From Akkermansia muciniphila (GTDB taxonomy: Bacteria > Verrucomicrobiota > Verrucomicrobiia > Verrucomicrobiales > DEV007): a DNA stretch of 50,535 bases. The notes under the pieces were generated by a model that saw nothing but the letters and a program-made list of their open reading frames with translations, was not told the origin of the DNA and searched no databases. The translations under genes and the position numbers were made by a program. The DNA lies in assembly GCA_945883495.1 (NCBI GenBank), contig CAMCXS010000043.1:1-50535 (forward strand), in the 5' to 3' direction. Of the stretch, positions 1-50,535 are shown in pieces; position 1 is the stretch's first letter, and each line of letters opens with the position of its first letter.

Positions 1-200
1 AACAACCCGCCAATCCAATCCGCAACCCATCCGGCCTACTTCAGGCTCGGAGCGGACGGGCATGGACACCTGCGATGTGTTTTCGCACTTCCCCGGGGAA
101 TGGCAACCGCTTACGGCCGATTCGGTTCGGGCTGAGCGTCGCCAACAGGCATGGCAGCGTTCCTCGCCTTCCGCTCACGCTCCGTCGAGGTTCTACCTCT

Positions 201-259
201 AACAGTCAAGCGAGATGATTGTTGGATTCTAACAGTCAAGCGAGATGATTGTTGGATTC
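201..259. repeat. 30-base tandem duplication
   Basis: Two head-to-tail copies with a 30-base period start at 201 and 231, each opening AACAGTCAAGCGAGATGATT. The copies look identical, so the duplication is recent. It sits in sequence with no convincing gene, just upstream of a gene remnant. The first 200 bases of the window show no recognisable gene. Confidence 0.85.
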
Positions 260-261
260 GG

Positions 262-336
262 GGATGGAGGGGGTTCGTCCTTTTCGAGCCCACCCCCGCT
301 CACGAGTCACCGGTCAGCGTCGGATGGAGGGGGTTC
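262..336. repeat. dispersed repeat, direct copies 60 bases apart
   Basis: The word GGATGGAGGGGGTTC occurs at 262 and again at 322. Between them lies a segment (about 290-320) containing CCACCCCCG followed by GAGTCACCGGTCAGCGT. A clearly related segment recurs at 45115-45160, which makes this a dispersed element rather than a local duplication. It joins directly onto the DUF1501 remnant and probably marks where that gene was cut. Confidence 0.55.
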
Positions 337-462
337 CACCTCCACGCCACCGCTTTGCACCGTCTCGGGCTCGATCACGAGAAGCTCAGCTTTTACAACA
401 ACGGCATCGACCGGCGGCTGACCGATGTCCATGGACATATGATTCAGGAGATTATCGCGTGA
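337..462 (+). pseudogene. C-terminal remnant of a DUF1501 protein
   Basis: The last ~41 codons of the reading frame read [17 protein letters not shown], then [17 protein letters not shown], and end at the TGA at 460-462. This matches the normal C-terminus of DUF1501 proteins, secreted sulfatase-like proteins abundant in Planctomycetes and Verrucomicrobia, which close with an H-(D)-x-HAT-x-LH-x-LG-x-DH block and then D-x-R-LTDVHG. Nothing upstream of 337 continues the family; the frame runs into repeat sequence instead. Whole DUF1501 proteins are about 450 residues, so this is a stump. The family call is by eye. Confidence 0.65.
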
Positions 463-497
463 CACTCACCGAAGCCGATCGAGCCGCTGGCGTGAGC

Positions 498-929
498 TCA
501 CAGTGAATCTCCCCGATGGTTGATTGAGCTCTGCCTCTGCCGTTGCTTCCCAGAAGTGCGTTCCACTACCCGATCGAAGAGCTCCTGCTGTTCGGCGCTC
601 AGATGCTGGCGAATCTGCGGAGTCAACTTCCGGAACAGTGCGATCTTTTCGTCCAGACGCCGCTGGTCGATCTCGATCGCCTCAGCTTCCCATGACTTCA
701 GGAGTTGCGCGATGACGACATCTTGCTCTGGCGACAGCTTTAGATGTTCACGCAGCTCCGCCAAGACGCTGGCCGCCGCTTGGCTGCCGCTGCGGCCACC
801 CGCCGGATCGGAGTCCGTGACCACAGGAGGCGAAACGCGGCGATCGTTGACGAGCCAACCGGTGGCAAACCCGGAGGCAAAAATGCCAGCGACCGCTGCA
901 GCGACGATGAAACGGTGGAGCAGATTCAT
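498..929 (-). CDS. Periplasmic CpxP/Spy-like sensor of the ECF module
   Basis: A 143-residue protein with an N-terminal membrane anchor or signal (about residues 6-26, FIVAAAVAGIFASGFATGWL). A helical, charged region follows, including LREHLKLSPEQDVVIAQLL and LTPQIRQHLSAEQQELFDR. Repeated L(S/T)PEQ-type helices resemble the Spy/CpxP (LTXXQ) and periplasmic heavy-metal sensor (RsxC/CnrX-like) group, small envelope proteins that sense misfolded protein or metal. Its ATG overlaps the stop of the upstream anti-sigma gene (ATGA, 926-929), so it is the last gene of a coupled three-gene operon and probably the signal input for the sigma/anti-sigma pair. The ligand cannot be read from the sequence. 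There is no His-rich metal site. Confidence 0.7.
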   Translation of the reverse strand: MNLLHRFIVAAAVAGIFASGFATGWLVNDRRVSPPVVTDSDPAGGRSGSQAAASVLAELREHLKLSPEQDVVIAQLLKSWEAEAIEIDQRRLDEKIALFRKLTPQIRQHLSAEQQELFDRVVERTSGKQRQRQSSINHRGDSL

Positions 930-1240
930 TGGAGAGCCAAGATGGGGATCGAGTGCGCTGGGCGCGCGTCGCTGAGGAGCGGACCGAAGAAGTCCGGCGG
1001 CTCAGGCTCTGGCCGTGGTACCGTCAGCCCGGCCAGGATCAAGACGAAAATCGATGCGGCCGTCCCCCAAGACAAGCCAGTCAGCCAAGGGATCGTCTCT
1101 GGTGCTGCGGCATCCTGCCAGGCCCTGGCGGCAATGCGGGTGGCCAGCCCGACTGGGACCTCGAGGGTTTCGGGGATCTCCTCGGGAGAATTCTGCCGCG
1201 CCGCAGCAAGGAGGCGCGTGAGACGATCGTTATGGCTCAT
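926..1240 (-). CDS. Small membrane anti-sigma factor
   Basis: A 104-residue protein with one membrane span at about residues 53-72 (LTGLSWGTAASIFVLILAGL). The cytoplasmic N-terminal half begins MSHNDRLTRLLAAARQ, and a short Pro-rich periplasmic tail follows the span. The size, topology and position directly after an ECF sigma gene fit an anti-sigma factor. There is no visible zinc-binding HxxxCxxC motif. The ATG overlaps the stop of the sigma gene (ATGA, 1237-1240) and its own stop overlaps the next ATG (926-929). Function is inferred mainly from context. Confidence 0.65.
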   Translation of the reverse strand: MSHNDRLTRLLAAARQNSPEEIPETLEVPVGLATRIAARAWQDAAAPETIPWLTGLSWGTAASIFVLILAGLTVPRPEPEPPDFFGPLLSDARPAHSIPILALQ

Positions 1241-1842
1241 GGCGTGCTACCAGCAGAAGGTGACGGAGATTCCAGCGATTCCAAGGCTTTCCTCAACCGG
1301 TTTCGGGCTCGGAAGGAGCGCACTCGGACCAGCGTGGAACTCCATCCCGTGAGGTCGACGATCTCGGCGATCGTCCTTTGTTCCAACTCCAGCCAGGTCA
1401 AGAGAAGGCGGTCCTGGGTCTTCAGCGTGTCGAGGAGACGGAGAATCAGGGCCTTGGCTCCGGCGCGATCAGGGTCGACTGCTTCGCTCTGGCCAGCCTG
1501 CTCAAACGCCAGTTGCTCGGCTTCTCCAAGGTCACTCCAGAAGACAAGCGGACGTCGGCGGTGATGCCGCAGGCGGGAGAGGCACACATTCACCGTGATG
1601 CGCGCGACCCAGTGCGGAAAGGGCTGGCGGCCTTGGTACTGGCTGATTTTGGAAAAGACGCGCAAGAATGTCTCCTGGATGAGATCGGCGCTCTCTTCAT
1701 GCCGCGGCCGGTGAGCGGCCACAATCCGGGCCACGTGCGGATGCAACCGGTCCACGGCCTCGCGCGCGGCGTCCCCGTCTTGCTCGCGGAGCCGGTGCAC
1801 GAGGGATTCCCAAGAATCCTGCGTCGGCTCCGGGGCAATCAT
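1237..1842 (-). CDS. ECF RNA polymerase sigma factor
   Basis: A sigma-70 family regulator of about 201 residues. Region 2 is seen in ADLIQETFLRVFSKI and PFPHWVARITVNVCLSRLRH; region 4 helix-turn-helix is seen in LLLTWLELEQRTIAEIVDL and GWSSTLVRVRSFRARNRLRK. This is the normal ECF length and lacks regions 1 and 3. The start at 1842 is chosen because GGAG lies 9 bases upstream and the family begins shortly before the first helix. In-frame starts at 1860 and 1920 are also open, and the extra residues they add are Pro/Val-rich. It heads a coupled operon with an anti-sigma and a CpxP-like sensor. A promoter-like TGTAACA-N17-TCTACGG lies about 100 bases upstream, matching one before the divergent gene at 2175, which suggests autoregulation. 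Confidence 0.88.
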   Translation of the reverse strand: MIAPEPTQDSWESLVHRLREQDGDAAREAVDRLHPHVARIVAAHRPRHEESADLIQETFLRVFSKISQYQGRQPFPHWVARITVNVCLSRLRHHRRRPLVFWSDLGEAEQLAFEQAGQSEAVDPDRAGAKALILRLLDTLKTQDRLLLTWLELEQRTIAEIVDLTGWSSTLVRVRSFRARNRLRKALESLESPSPSAGSTP

Positions 1843-1942
1843 GGCGGGAGGCTCCATCATGAGGCTGGGGACCGCAAACAAGAAGGGGACTGGAACGGGA
1901 ACTGTGGGCCGGAGCAGCATGGGGAAGGCATGGAGTCTGATC

Positions 1943-1973
1943 CCGTAGATTCCATTTCAGTGCGGTTGTTACA
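1943..1973 (-). promoter_or_regulatory. Candidate ECF promoter of the sigma operon
   Basis: On the minus strand TGTAACA (1973-1967) is followed after 17 bases by TCTACGG (1949-1943). The same layout, TGTAACA-N17-TCTCGGA, points the other way at 2063-2093. A start of transcription near 1936 would leave a leader of about 90 bases before the start codon at 1842. Predicted from motif matching only. Confidence 0.5.
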
Positions 1974-2062
1974 GATCACCCGGCGATTTTCGGATTTTCT
2001 CGCTCCCGGCCTGGGGCAAGGGAGCCCCACCGCACCGCATTCTCAATTTTTTGTTGGTGAAG

Positions 2063-2093
2063 TGTAACAGGCCGCCGCCGCCGGGATCTCGGA
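2063..2093 (+). promoter_or_regulatory. Candidate ECF promoter of the glycine-rich protein gene
   Basis: TGTAACA at 2063-2069 is followed after exactly 17 bases by TCTCGGA at 2087-2093. It mirrors the sequence and spacing of the minus-strand site at 1943-1973. It would give a leader of roughly 75 bases before the ATG at 2175. The pairing suggests that the glycine-rich protein is a target of the neighbouring ECF sigma factor. Confidence 0.5.
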
Positions 2094-2174
2094 TGGGGAA
2101 GGCTGGGGATCATCCCTGGCCGGTCACACCAAAACATAACAACGATCCAGAACCCAATTCGCATTCCTTCTCTT

Positions 2175-3425
2175 ATGAAACCACATTCTCTTACACTTCG
2201 CCTGCTTCTGCTGGCTTCAGGCGCACTCGCTCCGGGAGCTGCCCTGGCGCTGCCCCCTTTTGAACCGATTGTCACCACCACCATTGATGCCGATGCAGCG
2301 GATCGTGCCGATGGTTCGCTGGACGGGAAGATTAGCTACTCTAGCTACTTTGTGCGGCCGGGCATCACCGTGCGATATATCAATTCAGTCGAGCCACTGC
2401 GCCCCGTCATCATTGAGGTGCCCAATGGGGACATTACGATCCGCGGGGTGATTGATGTCTCGGCAAGATCGAACCTCTCCACGCGGAATCCCGGGCCCGG
2501 GGGACATCCGGGGGGCGCAGCCGGCCTTGGCGTGATGACGGGGACCAAAGGCGACGGGCCTCGCGCTGGCGGCGGCGGTGGCTTGCCTGCCGGCCAGGGG
2601 TGTGCCGGCGGGGGCGGAGGTCATGCCACTGCTGGTCTGCGGGCCACTAGCCGCTCGGGGACCGCTCCCGGCATCGGCGGGACGGTCATTGCGCGCCGTG
2701 CCATCACCCCTGCCAGCCGAGGCGTGGGCGGTTCCGGAGGCGGGGGCGGCGGGGGCCGTCTCGTGAGTGGCGTAGCCCCAGTGAGTGGTGGCGTGGGCGG
2801 CGGCGGCGGCGGTGCCATCCTCTTCTCCTGCCCAGCTGGCCGAATCCAAATCGGTGATCCGGTTTGGAGCGCATGGATTTCCACGATTACCAATCCCCGT
2901 CCCGATCCAGCTGAGTGCGGCATTTATGCGAACGGAGCGAATGGCGGAATTGCCTACGGAAACGGTTTGAGTATGCACGCCGGCCCCGGTGGCGGTGGCG
3001 CAGGTGGCGTCATCGAATTGCGCTCGCCGAGGATTGAGGTCCTTGCCAATGCGGTGCTCTCCGTGCGCGGCGGCTTCGGAGGAGGAATCAGCAGCCAACC
3101 GTACGACCGTGATCCCCTTGCCTTCTCTTGCGGAGCACACGGTGGGGATGGCTATATCTTCTTTGATAGTAAAAGCGTGTTGCTGGACGACGCCTCCCAG
3201 CGCCTCGCGGTGCAAGAATGGCCTTTTATCTATTGCCTCACTCACGTGCGCTCTACCTTCGCCCAAGACGTCGTCTTCCGCCCCGGCCGGACATTGCAGG
3301 TGAAGGAAGTGCGGGACGGGATCGAAACACTCTGGACCACCGTGCCACGAGCCACCAGCCCTTACGCATCTCCCTACCTGTATGGCCAGACCCCGGGGGT
3401 CGAATACTGGTATAAAGCTGAGTAA
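2175..3425 (+). CDS. Secreted glycine-rich protein
   Basis: A 416-residue protein with a clear signal peptide (MKPHSLTLRLLLLASGALA, then a small-residue stretch to about residue 26). The middle (about 105-300) is very rich in Gly, with runs such as RAGGGGGLPAGQGCAGGGGG and SGGVGGGGGGA. Hydrophobic beta-strand-like segments alternate with them (GDITIRGVIDVSA, IELRSPRIEVLANAVLSVRG), which suggests a parallel beta-helix with Gly turns. Similar glycine-rich secreted proteins occur in planctomycetes and myxobacteria, with no firm function known to me. No catalytic motif or anchor is visible. It lies divergent from the ECF operon with a matching promoter and is followed by a strong terminator, so it is a monocistronic probable member of that regulon. 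Confidence 0.8.
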   Translation: MKPHSLTLRLLLLASGALAPGAALALPPFEPIVTTTIDADAADRADGSLDGKISYSSYFVRPGITVRYINSVEPLRPVIIEVPNGDITIRGVIDVSARSNLSTRNPGPGGHPGGAAGLGVMTGTKGDGPRAGGGGGLPAGQGCAGGGGGHATAGLRATSRSGTAPGIGGTVIARRAITPASRGVGGSGGGGGGGRLVSGVAPVSGGVGGGGGGAILFSCPAGRIQIGDPVWSAWISTITNPRPDPAECGIYANGANGGIAYGNGLSMHAGPGGGGAGGVIELRSPRIEVLANAVLSVRGGFGGGISSQPYDRDPLAFSCGAHGGDGYIFFDSKSVLLDDASQRLAVQEWPFIYCLTHVRSTFAQDVVFRPGRTLQVKEVRDGIETLWTTVPRATSPYASPYLYGQTPGVEYWYKAE

Positions 3426-3455
3426 CCCGACCGTAGCCTGCTCACCCTGAACTTC

Positions 3456-3500
3456 GCCCCGCGCCTGCTTCCCCCAGCAGGTCGGGGCTTGTTCGTTTTC
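3456..3500 (+). terminator. Rho-independent terminator
   Basis: GCCCCG-CG-CCTGCT (3456-3469) pairs with AGCAGG-T-CGGGGC (3476-3488) around a 6-base loop, with a small internal bulge. A T-rich tract (TTGTTCGTTTTC) follows. It lies 30 bases after the stop of the glycine-rich protein gene. Confidence 0.8.
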
Positions 3501-3509
3501 TCAGCAGCG

Positions 3510-3850
3510 TGAGGGTTCTCTAGGATCGGCAACTCAATCAGGACTCCAATCAGACGGAGCGCTGAAAGCGCGTGACAGACCGCTCTTCCTCGTTGCGCAA
3601 GACGCCACTCGCGCGAGTCCTCCGATTCTCGGGCCCCGCCAGGGCGCGATCCTGATGATGGCCGATCGGTCGAGGCCCCATGTAAGGGGAGCACCTCGTT
3701 GGACCAAGCGGAGTCCACGCCAGGGCCAGGTCCAAGGAAGGCCGCGCATTGAACATGCTGGCGCTTTGATTTGGTTTCCGTGTTGTCTTCGGTGTTTTCC
3801 GTGGTGCGGGAACGCGTTTTCGTGGTCCCGATCTCGCGGAGGAACGGCGG
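3510..3850. repeat. Dispersed intergenic repeats
   Basis: No gene is credible here: short frames exist on both strands but none has protein character. The stretch contains GAGCGCTGAAAGCGCGTG (an inverted repeat), a segment around 3680-3720, and a 'TTTCCGTGTTGTCTTCGGTG ... TTCCGTGGT' motif at about 3775-3810. I recognise these as widespread PVC intergenic repeat types. It leads directly into the 21-base array. Confidence 0.5.
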
Positions 3851-3868
3851 TGGACGGCTGCTGACAGC

Positions 3869-4182
3869 GCATTTCCCCGCGCGTGCAGTGGCTAGAAGGT
3901 CGCTGACATCGCATAGATGCGAGCTGCCGTGGCTAGACGTGAGAAGACTTCGCATAGATGCGAGCTGACGGTGGCTAGACGCGAGCTGCCGTCAATTGGC
4001 GCGTGCTGACATCGCATCGGTGCGAGCTGACGGCCGTTCGATAGGAGAAGACTTCGCATAGATGCGAGCTGACAATGGCTAGAAGCGGGCTCACCGTGGC
4101 TAGAAGTCAGCTGACAATGGATTTCCTTGCCCTTGCAGTCGATATACTCCGTCTGACAGTTGATAAATCGCTCCCATGAGCG
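3869..4182 (+). repeat. Degenerate 21-base tandem array, about 15 units
   Basis: Unit-opening words recur about every 21 bases: GCATTT 3869, GCTAGA 3891, GCATAG 3911, GCTAGA 3932, GCATAG 3952, GCTAGA 3974, ATTGGC 3995, GCATCG 4014, GTTCGA 4036, GCATAG 4056, GCTAGA 4078, GCTAGA 4099, GATTTC 4120, GATATA 4141 and GATAAA 4162. Spacing is 19-22. Most units then carry a GCTGAC or AGAAGACTT core. A 29-base stretch is repeated exactly (3941-3969 and 4045-4073). Several units hold a small inverted repeat (CGCAT-AG-ATGCG). The array ends about 160 bases before the start codon at 4346. No function is known; it is not a CRISPR array because there are no constant repeats or longer unique spacers. Confidence 0.75.
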
Positions 4183-4345
4183 GCTGCGTTCCACATCTTA
4201 TTATGATTTTCAGAATGACCAGGCATCGACCGATGCCGCCCGGGTGAGCGAGGTGGTCGATTGTGTGGCCACTGGTTGCGGCAGGTGAGTTTTCACTCAT
4301 TCGCACTTGCAGAACATCAACTAGGTCATAATTTCGGCGAAAACG

Positions 4346-5281
4346 ATGAACACGCGTCAGCTCAACAAACTGAACATGTATCTCGGCGTGCGCCGGTATG
4401 TCGCGGATCCAAAGGTGGCCGAGGCTCGGGGCCAAATTGGGGGGTTCCAGGAAGCTTGGGACCAGTTTGTCCCGGTGGTGAACGAGATCCATCAGCAGGC
4501 GGTGGCATCGCGTGGTTTGGTCACGGGGGGAACCACGGAAACTAAGGAGACGATTCGGGAGAGTTTGGCGGTGGCGGCGGCTAAGATCAGTGCGGGCCTG
4601 GTGATTCTGGCTGAGGTCAATGGAGATGCGGTACTGGCGGAGAAAGCGCACGTGACCAAATCCGTGATGATGACAGGCCGGGAAATGGAAACGGCGGAAC
4701 GGGCCGATGCTCTTCTGTTGCTGGCCTCGGCGCACGTGGATCATCTAGGCAAGTATGCGGTGACGCAGGAGCGCTTGGACCGGTTTGAGCTGCTTTGCCA
4801 GGAGTTTTCCGATCTGACTGGGCGGCCGCGGGCGATTATTTTGCAACGGAAGACGGCGAACCGGTCCTTTACGGAGCTGTTCCAAGAAGCGGATTTGCAC
4901 TTAAGCCGGATGGATCGGCTTTGCCCTTCGCTGGAAGAGACGCATCCCAAGTTTGTGGCCGGGTATCGGGAAAATCGCAGCATCGTTCAGGTGAACGCGA
5001 CGCGTCCGCTCTCCGATGAGGAGCTGGCGAACGCGGTGCGGGACTTGGAAGAGAAGCAAGACGCTGAGGCGCGGAAAGCAGCGGCCAAGGCCAGCCAGGA
5101 CGCGGAACAAGCCCAGCGCGCCGCGGTGCGTGAGGAGATGGAGGAGAAGCTGCGGGTGGCGAAGCAAGGGTTGCCGGCTCCGGGCACAAGCGGGGCCAGC
5201 TCCGCCCCGAGCGACACGGCTCAAGCCAAAGGAGATCGAGCGACGACGGCACCGGCGGTGAATTTTGGGCTGCCGTCTTGA
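4346..5281 (+). CDS. Uncharacterised helical protein, family shared with 29524-30204
   Basis: A 311-residue, almost entirely helical, cytoplasmic-looking protein with no signal peptide or membrane span. Residues 1-220 form the conserved part. Landmarks are a charged helix starting at R71 (RESLAVAAAKISAGLVILAE), a KYAVT motif at 136-140, a helix ending near residue 158, and a closing P201-x-F-x-x-x-Y-x-x-x-R block (PKFVAGYRENR). The same landmarks at the same spacing occur in the protein at 29524. Residues 225-270 form a charged Ala/Glu/Lys helix and the last ~40 are low complexity, neither present in the shorter relative. I recall similar uncharacterised proteins in Bacteroidetes. The gene stands alone after the 21-base array. 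Confidence 0.75.
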   Translation: MNTRQLNKLNMYLGVRRYVADPKVAEARGQIGGFQEAWDQFVPVVNEIHQQAVASRGLVTGGTTETKETIRESLAVAAAKISAGLVILAEVNGDAVLAEKAHVTKSVMMTGREMETAERADALLLLASAHVDHLGKYAVTQERLDRFELLCQEFSDLTGRPRAIILQRKTANRSFTELFQEADLHLSRMDRLCPSLEETHPKFVAGYRENRSIVQVNATRPLSDEELANAVRDLEEKQDAEARKAAAKASQDAEQAQRAAVREEMEEKLRVAKQGLPAPGTSGASSAPSDTAQAKGDRATTAPAVNFGLPS

Positions 5282-5313
5282 GGGCTTGGTTGATGGTTGA
5301 CCGCGGCGTTGTC

Positions 5314-5378
5314 GGCCGGACATGCCTGTCTGGCCAACGAGGTAGTCGATTGAAGTGGCCAGACAGGAATGTCCGGCC
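5314..5378. repeat. Long inverted repeat, dispersed family
   Basis: The left arm at 5314-5336 (GGCCGGACATGCCTGTCTGG...) pairs with the right arm at 5356-5378 (TGGCCAGACAGGAATGTCCG...) across a 19-base loop, giving a near-perfect 23-base stem. The right arm recurs without change at 6218-6240, and a diverged full element lies at 48180-48255. As RNA it would be a strong hairpin between the genes at 4346 and 5475. Confidence 0.85.
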
Positions 5379-5474
5379 TACGGGGGAATGAAATGATGCT
5401 CCATGGACGCGTTGAGGGCGCGGATGGAGCCGCTCTGCCTGTTGTCTTCCTGTCCGGACCGGCTACTTTGTCTA

Positions 5475-6128
5475 ATGGAATCGCGCGCTTTCGCCCAATG
5501 GACGCTCCAGGATTTGCAGGACACCTTTCGTTTGAAGCGTCACACCACGTTGCCGTCTTTGGAAACCTGGCTCGCCATGCCGAACGAGATCGATCCGGCG
5601 CATCGCCAGACGCTGGAACGGTTGCAGGAGCGGGTCGCGCGGAATTCGGCCTATTGGTCTGAAGAAGAGCTCAAGTTCTTCCTCATCGCGCCGCTGATCA
5701 ACATGGCCGATTATCATGATCCGGTGCATTTCTTTGGGGGACGGCTGATTTCGGCGCAGGTGGATGATTTCTATCTCTCCGGAGTGGTGGATGGGATGTT
5801 GGCGGATGGGGAGTATGCGCCGCGGCGTCCGTTCTTTTGCCTCCATGAGTACAAGCCGGAAGAATCCGGGCGTAAGGATGACCCGGCGGCTCAAGTTCTC
5901 TCCGCGATGCTGGTGGCCGACCGGCTCAATGAAGATGACGAGCCCGTGTTTGGAGCGTATGTCTTGGGCCGGTTCTGGTTCTTTCTAGTGTTGGAAGGGC
6001 GCAACTATGCCATCAGCAAGGATTACTCCACGTCGCATAACGATATCTTCGACGTCCTGCGCATTCTGAAAAATCTTGACCAGCTGATCCGCGAACGCGT
6101 CGAGCGAGCCACGCTGCGGCGGGGATAA
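5475..6128 (+). CDS. PD-(D/E)XK nuclease-superfamily protein
   Basis: A 217-residue cytoplasmic protein beginning MESRAFAQWTLQDLQDTFRL. Residues consistent with a PD-(D/E)XK nuclease fold are a helix with E65 (WSEEELKFFLIAPLI), D106 (SGVVDGML), E125-Y-K127 in a strand (FFCLHEYK), and Q140 in the next helix (AAQVLSAML). I recall related stand-alone proteins in Bacteroidetes and Verrucomicrobia, with no known role. The start at 5475 is chosen because the family begins just before the WTL-x-DL motif; an upstream in-frame ATG at 5403 would add 24 residues of poor character. No methylase or helicase neighbour is present, so it is not an ordinary restriction system. Direct repeat copies bracket the gene at about 5354 and 6216. 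Confidence 0.7.
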   Translation: MESRAFAQWTLQDLQDTFRLKRHTTLPSLETWLAMPNEIDPAHRQTLERLQERVARNSAYWSEEELKFFLIAPLINMADYHDPVHFFGGRLISAQVDDFYLSGVVDGMLADGEYAPRRPFFCLHEYKPEESGRKDDPAAQVLSAMLVADRLNEDDEPVFGAYVLGRFWFFLVLEGRNYAISKDYSTSHNDIFDVLRILKNLDQLIRERVERATLRRG

Positions 6129-6215
6129 TTACTGCCGGGATCGACGTTCGCCCCAAGCCAACTTGGGAGTGATCGCTCCAATTCATCCCCAACTGCAAGC
6201 CCGGTGGTGGATGGA

Positions 6216-6245
6216 AGTGGCCAGACAGGAATGTCCGGCCTACGG
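6216..6245. repeat. Second copy of the 5354-5384 repeat arm
   Basis: AGTGGCCAGACAGGAATGTC and its continuation to CCTACGG are identical to 5354-5384. Only one arm is present here. It supplies the stop codon of the sulfatase gene ending at 6240, so the repeat has shaped that gene's 3' end. With the copy at 5354 it brackets the nuclease-like gene in direct orientation. Confidence 0.85.
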
Positions 6246-7658
6246 AGGAAGAATGGCACCTCCACCCTCCTTCCTTCTCTTCCCTCCACCGGGCAGATTG
6301 GCGGCTTCGCTTTTGGGAAGATAGGATGCCAATTCCACCTTCATCTCTCTGCGCTCGGGATCGTGGGAGAGGTTGGTATATTCCAGCGGATCCGCCGAGT
6401 GATCGTAGAGCTCCTCGCTGCCATCAGCATAGCGAATGTAGCGGTAATCGCCAAACCGGATGGCATGGTTCCCGAGGCCGTGGGTGGTGATGGCGGGTTG
6501 ATCCCAGTCTGCCGACGGATCTTCCAGAATGGGCGTCATATCGAAGCCTTCCAGATGATCGGGGCGTGGCAGCTTGGCCAGGGAGGCGAGCGTTGGATAG
6601 ATGTTGAGGTAATCGACCGGCCAATGGCAAACTCCGCCTTTCTCTGGTGTGAGGCCGGGGACTTTCCAGAGGAAGACAGTGCGGGTTGGTTCTTCCCAGA
6701 GGGCGAACTTCCGCCAGTGGAATTTCTCTCCCAGACTCCAGCCGTGGTCGCTCCACAAGCAGACGATGGTGTCTTTGCGGCGGGCGGAGGCTTCCAGGGC
6801 GTTGAGGAGGCGGCCGATCTCGTAATCACAATAGGCAATCGTCGCCAGATAGGCCTGAACGGCTTCTTTCCAACGGCCTGAGGCCACGATCTTCGCATGG
6901 TCGCCTTCCGGCCCCGCCATTTTCACCCCGGCGGGCGGAACGTCGTTGAGGTCGTCTTCGCGATGGGGCGGCAGCTCGATAGAGTCGAGCGGGAACTTGT
7001 CGAACCATTCCTTGGGCACGCTGAAGGGCATGTGCGGCTTGACCAATCCGCAGGCAATGAAGAAGGGGTTGGCGCTATCTTCGCGCAGCCGGTCGATGCA
7101 CCAATCGACCACGCCGTGATCGGGCATTTCTTCGTTAGTGTTCGCCAGAGGATAGAACTCGATGCCTCCGACGCCTTGGTCTTGGGCGGAGGGATGGGGG
7201 GTGAGCTTGCCGCTTTTGCCGTCGAAGTAATCGGTCCACTCCCCTCCCCTGTCAGCGGCGCCGTGGTAGATTTTGCCCGCTCCGTAGACCCGGTATCCGT
7301 GCTGGAAAAAGTGGCTATTCAGGAGCTGGGTTTCGGGAATGCCGGGGCGCCAATTTTGGGCGTTGGTATAGCAGCCGGTGGAGCTCGGCCGACGACCCGA
7401 CATCAATGAAGCGCGAGACGGATTGCAGGCGGGGGCGGTGCAATAGGCATTCGTGAAGGCAACGCTTTGTCCGGCGAGGCGATCCAGATTCGGCGTCCGC
7501 GTTTGTGCGTTGCGGCCGAGGTAGCCGACCCAATGATTGAGGTCATCGATGGCGATGAAGAGGACGTTCGGCGGCTTCGCTTCCGCGGCCGGGAGCGGAG
7601 AGAGCACGAGAAGGGAGAACGCGAAAGCAAGAGCCGGAGCGGGATGGAGCGGATTCAT
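6240..7658 (-). CDS. Secreted sulfatase, iduronate-2-sulfatase-like
   Basis: A 472-residue family S1 formylglycine sulfatase with a signal peptide (about residues 1-26). The core opens PPNVLFIAIDDLNHWVGYLG with metal-binding D38/D39. The sulfatase signature is C78-N-P-S-R82 followed by ASLMSGRRP, whose Cys is converted to formylglycine. SDHGWSLGEKFHWRKFALWE is the second metal/active-site block, typical of the iduronate-2-sulfatase/choline-sulfatase branch. The enzyme probably removes sulfate from a polysaccharide in the periplasm. The ATG overlaps the stop of the upstream sulfatase (ATGA, 7655-7658). The last ~20 residues are low-complexity (GGGKRRKEGGGAILPP) and run into a dispersed repeat, so the natural C-terminus may have been altered. 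The substrate cannot be named. Confidence 0.92.
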   Translation of the reverse strand: MNPLHPAPALAFAFSLLVLSPLPAAEAKPPNVLFIAIDDLNHWVGYLGRNAQTRTPNLDRLAGQSVAFTNAYCTAPACNPSRASLMSGRRPSSTGCYTNAQNWRPGIPETQLLNSHFFQHGYRVYGAGKIYHGAADRGGEWTDYFDGKSGKLTPHPSAQDQGVGGIEFYPLANTNEEMPDHGVVDWCIDRLREDSANPFFIACGLVKPHMPFSVPKEWFDKFPLDSIELPPHREDDLNDVPPAGVKMAGPEGDHAKIVASGRWKEAVQAYLATIAYCDYEIGRLLNALEASARRKDTIVCLWSDHGWSLGEKFHWRKFALWEEPTRTVFLWKVPGLTPEKGGVCHWPVDYLNIYPTLASLAKLPRPDHLEGFDMTPILEDPSADWDQPAITTHGLGNHAIRFGDYRYIRYADGSEELYDHSADPLEYTNLSHDPERREMKVELASYLPKSEAANLPGGGKRRKEGGGAILPP

Positions 7659-9253
7659 TTGGCCACGGGGGCGGGACGTTGACGGAGGGCTTCCATTTCC
7701 ATGACCTGGGCGTTCCATTTCTTCTCCAGATCGGCGGCGATCTCGGGATGCGAGGCCACGAGATTCGTCGATTCCGCCCGGTCTTTGGAGAGATCATAGA
7801 GCTCCCAGGGCTCGCCACGGGCGGCGACGAGCTTCCAATCCCCGACGCGGATGGCGCGGTTCCCTTCGTGAAGCCACCAGAGGGAGTCGCGCTCGATGGC
7901 CACGTCCTTGGCGAAGGCGGGGACCAAGCTGCGACCCGGAGCGGGTGGGAGCGGCTGGCCCTCCCAGGCTGCGGGCTTGGTGATCCCGGCGGCCTGCAGG
8001 ATGGTGGGAACGATGTCGATGAGGTGAGCCGGGGAATGTCGCAATTCTCCTTTGGCCGCGATCCGGGCAGGCCAGTGAACGATCAGGGGCGTGGCGATGC
8101 CTCCCTCGTGGACCCAGGTTTTGTGGCGGCGGAAGGGCGTGTTCGCGGCGCTGGAAAAACCGGGTCCGAGGCAAAGATACGAGGCGGCGCTGCCGGGCGG
8201 AGCGCTGGGATCGTGACCGCCGTGACGCACCATGATTTCCGCGCTGGCTCCGTTGTCAGAAGCGAAGAGAATCAGGGTGTTCTCCAACTGGCCGGTGCCG
8301 CTGAGATGATCGAGCAAGCGGCCGATTTCGCGATCCATGCGATCGACCATCGCGGCGTGGATGGCCATTTTCGTGGCTTGGAAGCGGCGCTGTTCGTCGG
8401 TAAGGTCCGCCCAGGGCAACGGCCGGTTGACCTCGCCAGGACCGAGCTTGGCCATGGCTTCGGGAAAGGCGTAGGGCGGGCCGACTTCGGGCTCCAAGGC
8501 CGACAAGGGCGTGTTGACCAATCCGATTTCCCGCTGTCGCGCGCTTCGTTCCTGCCGCAGCGCTTCCCACCCGGCAAGATAGCGATCCCGATAGCGCTCG
8601 ATATCCTGCGGCAACGCATGCAGCGGAAAGTGGGGTGCGATGAAGGCAATATACTGGAAGAACGGCTTGCCGGCGTCGTTCAGGTTATGATCCCGCAAAC
8701 AACCCAACGCGTGATCGATCGTGGCGGTGGTGGCGTAATAGCCAGATTCGTCCGCCGGCACCTTCACCGGGACGTCGTCGATATCGTTGCCTTTCGCGGT
8801 AAAATAGTTCCCCTGATTCTCCACATTTAAGGAGCGGTCGAATCCACCGGCGAGGACCTTGCCGTCGATGTGCCACTTGCCGCTGTGATACGCGCGGTAG
8901 CCGTGCGGCTTGAGGAAATCCGGGAGGAGGCGGGCCCAGCTGGGCCGCGGATTCTTGCCGCCGCCACCCTTGGCCTCCGGAAGCGCATCGCGGTTGACTT
9001 GTTGGGCATAGTAGCCGGTGAGGAGGGCGGCCCGGCTCGGCCAACAGCGGGCGGTGTTGTAGCATTGGCTGAAACGAAGTCCGCCCGCCGCAAGCCGGTC
9101 GAGATTGGGAGTGGCGATCTCGCCGCCATAGCAGCCTAGATCGGAGTAGCCGAGGTCATCGGCGAGGATGAGGACGACATTGGGCGGAGCGGCGGCGAGA
9201 CCTGAACCGGCAAGGAGAGCTAGGCAAACAAGGGTGCGGATCATCGGGGGCAT
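7655..9253 (-). CDS. Secreted arylsulfatase
   Basis: A 532-residue S1 sulfatase. The signal peptide is MPPMIRTLVCLALLAGSGLA. PPNVVLILADDLGYSDLGCYGG carries D32/D33; C70-W-P-S-R74 followed by AALLTGYY is the formylglycine site; SGKWHI and ASDNGASAE are further active-site blocks; WELYDLSKDRAESTNL is the usual C-terminal feature. The start at 9253 is set by a perfect AGGAGG 7-9 bases upstream; longer frames lack this and would hide the signal peptide. The next sulfatase gene begins inside its stop codon, so the two are co-translated. Together with the divergent GH28 enzyme this suggests breakdown of a sulfated, uronate-containing polysaccharide. No sulfatase-maturing enzyme lies in the window. 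Confidence 0.93.
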   Translation of the reverse strand: MPPMIRTLVCLALLAGSGLAAAPPNVVLILADDLGYSDLGCYGGEIATPNLDRLAAGGLRFSQCYNTARCWPSRAALLTGYYAQQVNRDALPEAKGGGGKNPRPSWARLLPDFLKPHGYRAYHSGKWHIDGKVLAGGFDRSLNVENQGNYFTAKGNDIDDVPVKVPADESGYYATTATIDHALGCLRDHNLNDAGKPFFQYIAFIAPHFPLHALPQDIERYRDRYLAGWEALRQERSARQREIGLVNTPLSALEPEVGPPYAFPEAMAKLGPGEVNRPLPWADLTDEQRRFQATKMAIHAAMVDRMDREIGRLLDHLSGTGQLENTLILFASDNGASAEIMVRHGGHDPSAPPGSAASYLCLGPGFSSAANTPFRRHKTWVHEGGIATPLIVHWPARIAAKGELRHSPAHLIDIVPTILQAAGITKPAAWEGQPLPPAPGRSLVPAFAKDVAIERDSLWWLHEGNRAIRVGDWKLVAARGEPWELYDLSKDRAESTNLVASHPEIAADLEKKWNAQVMEMEALRQRPAPVAK

Positions 9254-9368
9254 CAATCTACACCTCCTTGCCTGAGGAGAGCCGTGGCTGGACCTTCGAC
9301 GGCTGGGGAAAACGTCCCGTGGAGCCAAAAACCAGTTGTGCCCGCCGCTTGGATGCCGAGGATCCGGG

Positions 9369-10883
9369 ATGACCCTGCGCGGCGCCCTCCCCTGTATATT
9401 CCTCTTGCTCATCGCCGCAACGGCTCAGGGCGCCAGTGTTTCGGTCGATTTGAATGGAGCCCCCGCCGAAGTCGTTGCCTACGAGGATCTGGAGGTCGTG
9501 CACTTCCCGTTCCCTGGTCCCACGAACGTGCGGATTCAACGGCTCGACGGTCAAGCCATCGGCGAGCATCGGATCCGGCCGGAGCGCCTCGGCTACCACG
9601 GCGAGGGGCAAGGGGCGGAACTGACCTTCACCTTGGAGCAGCCTCGCCAGCTCATCGTCAATGTCGACAAGCTGCGCAAACTGCTCCTGATCGCCGAGCG
9701 GCCCCATCCGGACAAGCCGTCCGGCCCCAAGGTGGTCAATGCCGTGGCGGCGGGGGCCGATCCTTCGGGAAAAGCGGATAGCACGGCGGCGCTGCAGCAG
9801 GCGATTGACGGTCTGGCTCCCGGCGGCGTCCTCTATTTTCCGGCGGGCCAGTATCTTAGCGGTTCGTTGGAACTAAAAAGCGAGATGACGCTCTATCTCG
9901 ACTTTGGCGCTCTCCTCAAGGGCAGCCCGGATCCGGAGACGCATCGGTTCCAGAAGAGCTATCTCTACTTCCTGCGCGGCACCGATTTGCACGATGTCCG
10001 CATTGCCGGACCCGGAATCATCGACGCCAACGGGAATGCGGTGCGGACGGCTTGGCAGACGAAGCTGAAGCAAACCAAAGTGCCAGGCCGCGCCCTATTG
10101 CTCCAGCGCATCCGGAACCTTGAGCTTCGCGACGTGACGGTGCGGGATTCGTATTCCTGGAACGTCCACCTCGTCGAATGCGACCACGCCCGAATCGACA
10201 ACGTCAAGGTGCTCAGCAATGTCACGCACAGCAACGGTGACGGGTTTGACATTGATGGCTGTGTGGATGTGGAGATGAGCAACTGCTTCGTCTACGCGGA
10301 AGATGACGCCATCAGCCCCAAGGCTTCTTGGTCCCACCGCACGCCGGAGAAGTATCGAATCCGCGATTGTATCCTTTGGAGCCAGAACGCCACGGGAATC
10401 CGGCTGGGGGACGAGACGGATGCGCCGGAATTCCGCGACATGGTGTTCGAGAATATCGATATCCTGCGGGCCAACAGCATGCTGCGGATTTACAATTATG
10501 ATGGCGGCGATCTCCATGGGATCGTGTTCCGCAACATCTGGTTGGGAGAGTATTCCGCAGACGTGCAAGAGCTTGGCTACGAAGAAACAGCGCGCACCAA
10601 GCCGGCGCACGAAGGCGTCACTTCGTTGCTGCATATCTATGTGCGTCCGCGGACCGAGAAGTCCCGGCTGGGAGTGGTGCACGACATTTTGCTGGACGGG
10701 ATCCACTCGCAGAAGCTGGCGAAGACCCGTCTCACGGGCACGGCTCGGGACGATGGCCGGAAATCGATTCGCGACATCCGGTTCAAGGACTGCTGGGAAG
10801 GCGATCGCGCCTTGCCCACCCTGGAAGTGCTGCGGGTGAAAGTGGGCGAAGACGCCTCCGAGGTCTCGGTGATCGCGCCCTGA
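9369..10883 (+). CDS. Glycoside hydrolase family 28 (polygalacturonase-like)
   Basis: A 504-residue secreted enzyme with signal peptide TLRGALPCIFLLLIAATAQG. A short beta domain spans about residues 23-110. A right-handed beta-helix starts near 120 (VVNAVAAGADPSGKADSTAA, the usual GH28/pectate lyase-fold opening). Catalytic blocks are N289-G-D-G-F-D-I-D (in place of the classic NTD), E311-D-D313 (the DD pair), and TGIRLGDE in the place of the GHG motif. The RIK motif is not clear. These departures fit GH28 members acting on unusual uronic acid or rhamnose links rather than plain polygalacturonan. GAGGA lies 6 bases upstream of the ATG. It is divergent from the sulfatase operon with a 115-base shared promoter region (9254-9368). 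Confidence 0.85.
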   Translation: MTLRGALPCIFLLLIAATAQGASVSVDLNGAPAEVVAYEDLEVVHFPFPGPTNVRIQRLDGQAIGEHRIRPERLGYHGEGQGAELTFTLEQPRQLIVNVDKLRKLLLIAERPHPDKPSGPKVVNAVAAGADPSGKADSTAALQQAIDGLAPGGVLYFPAGQYLSGSLELKSEMTLYLDFGALLKGSPDPETHRFQKSYLYFLRGTDLHDVRIAGPGIIDANGNAVRTAWQTKLKQTKVPGRALLLQRIRNLELRDVTVRDSYSWNVHLVECDHARIDNVKVLSNVTHSNGDGFDIDGCVDVEMSNCFVYAEDDAISPKASWSHRTPEKYRIRDCILWSQNATGIRLGDETDAPEFRDMVFENIDILRANSMLRIYNYDGGDLHGIVFRNIWLGEYSADVQELGYEETARTKPAHEGVTSLLHIYVRPRTEKSRLGVVHDILLDGIHSQKLAKTRLTGTARDDGRKSIRDIRFKDCWEGDRALPTLEVLRVKVGEDASEVSVIAP

Positions 10884-10972
10884 AGCGAAGCCCAGGAAAT
10901 GACAATTCACGCCCAGCGCGTGGCGGAGGGGGGCTGAAGTTGCGGCGCGTCATCGAGATACGCGCAGTCCCC

Positions 10973-12178
10973 ATGATCAATTTGACCCGCCTCTGGACCG
11001 GCACCGCCCAGCCCGCCGATCACCTCCGTTATGGCCAAGGCCATCAAGCCGCCGGCAGCGCCCGGACCCGGCGCCCCATCGTCGTCTGGAACATCACCCG
11101 GACCTGCAATCTGCGTTGCGTCCATTGCTATTCCGACTCCGCCGCGCAGCGCTACGATGGCGAACTCAGCTGGGAGCAGATGGTCGATGTGGTAGCGGAC
11201 CTGGCGCAATATAAAATCCCGGCGCTATTGCTCTCCGGCGGGGAACCGATGACGCATCCGCGTTTCTTTGATCTCGTCGAGCTGGCCTCGGACACTGGGA
11301 TCAAGCTGACCATCTCCACCAACGGCACCCGGATCACACCGGAGAACGTCTGGCTGCTCAAGGACGCCAACGTGGCCTATGTCGGTATCTCCCTGGATGG
11401 GATCGGCGAGATCCACGATCGCTTCCGGGGCCGTCAAGGGGCCTTCGATGCGGCGGTGCGCGGGTTCCGGCTTTGCCGCGAAGTGGATCAGAAGACGGGC
11501 CTCCGGCTCACCTTGACCCGCCACAACGTGGAGAACATTGAGCGCATTCTGGACTTCATCGAGCAGGAAGAGATCCAGCGCGTTTGCTTCTACCATTTGG
11601 TCCCGGCGGGCCGCGGCAGTTCGCTCCAGGTCTTGCGGCCCGAAGAGACGCGCTCTGCCATCGATACCTTGATTGCCCGGGTTGAGAACTGGCACGGCCG
11701 GGGCATTGATCGTGAGGTGCTGACGGTGACGCAACCGGCTGACGGGGCCTACCTTCTGGCGCGTATGGAGCGGGAGAATCACCCGAACCTGGACGAAGCG
11801 TCCCGGCTGTTATCTTGGAACGGCGGCGGGGCGAACAGCACCGGGCGCGGGATTGCGAATATCGATACGCAGGGGAACGTGCACCCCGACCAATTCTGGC
11901 AAGACACCGTCCTCGGCAACGTGAAGAACACGCCGTTTTCGGTGATTTGGGAAGGGCAACACGAAGCTTCCGCGCCGGAGCTGGAGCGGATCCGATCGAT
12001 CGGTCTGCTGAGTGCCGAAGAGCGTAGGGAGAAAATGGAAGGCGCGTGCGCGGACTGCCGCTGGTTCACCGTTTGCGGTGGTGGGTTCCGCACGCGCGCG
12101 GCGTTCGCGAATGGCCACCTCTGGGGCAGCGATCCTGGTTGTTATCTGGAAGAGCAGGAGCGTCTGGCGGTTGCGTAA
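10973..12178 (+). CDS. Radical SAM enzyme of the AhbC/NirJ (heme biosynthesis) type
   Basis: A 401-residue enzyme. The opening MINLTRLWTGTAQPADHLRY is typical of AhbC, AhbD and NirJ, radical SAM enzymes that modify siroheme-derived tetrapyrroles. The radical [4Fe-4S] cluster ligands are C45-x3-C49-x2-C52 (CNLRCVHC), followed by LLLSGGEP and ISTNGT. A C-terminal cysteine set, C359, C362, C368 and C390 (CADCRWFTVCGG and GSDPGCYL), fits the auxiliary cluster of this group. NirJ acts in heme d1 synthesis; AhbC removes acetate side chains of 12,18-didecarboxysiroheme in the alternative heme pathway. Sequence alone does not decide between them, and no other heme gene is near. A 9-base-pair hairpin follows the stop, so it is probably transcribed alone. 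Confidence 0.8.
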   Translation: MINLTRLWTGTAQPADHLRYGQGHQAAGSARTRRPIVVWNITRTCNLRCVHCYSDSAAQRYDGELSWEQMVDVVADLAQYKIPALLLSGGEPMTHPRFFDLVELASDTGIKLTISTNGTRITPENVWLLKDANVAYVGISLDGIGEIHDRFRGRQGAFDAAVRGFRLCREVDQKTGLRLTLTRHNVENIERILDFIEQEEIQRVCFYHLVPAGRGSSLQVLRPEETRSAIDTLIARVENWHGRGIDREVLTVTQPADGAYLLARMERENHPNLDEASRLLSWNGGGANSTGRGIANIDTQGNVHPDQFWQDTVLGNVKNTPFSVIWEGQHEASAPELERIRSIGLLSAEERREKMEGACADCRWFTVCGGGFRTRAAFANGHLWGSDPGCYLEEQERLAVA

Positions 12179-12179
12179 G

Positions 12180-12212
12180 GCGGAACGGAAGGGGGAACGG
12201 GAGCCGTTCCGC
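12180..12212 (+). terminator. Hairpin after the radical SAM gene
   Basis: GCGGAACGG (12180-12188) and CCGTTCCGC (12204-12212) form a perfect 9-base stem with a 15-base loop, starting 2 bases after the stop codon. There is no clear T tract, so it may protect the transcript end or work with Rho. The following 12213-12409 shows no gene. Confidence 0.5.
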
Positions 12213-12409
12213 TACGAGGGGCGGGCTTCGCGGGCAAGGTGCAACTCTGTTCATTGCAATGCGCCTGTGGATTGGGCCGCACCGAGAGCGCGGCGTTGGG
12301 CTGGAAGACGGTGGCATGCACGCTGCTCCCTGATTGAGAGGGGTGGGGCCGTGGCGTCTTTCAAGAAGAACGCTGCAAGTTGAGACATCGACAGCAAACC
12401 TCATCCAAC

Positions 12410-12907
12410 ATGTACGCAAATCGCATCGCCGCCCTTGCTGGCGGATTGGCTCTGTTGACCTTCCCTGCCGTCTCCCCGGCAGCGGAAAAAGATGACTGCC
12501 AGTATCGATACCGATACGGATACGGCCGTTACTCACCGGTTCGGTATTACGGCGGATATTATCCAGGGCGCTATTATGGCTACGGTGCCCGGGTTCATGG
12601 AGCGCCGCTCATCGGCGCAGGCTTTGGTGTGGGCTATCCGCGCTACGGCTCCCGCTACGGGCGCTACTACAATCCAGGCCCGAGAGTGGGGAGCCGGATT
12701 GGCTTTGGCTCCGGTTCTCCAGGCTACTACGGGCGGCCGTATCGATACGCAGGCTATGGCTATCCCGGGTATTGGGGCGGAGGGTATCGACGTGCCTATT
12801 ATCCCGCCGCCACAGCCTATCGCCGTTCGTACTACGGCGGACCGGCCTACCGCCGCAGCTACTATCCCGTGGCCGGACAGCGCCGGGCATATCGTTCCGG
12901 CCGGTGA
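12410..12907 (+). CDS. Secreted Tyr/Gly/Arg-rich protein
   Basis: A 165-residue protein with a signal peptide of about 24 residues (MYANRIAALAGGLALLTFPA, cut after SPAA). The mature part is almost entirely Tyr, Gly, Arg and Pro, with repeats such as YRYGYGRYSPVRYYGGYYPG and YRRSYYGGPAYRRSYYP. Such low-complexity, strongly basic Tyr-rich proteins may be structural envelope or matrix proteins, but no function is established. The ATG at 12410 is chosen because the signal peptide begins there. A strong inverted repeat follows the stop codon. The small protein at 48685-49035 is a compositionally similar secreted Tyr/Arg/Pro protein, though not obviously homologous. Confidence 0.75.
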   Translation: MYANRIAALAGGLALLTFPAVSPAAEKDDCQYRYRYGYGRYSPVRYYGGYYPGRYYGYGARVHGAPLIGAGFGVGYPRYGSRYGRYYNPGPRVGSRIGFGSGSPGYYGRPYRYAGYGYPGYWGGGYRRAYYPAATAYRRSYYGGPAYRRSYYPVAGQRRAYRSGR

Positions 12908-12924
12908 CCGGGCGGAAAGGAAAC

Positions 12925-12957
12925 AGCCCGCGCCCTCTTGCGGAAGGGGCGCGGGCT
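12925..12957. terminator. Convergent-gene hairpin
   Basis: AGCCCGCGCCC (12925-12935) and GGGCGCGGGCT (12947-12957) form a perfect 11-base GC stem with an 11-base loop. It lies between convergent genes (stops at 12907 and 12981) and could serve both. No T tract follows on either strand. Confidence 0.6.
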
Positions 12958-12980
12958 GGCGCGGGCGCTTGGCGCGTGAT

Positions 12981-15317
12981 TCAAGCGCGGCGCAGGCTCA
13001 TGGCCTTCTTCTCAAGAGTGGCGATCCGTTCGTAAAGTTCCCGTTCGCGATCTTCGGACCGGCGTAGCCGCTCGGTTGCGCGATTCCGAAGTGCCAAGAC
13101 TCGCTCGTAGTCCGCCAGGGCGTCCCGGAGATCGCCTTTCTGGGCCTGAAGATCATCCACCTTGGCCGTCGTATCAGCGAGGAGGGCGACTTTGGCGGCC
13201 AGGTCGTCTTCGGCCTTGTTCCGGGCGGACTGAAGATCGTCCATGCGCACCTGGAAGGAGGATTCCAAGTCGCGATACTGGGCTTCCAAACCGCGGAGGA
13301 ATTCCCGGTGCTGGGCGATACCCGCCTCAAGCGCCGCATGTTCGCGACCCCGTTCCGCGATTTGCTCCAGCAAGTGCTCGCGATCCGCTTCGATTGCTTC
13401 GCAGCGGGCCTGTTCGGATGCGATCCGCTCAGTGATGGCTTCGAGAGCGTTGTTCGCTTCGCCAACCTTGAGCAATACCGCTTCGAGCTGCGTAGCGTGG
13501 GCTTGGATGACACTTGCTTGCTCAGCGGTGACTGACTTCAATCGAGCTTCGGCGGCATGGAGCTCTTGCTCGCGGGTGTTGGCCACGGCTTGGAGACGGG
13601 CAAAGCTGGTTTGCAACTCCGCGAGCGAGGCACGCTGCGAAACCAACTCATCCTCCCGCGCCGCGCACTGCTTGGTCAGTCGCACGCGGTCTTCGGTGGC
13701 ATCCTCGATCTCTTCAGCGAGCTTTTCCCGGCGGAAGCGCATCTCCTCTGTCTCGTAAGCGCAGAGGCTGAACTCCGCTTCGCTCTGCGCCAGCTTGGCG
13801 TCGAGGTCATCGAGACGGCTCTGTCCTTGGGCGAGCAGTTCACGGGCGCAGCGAGCCTCTTCCTCTTTGCGGACAATGTCCGTTTGCAACCCCGCCAGTT
13901 CCTCGCGGCGCTGGGCCAGCGTGGAGTCGAGGATTTCCAGCTCCCTTGAACCGATTTGGCGCATTTCCTCCAAATCGTCGATGCTCCCGCGCAACGCGGT
14001 CACTTCGGCCTGCACGTCTTCGCGCTTCTGCTCGACGGTGGCGAGATCGTCCCGGAGGGCCGCCAGTTGAGCCACACGGGCGGCGCACTCGGACTCCAAG
14101 TTCACCAAGCTCTGGCGTTCCTCCTCTCCGCAGGCTTCGACTTCCCGCAGGGCGGTTCGGGCTGCCTCGGCCGACGCTTCGGCTTCGGCTCGATCCTTGT
14201 TGCGCTGGATCACTTGGGCAGTCACCTCCTCCAGCTTTTTGGTTTCCGCGACTTGTTTCGCCTCCACTTCTTGAAGGGCTGCGCAGAGGCGATCCCCTTG
14301 CACACGGAAGGAGTCTCGCGCCGCCTCAGCTTCAGCCGCTTCCTGCCGTAAGGTAGCCACCATTCCGCGCAACTCCTCGACATCTAGAGTGAGCGCTTGG
14401 ACGGCGGTTCTCTCCGCGTCGCGCAATTCGACAAGGGCATCGAGGTCTCGCTGTGCGGCTTCGGTCTCGGCACTCTGGATTTCGCGCCGGCTTTGCAGCG
14501 ATTCCAATTCGCCAAGGAGTGCGGAGAGCGTGGCTCGTCCGGTCTCGATTTCCGCCAACACGGTGTCCCGCTCCCGGCGGCAAGTGGCCAACTTTTCCGA
14601 CTCCATCGGGATGACGGCTTCGTAGCCGTCCACGTCACTTTGGAGGCGCTGCGCCCAGCGTTGCAAGCGGTCGATCGATTCCCGCAGTGTGGCTTCCTCT
14701 TCCTTCAATCGCTCCAGTTTCTTGGCACGATCGGCGAAGGTCGCCTCGGCACTCTGCAGCTCAGCGATGTTTTGCTGCAAGCTGGTTCGCGTTTCCTCCA
14801 GCTGACTCACCTTGGCCTTGGCGGCGTCCAGCTCGCGAGCGGCTTCGCGGGCCGAAGCGATCTGCATTTTGAGCTGCTTGAGTTCACGCGACTTCTCCGC
14901 GATCGCCATCTCCGTTCCCTGCAATTTCTTGGCGGGGTTACCTCCAAGAAGCGACAGACCGAGCCAACTCGGAGCTTCTCCGGCGGACGCTTTCATCCGA
15001 TTCAGCTCCGCGCGGGTTTCCGATAGTTCCCGGCGCAGCCGTTCCGCCTCCGTTGGAGACGGGGTGCGGGGGCCGTCCAGGATTCCGGTCTCGCCATCGG
15101 CCACCAGTTCCAGAACATCATCGATTTCTCCAAAGTGAAGTGGATCGTCGCCCGGAGTGGCGGCCAGTGGGTTGCGCTGCCCTAACGCCGGGACGGCATG
15201 GTCCCTCGCGGCGGGACCAGTGAGATCCAGAGTATCTGGGTCGTGCAACCCTGGAAGACAAGCTCCGACAGGGGCGGGATCGGTTGGATTCGAGTCGGGA
15301 AGGTTGTTTTGGAACAT
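12981..15317 (-). CDS. Long coiled-coil protein, function unknown
   Basis: A 778-residue protein. The first ~90 residues are Pro-rich and probably unstructured. From about residue 90 to the end it is nearly continuous heptad-like Glu/Ala/Leu/Arg/Lys sequence, such as ELRGMVATLRQEAAEAEAAR and LQAEVTALRGSIDDLEEMRQ-type stretches, so it should form a long coiled coil. There are no Walker motifs, so it is not an SMC or RecN ATPase, and no signal peptide or membrane span. A cytoskeletal, chromosome-organising or scaffold role is possible but unsupported. It is a single gene, convergent with 12410-12907. Its leader, 15318-15410, is unusually AT-rich for this genome and probably holds its promoter. 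Confidence 0.75.
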   Translation of the reverse strand: MFQNNLPDSNPTDPAPVGACLPGLHDPDTLDLTGPAARDHAVPALGQRNPLAATPGDDPLHFGEIDDVLELVADGETGILDGPRTPSPTEAERLRRELSETRAELNRMKASAGEAPSWLGLSLLGGNPAKKLQGTEMAIAEKSRELKQLKMQIASAREAARELDAAKAKVSQLEETRTSLQQNIAELQSAEATFADRAKKLERLKEEEATLRESIDRLQRWAQRLQSDVDGYEAVIPMESEKLATCRRERDTVLAEIETGRATLSALLGELESLQSRREIQSAETEAAQRDLDALVELRDAERTAVQALTLDVEELRGMVATLRQEAAEAEAARDSFRVQGDRLCAALQEVEAKQVAETKKLEEVTAQVIQRNKDRAEAEASAEAARTALREVEACGEEERQSLVNLESECAARVAQLAALRDDLATVEQKREDVQAEVTALRGSIDDLEEMRQIGSRELEILDSTLAQRREELAGLQTDIVRKEEEARCARELLAQGQSRLDDLDAKLAQSEAEFSLCAYETEEMRFRREKLAEEIEDATEDRVRLTKQCAAREDELVSQRASLAELQTSFARLQAVANTREQELHAAEARLKSVTAEQASVIQAHATQLEAVLLKVGEANNALEAITERIASEQARCEAIEADREHLLEQIAERGREHAALEAGIAQHREFLRGLEAQYRDLESSFQVRMDDLQSARNKAEDDLAAKVALLADTTAKVDDLQAQKGDLRDALADYERVLALRNRATERLRRSEDRERELYERIATLEKKAMSLRRA

Positions 15318-15633
15318 GGCGATAAAGTTCGTTTTCTGTGATAATTAAGTCATATTTACCACCTGGAGCCTGCCCGTCAACTAGAAATTATAGTATAGAG
15401 AGAAATTTAGATGAAGAATGTGAGAAATCCGTCTAGCAGCCCTCGGTCGCAAACGGCTCCTGGGAAGCGATCCGTACGCCTGCGCTCCCCGAAGCCCGTA
15501 CGTTAGCCAGCAGTGTCGCGGCTTCCGCCGGGAACATAAAAACTGCCTGACTCCGGCCTTGGAGCGGGCGGAAGAGCAGGACCTCCGTGAGGGGCCGGAC
15601 CGACACGCGGCCCAGGACAAATCGCGGAGTCGA
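15318..15633. other. Intergenic stretch without a gene
   Basis: Bases 15318-15410 are AT-rich (TAATTAAGTCATATTTACC; AAATTATAGTATAGAGAGAA) and probably carry the promoter of the coiled-coil gene on the minus strand. The remaining ~220 bases show no gene or clear repeat. Confidence 0.5.
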
Positions 15634-16851
15634 TCAACTCGCCAAGCCGCTCCGGTTGCCCCGGACCAGATTGAGGCTCCGGAGGACGGCGGGGCGGACC
15701 ACGACGCTTTCCAGCCAGTCTGGCGTTTGATCCCCCATGAGCCGGAGCGTTGCCCATTCCGGTCGCCAATCGATGGCCACTTTGCGTTCCCGGATGCTCC
15801 GCGCGAACGCCTCTCCATCGACGGCAATTTTCGCTGGGTGGGAGTAGTAGGTGGAGATATCCTCGGTACTAGACCGGGCTTCGCGTTCCCAGCGGGGCAT
15901 CAGTTCGGCCAAGACGCGCACGTCGTGCAGGCCTTTGCGCAACCCGAGAGCAGCGGAAGGCGCCATCTCGCCAGCGGCGTCGCCAGCCAACACGAGACCG
16001 GCTTCCACCGGATTGGCGGGCCGGGTGAGGTGGACGACGCTCTCCTCAATGGACGACGTGATCCGGAATGGCCCCGCATAGGGAATCAATCCTTCCACCG
16101 TGTGGGCCATGACCGCCAGCGTGTCCCCTTCCATCAGCTCCTGGCGGCGTTTGTCTTTGGGAGACCAAAACGTCAGGAAGTTCGCCCGTGCCCGGCCTTC
16201 GCCCAAGTCAAACAACTTGAGTGCCTGGTAGCCATGCCCGGTGTGCGTGGTCCGGAAAATCAACCCGGGATGCGTCATCCGGTCTGGTTCTTCGAATTCG
16301 AGATCCCAGGAGAACACGCGGGAGTAATCCGCACAAATCGTCTCCACCGGCCAGTCCAACCCACTCTCCGCTCCTTTTCGCTGCGCCCCGGTGGCCACGA
16401 CCACCATGCGGCCGCAGACCACTTCCCCCGACTCCAACCGGACACTTTTGACGCGGCCCTGAGTGGAAACCTGAACGGCTCGTTCCCAAACCATATTGAC
16501 CACCTTGGCCAAGCGAGGGCGCACGGATTCGATGAGCTGATCGTAGGCCACCACGTAGGGGCCCTCGCTGGCCGCCTTGACGAGGTGCCCGTTGCGAAAG
16601 TGGGCCAAGGCATCGAGCGGTACCAGCGAGGGACGAAGGCGTTCGAAAATCCCCATCTCCCGGTAAAGGCTGACGACTTGGTGGGTCAAGTGTTCCATCC
16701 GCAACGGCCGGGGCACGGATTCGTGCTGCTCGCAGACACAGACGCGGTAGCCGTCCGCCGCCAGCTTCCAGGCGAGCGGCGCGCCCACAGCGCCGGCCCC
16801 CACAACCACGACGTCATAAAGATGGCCCTGCGCGTTTCCTGACCGATCCAT
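15634..16851 (-). CDS. FAD-dependent monooxygenase-like oxidoreductase
   Basis: A 405-residue, probably cytosolic protein. The Rossmann dinucleotide motif G18-A-G20-A-V-G23 follows hydrophobic strand YDVVVV, with the acidic end of strand 2 at VCVCEQHE. A second FAD-contact block is near residue 300 (AGLVLAGDAAGEMAPSAALG, the GD motif of group A flavoprotein monooxygenases such as UbiH/PHBH). A further block, GRMVVVATGAQRK, is the ATG motif. The substrate is not evident: hydroxylase, epoxidase or tetrapyrrole/isoprenoid reductase roles are all possible. The LysR gene lies upstream on the same strand with a 118-base gap, so the two may be linked in regulation. Confidence 0.8.
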   Translation of the reverse strand: MDRSGNAQGHLYDVVVVGAGAVGAPLAWKLAADGYRVCVCEQHESVPRPLRMEHLTHQVVSLYREMGIFERLRPSLVPLDALAHFRNGHLVKAASEGPYVVAYDQLIESVRPRLAKVVNMVWERAVQVSTQGRVKSVRLESGEVVCGRMVVVATGAQRKGAESGLDWPVETICADYSRVFSWDLEFEEPDRMTHPGLIFRTTHTGHGYQALKLFDLGEGRARANFLTFWSPKDKRRQELMEGDTLAVMAHTVEGLIPYAGPFRITSSIEESVVHLTRPANPVEAGLVLAGDAAGEMAPSAALGLRKGLHDVRVLAELMPRWEREARSSTEDISTYYSHPAKIAVDGEAFARSIRERKVAIDWRPEWATLRLMGDQTPDWLESVVVRPAVLRSLNLVRGNRSGLAS

Positions 16852-16969
16852 AATATTAACAGATCGTAATCAAAAACGCGCCGGAGGCAACGCTTTTTCA
16901 AATGCTTGTTAGCGCCCCGCCTCCGGACGGCAACGGAGCGAGGACCAGACCGCGGAACTCTTCAAGCGT

Positions 16970-17890
16970 TCATGTCCCCAGGGAACGCGCGAGAACCTGT
17001 CGCGTTGCCGCCACCAAGCTATCGACCAGCGCCATCGCTTCCGTACGCTCCCCCACCGTCTCCCTGCGAAGCACCGCAAGCGCCTCGACGGTTGGTGCAG
17101 GGTCCGCGAGCCGCACAAACACGCAACCGCCATGCGGCAACTTCGCCGCGTGATGGGGCAGCAACGCCACGCCCTCCCCGGCAGCGACGTCCGCGGTCAC
17201 CAAGGCGACGGAGTCGCACTCGCGCCGAATCAGCGGTTCGAAACCGGCGCGGCGGCCGGTCTCCTTAAGAAAATCACGGCGGCCCGGGAAAGACTCTTCG
17301 GAGAGGGAGACGAACGCCTCGTTACGAAGCTCGGACAAGGCGACTGCCGGCCGAAGCGCAAACGGATGACTCTCCGGGAGCACCGCCGCCATGGGAAAAC
17401 GTCCGAGCACGGTGATATGATAACACTCCCGTTCCGCTTCGATGATGTTCCCCAAAATGGCGATATCCAGCTCCCCATCCCGGAGACGATTTAGCTGCGC
17501 CCGTGGAGACAATTCAAAGAGCGAGACCTGCACATCAGCGTGCGACTGCCGAAACTCCCGAATCGCTGGCCCAATCACATCATCGAGCAGTGGAATGACA
17601 AATCCGGCGCGCAAGACCGGACTGGCATGGCCAAATCGTTCCCGGGTTTGTTGGATGCTCGTCTCCGCGTCACACAAGATCTGTTGGGCCTTCACCAGAA
17701 AGAACCGGCCCGCCTCGGTGAGGTGGATCCGCTTGCGAACCCGGTCGAACAGCGCCACGCCCAACTCATCCTCCAGTACCGCAATCTGACGGCTCATCGC
17801 CGGTTGGGTAACATGGAGCCGGGACGCCGCTTTCGAAATATTTAGCTCCTCCGCAGCCGCCACGAAATAGCGCAACTGATGAAATTCCAT
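16970..17890 (-). CDS. LysR-family transcriptional regulator
   Basis: A 306-residue regulator of standard length. The N-terminal winged helix-turn-helix reads MEFHQLRYFVAAAEELNISK then AASRLHVTQPAMSRQI, the LysR signature. The effector domain (about 90-300) has two alpha/beta lobes, with VLRAGFVIPLLDDVIGPAIR and LDIAILGN typical of the CbnR/BenM-like branch. The start at 17890 is the family start; an in-frame ATG 12 bases upstream exists. It lies just upstream of the FAD enzyme on the same strand and may control it. The effector is unknown. Confidence 0.93.
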   Translation of the reverse strand: MEFHQLRYFVAAAEELNISKAASRLHVTQPAMSRQIAVLEDELGVALFDRVRKRIHLTEAGRFFLVKAQQILCDAETSIQQTRERFGHASPVLRAGFVIPLLDDVIGPAIREFRQSHADVQVSLFELSPRAQLNRLRDGELDIAILGNIIEAERECYHITVLGRFPMAAVLPESHPFALRPAVALSELRNEAFVSLSEESFPGRRDFLKETGRRAGFEPLIRRECDSVALVTADVAAGEGVALLPHHAAKLPHGGCVFVRLADPAPTVEALAVLRRETVGERTEAMALVDSLVAATRQVLARSLGT

Positions 17891-18749
17891 CTGCAAGAGC
17901 ATCTAGGGGCATGCGCGCAATCGCAACACCCAAATTTCCATGATAGAACTCTGGCGCGGACTCCCAACGAGACGGATGGATCGTCTTGCGCCCCCCCCTC
18001 TCGGAGCTATGCAGTCAACCCCTCGCGGGCTGGGAGGCTACTGCTGGTCCGCGTTCCTGGGGCGGGTTCGAGAACCGGGCGTTTTCGCGGCGATTGCCTC
18101 GCTGCCTCGTTCATTGCCGGTCTCAAGGACGACATAGATTGTCTACAACGCCACGCCCCCGGAGTTGCTGAGCCCTTTGCGGGTGAGGTGCTCGCGCGGA
18201 GCGTCCGCGGAAATGATGGCTTGCACCGTTTCGGCAGCTCTATCATAAAAACCTAGCGCGGGGAAAGCCCCTCGGCTACGATTGAAAAATCGAAAGCGCT
18301 AGCGAGCACGCCGGTTCGCCAAGCTCATCTCTCCATCTCTGCGCATGGCCTTCGTAAAAGATCCGGACGGAAACGCGATTTGCCATTCCGGCTCGACCTG
18401 TTGTACGATGATTCAGTCTCGAGCCGGATTTGGCTCGGCGAATGTTTCTCGGAAATGGGCCGATTGAGATGGGACGGTCTGGATGCGGCCTTGCGATCCC
18501 TTAGTACGTGGCCGCCACGATCCCATGCGCGCCCGTCAATTATCCACCCGAACCTGCGCCGTCCGCGCAGCCGATTTCACAACCCCGTTGGCGTTGGTCC
18601 GGATGGTGGGATGTGGACTCCGGGGTTGCGGCAACCAACCTTGGGCACTGGGTCCCTCCCCAGAATCCAATCCTGAGGGGACCTATGGTTTGACCGGATT
18701 GTGATTCCATTTCCGCCCCTCCACCATCAACCCTCAACGGCGCCCTCCC
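17891..18749. other. Intergenic stretch with gene debris
   Basis: About 860 bases with no intact gene. It holds a glyoxalase fragment (18303-18390, listed separately). Short open frames elsewhere have no recognisable protein character. The sequence reads as decaying coding DNA. A CCACCATCAACCCTCAACGG segment (18720-18739) resembles the dispersed ATCAACC repeat seen also at 46914 and 50330. Confidence 0.4.
18303..18390 (+). pseudogene. Glyoxalase/VOC-domain C-terminal fragment
   Basis: One frame reads RFAKLISPSLRMAFVKDPDG then NAICH. The AFVKDPDGN-(x)-I/E block is the hallmark C-terminal strand of glyoxalase/bleomycin-resistance (VOC) proteins. An in-frame stop at 18300-18302 lies directly upstream, and the final Glu metal ligand expected after NAI is replaced (NAICH). 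Only ~28 residues remain, so it is a remnant. Confidence 0.4.
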
Positions 18750-18950
18750 TCACTCCAACCACTCATCAGCCAGGAACGGCTCGGGATCAGCGTGGCGGAA
18801 GCGGGGTTTTGGTTCTTCTTGGCCGTTTTCTCCACTCAGAGCGAAGAGCAGACCCGGACCGTCGGTCAGGGTTTGAATCCGCTTGCGCACGATGGGTTGC
18901 GATTCGGTGTAATCGCAAACGCGTACCTTGAAATTCCGCATGGTATTCAT
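18750..18950 (-). CDS. Possible small protein, unknown
   Basis: An open frame of 66 residues starting MNTMRNFKVRVCDYTESQPI and ending FLADEWLE. The composition is protein-like and charged, with no signal peptide, span or known motif. No ribosome-binding site is visible at either possible ATG (18950 or 18941). It lies in an otherwise empty region and may be chance or a remnant. Confidence 0.3.
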   Translation of the reverse strand: MNTMRNFKVRVCDYTESQPIVRKRIQTLTDGPGLLFALSGENGQEEPKPRFRHADPEPFLADEWLE

Positions 18951-19351
18951 GGCAGATGCAAACAGGTGAGAGCTTGGTTTCAGAGTGTTTGGGGATGGCG
19001 CGCCACTGCCTTTGTGTGGCAAAATCGTCACCCTTGATTGCCAAATGCTAGCGATTGTCAGCTACTCCGCAAGTAAAAGATGAATGTATTGTTAGGAGCT
19101 CTTGATTGTTCGACCCGCTCAATACTTCCAAACACCCGCAGGCGCCGCGAAGCCGGAGCCACGCGGCCCGGTTTGCCTCCTCCGTTCCATCGCCAAACCG
19201 AAAGTGAAATGGGGGACCACGAGAGACAATGACGACACGGACCCGCAGCGGAGAGCAGCCTCAAGTGCCGATCACCTTTTGGCCGAAGGCCAAAGGCGAC
19301 CGCGCCCGGTCATTTTCAGTGCGTGCCGGGTACTCCGGGGTGGATTGAGGA
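18951..19351. other. Intergenic stretch without a gene
   Basis: Downstream of nuoC (minus strand), where nuoD would be expected, there is no complex I gene and no convincing open frame. No strong hairpin or known repeat was noted. Confidence 0.4.
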
Positions 19352-19930
19352 TCAAAGATCCCGGGACCGAGGTTCGCGCTGAACCGTGGTGGCATCCGCC
19401 GCGACCGTGACGAACGGTCCACCGGCCAGCGGCGCTGTTCCGGTGAAGGCGACGTCGGGGACTTCCGTTTCCTTGCCGCCCAACGGGAAATCCTTGCGGA
19501 GCGGAAAGAAGGGATAGCCCTCCCACATGAGGATGCGGCGCAGATCGGGGTGACCGGAGAAATCAATCCCCATCATGTCGTAGACTTCCCGCTCGTGCCA
19601 GTTCGCGGTCGGCCAGAGATCGACGACGCTTTCCACTTTGCCGGTCTGGTCCGGGACGTCGGAGCGGACGCGGAGGTGCATCTTGTCTTTATAAGAATAG
19701 AGCTCGTAGACCATTTCGAACCGGTTTTCGGCATGATCATCACCGAAATGGTCGAGGCTGCTGACATCGACCAGGTAATCGAACCCGAGATCGTTTTTGC
19801 AGTGAACCAAGACGGTTTTGAGAGCAGCGGGATCGACCTTGACGGTCTCTTCTCCGCGAAAAGGAATGCGCTTGAGAATGCGGGAGGCGAACTTGGTTTG
19901 GAGAGCGTTCGCGGCGTCGGCGGCGGTCAT
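19352..19930 (-). CDS. nuoC: NADH-quinone oxidoreductase subunit C
   Basis: A 192-residue homologue of NuoC (30 kDa subunit), part of the peripheral arm of respiratory complex I. The family signature is complete: ANWHEREVYDMMGIDFSGHP followed by DLRRILMWEGYPFFPLRKDF. Upstream, VDVSSLDHFGDD and ENRFEMVYELYSY are also typical. The last ~30 residues are a variable tail. It follows nuoB by 49 bases on the same strand and is probably co-transcribed. Fusion with NuoD, as in enterobacteria, is absent, and no nuoD follows. Confidence 0.95.
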   Translation of the reverse strand: MTAADAANALQTKFASRILKRIPFRGEETVKVDPAALKTVLVHCKNDLGFDYLVDVSSLDHFGDDHAENRFEMVYELYSYKDKMHLRVRSDVPDQTGKVESVVDLWPTANWHEREVYDMMGIDFSGHPDLRRILMWEGYPFFPLRKDFPLGGKETEVPDVAFTGTAPLAGGPFVTVAADATTVQREPRSRDL

Positions 19931-19979
19931 GGATTGAGGAAATGGGGGCGGGCTCCGTCGGGGAACCGAACCGGCAAAA

Positions 19980-20516
19980 TCAGGCGGTCAGTTCCGCAAT
20001 GAGTTCGCGCTTCTGATCGGCTAAAGCGTGTTCCTTGCCAATCTTGCGTTGAAGACGCATGAGACCTTCCAAAAGAGCTTCGGGACGGGGCGGGCAGCCG
20101 GAGATGTAGACGTCCACTGGGATCAACTGGTCAATCCCTTGCAGAACGGCGTAGCTGCGATACATACCGCCGCTGGAGGCACAAGCGCCCATGGCGATGC
20201 ACCACTTGGGCTCCGCCATTTGATCCCAGATCCGCTTCACGGCCAGTGCCATTTTGTAGGTCACCGTTCCCGCTACAATCATGACGTCCGATTGGCGGGG
20301 CGAAAAGCGCATCACCTCGGCTCCGAAGCGGGAGATGTCGAACCGCGATGCGCCCGAGGCCATCAACTCGATGGCGCAGCAGGCCAAGCCCATCGGCATC
20401 GGCCAAAGGGAGTTCGAGCGCATCCAATTCATGGCGGCATCGACCTGAGTGAAAATGATGTTCCCCTCGATTTTGGAATCGTAGGCAGCGGAGATGTTGT
20501 TTCCGGGCGCGGACAT
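19980..20516 (-). CDS. nuoB: NADH-quinone oxidoreductase subunit B
   Basis: A 178-residue subunit that holds the terminal iron-sulfur cluster N2 of complex I. All four ligands are present with normal spacing: tandem C46-C47 (GLACCAIE), C112 (MGACASSGG) and C141 (ISGCPPRPE). [14 protein letters not shown] is also diagnostic. The start at 20516 gives the normal length; longer in-frame starts lack homology. nuoA, normally just upstream, is absent: the next gene is a divergent EVE-domain gene 102 bases away. Confidence 0.95.
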
Positions 20517-20618
20517 GGCTCTGGAGTCTAGAGACCTTACGAACGCTGGCCGCCCTGGCAACCCACCTTTGTGAAATTGTGCCTGGTTTTCCGCCCGGCG
20601 TCGTAAAAAGTAGCACCG

Positions 20619-21095
20619 ATGCGCCACTGGCTCCTCAAATCCGAACCCGACGTCTTCTCTTTCGACGACCTCAAGAAGCGTCCCAAGAAGACCGAACCTT
20701 GGAACGGCGTGCGCAATTACCAAGCCCGGAACTTCATGCGCGATGGGATGGAAGTGGGTGATCTTGGACTCTTTTATCACTCCAACGCCGCCGTCCCGGG
20801 CATCGCGGGCTTGGTGCGCATTTCCCGAACCGCCTATCCAGACCCGACCCAGTTCGACCCCTCCTCCGAGTATCACGACCCGAAGAGCGATCCCGAAGCG
20901 CCGCGCTGGCTGATGGTCGATGTCACTTGGGCGGCCGATTTCCCGTCATACGTCAGCTTGGATGCGATGAAGCAGGACCCCGCCCTGGAGGGGATGCTGA
21001 TCCTCCGCCGCGGCAACCGGCTCTCCATCACCCCCGTCGAGGCCAGCCATTTCGAACACATCTGCCAACTCGGCGGGCTCAACGCATTGCCCTGA
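20619..21095 (+). CDS. EVE domain protein
   Basis: A 158-residue protein consisting of one EVE domain (PUA/YTH-like fold). Recognised blocks are [16 protein letters not shown] at the N-terminus, [32 protein letters not shown] and a typical C-terminus [23 protein letters not shown] domains bind modified bases in DNA or RNA; the eukaryotic relative is THYN1. The ATG of the M28 peptidase gene overlaps its TGA (21093-21097), so the two are co-translated. No restriction or defence genes are nearby, so a housekeeping role is more likely. Confidence 0.93.
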
Positions 21096-22153
21096 TGAAG
21101 CTTTCTCCCCCTTCCTCCGCCACCATTATCCGCATCTGCCTCGTCGGACTGCCGGTCGGCCTCCTTCTGCTCGGCGTCGTTTCAATGATTCTGGCGCCGC
21201 ATCGCCCTGGTCACTCCGAGCAAGGCCGCGCCGAGGCCAAACCGCCCCAACAAGTGATGAAACGTGACCTGGATCTTCGCGCCATCGTCCAACGCCACGT
21301 GAATACCCTGGCCAACGAGATCGGCCCCCGCAGCTACCAACAGTTCCCGAGCCTGGAGTCTGCCCGGTTCTACCTCCTTTCCACCTTGGGCCAAAGCAAT
21401 CTCGGTTACCCTGTCCGCGAGCAGCGTTACAGCGTGAAGGAACAAACCTTCTCCAACGTCGAGGCGGAGCTCCCCGGCAAACGCTGGCCCAAGGAAATCA
21501 TCGTCGTCGGCGCGCATTACGACAGCATTGCGACCACGCCCGGCGCGGACGACAACGGCTCGGGAGTCGCTTCCTTGCTCGCCCTGGCGGAGATCTTCGC
21601 CGGCAACGCCCAGGGCCGGACGATCCGCTTCGTCGCGTTCGCGAACGAGGAGCCGCCCTGGTTCCAAACGCCCGATATGGGCAGCCTCCGCTACGCCAAC
21701 GAACTGCGCGCCAAGGGCGAGAACGTCGTGGCCATGCTCGCTCTGGAGTCGATGGGCTATTTCTCGGACGAGCCCGGCTCCCAGCGCTACCCTGCCCCAC
21801 TCGCCCAATTGTATCCAAACACAGGAAACTTCCTCGCGGTCGTCGGCTCCCCAAAAAGCGCCCGGCTGGTCGACTTTGTTCACGCCGCCATGGGCTACAG
21901 CGGAGCGATTCCGGTGGAAAAGGGCGCCTTGCCGCCGCAAACGCCGGGCGTGGGCTGGTCAGATCACTGGGCCTTTTGGGAAAACGGTTACCCCGCCGTG
22001 ATGCTGACCGGGACCGCGCCGTTCCGGAACCCAAACTACCATCAACCGACCGACACCGCCGCCACTTTGGACTACGATCGGCTGGCCGGTGCAACCACGG
22101 CCGTGCGCCAAGCAATCGAAGCGCTCGCCAACACGCCGAAACTCGGTTGGTAA
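21095..22153 (+). CDS. M28-family zinc aminopeptidase
   Basis: A 352-residue membrane-anchored or secreted peptidase with one N-terminal span (about residues 11-33, IIRICLVGLPVGLLLLGVVS). The M28 metal sites are visible: H141 (VGAHYDS), D152/D153 (PGADDNGSG), catalytic E185/E186 (FANEEPPW), E219 (ALESMGYF), and the late His (PNYHQPTDT). It probably removes amino acids from peptides outside the cytoplasm. It is translationally coupled to the EVE gene, an unexpected partner. Confidence 0.9.
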   Translation: MKLSPPSSATIIRICLVGLPVGLLLLGVVSMILAPHRPGHSEQGRAEAKPPQQVMKRDLDLRAIVQRHVNTLANEIGPRSYQQFPSLESARFYLLSTLGQSNLGYPVREQRYSVKEQTFSNVEAELPGKRWPKEIIVVGAHYDSIATTPGADDNGSGVASLLALAEIFAGNAQGRTIRFVAFANEEPPWFQTPDMGSLRYANELRAKGENVVAMLALESMGYFSDEPGSQRYPAPLAQLYPNTGNFLAVVGSPKSARLVDFVHAAMGYSGAIPVEKGALPPQTPGVGWSDHWAFWENGYPAVMLTGTAPFRNPNYHQPTDTAATLDYDRLAGATTAVRQAIEALANTPKLGW

Positions 22154-22289
22154 GGACGCAGGAATGGCGGCGTCAACTGCCCACCAGATGCCACAGCGTC
22201 GATCAGAATGATGGATGGTTGCAAAAACAGGTTGAATCCCGAGCGCACGACGCGTAGGATCAACGTCCCGTCTTCCCGGCGGACTTTCT

Positions 22290-22362
22290 GGGGCATTAGC
22301 TCAGTTGGTAGAGCGCTTCAATGGCATTGAAGAGGTCAGCGGTTCGAACCCGCTATGCTCCA
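22290..22362 (+). tRNA. tRNA-Ala (anticodon GGC)
   Basis: A 73-base cloverleaf: acceptor GGGGCAT / ATGCTCC (one G-T pair), D-arm GCTC-AGTTGGTA-GAGC, anticodon arm CTTCA-ATGGCAT-TGAAG with anticodon GGC, five-base variable loop, T-arm AGCGG-TTCGAAC-CCGCT, discriminator A. The 3' CCA is not encoded. No integrase or attachment-site duplication is seen beside it. Confidence 0.97.
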
Positions 22363-22447
22363 CGTCCCCTCCCCCACGCGCCACCTTTGGGGATTGCGCT
22401 CCAAGCTTAAGAGCACCGCTGCGATAGAAAACCAGGCGTGTTCCAGG

Positions 22448-23212
22448 TTACGGCGCCTTCCGCTCGCCTGGTTCCTCCTTCCCTCGCATCGCGCGCGGCA
22501 GTTCCAAAATCACGCTGATCTCCCGCGCCAGGGATCCTTCCACTTTGCCGGTGGCCTCGTTGTGAAATAGGAAGACCAGATAAGGGATGGCTTCGGTGAA
22601 CTCAATTGGCTCCATCACTTCGGTTCCTTGGTATCGAACCGTGATCGACTGATTCCCCTGCATATCGAAGTGTTGCGCTAGGCGGGGCGTCAGCGAAATC
22701 GCCTGATCCCCCAGCTTTATCGGCAAGGCATCGGCGTCAATCAGCGACACGATGGAGAGGCGCGGTTGGCCGGGAGGCGTGGTCCGGTTCAGCTTTGCAT
22801 ATTGGAGCCGGTGCACGACTTTGCCGTCCTTCGTCACTGGCTCGGTATAAAGCACAATGACGGCGTAGGTACCACCTTCCGTAAGCGCGATGGTATCCTC
22901 CACCTCTGACCGCTCACATCCCTCATTGGCCACCCTCAAATGATAGGTTCCAAGGCGAAGCGCTCGCATCCCGCTGACCTCCCCGGGAGCCAAATCCGCC
23001 CACTTCGGCGCGGAGGCGGTGCGGAAGGACACCTTAGTGGGAGTCTTCAGGCCGATGGCGTTGACGATGCGGACAAAGGTCACGTTCCCTGGCGCCAGTT
23101 CTATTCCTTGAATCGACTCTTTCTCCGTCCGCCCCTCACCCTCTTGGGCAGCGGCGATGGTGGCAAGAAGGAACGCGGCGGCGGCAAGCGGGACAAGCGC
23201 AGACAGGGTCAT
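22448..23212 (-). CDS. Secreted protein, last gene of the Verru_Chthon operon
   Basis: A 254-residue protein with a signal peptide (about residues 1-22, LVPLAAAAFLLATIAAAQ). A beta-rich body follows with FVRIVNAIGLKTPTKVSF near the N-terminus and GTYHLRVANEGCERSEVEDT in the middle. The pattern (short chain with 'VRIVNA', then LAPGEVSGMRALRLGTYHL) loosely resembles DUF4397-type beta domains, but I do not assign it. Its ATG overlaps the stop of cassette protein A (23209-23212), so it is translated with the cassette and probably acts with it. No pilin signal is present. Confidence 0.75.
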   Translation of the reverse strand: MTLSALVPLAAAAFLLATIAAAQEGEGRTEKESIQGIELAPGNVTFVRIVNAIGLKTPTKVSFRTASAPKWADLAPGEVSGMRALRLGTYHLRVANEGCERSEVEDTIALTEGGTYAVIVLYTEPVTKDGKVVHRLQYAKLNRTTPPGQPRLSIVSLIDADALPIKLGDQAISLTPRLAQHFDMQGNQSITVRYQGTEVMEPIEFTEAIPYLVFLFHNEATGKVEGSLAREISVILELPRAMRGKEEPGERKAP

Positions 23213-26200
23213 AGCGAGCGGACGTTGAGAACTTGAAGTTGCGTTGAGGTGATCTTTCCGCTGCTGTTCCGGATGGGAAGCAAGAAGACCTCATACACTT
23301 TCATACAGCGGCCGATCACTTTCCCGCTTTCATTGGCGAGCACCTCCTTGAGCGCATCCGGATGGCGGGTCAAGACCTCCCCTTGCACATAGATCCGGAA
23401 GTGGCGGCTGCTGAATGTTGTGGCATTAAAAATGCGGGCGAACGGTTCCTCTTGCAGGGCGTCACTGCCCCAATTTGGCAAGGCGGAGCCTTTCCCGCCC
23501 GTTTGGTTCGCCCCCTCGCCCAGGAGATCTGTTTCCGCTTCGGATGGTCCCAGGGCCTGCGCCAGTGCCGCCGCCAGAAGAGACGGAGAACGGAAGGGCC
23601 GGGCAGCCATCAACTTTTGGGCTACTTCGCTGACCGTTTTCTTGGGTCGTCCCTTGACATCCTCAGCGGCCGGATCCGTATTGAGCGTATTCTCAATGAT
23701 CTCCTCCGCCGTCAGCCCGGGCGCAAAGCCTGCCGGCGTTTCCACGGCGGCACCGATGGCCGCATCCCACTTGACATTGGCGCTGGCAAAGCATCCTCGC
23801 AATAGAGCTTCCATCTCGAATTGGGTCGGCACGGAATTCACGTTCAGCTGACCGTGGATCCAGCGGACATTGGAGGAGGCGTGAAGATCCGCTGGATAAA
23901 TGCGACGGAAAGGCGCCAGTTTGGCTTGGCTCGCGTCTACCGCAGCAGGTGGCGGTTGATTGACTGAGGGGTCGTAGTGGTTGTAGGCATCGGCGGAGCG
24001 ATCGGGCACAAAGGCGACTTCGCTCGCGCTTTCCTGCTTCGTCAAAATTTCGCAGTTGGTGCCTGGCGTACCTGTCTGAAAGAGATCGAGCAGCTGACAT
24101 GCACGCTGCCCCATCTGGTCAAATTTGGGATGCTCCAAACGGCCGATCCGCAGGGAGTTCCCCCCGCCGAACTGCTGACATCCTTTCTTGCGCTCGAGCA
24201 GGGTGCCCCCTTGGGCGTCCTTGCCAATGGAAAGCACGAAGCGCTCGCGAGTGTCGAAATCCTTGGCCAAGAGGTTTTCGGTGACCAGTTTGCCGCTGGA
24301 ACCGGAAGGCGCAAAGTTCGGCTTCCACATCACGGGATCGTAGATATGTCCCAACTCCGTCACCGAATAGTAGCGGCCATGGTTCGAAATGCGCCACGGA
24401 GCCAGCGCCTTGATGAGCGGAGCCTGGGGAACTTGATCGGGATCCACCGCTTCCTTAAGCTGGAACGACGGCACCGGGGCATCATACCCCCCGTCCGGCC
24501 AGCCCCATAAATGCACCACGTCGCAGTAGCCATTGCGTCCCGCTGGCGCGGAGCGATTCACATTCCGGGCGCCAGGTGTAGATGCATCGAAATAATCGAG
24601 TGGATAGCCCTGGGTTCGCCCATAATAAGACATCCTTGGATCTCCATAAAAGGTTGCCGCTTGCAGCTGCCCCGAACGCATGGCCGCCGCGCTGCAACGC
24701 ATGATGGAGTCCCCCATGTGGAGCTGCCGGCCAGAATACTGGGTGATTTCAACACCGTGAACGGCTTCGCTTTCATCCGGTGGATTCCCCTTGCCGCTGG
24801 CACTAAATCCCATCCGGCCCGACATATCGATGGTCCGTCCGTGCCACCGCAGCGCATAATGGGCTTGGACTCTGCTCTTCGCGGCAGCTTTGAGCTCATC
24901 GACCACCGGCCCCGCAGCATCGTCTTCATCCATCTCCACCACTGCTGAGAACTCATAATCAGCAAAGCGGACCACCTTGAATTCGTTGGCCCTCAGGGTT
25001 CCCGCGGGTGTCACCAACGCAACCGGACCATCGGGCACGCGATTTTCAATCGGACGGAATTTATCCGTGCCGGCCCTCAGCACGAAAGTCTCCAAGAAGC
25101 GGAAATCGACTTTCAACCCTTCGTAATTCACCGGGACGTTCACCGGATTCCACAGCTCGACAAACGGCGTCGCCTTGAAGAACAAACGGGCGCCGCCGCT
25201 TTCCAATTCGTAGCCGTCATAGGTGAACTTCAGGTAAAATTCATTGCCCAACGGAAAGCTATCGATTCCCCGGAAGGCATTCTCGTCGTTCGCCAGCTGG
25301 TAGGGAATCGTAATGCCCGGATTCTCCACAGTGGACATGGAATCGGTGTCCGCATAGTCAAGGATACTTGCGGCAAGCGTCTTAAGATAGTCCTCCGGAA
25401 ACGCTCCTTTGCGTTGCGGGAACAGAGGCAGCATGTTGCCGAGATAAGCGGCCAGTTCCTCAACGGCCTGCTTCCGCACTTCGGGCGTTGGATCATTTTC
25501 CACTCTGCGCACCCATTCGTTAAGATTGCGGCGGGGTTGCCCCACCGTGGTGTCCGGATAGCCAAGTCCCGGAGGAATCAGCGGAACCTCCCGGTAACCC
25601 GGCAAGGCCAGCGTGAAACGTGGCTCCACGTTAAGCCCAAAGGCGCGTTGTCCGGCCAACTCGGGCTCAAACGCCGCCAAGGAAGCAATACTGCCCACGG
25701 AGGCCAAGCCGAGTTGATTCGCTCGCAAATTCGTCATTCGGCCGTAGGGATGATCGAACCACTGGCTCGCACCATCCTTTAGCCGCCAAGGATAGAACGG
25801 GATTTCCCGCGGGCTCAATCCCGGCGCGGCCTGACCGGCAAGGAGCTGATACGTGGTCTGCTTGGTGGAGGGATCGCGAAGTTCCAGGACTTCTGGGAAG
25901 CTGACCTGGTAGTCGTCCGGCGCCAGGCAATGCGAACGGCCGAGGGGATACATTGGCTGGTTGCTCCGGCTGTCGCCGAAGCCATAGCCACCCCAACGCA
26001 ATGCGATACGCTTGGCGTTCACCGAGGTCTCCGTGCTTGGCGAATCAAGCCCCGCATGGCCCACCACGCTGATGTCTGGATATCCCTGGAGATCCTCAAT
26101 CCAGTAGGTATAACGTTCTTCCCTGGCGGCGCTTTGACCGGGGCTGGATTGCAACGACCTCCATGCGGTTCTGGGCCGGTTCCGCTCCTTGACGCAGCTG

Positions 26201-26703
26201 CCATCCGGCGTCAGGTCCGTTAGGGGCGGAAGCTGAATGATCTCCTGCGGTTGGCTCTCGGATTCCCAGCCGACCGAGGGTCGAAGGGGGGGCGCCAGAA
26301 ACGGATCTTGGCCGTCGTTGATCGCAAAACTCTCTTCTTTGCCCCCTGAAAACAGCGGGATCGCACGGTAGGAGTTCCCATCGGGCCGCAAAATGTAGGT
26401 ATAACGAGCCGAAGTTTCGGCCGTTTTCCCCTTTTCCCGTACCGCCGTGACCAGATAATCGTCGCCCCGGAAACTGCTGGAGACTTGATCCCCGGCCACA
26501 CTGCGAAGAAGCAGACTTTTCGCCTCCTCGAACCCGGCCGTGACCGCAATTTCGACCCGGCTAGCATCCGCATCGAGCGCGGCATTCTTCGCCTCGTTGC
26601 GGGAGAGGCTCAGGGCGGACATCGTGAGAATCGCGATTCCGGTAATAAATATCAGCGCCAAAACCAAGGCGGCGCCTCTGGAGGTGCAACCCGGTGCTTT
26701 CAT
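23209..26703 (-). CDS. Verru_Chthon cassette protein A
   Basis: A 1164-residue protein matching the large member of the Verru_Chthon cassette (TIGR02600, recalled, not searched). It starts with a short N-terminus and one hydrophobic helix (GAALVLALIFITGIAILTMS), much like PilX/GspK-type minor pilins, followed by a long extracytoplasmic region with Trp- and Tyr-rich motifs. The cassette is a Verrucomicrobia-specific group of pseudopilin-like genes of unknown function. The ATG overlaps the stop of cassette protein C (26700-26703). By analogy it could be the large tip-like member of a type II/IV-pilus-like fibre; that role is inference. Confidence 0.88.
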   Translation of the reverse strand: MKAPGCTSRGAALVLALIFITGIAILTMSALSLSRNEAKNAALDADASRVEIAVTAGFEEAKSLLLRSVAGDQVSSSFRGDDYLVTAVREKGKTAETSARYTYILRPDGNSYRAIPLFSGGKEESFAINDGQDPFLAPPLRPSVGWESESQPQEIIQLPPLTDLTPDGSCVKERNRPRTAWRSLQSSPGQSAAREERYTYWIEDLQGYPDISVVGHAGLDSPSTETSVNAKRIALRWGGYGFGDSRSNQPMYPLGRSHCLAPDDYQVSFPEVLELRDPSTKQTTYQLLAGQAAPGLSPREIPFYPWRLKDGASQWFDHPYGRMTNLRANQLGLASVGSIASLAAFEPELAGQRAFGLNVEPRFTLALPGYREVPLIPPGLGYPDTTVGQPRRNLNEWVRRVENDPTPEVRKQAVEELAAYLGNMLPLFPQRKGAFPEDYLKTLAASILDYADTDSMSTVENPGITIPYQLANDENAFRGIDSFPLGNEFYLKFTYDGYELESGGARLFFKATPFVELWNPVNVPVNYEGLKVDFRFLETFVLRAGTDKFRPIENRVPDGPVALVTPAGTLRANEFKVVRFADYEFSAVVEMDEDDAAGPVVDELKAAAKSRVQAHYALRWHGRTIDMSGRMGFSASGKGNPPDESEAVHGVEITQYSGRQLHMGDSIMRCSAAAMRSGQLQAATFYGDPRMSYYGRTQGYPLDYFDASTPGARNVNRSAPAGRNGYCDVVHLWGWPDGGYDAPVPSFQLKEAVDPDQVPQAPLIKALAPWRISNHGRYYSVTELGHIYDPVMWKPNFAPSGSSGKLVTENLLAKDFDTRERFVLSIGKDAQGGTLLERKKGCQQFGGGNSLRIGRLEHPKFDQMGQRACQLLDLFQTGTPGTNCEILTKQESASEVAFVPDRSADAYNHYDPSVNQPPPAAVDASQAKLAPFRRIYPADLHASSNVRWIHGQLNVNSVPTQFEMEALLRGCFASANVKWDAAIGAAVETPAGFAPGLTAEEIIENTLNTDPAAEDVKGRPKKTVSEVAQKLMAARPFRSPSLLAAALAQALGPSEAETDLLGEGANQTGGKGSALPNWGSDALQEEPFARIFNATTFSSRHFRIYVQGEVLTRHPDALKEVLANESGKVIGRCMKVYEVFLLPIRNSSGKITSTQLQVLNVRSL

Positions 26704-27938
26704 GACGAAACGACGGTGTCAGGCACCGCACGGAGTGTGACCCGGAAACGGAGTGACGTGACGGACTTTCGGATCAAGCGCGCGGCGGACGATTCCCCTG
26801 AGGCCGGAGGTCTCTGCCAGTCAGCCAGCCAATCTTCCCGCTTGGTGAGCAGCGCGGCGGTGCTTCCATCAATGACCGCCAGCTCGAGATCGATGAAGTC
26901 CGGCAGAACCAAAACCGGCCATTCGTCGCCAGTGAAGCCCAAATGTTTGGCCAGATCCGCCGCGCCCAAGACCACGGGATTATCGCCGTTGAGGACTCGC
27001 TTGTAGGGAATCGCGGAAAAGCCTACGACATGGTCAATGACGGCTGGATCTCCTGGGAGGACGTCGTGGACTGGATGATTGGGACTGAACCAATACGCCG
27101 CTTTCGAGCGATCCGGCATCGGCCGCCCAAGCGCCGGCAGGCTCGCGGGCCAGGGCGGCTGGGAGGGCGTGTGCTCGATGCCCCCCAGGTCGAGATCCTT
27201 GGCATGGAAGGCCAGGAGAAAGGGCAGCTCCGAATTGCGGAACTTGCGTCGCGGCACCAGATCGTGATTCACCGTCGCGGTGACGCTGCGGACCGTCGAG
27301 CTGGCTTGTGCTTGTCCCAAGCTGGTTCCGCCCGGCCGGAAATGCCGGTAGAGCTTCATGCTCCAACGATCGTTGCCGCCGACCAGCGAATCTGGCGTGT
27401 AGGCGACGTAGTAGCCAATCACCGAGACATCGGACGGAGTCGGGCGCCCCCCAGAGGGAAGCGCTGGGTCCGCCAAAGGCCCGTGCCGCTCCCGGGTAAA
27501 GTTCTCCGGAAGCAGACTCCCCGCCCCCGGCTGAATGGCGACGAAGGCCATTTGGGAGAAGCGGCGGGACGTCTCCGCGTTTTGGAAGGAACGCTCCAAG
27601 CCCAATCCCGACCGGCGGTCGATCTCAAATGGTAGAAGCATCTTGTTCGCGAGCAAACGTCTCTGGGCGTCGTTGGTGAGCTCGCCAGGATCAATCGCTT
27701 GATGCGGCAACGGCCGGTTCGGGAACGCGGACTCAAGATCCGCCCGCAACAAGGACGCCGCTTCCTGGAGGTGACCTGAATCCGCCGACAACCGCATCTG
27801 GCCTGACCAAGTGCTCGCGGTGAAGGAGAAGAGGTCCGCCAGACCGACGATCATCAGTGAAAGAATCGCCATGGAGAGGAGCAACTCCACCATCGTGAAG
27901 CCTCTGCGCGGCGAAGAGTGGCACGATCCCGGATGCAT
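26700..27938 (-). CDS. Verru_Chthon cassette protein C
   Basis: A 412-residue pseudopilin-like protein. Its type IV prepilin leader ends SPRRG, followed by FTMVELLLSMAILSLMIVGL with the conserved Glu at +5. A prepilin peptidase should cut after the Gly. The globular part matches the size and position of cassette protein C (TIGR02599, recalled). Its stop overlaps the start of protein A. The gap to protein B's stop is 9 bases. Confidence 0.87.
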   Translation of the reverse strand: MHPGSCHSSPRRGFTMVELLLSMAILSLMIVGLADLFSFTASTWSGQMRLSADSGHLQEAASLLRADLESAFPNRPLPHQAIDPGELTNDAQRRLLANKMLLPFEIDRRSGLGLERSFQNAETSRRFSQMAFVAIQPGAGSLLPENFTRERHGPLADPALPSGGRPTPSDVSVIGYYVAYTPDSLVGGNDRWSMKLYRHFRPGGTSLGQAQASSTVRSVTATVNHDLVPRRKFRNSELPFLLAFHAKDLDLGGIEHTPSQPPWPASLPALGRPMPDRSKAAYWFSPNHPVHDVLPGDPAVIDHVVGFSAIPYKRVLNGDNPVVLGAADLAKHLGFTGDEWPVLVLPDFIDLELAVIDGSTAALLTKREDWLADWQRPPASGESSAARLIRKSVTSLRFRVTLRAVPDTVVSS

Positions 27939-27947
27939 GGGCTTGAA

Positions 27948-28550
27948 TTAAGTGCCCGTGGAGGGCTGGGCCACGTGGACCAAGGTGGTGAAGGTCTCCA
28001 CGCGCCTTGACGCCAAAGGCGCCGAGACTGGGCTGCCGACCGAAACCGTGGCGCGATAAGTCAGGGAGGCTGCGGAGCTTGCGGCGGCTCGCTCAAACGC
28101 GATTTGGACCGCGAGCAGCGGCTCCACGCCCGAATCAATCGGATCGGGCCAGGTCTCGACTCCTTTTTGGTAAGCCGAAGCGGAGATCTCCCCGGCTGGA
28201 CGCAAGCTGGTGTCATAGAGGACGTAGACATTGTGCCCGTGCAGGTCCGCTGGGAACGTAGTCCGGTAGGGCCAATCTCCGCCACCGGCCTGTTCATTGG
28301 AGCGACGCACGGCAATCAACGGATACCCGTGTGCTGAGGGCGCCCCCAGCTCGGCGGGAGAGTGCACCAATTCCGCGGAAATCTGACGGGCGATCAAGGC
28401 TGACGTCTTGCGCAGATCGCCGGTGGTCCGGGTACTCATCGCTACCCCCAGCATCGCGCTGAGCGGGACGGCCACGGAAACGATCAACGTCATGGCCATC
28501 AAATTCTCCGTCAGTGTAAAGCCCGCGGGCTGCTCCAGGTCCGGCTTCAT
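27948..28550 (-). CDS. Verru_Chthon cassette protein B
   Basis: A 200-residue pseudopilin with leader KPDLEQPAG, then FTLTENLMAMTLIVSVAVPL, which has Glu at +5 as in type IV pilins. It corresponds to cassette protein B (TIGR02598, recalled). It starts inside the stop of protein D (ATGA, 28547-28550). Like B members elsewhere it is a short, pilin-sized protein and could be a structural subunit. Confidence 0.87.
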   Translation of the reverse strand: MKPDLEQPAGFTLTENLMAMTLIVSVAVPLSAMLGVAMSTRTTGDLRKTSALIARQISAELVHSPAELGAPSAHGYPLIAVRRSNEQAGGGDWPYRTTFPADLHGHNVYVLYDTSLRPAGEISASAYQKGVETWPDPIDSGVEPLLAVQIAFERAAASSAASLTYRATVSVGSPVSAPLASRRVETFTTLVHVAQPSTGT

Positions 28551-29287
28551 TCGATTGAGGTTCTCGCCCGCCCGGTCGCTGGGTCGATCGTCAAGGCCAC
28601 TGCCCGGGGCATGCGGCGGCCGTCCACCGTCTGCCAGCCGAGGTGGACACGGTCAGGAGCGCCCGCGAACGTCTCCGCTCCCGCTTCATAAGCAGCTTCG
28701 ACGATTCCAACTTGGTGGTAGCGCTCCCCGAACAGCGGAGGGACCTCCAACATTCCATACCGGTTAAAAAGAAAGAACGGCATGCTGACGGACCCGGTGC
28801 CGGATGGAAAGCGGCGGTGGAACGCCCCGGGAGCATCGATGATCGTGTCCAGTCCCGGACTCCCGCCACCCACTTCCGCGCCATGCGCGAAGAGCAAGCC
28901 TTCGGGCAGCGTGTGCCAGCCGGTAATACCGGTGAGCGGCCGCTGAAAGATATCCTCCGTTCCCGCGCCCGTAGTTTCATGGAGAGGCGCCTCACTGGGG
29001 ATGAACAATCCAAAGCGCCGAAACCGGCCTTCGGGATCGGTGAGACCATCCGTCGCGAACGCCACATACACATCCGTACGGCCCGCCAAGGCCGTCGCGC
29101 GGGCCGACTCCAGCACGCCACGCAACTCCGCGAGCGCCCCTTGACGGTCCCGGCTTAAGCCCTGCAAGCTCAGCGATGAGATCCCCAGAACCGTGACGAT
29201 CACAGAGAGCACCAGGAGCACCTCCAAAAAGGAGAAGCCCTGCCTTCCGCTCCTATCCGGGCGGATTTCCTGGTCTAGCCAAGCCAC
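28547..29287 (-). CDS. Verru_Chthon cassette protein D
   Basis: A 246-residue pseudopilin, first gene of the operon. The GTG start gives leader MAWLDQEIRPDRSGRQG, then FSFLEVLLVLSVIVTVLG with Glu at +5. The globular part has GspH-like features (LAELRGVLESARATALAGRT). It corresponds to cassette protein D (TIGR02596, recalled). A prepilin peptidase, ATPase and platform protein would be needed for assembly, but none is in the window. Confidence 0.87.
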   Translation of the reverse strand: MAWLDQEIRPDRSGRQGFSFLEVLLVLSVIVTVLGISSLSLQGLSRDRQGALAELRGVLESARATALAGRTDVYVAFATDGLTDPEGRFRRFGLFIPSEAPLHETTGAGTEDIFQRPLTGITGWHTLPEGLLFAHGAEVGGGSPGLDTIIDAPGAFHRRFPSGTGSVSMPFFLFNRYGMLEVPPLFGERYHQVGIVEAAYEAGAETFAGAPDRVHLGWQTVDGRRMPRAVALTIDPATGRARTSIE

Positions 29288-29315
29288 GCTGCCAACATAC
29301 CATTTTCGCGGAGTC

Positions 29316-29347
29316 TGCTAGCATCTCTGCGTGACGAATTTGTTACA
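29316..29347 (-). promoter_or_regulatory. Weak candidate promoter of the Verru_Chthon operon
   Basis: On the minus strand TGTAACA (29347-29341) is followed after 17 bases by TGCTAGC, giving a start near 29310 and a leader of about 23 bases. The upstream word and spacing match the ECF-type sites at 1943-2093, but the downstream word differs. TGTAACA alone is expected about twice by chance in the window. Confidence 0.25.
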
Positions 29348-29523
29348 TCGGCCAAAGGAGCAGGATCGGGGCCATCCTCCACGGAAGTGAATGACTTTGG
29401 GACGCGGATTCGAGTTCTGGTGAGTCGTCCATGCCGTTCCACCGTTTCTTTCCTTGTGAAGGCCGGGAGATGCTGATAGTTTCCTTAAAATAAACTTTTC
29501 TTAAGCATCGACCAATTGCCCCA

Positions 29524-30204
29524 ATGACTCGCCGCCATGCGCTCCTCCTCCGCAGCCTGCCCCTGCTTGCGGAATGTCTCCAGACGCACGAGAACGTCTA
29601 CCTCGCGGTGCCGGGGTTTGCGGAGCAGGTGACAGTCTTCCGCCGTTTGGCCATCAAGGCGCAACTTCAGGAGCAGTGCTCGCTCCGCATCGACACGGAA
29701 CTTCCCATCGATCTTCAGCTCGCCCGGGAAGCTCTCATCCAAGCATGCCGCGCCGTTTCGGGGCCGTTGGCCGGTTGGGCGGCCGTCATCGGCGATGAGC
29801 GCCTGCGCAACCAAGTGAACTCAACTCCAGACGAGCTCCGCGCGATCGGCCAGGGACTGATTGATCATGCCCGCGCCATTGCCGCCATCGGCCGCCGCAC
29901 GTTGCCACAGGGAGCGGGTCACTACGGCGTCACCAAAATCGCCCTGGAGCGGCTCGATCAGGAGACGGAGGCATTTTCAGCGGCGGTGGGCGGTTTCCCG
30001 GGCGCGTTGCCTTCCCTGCGCACCGCGTCGGATCAACTGCGGTTTTTCCTCCGGGACGTGATGGACCCGCTTGTCGATGGGTTCCTGCTCAGCGCCCCGG
30101 GGTTTTGCGCTGCCTACCGCCAAGCACGGAAAGGCAAGGAATCCACGGCCAACGACCGGGATTCCCTGCAAACGGCAACCCGCGACACGGTCCTGAGCGC
30201 CTGA
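29524..30204 (+). CDS. Uncharacterised helical protein, relative of 4346-5281
   Basis: A 226-residue helical protein without signal or span. R68 begins a helix (REALIQACRAVSGPLAGWAA), HYGVT sits at 133-137, and PGFCAAYRQAR (192-202) closes the domain. From R68 to the YGVT motif is 66 residues, the same spacing as R71 to YAVT in the 4346 protein, and the closing P-x-F-x-x-x-Y-x-x-x-R block is also shared. These suggest one divergent family. This copy lacks the long C-terminal helix and tail. It stands alone, divergent from the Verru_Chthon operon and convergent with ndk. Function unknown. Confidence 0.75.
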   Translation: MTRRHALLLRSLPLLAECLQTHENVYLAVPGFAEQVTVFRRLAIKAQLQEQCSLRIDTELPIDLQLAREALIQACRAVSGPLAGWAAVIGDERLRNQVNSTPDELRAIGQGLIDHARAIAAIGRRTLPQGAGHYGVTKIALERLDQETEAFSAAVGGFPGALPSLRTASDQLRFFLRDVMDPLVDGFLLSAPGFCAAYRQARKGKESTANDRDSLQTATRDTVLSA

Positions 30205-30223
30205 CGCACTCAGAACTCGTTTC

Positions 30224-30646
30224 TCAGTAGGCGAACAATTCGCCGGGAGCGAAAAATCGATTCAGCTCGATCTGGGCGTTCTCCACCGAATCGGAAGCGT
30301 GGACGACGTTGATCATCATATCGACGCCGTAGTCACCCCGAATGGTTCCGGGAGCTGCATCTTTCGAATTGGTGGGGCCAAGCAGATCGCGAACGCGAAC
30401 CACGACGTCGTCCCCTTCAATGGCGAGCGCGACGACCGGCGTCTTCTGCATGAATTCCTGAACTTCCGGGAAGAAAGGACGGCTGGCGATGTGGGCGTAA
30501 TGTTCCAGCAGAAGTTCGTTCGTGAGCTGGAGCATCTTGATTCCGCGGATTTTGAAGCCGTGGGCTTCGAAGCGCTGGATGACGTCGCCGCAATGGCCCT
30601 TTTGGACACAATCGGGCTTGAGGAGGATGAGAGTGGTTTGGGACAT
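30224..30646 (-). CDS. ndk: Nucleoside-diphosphate kinase
   Basis: A 140-residue enzyme of normal length that moves phosphate from ATP to other nucleoside diphosphates through a phosphohistidine. Signatures are TLILLKPDCVQKG at the N-terminus and INVVHASDSVENA with catalytic H116, plus GTIRGDYG. It is the second gene after the lysozyme-like secreted protein on the same strand, 64 bases apart, and may share its transcript. Confidence 0.97.
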   Translation of the reverse strand: MSQTTLILLKPDCVQKGHCGDVIQRFEAHGFKIRGIKMLQLTNELLLEHYAHIASRPFFPEVQEFMQKTPVVALAIEGDDVVVRVRDLLGPTNSKDAAPGTIRGDYGVDMMINVVHASDSVENAQIELNRFFAPGELFAY

Positions 30647-30710
30647 GGTGGGATTGGGGCAGCAAACCTATCCAGAATCCGCCCAATGCAACCGGGAAAA
30701 GTCCCGCGGC

Positions 30711-31508
30711 TCAGAGCGGTTTCCCGTAGGTCGCGCAGCGATTGCTCCAACCTGCCAGCCAGCGGGATTCGTCCTTTGGCGCGTTCTTGACCCGGCGGGT
30801 GAGGACACGCGTGGCGGCGCGGCCGAATTCGACGGATGCGGCTTGGCCTTCAGGGCGCCCTTCCATCTCCAGGAGAACTTGAGCCAGCCCCCACCCCTGG
30901 CCCTGGTAGCGCTCCTCCTCCTTGATCCCCTCCCCTTTGAAATTCACGTAATCAATCAAAGCGTAAACCCCAGAGCCCGTTTGCGCGACGGTATCGAAGT
31001 TCCGTTCCAGCCGCTTCCGCTCGCGCACCGCGACGCTCGCCGTCATTTTCGGCAACGCCTCCTGAAGCCGCTGCACGACGAACGCCGTTTGCGTCTCGAT
31101 GCTCCCCGCGAGAAAAGTCCGCAACTCCCGCATCCGCGCGCTCTGGAAATCCGCGACAAACGCTTCCCGCGTCGCCCATGGACAGTCTGGAGTGGTCAAC
31201 AACCAACCGGGGATGGAGACACCCCGCCCCTTCATGAAGGCAATCAGCTTCGGCCAGCTTTCATCGAACGGCCCTTCCTGCCCCGGCGGATACCAGATGA
31301 AGTGGCCGATCCCCAGTGAAGCAAACGTCTCGCCTTTGTTCCAACTGGTGAGCCCATCCACCGTGCCCGCGCATTCATTTTGCCATATCTTCCGGCCGAT
31401 GGCTTGCGTTTCCCCGGGTTTTAATTCGATGGCCCACGAAGCAACGCCCGGAAACCAAGCGGCGATGAGGGCGAACACAAGCCAAGGGCGGGAGGAAGGG
31501 GAAATCAT
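30711..31508 (-). CDS. Secreted conserved protein, lysozyme-like family
   Basis: A 265-residue protein with signal peptide about residues 1-26 (PWLVFALIAAWFPGVASWA). The mature region contains IGRKIWQNECAGTVDGLTSW, then FASLGIGHFIWYPPG, PFDESWPKLIAFMKGRG, SIETQTAFVVQRLQEALPKM and YALIDYVNFKGEGIKEEERY. I recall this as a conserved, uncharacterised family in Proteobacteria. The E(C)...GIGHF layout and the mainly helical sequence recall lysozyme-like muramidases, but catalysis is unproven. The start at 31508 is chosen for the signal peptide. Confidence 0.75.
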   Translation of the reverse strand: MISPSSRPWLVFALIAAWFPGVASWAIELKPGETQAIGRKIWQNECAGTVDGLTSWNKGETFASLGIGHFIWYPPGQEGPFDESWPKLIAFMKGRGVSIPGWLLTTPDCPWATREAFVADFQSARMRELRTFLAGSIETQTAFVVQRLQEALPKMTASVAVRERKRLERNFDTVAQTGSGVYALIDYVNFKGEGIKEEERYQGQGWGLAQVLLEMEGRPEGQAASVEFGRAATRVLTRRVKNAPKDESRWLAGWSNRCATYGKPL

Positions 31509-31620
31509 GGAGCCCGTATGTCGTCCCGTGGGGGCCGCCTCTTCAACGACAAAATCCTCCGTTTTTTGAGAGATTGCCCCTTTTCCGCAAGCCATCGGCA
31601 TGCAATGTTTAACGCCCGCC

Positions 31621-32811
31621 ATGACCGACCCGGCTCCTCCCCACTCCGTCCAGGACCCTACGGATGCATCCCCGCTGCGTCTGGCATGTCCCGCCTGTTC
31701 CCGGGAATTGACCCTGGATTCCGCGCACCTTGGGGTGCAGGGCTTCTGTCCAGAGTGCCAAATCCCGATTATCGCCAAGCCTGGCCCTACCGGCGACATC
31801 GGCGTACAGAGGCTCGACCAAACGCCAGCGCTGCCCGACGCGGCCGCATCCCGTCCCCTCCCCCGCCGAGGCCCGTCCCTGTTCCTCATCGGTTTCGCGG
31901 TGTTTGCCCTGATCGTCGCCCTGCTTGCCGCCGCCGCGGTCTCCCTGCGCCGCTCCGGACGCCTGTTTGAATTCGCCAGACCTGTGCGCATCATTCCGGA
32001 GCTCGTTCCGGTGGCTTCGGCGCCCATGGAGATCACCGCCCCGGGCGCTCTCCAGGTCCCGCCCCGGCTGGAAATGCCAGCCCAACCGGAGTTACTTCCG
32101 GAGTCTGAAGTCATCCCGAGAACGGAGGCAGAAACCGAGCTGCCCACTGCTCCTGCGCCCGCACCCGATCCCTCGCGCGAGGCCCGGCTTGCCTCAGCCG
32201 CCGAGAAAGCCCTGCTCGCGTTCATGTCCGCCGAGCGGCCTTGGGAAAAGCTCATCCACGTCTTGGAACCAGAGGAGGATCTGCTCTCGATCCTTGACTT
32301 CAAGAAACTCGATCCCATCGCCTCCCAGGCTCCGATCCGGGAACTGGAGACGTTTTATGTCGAACCCGAAAAGCGTTGGATCAGCCTGGCGACTCTCCCC
32401 GAAAAGGATGGTTCGCTGCACACCCTCTGCGTCGTCCACCAAAGCGAGGACGGAACCGCCAAACTCGACTTCTCCCTCTACTGGCAGAACCGTTCCGATA
32501 TCCTCCTCCCGTTTGTCGAGGGGGAACCCAAGGCTAAACCGCTGATCGTGCGGGCGGAGCTGCGGCGCTTGCCCGCTGAAACGCCGGGCTCGGAATTGCG
32601 TCTATCGATCGGCCAAGCCTACGCCAGCTTCGCGCCGGTCGAAATTTCCGTTCCCGCAGCCTTGCCGATCGCGGCGGAGCTCGCCGCCCGGCCGGGGATC
32701 GATACCCCCACGGCCGCCATCGTGGAACTCGTCTGGAGCACGGGCGAAAGCCAACCCACTCCCACGATCAGCCGCATCGTTCAGTGGGGCCTTTGGGGTG
32801 CCGAAGGCTGA
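31621..32811 (+). CDS. Zinc-ribbon membrane protein, unknown
   Basis: A 396-residue protein. A zinc ribbon with CPAC (about residue 23) and CPEC about 16 residues later sits at the N-terminus on the cytoplasmic side. A Pro-rich linker is followed by one span near residue 80 (SLFLIGFAVFALIVALLAAAA) and a Pro/Glu-rich linker. The rest is a mixed alpha/beta periplasmic domain (about 190-390) with RELETFYVEPEKRWISLATL and LRLSIGQAYASFAPVEI. Zinc-ribbon plus one span plus unknown domain is a common Verrucomicrobia design; no function is assigned. The last 31 bases overlap the convergent alkB-like gene. Confidence 0.7.
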   Translation: MTDPAPPHSVQDPTDASPLRLACPACSRELTLDSAHLGVQGFCPECQIPIIAKPGPTGDIGVQRLDQTPALPDAAASRPLPRRGPSLFLIGFAVFALIVALLAAAAVSLRRSGRLFEFARPVRIIPELVPVASAPMEITAPGALQVPPRLEMPAQPELLPESEVIPRTEAETELPTAPAPAPDPSREARLASAAEKALLAFMSAERPWEKLIHVLEPEEDLLSILDFKKLDPIASQAPIRELETFYVEPEKRWISLATLPEKDGSLHTLCVVHQSEDGTAKLDFSLYWQNRSDILLPFVEGEPKAKPLIVRAELRRLPAETPGSELRLSIGQAYASFAPVEISVPAALPIAAELAARPGIDTPTAAIVELVWSTGESQPTPTISRIVQWGLWGAEG

Positions 32812-33386
32812 ATCAGCCGGAAGGTCAGGTTCACCCGGGGCGCCTCCACCCGCGTCGTCTTGGGAAGGCAATGCAGCCAATGGGTCTGCGTGGCACCCGC
32901 CATCACCAGGAGGCTGCCATGCTCCAACTCCACCGCCACCGTCTCCGCAGGTCGCTTCTTGTGTTTGAAGCGGAACCGCCGTTGCGCCCCAAAACTCAGG
33001 GACGCGATCGCTGACTCCCGGACGATCTCCGGTTCGTCATCGCTGTGCCAAGCCATTCCTTCGCGGCCGTGATGGTAGAGATTGAGCAGGCAGGAATTGA
33101 ACGACGCGCCGGTCCGCTCTTCGGCCAGCGCTTTCAAGTCAAGCAGCACCGGAGTCCACGGCAGCGCCTCTTTGGTCGTCCCGGAATACCGGTAGTCGCA
33201 ACCCGGATCGCCATGCCAAGCTACTTGCCTCGCCGTGACGATCCGTTTGCCGAACAGCACCATCTCATCGTGCCGCCACGCGATGGTTTGCAGCAGTCGG
33301 TCCAGGTAGCGATCCGCTTCCGCTTCCGGAAGCACCGCCCCGAGATAAAAAGCTTCGCCGTCGCACGGCAGCAGATTTGAACTCAC
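32781..33386 (-). CDS. AlkB-family 2-oxoglutarate/Fe(II) DNA dioxygenase
   Basis: A 201-residue enzyme that removes alkyl groups from DNA bases, closest to the ALKBH2/3-like short bacterial branch. Fe ligands are H114-x-D116 (MAWHSDDE) and H172 (WLHCLPK); the 2-oxoglutarate contact is R184-x5-R190 (RVNLTFR). NSCLLNLYHHGREG and SFGAQRRFRF are family blocks. The GTG start at 33386 is chosen because it overlaps the stop of ogt (GTGA, 33383-33386) and gives normal length. Last gene of a coupled operon; together with Ogt it covers two kinds of alkylation damage. Confidence 0.9.
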   Translation of the reverse strand: MSSNLLPCDGEAFYLGAVLPEAEADRYLDRLLQTIAWRHDEMVLFGKRIVTARQVAWHGDPGCDYRYSGTTKEALPWTPVLLDLKALAEERTGASFNSCLLNLYHHGREGMAWHSDDEPEIVRESAIASLSFGAQRRFRFKHKKRPAETVAVELEHGSLLVMAGATQTHWLHCLPKTTRVEAPRVNLTFRLIQPSAPQRPH

Positions 33387-33901
33387 AACGGCAATACGCA
33401 CGACTCCCGGGCCAGGAGCGCCGCTTTGCGATCCACTCCCCAGCGGTACCCCGTAAGCTTCCCGTTTCGCCCAATTACCCGATGGCACGGAATCACCACC
33501 GCCAAGGGATTGGCTCCACACGCGGCGGCGACGGCCCGGACGGCCGATGGCAGGCCGAGTTGCGCGGCCAAATCGCTATAGGAGATCGTCTCCCCCGCCG
33601 GCACGTGGCGCAACGCCTCCCAAACCCGGTGTTGAAACTCCGTCCCGCGCGGATCGAGCGGCAATTCCAAACGCCCATCGGGCTCTTCCAGAAACGCCAC
33701 GACTTGCGCGACCCGGCTGTCCCCCGGCGCAGCAATCAGTTCAATTCCCCGGAAGCGATGTTCCAAATCCGCCTGCAATGCTGCGGCATCATCCCCCAGC
33801 AGAATGGCGCACAATCCGCGTTCGGACCACGCCGCCAGGACCGTTCCCATCGCTCCCGCGCTGCGGCCAGCCGCATACCAGAGGCACCCGCTTGGTTTCA
33901 T
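33383..33901 (-). CDS. ogt: Methylated-DNA-protein-cysteine methyltransferase
   Basis: A 172-residue suicide enzyme that transfers the alkyl group from O6-alkylguanine to its own Cys. The active-site block is NPLAVVIPC139HRVIG with the following GYRWGVDRK. GTEFQHRVWEALRHVPAGET and YSDLAAQLGLPSAVRAVAAA are the DNA-binding helix region. It lacks the Ada methylphosphotriester domain, so it is the Ogt/MGMT type. The ATG overlaps the stop of the SdpI-like gene (ATGA, 33898-33901) and its stop overlaps the alkB-like start. Confidence 0.95.
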   Translation of the reverse strand: MKPSGCLWYAAGRSAGAMGTVLAAWSERGLCAILLGDDAAALQADLEHRFRGIELIAAPGDSRVAQVVAFLEEPDGRLELPLDPRGTEFQHRVWEALRHVPAGETISYSDLAAQLGLPSAVRAVAAACGANPLAVVIPCHRVIGRNGKLTGYRWGVDRKAALLARESCVLPL

Positions 33902-34434
33902 GAAGTGGACCCTACGGCCACCTTGGCCCGGCGCAAGGACTGGAACAGCCCCCAAATGAGCACCCCAATTCCGGTGAGGAAAATGCCCGTCTGCCACATC
34001 ATGGCTCCACCGTTGAGCCGTGGTGGCGACAGCTGGTTCGCGGCGAGAATCACGGAGTGCAGAGTGCCCAGGAAGATCAGGTGCATCGCGGCCAACAGCC
34101 AGGACCAGCGCGCAAAGATCCGGCACGCCTCTGGATAATTCCGCGGGTCCCGCCAGAACTTGGCGTCAGGCACGTTGAGCGTGTTTGGAGGGAAAAACCG
34201 GAACGAGTGGAGCAGCGCGACCAAAAACGCGGAGACTCCCAGACCGGTCCCGATGAGGAAACCCACGTGTCCCTCCCGGCTCATCCAGCCGTTGGCCTCG
34301 CCTTGGGCATTGAAGTGCGTGGCGACGCGGTCCGGCAATTGCGGCGCGGACTGCCACACACTCCCGGCAAAAATCACCGCCGTCACGGCAAAGAGAATCT
34401 GCGGAACGGGAAAGCGCGGAGACGAGGCGAACAT
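33898..34434 (-). CDS. SdpI/DUF1648-like membrane protein
   Basis: A 178-residue membrane protein with about four spans (FPVPQILFAVTAVIFAGSVW; GFLIGTGLGVSAFLVALLHS; WLLAAMHLIFLGTLHSVILA; TGIFLTGIGVLIWGLFQSL). LPDRVATHFNAQGEANGW is the DUF1648 signature, found in SdpI-type immunity proteins and related regulators. Role here unknown. The ATG lies 32 bases after the upstream gene's stop and its own stop overlaps ogt. Confidence 0.8.
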   Translation of the reverse strand: MFASSPRFPVPQILFAVTAVIFAGSVWQSAPQLPDRVATHFNAQGEANGWMSREGHVGFLIGTGLGVSAFLVALLHSFRFFPPNTLNVPDAKFWRDPRNYPEACRIFARWSWLLAAMHLIFLGTLHSVILAANQLSPPRLNGGAMMWQTGIFLTGIGVLIWGLFQSLRRAKVAVGSTS

Positions 34435-34466
34435 GGCGATTCGAGCCTCGCACAAACCCGGCAGGA

Positions 34467-35186
34467 CTACGATGCTAAAGAAAGCGTGTCCTCCGCCCAA
34501 TTCCGGACGCTGAGGACGTTGCGCCACCATTGCGCCACGAAGGCCCACGGCTCGATCCCAGGTGAGGCAAGCAGGACCAGGGCCGCCAGGACGAGAACGT
34601 TCACCAGGACGATCCACACCAAGGAAAAGAAGCGCCCATTGCGCGCCAAATCAGACTGCGCTTCCCACAACATGCACGCCGTGAAGATGACGTGGAATCC
34701 CCAGGTGTATCCCAACGCGGCATAGAAAATCCACTCCCCCGCCGTCCCCAAATCCACCAACGCGCCCAGCCCAAAGAAGACGCCGGCCACGAGGACGGAA
34801 TAAAATGGGAAGACATAGGGCGAGAGCGAGATCAGATGATTCGTTTTCGATGCCAAGACGTGCCCGCCCCGGCTCGTCACCTCCGGCCACGCCAAGATCC
34901 GGCCACCGCAAAGAATCGTGAAAATCACGTGGGTCCACTCGTGGGCAAACACGTAGAGCCACGAAAGCGCCGGCCCGCGTAATCCCGCGAAGGTGATCGT
35001 CCACAGCAGCAGACCGACGTGAAACCACCACACCGGTGGGGAACTCCAAAACTCGCCCCGCACCGTGGCCGCCGCCACCGTTTGCCCAAATGTCCAGAGC
35101 GTGATCCAGAGCACCGGCACCAGCAACAGGCCGGACCCGATGCTCAGCCAAGCCGGGGGCATTCCGGTCGCGTGCCGCCGTTCCAT
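34467..35186 (-). CDS. Membrane metalloprotease-like protein (HEWTH motif)
   Basis: A 239-residue protein with about six spans and the zinc-protease motif H-E-W-T-H (WLYVFAHEWTHVIFTILCGG) inside the membrane, as in M50 site-2 proteases. The third ligand (usually D in an LDG/PDG motif) is not obvious; the stretch FFGLGALVDLG is a weak candidate. It may be an active intramembrane protease or a degenerate relative. Start: ATG at 35186, preceded in frame by GTG at 35189. It begins about 9 bases after the stop of efp, so the two share a transcript. Confidence 0.65.
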   Translation of the reverse strand: MERRHATGMPPAWLSIGSGLLLVPVLWITLWTFGQTVAAATVRGEFWSSPPVWWFHVGLLLWTITFAGLRGPALSWLYVFAHEWTHVIFTILCGGRILAWPEVTSRGGHVLASKTNHLISLSPYVFPFYSVLVAGVFFGLGALVDLGTAGEWIFYAALGYTWGFHVIFTACMLWEAQSDLARNGRFFSLVWIVLVNVLVLAALVLLASPGIEPWAFVAQWWRNVLSVRNWAEDTLSLAS

Positions 35187-35195
35187 CACCGCGGG

Positions 35196-35756
35196 TTAGG
35201 CCCGGGACATATACTTCTTCGTCTCCGTGCTGATCTTGAGCACGTCACCTTCCTTGACGAAAAGCGGGACTTGGACTTCGAGCCCGGTCTCGAGCTTGGC
35301 CGGTTTGGTCGGGTTGTTCGCGGTGTCCCCCTTCATCCCTTCCGCCGCCTCGACGACTTTCAATTCCACTGACGAAGGCAATTCCACGCTCACCGGCTTG
35401 TCTTCGACGTAGAGGATGTCGCATGCGAGGTTTTCAGTGAGCAACTGCTCGTTCCCCTCCAGCAAAACCGGGTTGAGCGTGGTCATCTCAAACGTCGTTG
35501 GGTCCATAAAGTGGAAGCCCTCGCCATCGGCGTAATTGAATTCCAAGGTGACGCGCTCAAAGCTAAGCACGTCCACTTTGTCGGAGCTGGCGAACCGGAT
35601 GTCCTTGGTCCGGCCGGACGCAAACGAGCGGATCGTGGCCATCACCAGGGCGTTGCCTTTGCCCGGGGTCCGGTGTTCCAGGTTGATGACCAGGCCCTGT
35701 TCCCCTTTGTACTCAATACACTGTCCCTTTTTCAGCTGGGTTGCGACGACTGCCAT
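35196..35756 (-). CDS. efp: Translation elongation factor P
   Basis: A 186-residue, three-domain beta-barrel factor that rescues ribosomes stalled at proline runs. The tip loop carries K33 in TPGKGNA (equivalent to the modified Lys34 of E. coli), and the C-terminal block FVKEGDVLKISTETKKYMSR is diagnostic. No EpmA/EpmB gene is in the window, so the modification route is unknown. First gene of a five-gene operon; several proteins encoded here are Pro-rich, consistent with a need for EF-P. Confidence 0.97.
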   Translation of the reverse strand: MAVVATQLKKGQCIEYKGEQGLVINLEHRTPGKGNALVMATIRSFASGRTKDIRFASSDKVDVLSFERVTLEFNYADGEGFHFMDPTTFEMTTLNPVLLEGNEQLLTENLACDILYVEDKPVSVELPSSVELKVVEAAEGMKGDTANNPTKPAKLETGLEVQVPLFVKEGDVLKISTETKKYMSRA

Positions 35757-35848
35757 GTGACGAAAACGCGTTCGGTAGGTGGTTTGTAAATTCCGGATTC
35801 AGCGGGAGTCCCTCGACAGGCGGGCGCTCCACGTGTATTCAGCCTGCG

Positions 35849-37018
35849 ATGCCGCCAAAGCCTGTGGTCGCCAGCTACTGCGTGACGTTCCTCGCTCCCG
35901 AGATGCTGCACGTGTACCGGCAGATCCGCGGTTTGCAACAGTTTCAACCCGTGGTGCTCACCGAGAAGTGGATTCACCGGGACCGCTTCCCCTTCGATCC
36001 CACCCGGGTCGAGGTCATCCGCCGTGCCCAGCTCCGCGCCTTGCGGCGGATCTGGTTCAAACAAATCGTCGACCGCCCCATCACCGTTTCCCCGGGTCAA
36101 GTGACCGCGATCGAGCGGGTTTTGCGCAACCACGAGGCCCGGATCCTCCACGTCTACTTCGGCCATATCGGCCTTTATCTGCTGCCGCTCTTGCGGAAAC
36201 GGATCCTCCCCACCGTCGTCTCGTTCCACGGTGCCGATGCCGGGGTCGATCGCGAACGCCCACACCATCAGCAAGCCATGGCGGAGCTGTTTCAAGTCGC
36301 CGACCGCATTCTCGTGCGTTCCGAAGCCCTCGCCGAGGAGCTCCGCAAAGCCGGGTGCCCAGAAGCCAAAATCCGGCTGAACCGCACCGGGATCCCCATG
36401 GAAGATTGGCCGCTCGTGAGCCGGGAGATGCCGGCAAATGGCGCTTGGCGCATCCTCCAAGCCTGCCGTTTGATCGAAAAGAAAGGTCTCGATCTCTCCC
36501 TGCGCGCCTTCGCCCAGCTCCATCGCGATCATCCCGCCGCGCGCTTCGTCCTCGCCGGAGAAGGCCCCTTGCAAGCCAGCCTCGAAGCCTTGGCCCGGGA
36601 ACTTGGGATCCAAGACGCCGTCGAGTTCCGCGGCTTCCTTGATGAACCGGACCTCCGCGCCGAGATGAACCGCGCCCACCTCTTCCTGCACCCCAGCCGG
36701 ACCGGAAGTGACGGCAACCAAGAAGGCGTCCCCAATTCCATGCTCGAAGCCATGGCAACGGGCCTTCCGGTGCTCGCCACCCGCCACGGCGGAATTCCCG
36801 AAGCCGTGACGGACGGAGTCAGTGGCCTCCTCGTCCCTGAAAACGACGGTCCGGCGCTCACGGCGGCTTTGCGGCGGTTGGTAGAGGATCCCGATTTCGT
36901 CTGGAGGCTCGGAGCCGCTGGAAGAAGCGCGGTGGCGGAAACCTTCAGCTCCGCCGCGCGGGTGGCGGATCTGGAGCGGATTTATGCGGAGGTGTCGCAG
37001 TGCGGGGCCCCGTCCTGA
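35849..37018 (+). CDS. GT4-family glycosyltransferase
   Basis: A 389-residue GT-B enzyme. The N-terminal acceptor domain contains HVYFGHIGLYLLPLLRKR and VSFHGADAG (the G-A-D loop). The C-terminal donor domain has RILQACRLIEKKGLDLSLRA, then E-x7-E in EGVPNSMLEAMATGLPVLAT and HGGIPEAVTDGVSG, the standard GT4 nucleotide-sugar site. It lacks a membrane span and probably works at the cytoplasmic face of the membrane on a polysaccharide or glycolipid. The ATG at 35849 gives the normal N-terminus. It is divergent from efp with no sugar-pathway neighbours. Confidence 0.9.
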   Translation: MPPKPVVASYCVTFLAPEMLHVYRQIRGLQQFQPVVLTEKWIHRDRFPFDPTRVEVIRRAQLRALRRIWFKQIVDRPITVSPGQVTAIERVLRNHEARILHVYFGHIGLYLLPLLRKRILPTVVSFHGADAGVDRERPHHQQAMAELFQVADRILVRSEALAEELRKAGCPEAKIRLNRTGIPMEDWPLVSREMPANGAWRILQACRLIEKKGLDLSLRAFAQLHRDHPAARFVLAGEGPLQASLEALARELGIQDAVEFRGFLDEPDLRAEMNRAHLFLHPSRTGSDGNQEGVPNSMLEAMATGLPVLATRHGGIPEAVTDGVSGLLVPENDGPALTAALRRLVEDPDFVWRLGAAGRSAVAETFSSAARVADLERIYAEVSQCGAPS

Positions 37019-37050
37019 CCCTTACCTAAACGTTTTGATTGCCCTCCGGT

Positions 37051-37140
37051 CTAGCGGGCCGTGACAGGATAGCCCACGTCGAAGGCAGCCGAAGGCCACC
37101 GCAGGGCTTTGGTCAGAACGCGGGGCGAACCCCGGTCCCC
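37051..37140. repeat. Dispersed repeat shared with the window's right end
   Basis: GCGGGCCGTGACAGGATAGC, then CCACGTCGAAGGCAGCCG and GCAGGGCTTTGGT, correspond to GGCCGGGATAGGATAGCCCA near 50371 and CCAAAGCCCTGC near 50441. I recognise this type as common in PVC genomes. It leads into the second 21-base array. Confidence 0.55.
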
Positions 37141-37258
37141 CAAATCGTCACCCTTCGCGGCGGCGCGCGGAATCTCCAATTCACATGGACCCACGCCGAG
37201 TTCACCCGTTCCGGCTAAGCGCTCCTGAGGCCGCAACGGCAGCTCCATTGTGACGAAG

Positions 37259-37642
37259 ATTACCAGAACTGTCTCACGCGGGAGGTCCGCTGCCACTGGC
37301 GAGACAACCGCTGTCCCCAACGGGACCACGCCTGTCCCAAACGCTAGAGCCGTCGTCCACAACGAGACAACCACCGCCCCCAAAGGGACCACGCTTGTCC
37401 CATACGCTAGAACCGCCGTCCGCAACGAGACAACGGCCGTCCCCAAAGGGACCACGCTTGTCCCAAACGCTAGAACCGCCGTCCCCAACGAGACAACGGC
37501 CGCCAGCAAAGCCAAAACCGCTGCACCCATCGATAAATCGCCAACACCACGCGATAAATCCCGACCACCGACGAAGAAATCGCGAACACCAGCCGCCAAA
37601 TCGCGAACACCCATAAACAAATCAAAAGACAAATGGCTAGGG
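37259..37642 (+). repeat. 21-base tandem array, about 18 units, with 63-base higher-order period
   Basis: Unit starts are exactly 21 bases apart from 37301 to 37616: GAGACA, GGGACC and GCTAGA repeated in order (37301, 37322, 37343; 37364, 37385, 37406; 37427, 37448, 37469), then GAGACA 37490, GCCAAA 37511, GATAAA 37532 and 37553, AAGAAA 37574, GCCAAA 37595, AACAAA 37616. Two weaker units precede (37259, 37280). The three-unit block makes a 63-base period in the left half; the right half drifts to Lys/Thr/Pro-coding words. The interiors vary. The words GCTAGA and GATAAATCG also open units in the array at 3869-4182. Confidence 0.8.
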
Positions 37643-38090
37643 TGCGTCGTACTCGCGTGAGGAAAAAAGCCCTAGAGCGGCTGCGACCTCCCTGGTGATT
37701 GTGCCCGCGGTTCAGCTTTGCTCCTGATCGCGCAGCATCTGACGGAGGCGTTGAAGCCTACTTTGGCGGGACTACCAATCGCGGTAGCGAACCAAATTCA
37801 GGCGAAGCCTTACCGGGAGAGCCCGGCGCAGCCGGGATAGCTGATCCGGCAAACCTGGGGAGTGGATCCGATGGAATGCCCCTGCTGCACGCCACGATGA
37901 CGGACGCGGGCAAAATGCGGCGCCGGTGATGGCGGTGCTCAATGCGTTGCGGGCATCATTGACGCCGAGGGTACTGACGGATTCGTGACGAGCAGAGGAG
38001 TTGAACGTACGGCAAATCCGTACGAGCAACTATGCGGATCCCTCATTGCGGGATAGGCTGACCACGTCAAAGTGTGGCCGCTATCCAACG
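37643..38090. other. Intergenic stretch, leader of the kinase gene
   Basis: No gene is supported. A short hairpin (CCCGGC-GCA-GCCGGG, about 37822-37836) is present. An in-frame TTG at 38001 could extend the kinase N-terminus by 30 residues, but its AGAGGAG is too close (no spacer), so the ATG at 38091 is preferred. Confidence 0.4.
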
Positions 38091-40373
38091 ATGATTGCCT
38101 TCAAATTGCCAGGAGTCACACGTTTATGGGTTCGTGGGGCCTCAACTGTCGCGGTGATTACCGGACCCTCCAGCTTAGGGCCTTGGGCAGCAGGGGCGGC
38201 CCTGAGAGGGGCGCTCTGCTTGATTTTGACGGGTGGAGCCTTGTGGGCATTGGCGGGAGCCGCAGGAACGCACACGCGGACGCTCAGTCGCTCCCGGATT
38301 TGGGCGGGAAGGTTTCTTGCTGGCCTGATCGTGGTGTTGGGGGGCTCGCTGGTGCGGGGGAACCCGTGCGGCTCCATGTTCGCACCGGGCCCCGCGGGTT
38401 CGGGATGCCACTGCCTTCCGGAGCCATTGATCCTGGTGCTGCTGGGACTCGGACTGATCGCCGGGAGCATGACTGGCTGGCAGCGTGCGGCGTTTTGGTG
38501 CGGTGTGGCAGCCTTAATGATCACGGCGGCTCCGGTGGTGGGCGGATTTTGCCACGGCTTTCCCCTGTGCCTGACTTCCTGTGAGAAGGGAATCGTTTGG
38601 CCCTCGGTCATCGCGTTTGGAGCGCTGAGCATAGCGCTGATTTTGTCGACGGGCGCCAAGACAAGTTGGAGCCTGATTAACCCTCAGCCCGATCCAGGCG
38701 GGGCCCTGCTGCGCCGGTTGCTTCCAGCAGCCCTGCTGCTTCCAATGCTGGTGCGCGGCATGGAGCGTGGCGCGGAAGTGACCGGGCTCGCCGATGTGGA
38801 TACCGCCCGGGGGCTTGGGGTGATCCTGCTGACAGTTTGCCTGGTGGTGATGCTGTGGAAAAGCGCCTTCCGGATCAGCGAGCACAGCAGGAGTCTGCGG
38901 GAGAGCGAGGAACGGTTGCGTCTCCAAAGACAACGAATGCCGATCGGCTGCTTGGTGTTCGATGCCGAGAACCGCTTCAGCCAACTCAATCCGGCGGCCG
39001 AGGCGATCTTCGGATACGCGGAATCCGAGCTGCTGGGAGGGCACGCGAATCTGATCGTGCCGGAACCGGCGAGGGAGCACGTCGATGAGGTGATGCGGCG
39101 CTTGGCGGAGGGCGACATGAAGGCGCACAGTATCAACGAGAATGTGCGAAAGGACGGGCAGTTGATCACTTGCGAGTGGACGAATACGCCCCTGCGAGAT
39201 CCTGCGGGCCATTATCTTGGGATTCTGTCAATGGTCCAGGACGTCACGGCACGGCGTGAGTCCGAAGAGGCGCTGCGCTTGACGCGAGAGCGCTTGGAAA
39301 CCGCGTTGATCGCATCCCAGGTGGTGGTCTTTCAGCAGGACCTGGATCTGCGTTACACCTGGATTCACAATCCGGCGCTTGGCTACTCCGCCCATCAAGT
39401 GGTCGGACGGCGTGACGTGGACGTTTTCGAGCGGACCGAGGACGCTGCTCGCACGGAGGCGATCAAGCGCGAGGTAATCGCCACGGGGCGCGCCCAACGG
39501 CAAGAGGTGGAGGTCACTCACGGGGGTGAGCCGTTCTTCTACGATCTGGTGGTGCAACCAAGACGCGACGCCGCTGGCCGGACGATAGGGGTGGTCTGCG
39601 CGGCCGTGGACATTACTTCCCGAAAACGGGTCGAGCAACGGCTGGCCGCCTCTCTCCGTGAGTTGCGCGAGGCACAACAAGGGTTGATGCGGCAGGAGCG
39701 CTTGGCCACATTGGGAAACCTGGCGGGCAGCGTGGCTCACGAAATGCGCACCCCTCTTTGCGTGGTGCGCAACAGCACCGTCTTTTTGCAACATGTGCTG
39801 GGAAGCGCGAATGGCGACATCAGCGAGGCGTTGGCGGAGATGGATCGAGCCGTAAGCAGTTGCGATCACATCATCACGGAAATGCTCGATTATGTCCGGG
39901 ATCCACGAGCCGGAGGTGAGAAAACCACGGTGTTTCAAATTCAAGAAGTCATCTCCGTGGCCCTCAGGGGATGTAGCGTGCCGGCATCGGTTCAGCTTCG
40001 CCGGTTGGAGCTTGCGACGGAGCCCTTGCACGTGCGCGCAAATGCCGATCAAGTGATTCGCATTCTCATCAACCTGCTGCAAAATGCCCTGCAATCGATG
40101 CCCGAGGGCGGCCTAATCGAGACCGGGGCCGAACTGGCGGAGGGCAACATGGTGCGCCTCACGGTACGCGATACGGGTTGCGGCATTCCTGCCGAGCAGC
40201 TGGAAAGAATCTTCGAACCGCTCTTCTCGACGAAGATCAAAGGAATCGGCCTCGGGCTGGCGATCGCGCAACGCTACGCCCGGCTCAATGGCGGAGAACT
40301 GAGCGTCGAGAGTGTTGCCGGGGAGGGAACCACGTTCCGGCTGCTTCTTCCGGGCGGATCCGAGATTGCGTAA
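38091..40373 (+). CDS. PAS-domain sensor histidine kinase
   Basis: A 760-residue membrane kinase. The N-terminal sensor has about seven spans (residues 35-270). Two loops between spans are rich in Cys and His: NPCGSMFAPGPAGSGCHCLP (about 93-112) and GGFCHGFPLCLTSCEKG (about 151-167). Two PAS domains follow (about 305-400 and 410-520; each ends in a VQDVTARR/AVDITSRK motif). The HisKA phosphoacceptor is in SVAHEMRTPLCVV. The ATPase has the N box (NLLQNALQSMP), G1 (DTGCGIP) and G2 (GIGLGLAIAQRYARLNGG). No response regulator gene is adjacent. Signal unknown; the Cys clusters could bind metal, heme or report redox state. Confidence 0.9.
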   Translation: MIAFKLPGVTRLWVRGASTVAVITGPSSLGPWAAGAALRGALCLILTGGALWALAGAAGTHTRTLSRSRIWAGRFLAGLIVVLGGSLVRGNPCGSMFAPGPAGSGCHCLPEPLILVLLGLGLIAGSMTGWQRAAFWCGVAALMITAAPVVGGFCHGFPLCLTSCEKGIVWPSVIAFGALSIALILSTGAKTSWSLINPQPDPGGALLRRLLPAALLLPMLVRGMERGAEVTGLADVDTARGLGVILLTVCLVVMLWKSAFRISEHSRSLRESEERLRLQRQRMPIGCLVFDAENRFSQLNPAAEAIFGYAESELLGGHANLIVPEPAREHVDEVMRRLAEGDMKAHSINENVRKDGQLITCEWTNTPLRDPAGHYLGILSMVQDVTARRESEEALRLTRERLETALIASQVVVFQQDLDLRYTWIHNPALGYSAHQVVGRRDVDVFERTEDAARTEAIKREVIATGRAQRQEVEVTHGGEPFFYDLVVQPRRDAAGRTIGVVCAAVDITSRKRVEQRLAASLRELREAQQGLMRQERLATLGNLAGSVAHEMRTPLCVVRNSTVFLQHVLGSANGDISEALAEMDRAVSSCDHIITEMLDYVRDPRAGGEKTTVFQIQEVISVALRGCSVPASVQLRRLELATEPLHVRANADQVIRILINLLQNALQSMPEGGLIETGAELAEGNMVRLTVRDTGCGIPAEQLERIFEPLFSTKIKGIGLGLAIAQRYARLNGGELSVESVAGEGTTFRLLLPGGSEIA

Positions 40374-40587
40374 AGCGCATCGTTCAGCGCGTCACGAGAT
40401 GTTTATCGTGCCAAGAAATTTGTTCATAAGAACACTGGCGCTCTGGATGTTCAATACCAGCTTCGCCGGGCTCTCCGCCTGGCGTTCCGGCAAAGTCATT
40501 CCCAATCGGCGGCGGCGGCTGGAGGCTTGACAGAGCCCCTTCCGCCGATTGATGAATCACTTTGGGAACGGTATCAGCAAAACCCTT

Positions 40588-43500
40588 TCAATTCGCCCTC
40601 AGCACCCCTCGCATCAGGATGCCGTGGCCGGGGAAGCTGCAGACAAAGGGATACTCTCCCGCGGCGGGCAGGGTGAACTCGAGGGTTTCCTCTTTGCTCA
40701 TGTCGAGGAGCTTGGTGTGGTGCAGAACGTCGTCGCTGGTGGGGATGAAGCCCTTTTCAAAGCCGGCGGCACCCATGATGGCGGCGGCGTTGACGACGGG
40801 GTCGGCTTTGCCGGGCTTGGTGACGAGGAGGTTGTGTGGCATGACGTCGGTGTTGGCGAAGGTGAGCCGGATCTTCTTGCCAGCCTTCACGTTGAGCTCC
40901 TTCACGTCATACATGAGGCGCTCGCGGATGGTGCCGATGCGGATGGTGGTCAAATCGGCGGTGTCGCTAAGGATGCCTGACTTTTGGGCCTTTTCCTCGG
41001 CCTCACCGGCGATGACGCCGCCTTTCGTGCTGGCCTCGACGTTGAACCAGAGGTGCTGGACGACGTTGGCGGCGTTGCGGGCGTGCAGTTCGGGGGATTT
41101 CTGCAGGGCGGCGAGCAGCGCGGTGTCGCGCACGTTGTGCTGCTGGTGAACCCAGAGCGCTTCGAGCAAGGGATGCGCGTCTTCCTTCTTCGTGGCGTCA
41201 AATTGCTTGATCCATTCCTTCGTGGCGGCGACGACTTCGGCGGTGGGGCGCTCGCTGAGCTCGACGCGGGTGCGATGGCGCACGCTGTCGGCCGGGTGCT
41301 TGAGGTTTTCAAGCAGCGCGGGGATGGGTTGGCCGTCGATGGCGACCGGCTTTTGCAACTCGCGGCCTTTGGCGGTCATGCGGTAGATGCGGCCGTGTTT
41401 GTGGTCGCGGTTCGGATCACGCACGTTGTGCTGCATGTGGCCGATGATGACGTTGTGCCAGTCGGCGATATAAAGAGAGCCGTCCTCGCCGAAGATCGCG
41501 TCGCTGGGGCGGAAGTTCTTGTCGCCGCTCATGAGCAGGCCGCGGGATTTGTCCTCGGTGACGGTGCCGTCGGCCTGCGTGACCTTCACGATGAGTTCCG
41601 CGCCGGCGGGCTCGCCCCAAACGCTGGCTTTTTCCGCGTCCCGGGCCAGGTCGTAGTGCTTGATGCCGAGGAAGCCGATGACGTTGCAGATCAAAAAGTC
41701 GCCCTGCATGTCCTCGGGGAAGTGCGTGCTGCTGACGATCTCGCTCGCGGTGACGGGGCGGACTTCCTTCTTGAGCAGCTCATACATTTTGAAGCCATTG
41801 CCCTCGGGGCGGACTTGGTAGGCGCGACCGCCGGTGCCGTCGGTGGCGTACTGATAGCCCCAGGTGTCAAAGGAGATGCCGTGCGGGTTTGGCGAGTTGT
41901 CGGCGTGCTTCGCGATGGTGAAGCGACGCGGATCAAAGCGATACATCGCGCTCGTGCTGGTCTGCAGCGACGGGCCCCACGGATGCTCATGATTGTGCAT
42001 CATGAAAACGCCGCTCTGCCAGTAGATGCCGCCATCGGGGCCGTAGATGAGATTGTTCGCGCCGTGGTGGGTGTCGGCGAAATCGACGCCTTGCAGCAAG
42101 ATGGTGCGCACGTCCGCCACATCGTCGCCATCGGTGTCCTTGAGGAAGATGATGTCCGGGGCGCAGGTGACGATGACGCCGCCGTTCCAGAACTCAAAGC
42201 CGAGCGGATTCTGGACTCGGGCGAACTCGGTCATGCGGTCGCACTTGCCGTCCTTGTTGTCGTCGTGGCAGATGACCAGGGCGTCCTTCATCTCCTTCAG
42301 CGGTTCCCACATCGGGTAGGTGTGCCACACCGCGGCCCACAGCCGGCCTTTGGTATCCACTTGGAGCTGCACCGGATTGACGAGCTGCGGGAACTGCGCC
42401 TCATCGGCAAACAGGCTCACTTCAAAGCGCGGATCAAAGGCCATGTGCTGGATCGCGTCCTGGCCGCTGATGTATTCGGTGCGGCCTTCCTTCATGGCGC
42501 TCGATGACTTCGACTTGCCGCCGACATTGGAAACCACCGGCACAGGCGGCGGCACGTTGCTGTCACCGACTTTGAGGTCGTCGCCGTTGGCGCGTGCCCA
42601 GATCTTCGGATCGCGATTCCTGGTCATCACATCGAGCATCGTCAGCTCATGCTGAAGCACCACGGCGTTGGTCTGGCCATCGGTGAAGGAGAGCGTCGAG
42701 CGGCCGCCCCACACGTCGTTGCCATCGCGGGCCCGGTAGCGGGCATTCCAATACACATCCTTCTCGATCACGGCCTCGCGCAGCTTTTCGAGCGACGCGG
42801 AGGCGGGCACTTCCTTTCCGAGCAGCGCTTTCGCGATCACTTCCGCGAGCTGGCGATTGCCCTCGGCGCTGAGATGCGCGCCATTGATCGTCAGCGGCTC
42901 CTTCGCGGCTTTGAAAAGATCGAGCGAGGGATGGAAGAGATCGACAAAGCCCACGCCCGCCTCCTTGGCGGCGGCTTCGGTGGCCTTTGTGTAGGCTTCG
43001 AGCTGCGGATTGTGTTCCGCGCCGCTCGGCAGGTTCGGGTTCTTCGTGTCCTCATGCGCGATGGGGCTGAAGAGCACGATGCGTGGGAAAGAGCTGCCGT
43101 TCGGCTTGGTGCCGCGCACGTACTTCACGAAATCGACGAGCTGGGTTTTGAAATCGTCCGGCTTGTTCTCGAAGGACTCGTTGTAGCCGAAGAAGGCGAA
43201 CACGACATCCGGCTTCACATGACGCAGATAATCCGTCATGTGCATGTGCCCGCCGCTGCGCGGGAAAGAGTTAGGGCGGTCGCCGCTCGCGCTCATGTTG
43301 CGGAAGCGCACGTTCAGCTCCGGCAACGCGCTTTGCAGCACCGTCTCCATCCAACCATCGTGCTGCATCCGATCCGGCAGGCCATTGCCGAGGATCGCCA
43401 CGGTATCGCCGGGGCGGAAGGCAAACGGCAACGTGTCCTTGTAGTCCGCAGGAACCTCGACCAGCGCAGGTTCCTTCGGCGCGGGAGCACTGCGAGAACC

Positions 43501-45051
43501 CTTAGCCGCCGGTTGGCCCGGCTTCCCATCAAACGTGAGGTAAGCGATTTTTCCGCCGCCTTTGACATCCATCGTCAGCGATTCACCCGCCGCGACGTTC
43601 TTGACCTCAAACACCGGTTTGCGCGCCTCATCGAGCAAACTCAGCGTAAAACCACCGAGACGCTCCGGGAAGCCCTGACGGCTCCACAGGGTGATCGAGT
43701 CAATCGCCTGCGCCGTGCCCAGATCGACCTCCCACCACGGATTCGGCTTGTTTTCCTGGGTGTGCGTCATGCCCTTGCCGTAGTTGGGCGACTTGTCGCC
43801 ATCCATCGCGCGACTCGCATCACCGCCATGCGCCGTCGTCGATTGCGTGGCTTGGCCGCCCTTCGCGATATTTTTGCCGCCGCTCAGAATCTCAATTTCC
43901 GCAATCTGGAGGCACTGACGCTCACCCGGGATCTCGATGCGGACAAAACGCGCCGGTTTGCCCGTGGCGATCGCCGGCTTTGCATCCACCGTGGCTACCG
44001 GGGCCGCGGCGGCCGGTTTCTCGTCCTTCTTCGGCTTCTCGGGCCGTTTCGTATTCGCGTTCGCCGGGATTGGCGAGTCCCAACCGGCATACATCTCCGG
44101 CTTGATGCCGCGAGCGTAAGCGCCGCCTGCGAAGGTGTTCGGCTTGAAGGGGCCGACGAAGTCGATCTTGAGATCCGGGGTGATCTTCTCCTCCAGACCA
44201 AGGGTCCAGAAGATGCCGTTCACGAGCAGGCGGCGGTAGCCTTCGTTCGTGATGTCCTCCGACGTGCCGTACATCGACGTGAAAACGCGGCCTTCTTTGC
44301 CGGAGGCCGATTTGTAACTGCGGATCCACTCGCTCGGCATCGGCGGCTTGGTGGCGTCCGCAGGCGAATCGGGCGTCATGCCGTTCAGCGGCTGTGCCAT
44401 CGTGAGAATCTCGCTGTTCACCGGCTTGCCGACGTAACCGCCCGCCTGCACCCAAACGTCCTTCACGCCACGCAGGATGGGATGCGAGGCCTTGTCCGGC
44501 ACGAGGGCGATGCGCGTGCTTTGCGAGTGATTTTTGCCGTAGTGACCCACCCAGGTCTGCCCGAGCACCTGATGGCCGAACCCGAGCTCGTAATCGCTGC
44601 CCTTGTAGTCGTAGGAATACTTCGCGTAAGGCGAGTCCTTCGGAATCTTGAAGCCATGGGTCGTCGTGCGCAGCCCGACGACCGGCCCGCCGCGGTTCAG
44701 GTAGTCGTCGAAGTGCTTCATCTGCTCAGGCGGGAAGTTTTGGAAGCGCAGGAACACCACCGCGAGATCCGCCGTATCCAGCGCCTCGATCCCCGGCATG
44801 TTCGATTTGTCACCCCCCACGATCTCACCGGAATTGGGATCGATCCCAAACAGCACGGTGCACTTGAAGCCCTGATGCTTCGCCAAAAGCCGCGCCAGCC
44901 CTGGCAGCGACTCCTCCGAGCGATACTCATGGTCATCCGCCAAGAAGACAATGTGCTTGCCATGGCCCGGCCCGTCGCTGCCTTCAAACACCAGCGGCGC
45001 GGCAGTCGCGAACGAGACAAACGTGAACAGGCAGAAGAGGATGGGTTTCAT
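40588..45051 (-). CDS. Giant secreted ThuA / discoidin / SGNH / beta-propeller / cupredoxin protein
   Basis: A 1487-residue secreted protein with a signal peptide of about 17 residues. Regions in order, positions rough: ThuA-like domain 30-290 (HIVFLADDHEYRSEESLPGL); Lys/Pro/Ala linker 335-365; F5/8 type C (discoidin) carbohydrate-binding-like region 365-515 (NPWWEVDLGTAQAIDSITLW); SGNH/GDSL hydrolase-like region 550-790 (VAILGNGLPDRMQ, FFGYNESF, INGAHLS, with the usual GDS and D-x-x-H altered); PVC-type membrane-bound dehydrogenase beta-propeller 890-1240 (VDTKGRLWAAVWHTYPMWEP, IADWHNVIIGHMQHN); HEAT-like 1240-1330; plastocyanin/azurin-like domain 1370-1487 with copper ligands suggested by VMPHNLLV and FVCSFPGHGILM. 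No CxxCH heme motif is present, though many relatives have one. Substrate unknown, probably a carbohydrate. Confidence 0.88.
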   Translation of the reverse strand: MKPILFCLFTFVSFATAAPLVFEGSDGPGHGKHIVFLADDHEYRSEESLPGLARLLAKHQGFKCTVLFGIDPNSGEIVGGDKSNMPGIEALDTADLAVVFLRFQNFPPEQMKHFDDYLNRGGPVVGLRTTTHGFKIPKDSPYAKYSYDYKGSDYELGFGHQVLGQTWVGHYGKNHSQSTRIALVPDKASHPILRGVKDVWVQAGGYVGKPVNSEILTMAQPLNGMTPDSPADATKPPMPSEWIRSYKSASGKEGRVFTSMYGTSEDITNEGYRRLLVNGIFWTLGLEEKITPDLKIDFVGPFKPNTFAGGAYARGIKPEMYAGWDSPIPANANTKRPEKPKKDEKPAAAAPVATVDAKPAIATGKPARFVRIEIPGERQCLQIAEIEILSGGKNIAKGGQATQSTTAHGGDASRAMDGDKSPNYGKGMTHTQENKPNPWWEVDLGTAQAIDSITLWSRQGFPERLGGFTLSLLDEARKPVFEVKNVAAGESLTMDVKGGGKIAYLTFDGKPGQPAAKGSRSAPAPKEPALVEVPADYKDTLPFAFRPGDTVAILGNGLPDRMQHDGWMETVLQSALPELNVRFRNMSASGDRPNSFPRSGGHMHMTDYLRHVKPDVVFAFFGYNESFENKPDDFKTQLVDFVKYVRGTKPNGSSFPRIVLFSPIAHEDTKNPNLPSGAEHNPQLEAYTKATEAAAKEAGVGFVDLFHPSLDLFKAAKEPLTINGAHLSAEGNRQLAEVIAKALLGKEVPASASLEKLREAVIEKDVYWNARYRARDGNDVWGGRSTLSFTDGQTNAVVLQHELTMLDVMTRNRDPKIWARANGDDLKVGDSNVPPPVPVVSNVGGKSKSSSAMKEGRTEYISGQDAIQHMAFDPRFEVSLFADEAQFPQLVNPVQLQVDTKGRLWAAVWHTYPMWEPLKEMKDALVICHDDNKDGKCDRMTEFARVQNPLGFEFWNGGVIVTCAPDIIFLKDTDGDDVADVRTILLQGVDFADTHHGANNLIYGPDGGIYWQSGVFMMHNHEHPWGPSLQTSTSAMYRFDPRRFTIAKHADNSPNPHGISFDTWGYQYATDGTGGRAYQVRPEGNGFKMYELLKKEVRPVTASEIVSSTHFPEDMQGDFLICNVIGFLGIKHYDLARDAEKASVWGEPAGAELIVKVTQADGTVTEDKSRGLLMSGDKNFRPSDAIFGEDGSLYIADWHNVIIGHMQHNVRDPNRDHKHGRIYRMTAKGRELQKPVAIDGQPIPALLENLKHPADSVRHRTRVELSERPTAEVVAATKEWIKQFDATKKEDAHPLLEALWVHQQHNVRDTALLAALQKSPELHARNAANVVQHLWFNVEASTKGGVIAGEAEEKAQKSGILSDTADLTTIRIGTIRERLMYDVKELNVKAGKKIRLTFANTDVMPHNLLVTKPGKADPVVNAAAIMGAAGFEKGFIPTSDDVLHHTKLLDMSKEETLEFTLPAAGEYPFVCSFPGHGILMRGVLRAN

Positions 45052-45114
45052 GCGGCTGGGAAGCTTGTAAGTCGCCGGATTGCCGGCTGCAAGATGGGAT
45101 TTGCGCTTTGAGGC

Positions 45115-45160
45115 CGCCCGCCCCCGAGTCGCCGGTCGGCGTGGGTTGGGGGGGAAGCCC
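45115..45160. repeat. Dispersed repeat related to 290-336
   Basis: CCGCCCGCCCCCGAGTCGCC then GGTCGGCGTGGGTTGGGGG matches the order of words at 290-336 (CCACCCCCG, GAGTCACCGGTCAGCGT, GGATGGAGGGGG). It lies between the giant protein gene and the gene ending at 45163. Confidence 0.5.
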
Positions 45161-45162
45161 CT

Positions 45163-45630
45163 TCATCCTTCATGCTCCTCCGAAGCCGGGGGCAGGAGAT
45201 AGAGGCGGAGATCTTTGACAAGTGCTGCTGAGGCAACCACCAAGTAGAGGGTCAGCCTGACTCCTTCCTCTCTCACCAACTCCTCGATCACAAACGCTGC
45301 ATCAGCTTCGGGAAAATTCGGCAAATGGACTCGAAGCTCTCTGCTCGAACCGAGATCGTCCAATCCGCAAATACACAGAGTCTTGCTAGGCAGAGCCATG
45401 GGAACGAAGCAGCTTCCCGCTTGAACGGAAAGATCTTCGACCGAACACGTCACGAGTTGGATATCAGCGAGGCCTTCGGGAGCCGCTACCGCAAGAGTGA
45501 ATGCATGGGGAGCGGCAACCCCGCCACCTTGGAAGTCCCTAAGCGGCACCAAGAAGAGCGGTTTTGCGGTTGGGTCTCGGAAGGAAATCGAACCACATGA
45601 GTAAGGGACAGATCCTAGGTCTTGCAGCAT
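45163..45630 (-). CDS. Hypothetical protein
   Basis: A 155-residue open frame with protein-like composition, mostly beta (PLFLVPLRDFQGGGVAAPHA; EEGVRLTLYLVVASAALVKD). No signal peptide, span or motif is recognised. The start at 45630 has no clear ribosome-binding site. It sits between the giant secreted protein gene and a divergent PaiB-like gene in repeat-rich DNA; I cannot assign a function. Confidence 0.45.
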   Translation of the reverse strand: MLQDLGSVPYSCGSISFRDPTAKPLFLVPLRDFQGGGVAAPHAFTLAVAAPEGLADIQLVTCSVEDLSVQAGSCFVPMALPSKTLCICGLDDLGSSRELRVHLPNFPEADAAFVIEELVREEGVRLTLYLVVASAALVKDLRLYLLPPASEEHEG

Positions 45631-45731
45631 TTGTAAGCGATCATCGCCCTTCGCTCAGTGCCCGGCAAAATGGTTCAAAAGATTTGTGACTGGTTGATCT
45701 TCTGCGTGTAACGAGCCTGGCACCAAAATTT

Positions 45732-46373
45732 ATGTATATCCCTGAGCACTTCGCGGAGCCGGAGCTGGCCGTCCTGCATGACCTCATCGAAGCGCACCCG
45801 TTCGGCACATGGGTGACGGTCGATACTGGCCAGCTCGTCGTCAATCATCTGCCGTTCGTCTTGGATGCCACCCGCGGCGAGTTCGGGACGCTCTCCGGAC
45901 ACGTCGCCCGGGCCAATGATGTGTGGAAGACGGCGTCGCAGCTGGAGTCGGTGGCAGTGTTCCATGGCCCGGAGACCTACATCACCCCGAGCTGGTACCC
46001 GACGAAGCATGAGCATGGCAAGGCGGTGCCTACCTGGAACTACGTTGTCGTCCATGCGCACGGCGTGCCGCGCGTCATTCATGAGCCCGAGTGGCTGCGC
46101 CAGCACGTCTCCGAGCTCACCCGCAGGCACGAGGCCGGGCGGGAAGCGCCGTGGCAAGTGTCGGATGCACCCTCGGAATTCATTGACGCGATGCTCGGCG
46201 CGATCGTCGGCATCGAAATTCCCATTGCCCGAGTAGCCGGCAAGTGGAAAGTCAGTCAGAATCGGCCTGAACGAGATCGACTCGGAGTGGTCGCTGGCCT
46301 CAGCGAGAGTCCCGACCCAAAGTCGCAGCAGATGGCCGCGCTCGTCCGGGGTCGACAGCGACCTAAAGGCTAA
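45732..46373 (+). CDS. PaiB-type FMN-binding regulator
   Basis: A 213-residue protein of the PaiB/FMN-binding negative regulator family with a split-barrel flavin fold. Diagnostic blocks are MYIPEHFAEPELAVLHDLIE at the start, LVVNHLPFVLD, GHVARANDVWK, VAVFHGPETYITPSWYPTK and VPTWNYVVVHAHG. In Bacillus PaiB modulates protease and sporulation genes; elsewhere members may be flavin enzymes. Normal length (about 205). No PaiA partner is adjacent. It lies in an accessory, repeat-rich region. Confidence 0.92.
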   Translation: MYIPEHFAEPELAVLHDLIEAHPFGTWVTVDTGQLVVNHLPFVLDATRGEFGTLSGHVARANDVWKTASQLESVAVFHGPETYITPSWYPTKHEHGKAVPTWNYVVVHAHGVPRVIHEPEWLRQHVSELTRRHEAGREAPWQVSDAPSEFIDAMLGAIVGIEIPIARVAGKWKVSQNRPERDRLGVVAGLSESPDPKSQQMAALVRGRQRPKG

Positions 46374-47118
46374 CACCGCGATGAACCCGACGCCACGCGG
46401 TCGTTGCCTCATGATGCCGCGTGGCGCGGGTTATCCCAAACCTCGGCGTGTGCAACGGCTCCTCGCCAGCAGCGCCCCGGCGGCGGGCGAGAGGACACAA
46501 GAATCATCCGCTTCACAGGGTCCCCCCAGTGCTCGGGATCGGGATCGAAATCGAAATCGGCGACGACACAGCGTCGCGCTCCGGAGCGTTGCGCTTTGTC
46601 GCAACCTTTCCCTTCGCGGCGCAAACCCACAGGTGGCGCAGATCTCCGCAGATGACGAAGCGTCGTGCTCGTGCTCGAAATCGATTCCGATGACGAGCAC
46701 CGCTTCGCTGAGCACGAACACGAGCACGAGGTTGTCCGATGCATGGAGTGCGGTGACTCGTCTCAGCCTTTCCGCCCGAAGCTTCCTGAGGAGCGTGAGC
46801 GTCCATCCTTCCCAATCGTCGGCAAGCCTCCTCCGGAAAGCGGCGACGAGTCGCGCGCAGTCCACATCCACTCCATCCCACGAGGCACAGACCGGATTTC
46901 TCCATTTCGCCCATCAACCATCAACATGAACGCCGCTCGCATCCCGCCTCCCACCGCCGCCACAAAGCCACAAACGTGTCAGGAGGACTGGGCAAAAGCC
47001 TTGCCAAGTCCCGGGCCCGGAGTACCTCCTTGTTGATGAAAATGCCTCCGATCATCCCTTCCAGCTCCGAATGGGCGGGATTACACCAGAGAACCATTTC
47101 AATCGAAAGGAATCGCGC
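46374..47118. repeat. Repeat-rich intergenic stretch
   Basis: About 745 bases with no supported gene although frames are open in several directions. It contains GATCGGGATCGAAATCGAAA (6-base-period words), GTGCTCGTGCTCGAAATCG, GAGCACGAACACGAGCACGA and an ATCAACCATCAAC word. These are typical PVC intergenic repeats; their open frames are an artefact of base composition. Confidence 0.55.
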
Positions 47119-47571
47119 ATGAACTTGTTGCTTCGATCTGCGGCATTTTGGATATTTCAGGTCATCAATACGTTGACTGGTATTGGAATGAGCCTGAATC
47201 CGCGAGGGTTTCATGAATCACTGTTCCGGGATCCGCAAAGGGTTTATCAGCAGCTCGGATTCTCCGATGTAGCTGTTGAGATGCTTCATAATGTGATACG
47301 CGGTCAAGGTGTAGCGCTATTGGCGGTATCGATATTCCTGTGGGTGGCCGGATCGCGGCAACGATCGTCCTACCTGTTGATTGCACTTACCTGTCTGTTG
47401 TCAGTTTTTGCCCATTTGATGACGTTGCAGCATCACCTGAACTCTCCATTGGTGATGGAAGCAATCGGCGGGGCTGGTTCGCTCTACGTGGCGATCTCAA
47501 TTACCTCGATCAGCGGCGTTCTTGCCGGTGCGACATACTTCACGTGGCAGCGGTCCACCACAACGGACTGA
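47119..47571 (+). CDS. Small membrane protein, unknown
   Basis: A 150-residue protein with about four membrane helices (AAFWIFQVINTLTGIGMSL; GVALLAVSIFLWVAG; YLLIALTCLLSVFAHLMTL; LYVAISITSISGVLAGATYF). AAGGAA lies 7-8 bases before the ATG at 47119, supporting this start. No family is recognised. A class D beta-lactamase remnant follows on the same strand. Confidence 0.6.
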   Translation: MNLLLRSAAFWIFQVINTLTGIGMSLNPRGFHESLFRDPQRVYQQLGFSDVAVEMLHNVIRGQGVALLAVSIFLWVAGSRQRSSYLLIALTCLLSVFAHLMTLQHHLNSPLVMEAIGGAGSLYVAISITSISGVLAGATYFTWQRSTTTD

Positions 47572-47656
47572 AGGAGCTTGAGCTCCCTCTGCGCGCCGGA
47601 AAGCGCATCGAGGTCGAAGGCGAAAGATTCATCGCCTCGAGCCAGGAGCTACTGGC

Positions 47657-48112
47657 TTGGACTCAGGCAAAGTTCCCCGAAGCGTATGTCTCCCTTGGGG
47701 TTGCACTCGCCGTTCCATTGCGTCTTGGAATCAAGACCAGAGCTTGCGGAGCGCTTTTGCCACTTCCTGTGTTTGGTATTATCAGGCTTTGGCTACGCGC
47801 ATCGGTCTGGAACGCTACCAGCGAATCATTCCTAAAGCCGGTTACGGCAACCATGACTTGACGGGCGGCGTGACCCAATTCTGGCTTCAGAGCTCTCTGA
47901 GCATTTCGCCAGACGAGCAGGTGGAGTTTCTGCGCCGCCTGCACGCTCGTATGTTGCCATTCGCGGCCACGAGTGTGGACACCGTGCTCGACATCATGAC
48001 GCTATCGCGGGCCGGACAGACGGTCTTCCGAGGCAAGACCGGAAGTGCCTTCGACACGAGGAAGAACGTCCCGATCCTCGGTTGGTTCATCGGCAGCGTG
48101 AGAATGGCCTGA
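47657..48112 (+). pseudogene. Class D (OXA-type) beta-lactamase remnant
   Basis: About 150 residues match the central and C-terminal part of class D serine beta-lactamases: ASWNQDQSLRSAFATSCVWY (the S-x-V motif as SCV), then GYGNHDLTGG (the YGN motif), FWLQSSLSISPDEQVEFLRR, and FRGKTGSAF (KTG) with GWFIG. The N-terminal half, including the catalytic S-T-F-K motif, is missing. An overlapping frame just upstream reads EGERFIASSQELLA, which looks like the F-x-x-AS lead-in, so a deletion/frameshift probably removed STFK. The C-terminus stops ~30 residues early inside a repeat. It cannot be an active enzyme as it stands. Confidence 0.7.
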
Positions 48113-48365
48113 TCGGCCTCGCCTATAATGAACGACGACGGTTACTCCGTAGTCCTGTTTGATCCATTCGCCTCATTCTGTAGGACGGGCATTCCTGCCT
48201 GTCCCGAGCCAGCGTCGGCGATGTGGTCTCGGGCGGACAAGAATGTCCACCCTACAATCCGTCACGCCTCCCCGTCCTTCGTGGTGAACCGAATCGTCAA
48301 TCCCACCACTTGAACGAGCGTGAGAGGCGGAGAGCGTGGGAGCGTGAGAAAGGCCTGATCGGCCT
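48095..48365. repeat. Direct repeat pair, 246 bases apart
   Basis: AGCGTGAGAA-W-GGCCTGATCGGCCT occurs at 48095-48119 and 48341-48365 (24 of 25 bases the same). The first copy contains the premature stop of the beta-lactamase remnant. The segment between carries the inverted repeat at 48180-48255. Confidence 0.8.
48180..48255. repeat. Inverted repeat, same family as 5314-5378
   Basis: GTAGGACGGGCATTCCTGCC and onward (48180-48208) pairs imperfectly with CTCGGGCGGACAAGAATGTC... (48228-48255). The words TAGG-C-GG-CATTCCTG-C-TG match the 5356-5378 arm read in reverse. It is a diverged member of the same dispersed hairpin family. Confidence 0.7.
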
Positions 48366-48389
48366 GGAAACATCCCAGCTGCGACATTT

Positions 48390-48684
48390 CCGTCGCGCTC
48401 GTGCTCGTGCTCGTAATCGAACCACCGTTGAACCTCCAGGCTAACTTGCGGGCCCCGGAGCCGAAAAGTGACTCTCCGTTCCACTTCGGCGCGCCGTGGA
48501 TTGCCAGCTAAATGCGGAGCTGGAGTCAGCGCACCAGAGGCGCGGAGAATCAGAGAGGATAATGGTTTTGGTGAATTTGAGGCGCTCACTCACCAAGTGG
48601 GCGCCAGTGGACAAGCCTTCCAGCAGTCAAAATCACCAGTCCTCCGCGTCTCCGCGTTAGCCAAGACCATTCCCGTTTCTAGGA
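48390..48684. repeat. Intergenic repeats before the small secreted protein
   Basis: Contains CGTGCTCGTGCTCGTAATCG, GGCGCGGAGAATCAGAGAGG and CCTCCGCGTCTCCGCGTTAG (a common PVC intergenic type, the last two in partial inverted relation with ATGGTTTTGG/CCAAGACCAT). No gene is supported. Confidence 0.5.
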
Positions 48685-49035
48685 TTAGCGAACCCGGACG
48701 TATTGCCCGTTCTCCGGGTATGGATTGAATCCGGCGGGACGCACCAGGGAGCGCGTGGTTTGCGGCTTCTGCTTGTCCGGGAACATGGGGCGGCCATGAG
48801 AATAGTAATTCCGCGGATAGGTGGTGCGCTCGTACATCTGCTCCCAGCGGTAGGGACGGTCGTTGCGCAAGTAATGACCGGCGTAGCTGTGGCGATACGT
48901 TGGCGCCGGTTTTGGGTTCTTGTAGAGACCGACGTACGTGCGATCGTAGTGGCGGTAGCAATCTTCGGCCTGCATCGCCGGGGTCAGGATGGAAAGGGCC
49001 GAAACCAGAAGGCAAAGGCGGAGAATGGTCTTCAT
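48685..49035 (-). CDS. Small secreted Tyr/Arg/Pro-rich protein
   Basis: A 116-residue protein with a signal peptide (MKTILRLCLLVSALSILTPA, cleavage about residue 23 after MQA). The mature part is polar and rich in Tyr, Arg and Pro (CYRHYDRTYVGLYKNP; YRWEQMYERTTYPRNYYSHG). The ATG at 49035 is set by the signal peptide. Compositionally like the protein at 12410-12907. No family recognised. Confidence 0.65.
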   Translation of the reverse strand: MKTILRLCLLVSALSILTPAMQAEDCYRHYDRTYVGLYKNPKPAPTYRHSYAGHYLRNDRPYRWEQMYERTTYPRNYYSHGRPMFPDKQKPQTTRSLVRPAGFNPYPENGQYVRVR

Positions 49036-49166
49036 GCGTAGCGTGATCTGCATCTATTCCTCAGGCCTTGGGCCTTGCGAGTCAAGCCTGCCCTGTCGCC
49101 AGCGAGCTGAAAAAAACCTAGGGCCCCGCTTCGACACCAATAGCAACGCCTCTGAACACGCCGGCC

Positions 49167-49952
49167 ATGACGACGCGCTACTATGATGCCCACTGCCACC
49201 TCCAAGACCCACGATTCGGCGGGACAGTAGAGGAAATCCTCAAAGCGTGCCAGGACCGCGGCATCCAGCGCCTGGTCGTGAACGGGACGCGGGAATCGGA
49301 TTGGGACCGGGTCGCGGAACTGGCGGAGCGCTATCCAGACCTGATCCTTCCGAGCTACGGTTTGCATCCCTGGTGGTCCCGCGAGCGCTCCGCGAACTGG
49401 CGCGAGGATTTGGAAGCACGGCTGCTGGCGAACCCTCGGGCAAGCATCGGAGAAACGGGCCTGGACCGCTGGATGGAAAATCCCGACCCAGCGGATCAAG
49501 AGGAGGTCTTGCTGGCACATCTCGACTTGGCGGAGCGGCTGAACCGGCCGCTGTCCCTGCACTGTCTCCGTGCCTGGGGCCACCTGGACGCCGTCCTGCG
49601 CGCGCATCCGCGTCCCGCCCGGGGCATTCTGCTCCACTCCTACGGCGGCCCGGCGGAAATGGTGCGGCCACTGGCGGACCTCGGCGCTTACTTCTCCTTC
49701 GCTGGCTACTTCCTAAACCCGTCCCAGGAGAAGAAGCGCGCCGCCTTCCAGCTGGTGCCGGAGGACCGTTTGCTCATTGAATCCGATGCCCCGGATCAGG
49801 TGTTGCCTCCCGAACTCGACGAGTTTTCCCTGATCGATCCCGACACCGGGAAACGGCTCAATCATCCCGGCAACCTCCCGGTGATTTACCGGCATTGGCC
49901 CCCGGCGGATCCGGAACGGGTGGAGGCGAACTTCCGGAGCTTCTTTGCCTGA
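49167..49952 (+). CDS. TatD-family metal-dependent hydrolase
   Basis: A 261-residue TIM-barrel hydrolase (DNase/deacylase type). Metal ligands are H9-x-H11 (YYDAHCHLQDP), the bridging Glu in ASIGETGLDR, His in LSLHCLRAWG and ILLHSYGG, and Asp in LIESDAPD. Normal length. TatD proteins cut DNA and are used in nucleic acid repair or turnover; the exact substrate is uncertain. It is divergent from 48685-49035. Confidence 0.93.
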   Translation: MTTRYYDAHCHLQDPRFGGTVEEILKACQDRGIQRLVVNGTRESDWDRVAELAERYPDLILPSYGLHPWWSRERSANWREDLEARLLANPRASIGETGLDRWMENPDPADQEEVLLAHLDLAERLNRPLSLHCLRAWGHLDAVLRAHPRPARGILLHSYGGPAEMVRPLADLGAYFSFAGYFLNPSQEKKRAAFQLVPEDRLLIESDAPDQVLPPELDEFSLIDPDTGKRLNHPGNLPVIYRHWPPADPERVEANFRSFFA

Positions 49953-50535
49953 CCGTAGATCCGCGCCCGCCACAACCCCGCCATTCTCGCCCGATCTCAT
50001 TGATCTTCCCACGCACATGCCGGGACTGCGCCTCCGTCATCCATCCTTTGGCCAGGACGATCAGCGACAGCGAGGACAGAAATCAGTCCTTTGTCACGGA
50101 TTGGCACGGATGAATGGGATGCGCACGGATCAGGAACAGTTCGGCTGGCCGACTCCCTCATCCGCCTCCCAAACTCATCCGTGTAATCCGTTTCATCCGT
50201 GCCCAAAGACAAAACCCGCTCCCGGAGGGCCCCAATGTTGGAAGCGATTCCGACAGGCCCAACGGGCCGCGACGCTGCGCGAGTTGATGGTTGAAAGTTG
50301 AGTGTTGAGAGTTGGCCCAGCCTATCAATCAACCATCAACCATAGACAATCAACTCCCACAGGCCCAACGGGCCGGGATAGGATAGCCCAGGGCAAAGCG
50401 AGGAACGAGCGGTGCCCTGGGTTTGCCCCCACGATCTGAACCAAAGCCCTGCAAGGGCGAGACAACGGCTGTCCCGCACTTGCAGCGCGGATGCAAAATA
50501 CAACGTCCCCCCAGGCCTGCGGTCGCCTTCGGCTC
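49953..50535. repeat. Repeat-rich right end of the window
   Basis: No gene is supported. It has GATTGGCACGGATGAATGGG then CATCCGTGTAATCCG, an inverted pair GTTGATGGTTGA (50283) / TCAACCATCAAC (50330), GGATAGGATAGCCCAGGGC, and CCAAAGCCCTGC. GAGACAACGGCTGTCCCG at 50459 matches a unit of the 37259-37642 array. Confidence 0.55.

Follow-up and report, generated by a model that had tools for sequence, protein, structure and literature searches.

A degenerate 21-bp repeat array, a candidate protein-binding platform, beside a gene of an undescribed multi-copy protein family in Verrucomicrobiota

The iteron arrays of plasmid origins consist of helically phased direct repeats of about 17–22 bp that lie beside the gene of the protein that binds them, and their words differ between replicons. 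Helically phased operator and activator arrays carry their sites at whole turns upstream of a gene and show conservation on one face of the helix. In type III toxin-antitoxin systems such as ToxIN, a tandem array adjoins a single gene, its unit is 34–47 nt long and the repeats are unrelated between families, and REP sequences, which are associated with RAYT transposases, are dispersed repeats of which some are located beside a dedicated gene. CRISPR arrays combine near-identical repeats of about 23–47 bp with unique spacers. The array described here shares traits with each of these systems and differs from all of them. It is located in a contig of an Akkermansia muciniphila assembly (CAMCXS010000043.1); the whole stretch of 50,535 nucleotides that was analysed is called the window, and the genome to which it belongs (6.46 Mb, 206 contigs) is called G000. 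The features concerned are listed below.

3862–4182, no strand assigned: 21-bp array of about 14–15 degenerate units, recognised by lag-21 identity, Tandem Repeats Finder and a sliding lag profile
3941–3969, no strand assigned: 29-bp block whose exact second copy at 4045–4073 makes a 104-bp higher-order duplication
4045–4073, no strand assigned: second copy of the 29-bp block
4183–4345, + strand: 163-bp stretch from the array to the start codon, with the A+T-rich part ATCTTATTATGATTTTC
4346–5281, + strand: gene of 311 aa, encoding protein P0001 of an undescribed multi-copy family with relatives in its own genome
3802–5284, + strand: extent of the duplicated module, given by homology to the copy on contig C98 (-544 to +939 from the ATG)

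An array of 21-base units had been proposed for positions 3869–4182 in the original prediction, and autocorrelation bears this out, since the lag-21 self-identity of this stretch is 0.498 and lies well above shuffled sequence (z 9.7 against 200 dinucleotide shuffles, about 14–15 units), with further peaks at lags 42, 62 and 104 (z 6.0, 3.9 and 3.2, respectively). Tandem Repeats Finder reported period 21 at 3902–4073 and period 104 at 3902–4091, and in the sliding lag profile the periodicity fades beyond about 3862–4177. The exact 29-base duplication described at 3941 and 4045 was confirmed, and one-base slips are found in the array (lags 41, 62 and 104). In gene orientation the unit words are like GCTGACrrTGGCTAGAAGCGA and GCTGACATCGCATAGATGCGA; among the words that had been noticed as recurrent, GCTAGA (five times) and GCATAG (three times) do recur, whereas GATAAA occurs once only (at 4162), and the perfect inverted repeat CGCATAGATGCG that had been ascribed to many units is present in three. 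No Rfam match at gathering score was obtained inside the array stretch. BLASTN of the array in G000 gave 12 matches, six of them at E < 0.001. The closest arrays in the genome, on contigs C98 and C167, precede a gene whose beginning resembles that of the gene at 4346 and which is not longer, so that these relatives do not hold coding sequence at the homologous position. Outside these two modules and the contig ends that hold the C167 stretch, one G000 match at E < 0.001 was found, at C57, and a family match is absent from its 3-kb locus. The same array stretch is found at three contig ends (C167, C100 and C33; L004–L006), so that assembly seems to break at arrays and the number of copies may be an underestimate. 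An exact 30-bp direct repeat in 2.1 copies is also located at 198–259 of the window, and a similar sequence (AACAGTCAAGCGGGATGATTGTTG) precedes the family copy L070 and borders an array away from the family (L135:11735).

The gene at 4346 had been taken for an orphan, which does not hold: relatives exist in its own genome, and their family proved to be the key to the array. A protein search of G000 with P0001 returned 20 matches including itself, 18 of them at E < 1e-4, and a profile search gave 24 family matches, fragments among them. Counting its own genome, 5 of the 38 relatives contain the family at E up to 1e-5, and a scan of 387 genomes of the phylum, with no more than six candidates scored in each, detected it in four at E up to 1e-10; it was also present in 21 of 260 genomes of one taxonomic family, and its distribution is patchy. 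The alignment A5, made from three distant members, found 20 named loci, each of them in an assembly from Verrucomicrobiota, and a wider profile found additional copies in the genomes of these loci. Neither Pfam nor NCBIfam gave the family a match above a curated cut-off, and PHROGs and PADLOC gave none that was consistent; the hits were weak and came from one or two members, and none in PADLOC was convincing. Likewise, tblastn of P0001 at E 0.01 found nothing among 72,556 records of plasmids and 50,697 of phages, viral contigs gave no family match with A3 or A5, and no match was found in the genome contigs searched with A3. AlphaFold2 predicts all-helical models for P0001 (pLDDT 85, pTM 0.49) and for another family member (pLDDT 87, pTM 0.56). 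Neither model matched a PDB structure at E <= 0.001, the pLDDT-87 model matched no viral structure at E <= 0.001, and no DNA-binding fold was recognised in the structure searches of the family models. The best scores of a VIA structure comparison, Z 10.6 (3dby) and then 9.8 (2rld), are generic for helical bundles, and comparison with the four-helix-bundle S23 protein (2rld, Z 9.8, rmsd 3.0 over 97 residues) falls inside this generic helical-match range; a profile match to the designed helical repeat protein 5cwn (E 1.4e-4, 36 positions) was put down to composition. P161, R162 and I165 are invariant among 12 G000 members. The median pI is 5.6 over 55 copies, with a pI of at least 9 in 8 of 17 G000 members, and the mostly acidic character of the proteins speaks against simple non-specific DNA binding. 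The window also holds a divergent family member without an array (29524–30204, + strand), whose downstream neighbour resembles the neighbours of copies in genomes G001 and G002.

The flanks of 62 tabulated copies were scanned for arrays over 700 bp, with a scanning window of 84 bp, an identity of at least 0.55 and lags of 14–34. Thirty-six copies have a periodic stretch upstream, at a lag of exactly 21 in 35 of them and of 18 in the other. Downstream within 700 bp eight copies pass, four of them at lag 21 (L125, L126, L130 and L131), and the upstream side of these four has no array or is cut off. A lag-21 array thus adjoins 39 of the 62 copies: eight of the 18 in G000 and 31 of the 44 in other genomes. 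In genome G418 all seven copies found by search carry one, and among 14 copies that were found later and served as a held-out set, 8 have an array, with 21 as the best lag in all eight. The 23 copies without an array by this criterion are partly fragments or contig-end copies, and in L071 (0.51) and L066 (0.44) the best lag is 21 at an identity below the threshold. L254 and L323 have less than 200 bp of upstream sequence. An array is absent despite full flanks from the MNDxIANx subfamily (L250, L320, L324) and from L315 and L316, whereas L248, which is similar to the latter two, does have one. The table omits short fragments (such as L076, L077, L079, L083, L091–L096, L099 and G428:C234) and L256, which is the same locus as L127, and it counts separately L130 and L131, near-identical loci of two assemblies. 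The 21-bp arrays of other relatives differ much in sequence, as CGCTAAGGGCTGTGACTCCGT at C107 and units containing TCGCACG and CATTTGCGCC at C93 illustrate. Between array and gene, a strict scan for a sigma-70-like promoter found none in the window; sigma-70-like sites were found at -45 to -17 in L072, L073 and L075 (z 2.3–3.8), and the site scan averaged z 1.2 in 12 G000 copies and z 0.3 in 28 other copies. By eye, a C+T-rich box (like CCTCTCCCC) recurs downstream of the array, in the last 60 bp before the ATG, in L114–L118, L121, L123, L244, L246 and L252.

Arrays also occur away from the family (free arrays). When arrays of lag 21, 41–43 or 62–64, genic or not, were counted in sampled stretches, their density per Mb was 25 in G000 (20 in 800 kb), 6.2 in G418 (2 in 322 kb), 2.5 in G298 (1 in 400 kb) and 0 in G002 (155 kb) and G005 (200 kb), and all these stretches together held only three family matches. 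Because the background outside G000 is this low, the coupling of arrays to the family there is far above chance. The view that such arrays are a property of the family alone was rejected, since G000 has many arrays without the family and G418 yielded two. The family HMM had no match among the proteins adjoining 18 free arrays of G000, and the free arrays of this genome are a second phenomenon, apart from the family-linked ones. Judged by a simple ORF reading, several arrays of the G000 sample lie at gene 3' ends. This sample (L134–L173) contains dispersed arrays of period 41–43 bp with recurring sequence families (L136/L161, L144/L151 and L139/L169), as well as a 21-bp free-array family (L141, L172). 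The window itself contains, at 37300–37632, another 21-bp array, whose sequence is different and in which a 63-bp higher-order unit is followed by GATAAATCG-type units; it is flanked by a glycosyltransferase gene and a PAS histidine kinase gene, and no family gene was seen beside it. At G000:C65:21333–21770 there is a 24-bp tandem repeat (CGATCTCCGCAACCGATTCGTCGG, about 18 units), which has a period that is a multiple of 3 and is possibly coding.

Conservation inside the units follows the pitch of the double helix. The units of 38 of the 39 arrays, grouped in 23 hand-made clusters (L110 fell below a slightly wider window criterion), were aligned to a cyclic 21-column profile, and the information content per column was resolved into Fourier components. 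Unit steps are exactly 21 bp in 366 of 425 cases and of other lengths in 59. The 10.5-bp harmonic accounts for a variance share of 0.222, where permuted columns give 0.100 (z 7.3, 0 of 5000 permutations), and ranks top in 19 of the 38 arrays, and no other harmonic is raised; in the held-out set (8 arrays in 7 clusters) it reaches 0.279 (z 5.3, 0 of 5000). Free arrays under a near-identical procedure gave a mean ratio of 1.1, with the 10.5-bp harmonic top in 2 of 22, but they are often very uniform, which lowers the power of this control. These 22 were picked by hand, two pieces of the second array of the window being among them, and L135:13487, L157:10545, L169:15942 and L151:136 were left out as they looked coding, weak or of shorter unit. 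In L247, as an example, the unit is made of the blocks CCGATT, TCTC and GTA, in this order, with a few variable bases between one block and the next. The A+T content of the columns rises and falls with their conservation (resultant 0.52, where about 0.21 is expected at random). The rhythm matches what is predicted from contacts of a putative binder on one face of B-DNA; of the traits that mark phased arrays, the family arrays display both the whole-turn spacing and the one-face conservation of the putative contacts. Among the three options that had been offered for the array, a protein-binding array is by this rhythm the best supported, and a protein would be expected to bind it.

Duplication copies array and gene together, and in one pair also the terminator of the gene. 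Loci L064 (the window copy) and L065 (the C98 copy) align by blastn at 79.9% over 1496 columns, and the alignment runs from 544 bp upstream of the ATG to just past the stop codon with no match beyond either end; the copies on C10 and C22 of G418 align at 90.5% over 1316 columns (-504 to +809 from the ATG), the flanking sequence compared gave no blastn match, and their common part comprises the array, the gene and a strong terminator-like hairpin. A strong hairpin follows the stop codon in a number of other members (by eye, 30 loci folded), a T-tailed hairpin is not obvious after the gene of the window copy, and neither a target-site duplication nor a terminal inverted repeat was seen by eye at module ends. 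Within flanks of up to about 2 kb, neighbour proteins match clearly in some array-bearing pairs, on both sides in L116/L117, L130/L131 and L322/L326 and on one side in L114/L115, L120/L262 and L128/L253, but not in such close pairs as L118/L123 and L244/L249. Array-less copies are syntenic between genomes in L251/L255, L250/L320 and L087/L088, and on one side for the copy at 29524 of the window.

Unit similarity tracks protein identity (Mantel r 0.59, 0 of 2000) and is mostly gone below about 60% protein identity, so that coevolution is not separated here from joint descent with fast turnover. Subfamilies keep words of their own: between L126 and L125, L130 and L131, unit similarity persists (z 3.1–5.9) where 4-fold sites are only 0.35–0.39 identical, and the word CGTTTT is common to L246, L322 and L326, relatives in different genomes. 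In L122/L261 the gene aligns (77.8%) and the alignment ends 52 bp before the ATG, a pattern that shows fast turnover; in L072/L073 (95% protein identity) the arrays are similar at z 1.5 only, the farther of the two L072 arrays having been compared. Paralogs within one genome mostly have different unit words. The family copy at L133/L113 (G298:C32) is apparently frame-broken despite a highly regular array with a lag-21 identity of 0.98.

The statement that the array is unlike CRISPR stands, since a constant repeat and a spacer are absent; the likeness is confined to regular spacing and to the alternation of fixed and variable parts, and here the variable parts span a few bases of 21-bp units that are alike in most columns. 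The family arrays also differ from REP sequences in being tandem, in lacking a transposase match and in the few free copies of the window's array type. Full-text literature searches, with subscription papers mostly out of reach, showed no such array–gene system among the matches listed, and passages of PMC4060949 show no such arrays.

Several other explanations were weighed. That the array codes, its 21 bases being seven codons of a heptapeptide-repeat protein, is extremely unlikely: six-frame stop counts over 27 arrays left no open frame in L069, L130 and L131 and open frames on the minus strand only in L064 and L132, conservation has no 3-base harmonic (z -0.4 at k=7), and steps other than 21 bp occur as noted, although the arrays of L114 and L117 are (nearly) fully open in a gene-strand frame. 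Since several arrays lack an open frame and a 3-base rhythm of conservation is absent, the array is considered non-coding. An RNA with phased hairpins had been another of the options, and it is not supported: tripled consensus units fold no better than shuffles on either strand (z about 0; 38 units, one undefined), and Rfam gave no match at gathering score in the stretch. This result also bears on a module like type III toxin-antitoxin systems, in which the array would be transcribed into repeat RNAs that curb the protein of the neighbouring gene. Its gross architecture, a repeat array followed by one gene, is the same, the repeat words are likewise unrelated between subfamilies, and terminator-like hairpins stand behind a number of genes. 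This explanation is nevertheless very improbable, as the units show no RNA structure, conservation follows the 10.5-bp pitch of a DNA duplex, four arrays lie downstream of the gene, the unit of 21 bp is shorter than 34–47 nt, and the protein has no toxin match: Pfam, NCBIfam and PADLOC recognised no ToxN-like endoribonuclease, the weak hits concern one or two members and point to different families, and none in PADLOC is convincing.

It is unlikely that the arrays are neutral minisatellites in which slippage favours two-turn steps and which persist by joint duplication of modules with junk. Arrays of period 21 or 41–43 are common in the G000 sample, some inside long open frames and several at gene 3' ends by the simple ORF reading, and the unit words change quickly between subfamilies. 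The growth by slippage that the original prediction also suggested is plausible for the copying of units seen in the internal 104-bp and 29-bp duplications; it accounts neither for an exact period of 21 beside one family nor for helical conservation. Against a neutral origin also speak the absence from free arrays of the 10.5-bp rhythm of the gene-linked ones, the survival of subfamily words where 4-fold sites are near saturation, and the presence of an array in related modules whose neighbourhoods are often different. We regard as rather improbable, too, a selfish or segregation-type element, whose iteron- or centromere-like array would be bound by the family protein for the upkeep or spread of the module. 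Family arrays are like iterons in being helically phased direct repeats next to one gene with differing words; words mostly differ even within one genome, as incompatibility would favour, whole modules duplicate within a genome, and the distribution is patchy, as the counts of 4 in 387 and 21 in 260 genomes given above show. Unlike iterons, the modules are multi-copy in genome assemblies, the protein is mostly acidic and predicted to be all-helical, and some arrays lie downstream. Moreover, no replication, partition or recombination family was recognised in the protein (a replication initiator had no Pfam, NCBIfam or PHROGs match, though distant initiators could escape such searches), P0001 has no plasmid or phage match, and target-site duplications or terminal repeats were not seen by eye.

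The reading that we favour, and hold to be somewhat more probable than its negation, is that of a self-contained module on the chromosome, of which the array is the cis half and serves as a cooperative one-face protein-binding platform that controls the gene. The module would consist of a 21-bp, two-turn array of about 6–18 units and a gene for a predicted all-helical protein of about 225–340 residues, and in a number of members it may also include the gene's own terminator. The array would be a row of sites that face the same side of the helix, each unit offering two contact patches one turn apart, and a cooperative binder could build on it a regular nucleoprotein row through which the transcription of the module's gene would be controlled. 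The reader of the array would most simply be the module's own product or a coevolving partner, because subfamilies keep their own words and paralogs of the same genome mostly differ; different words between paralogs would prevent cross-talk. Such a platform resembles phased operators in its whole-turn upstream repeats and one-face conservation, and differs from them in having up to about 18 units, an exact 21-bp period, duplication with the gene, binding that is putative, and unit sequences that change completely between paralogs. The four arrays downstream of the gene have no simple-operator explanation.

A broader view, which we put forward tentatively and think doubtful as yet, is that these loci represent a new class of duplicating, mutually orthogonal DNA–protein modules in Verrucomicrobiota, in which helical proteins would form one-sided cooperative rows on their own two-turn arrays and the words would diversify with the protein like lock and key; such modules may be selfish or may act as local switches that structure the nucleoid. 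If the favoured reading is true, it would reveal a new way to pair a gene with a DNA platform, in which the two-turn geometry is kept and the sequence is free to change, and it would provide the first clue to a multi-copy family without known relatives. The modules would then form a natural set of orthogonal array–protein pairs and a test case for the coevolution of DNA-binding specificity and its sites, and a chromosomal minisatellite period that is usually ascribed to slippage would become functionally testable.
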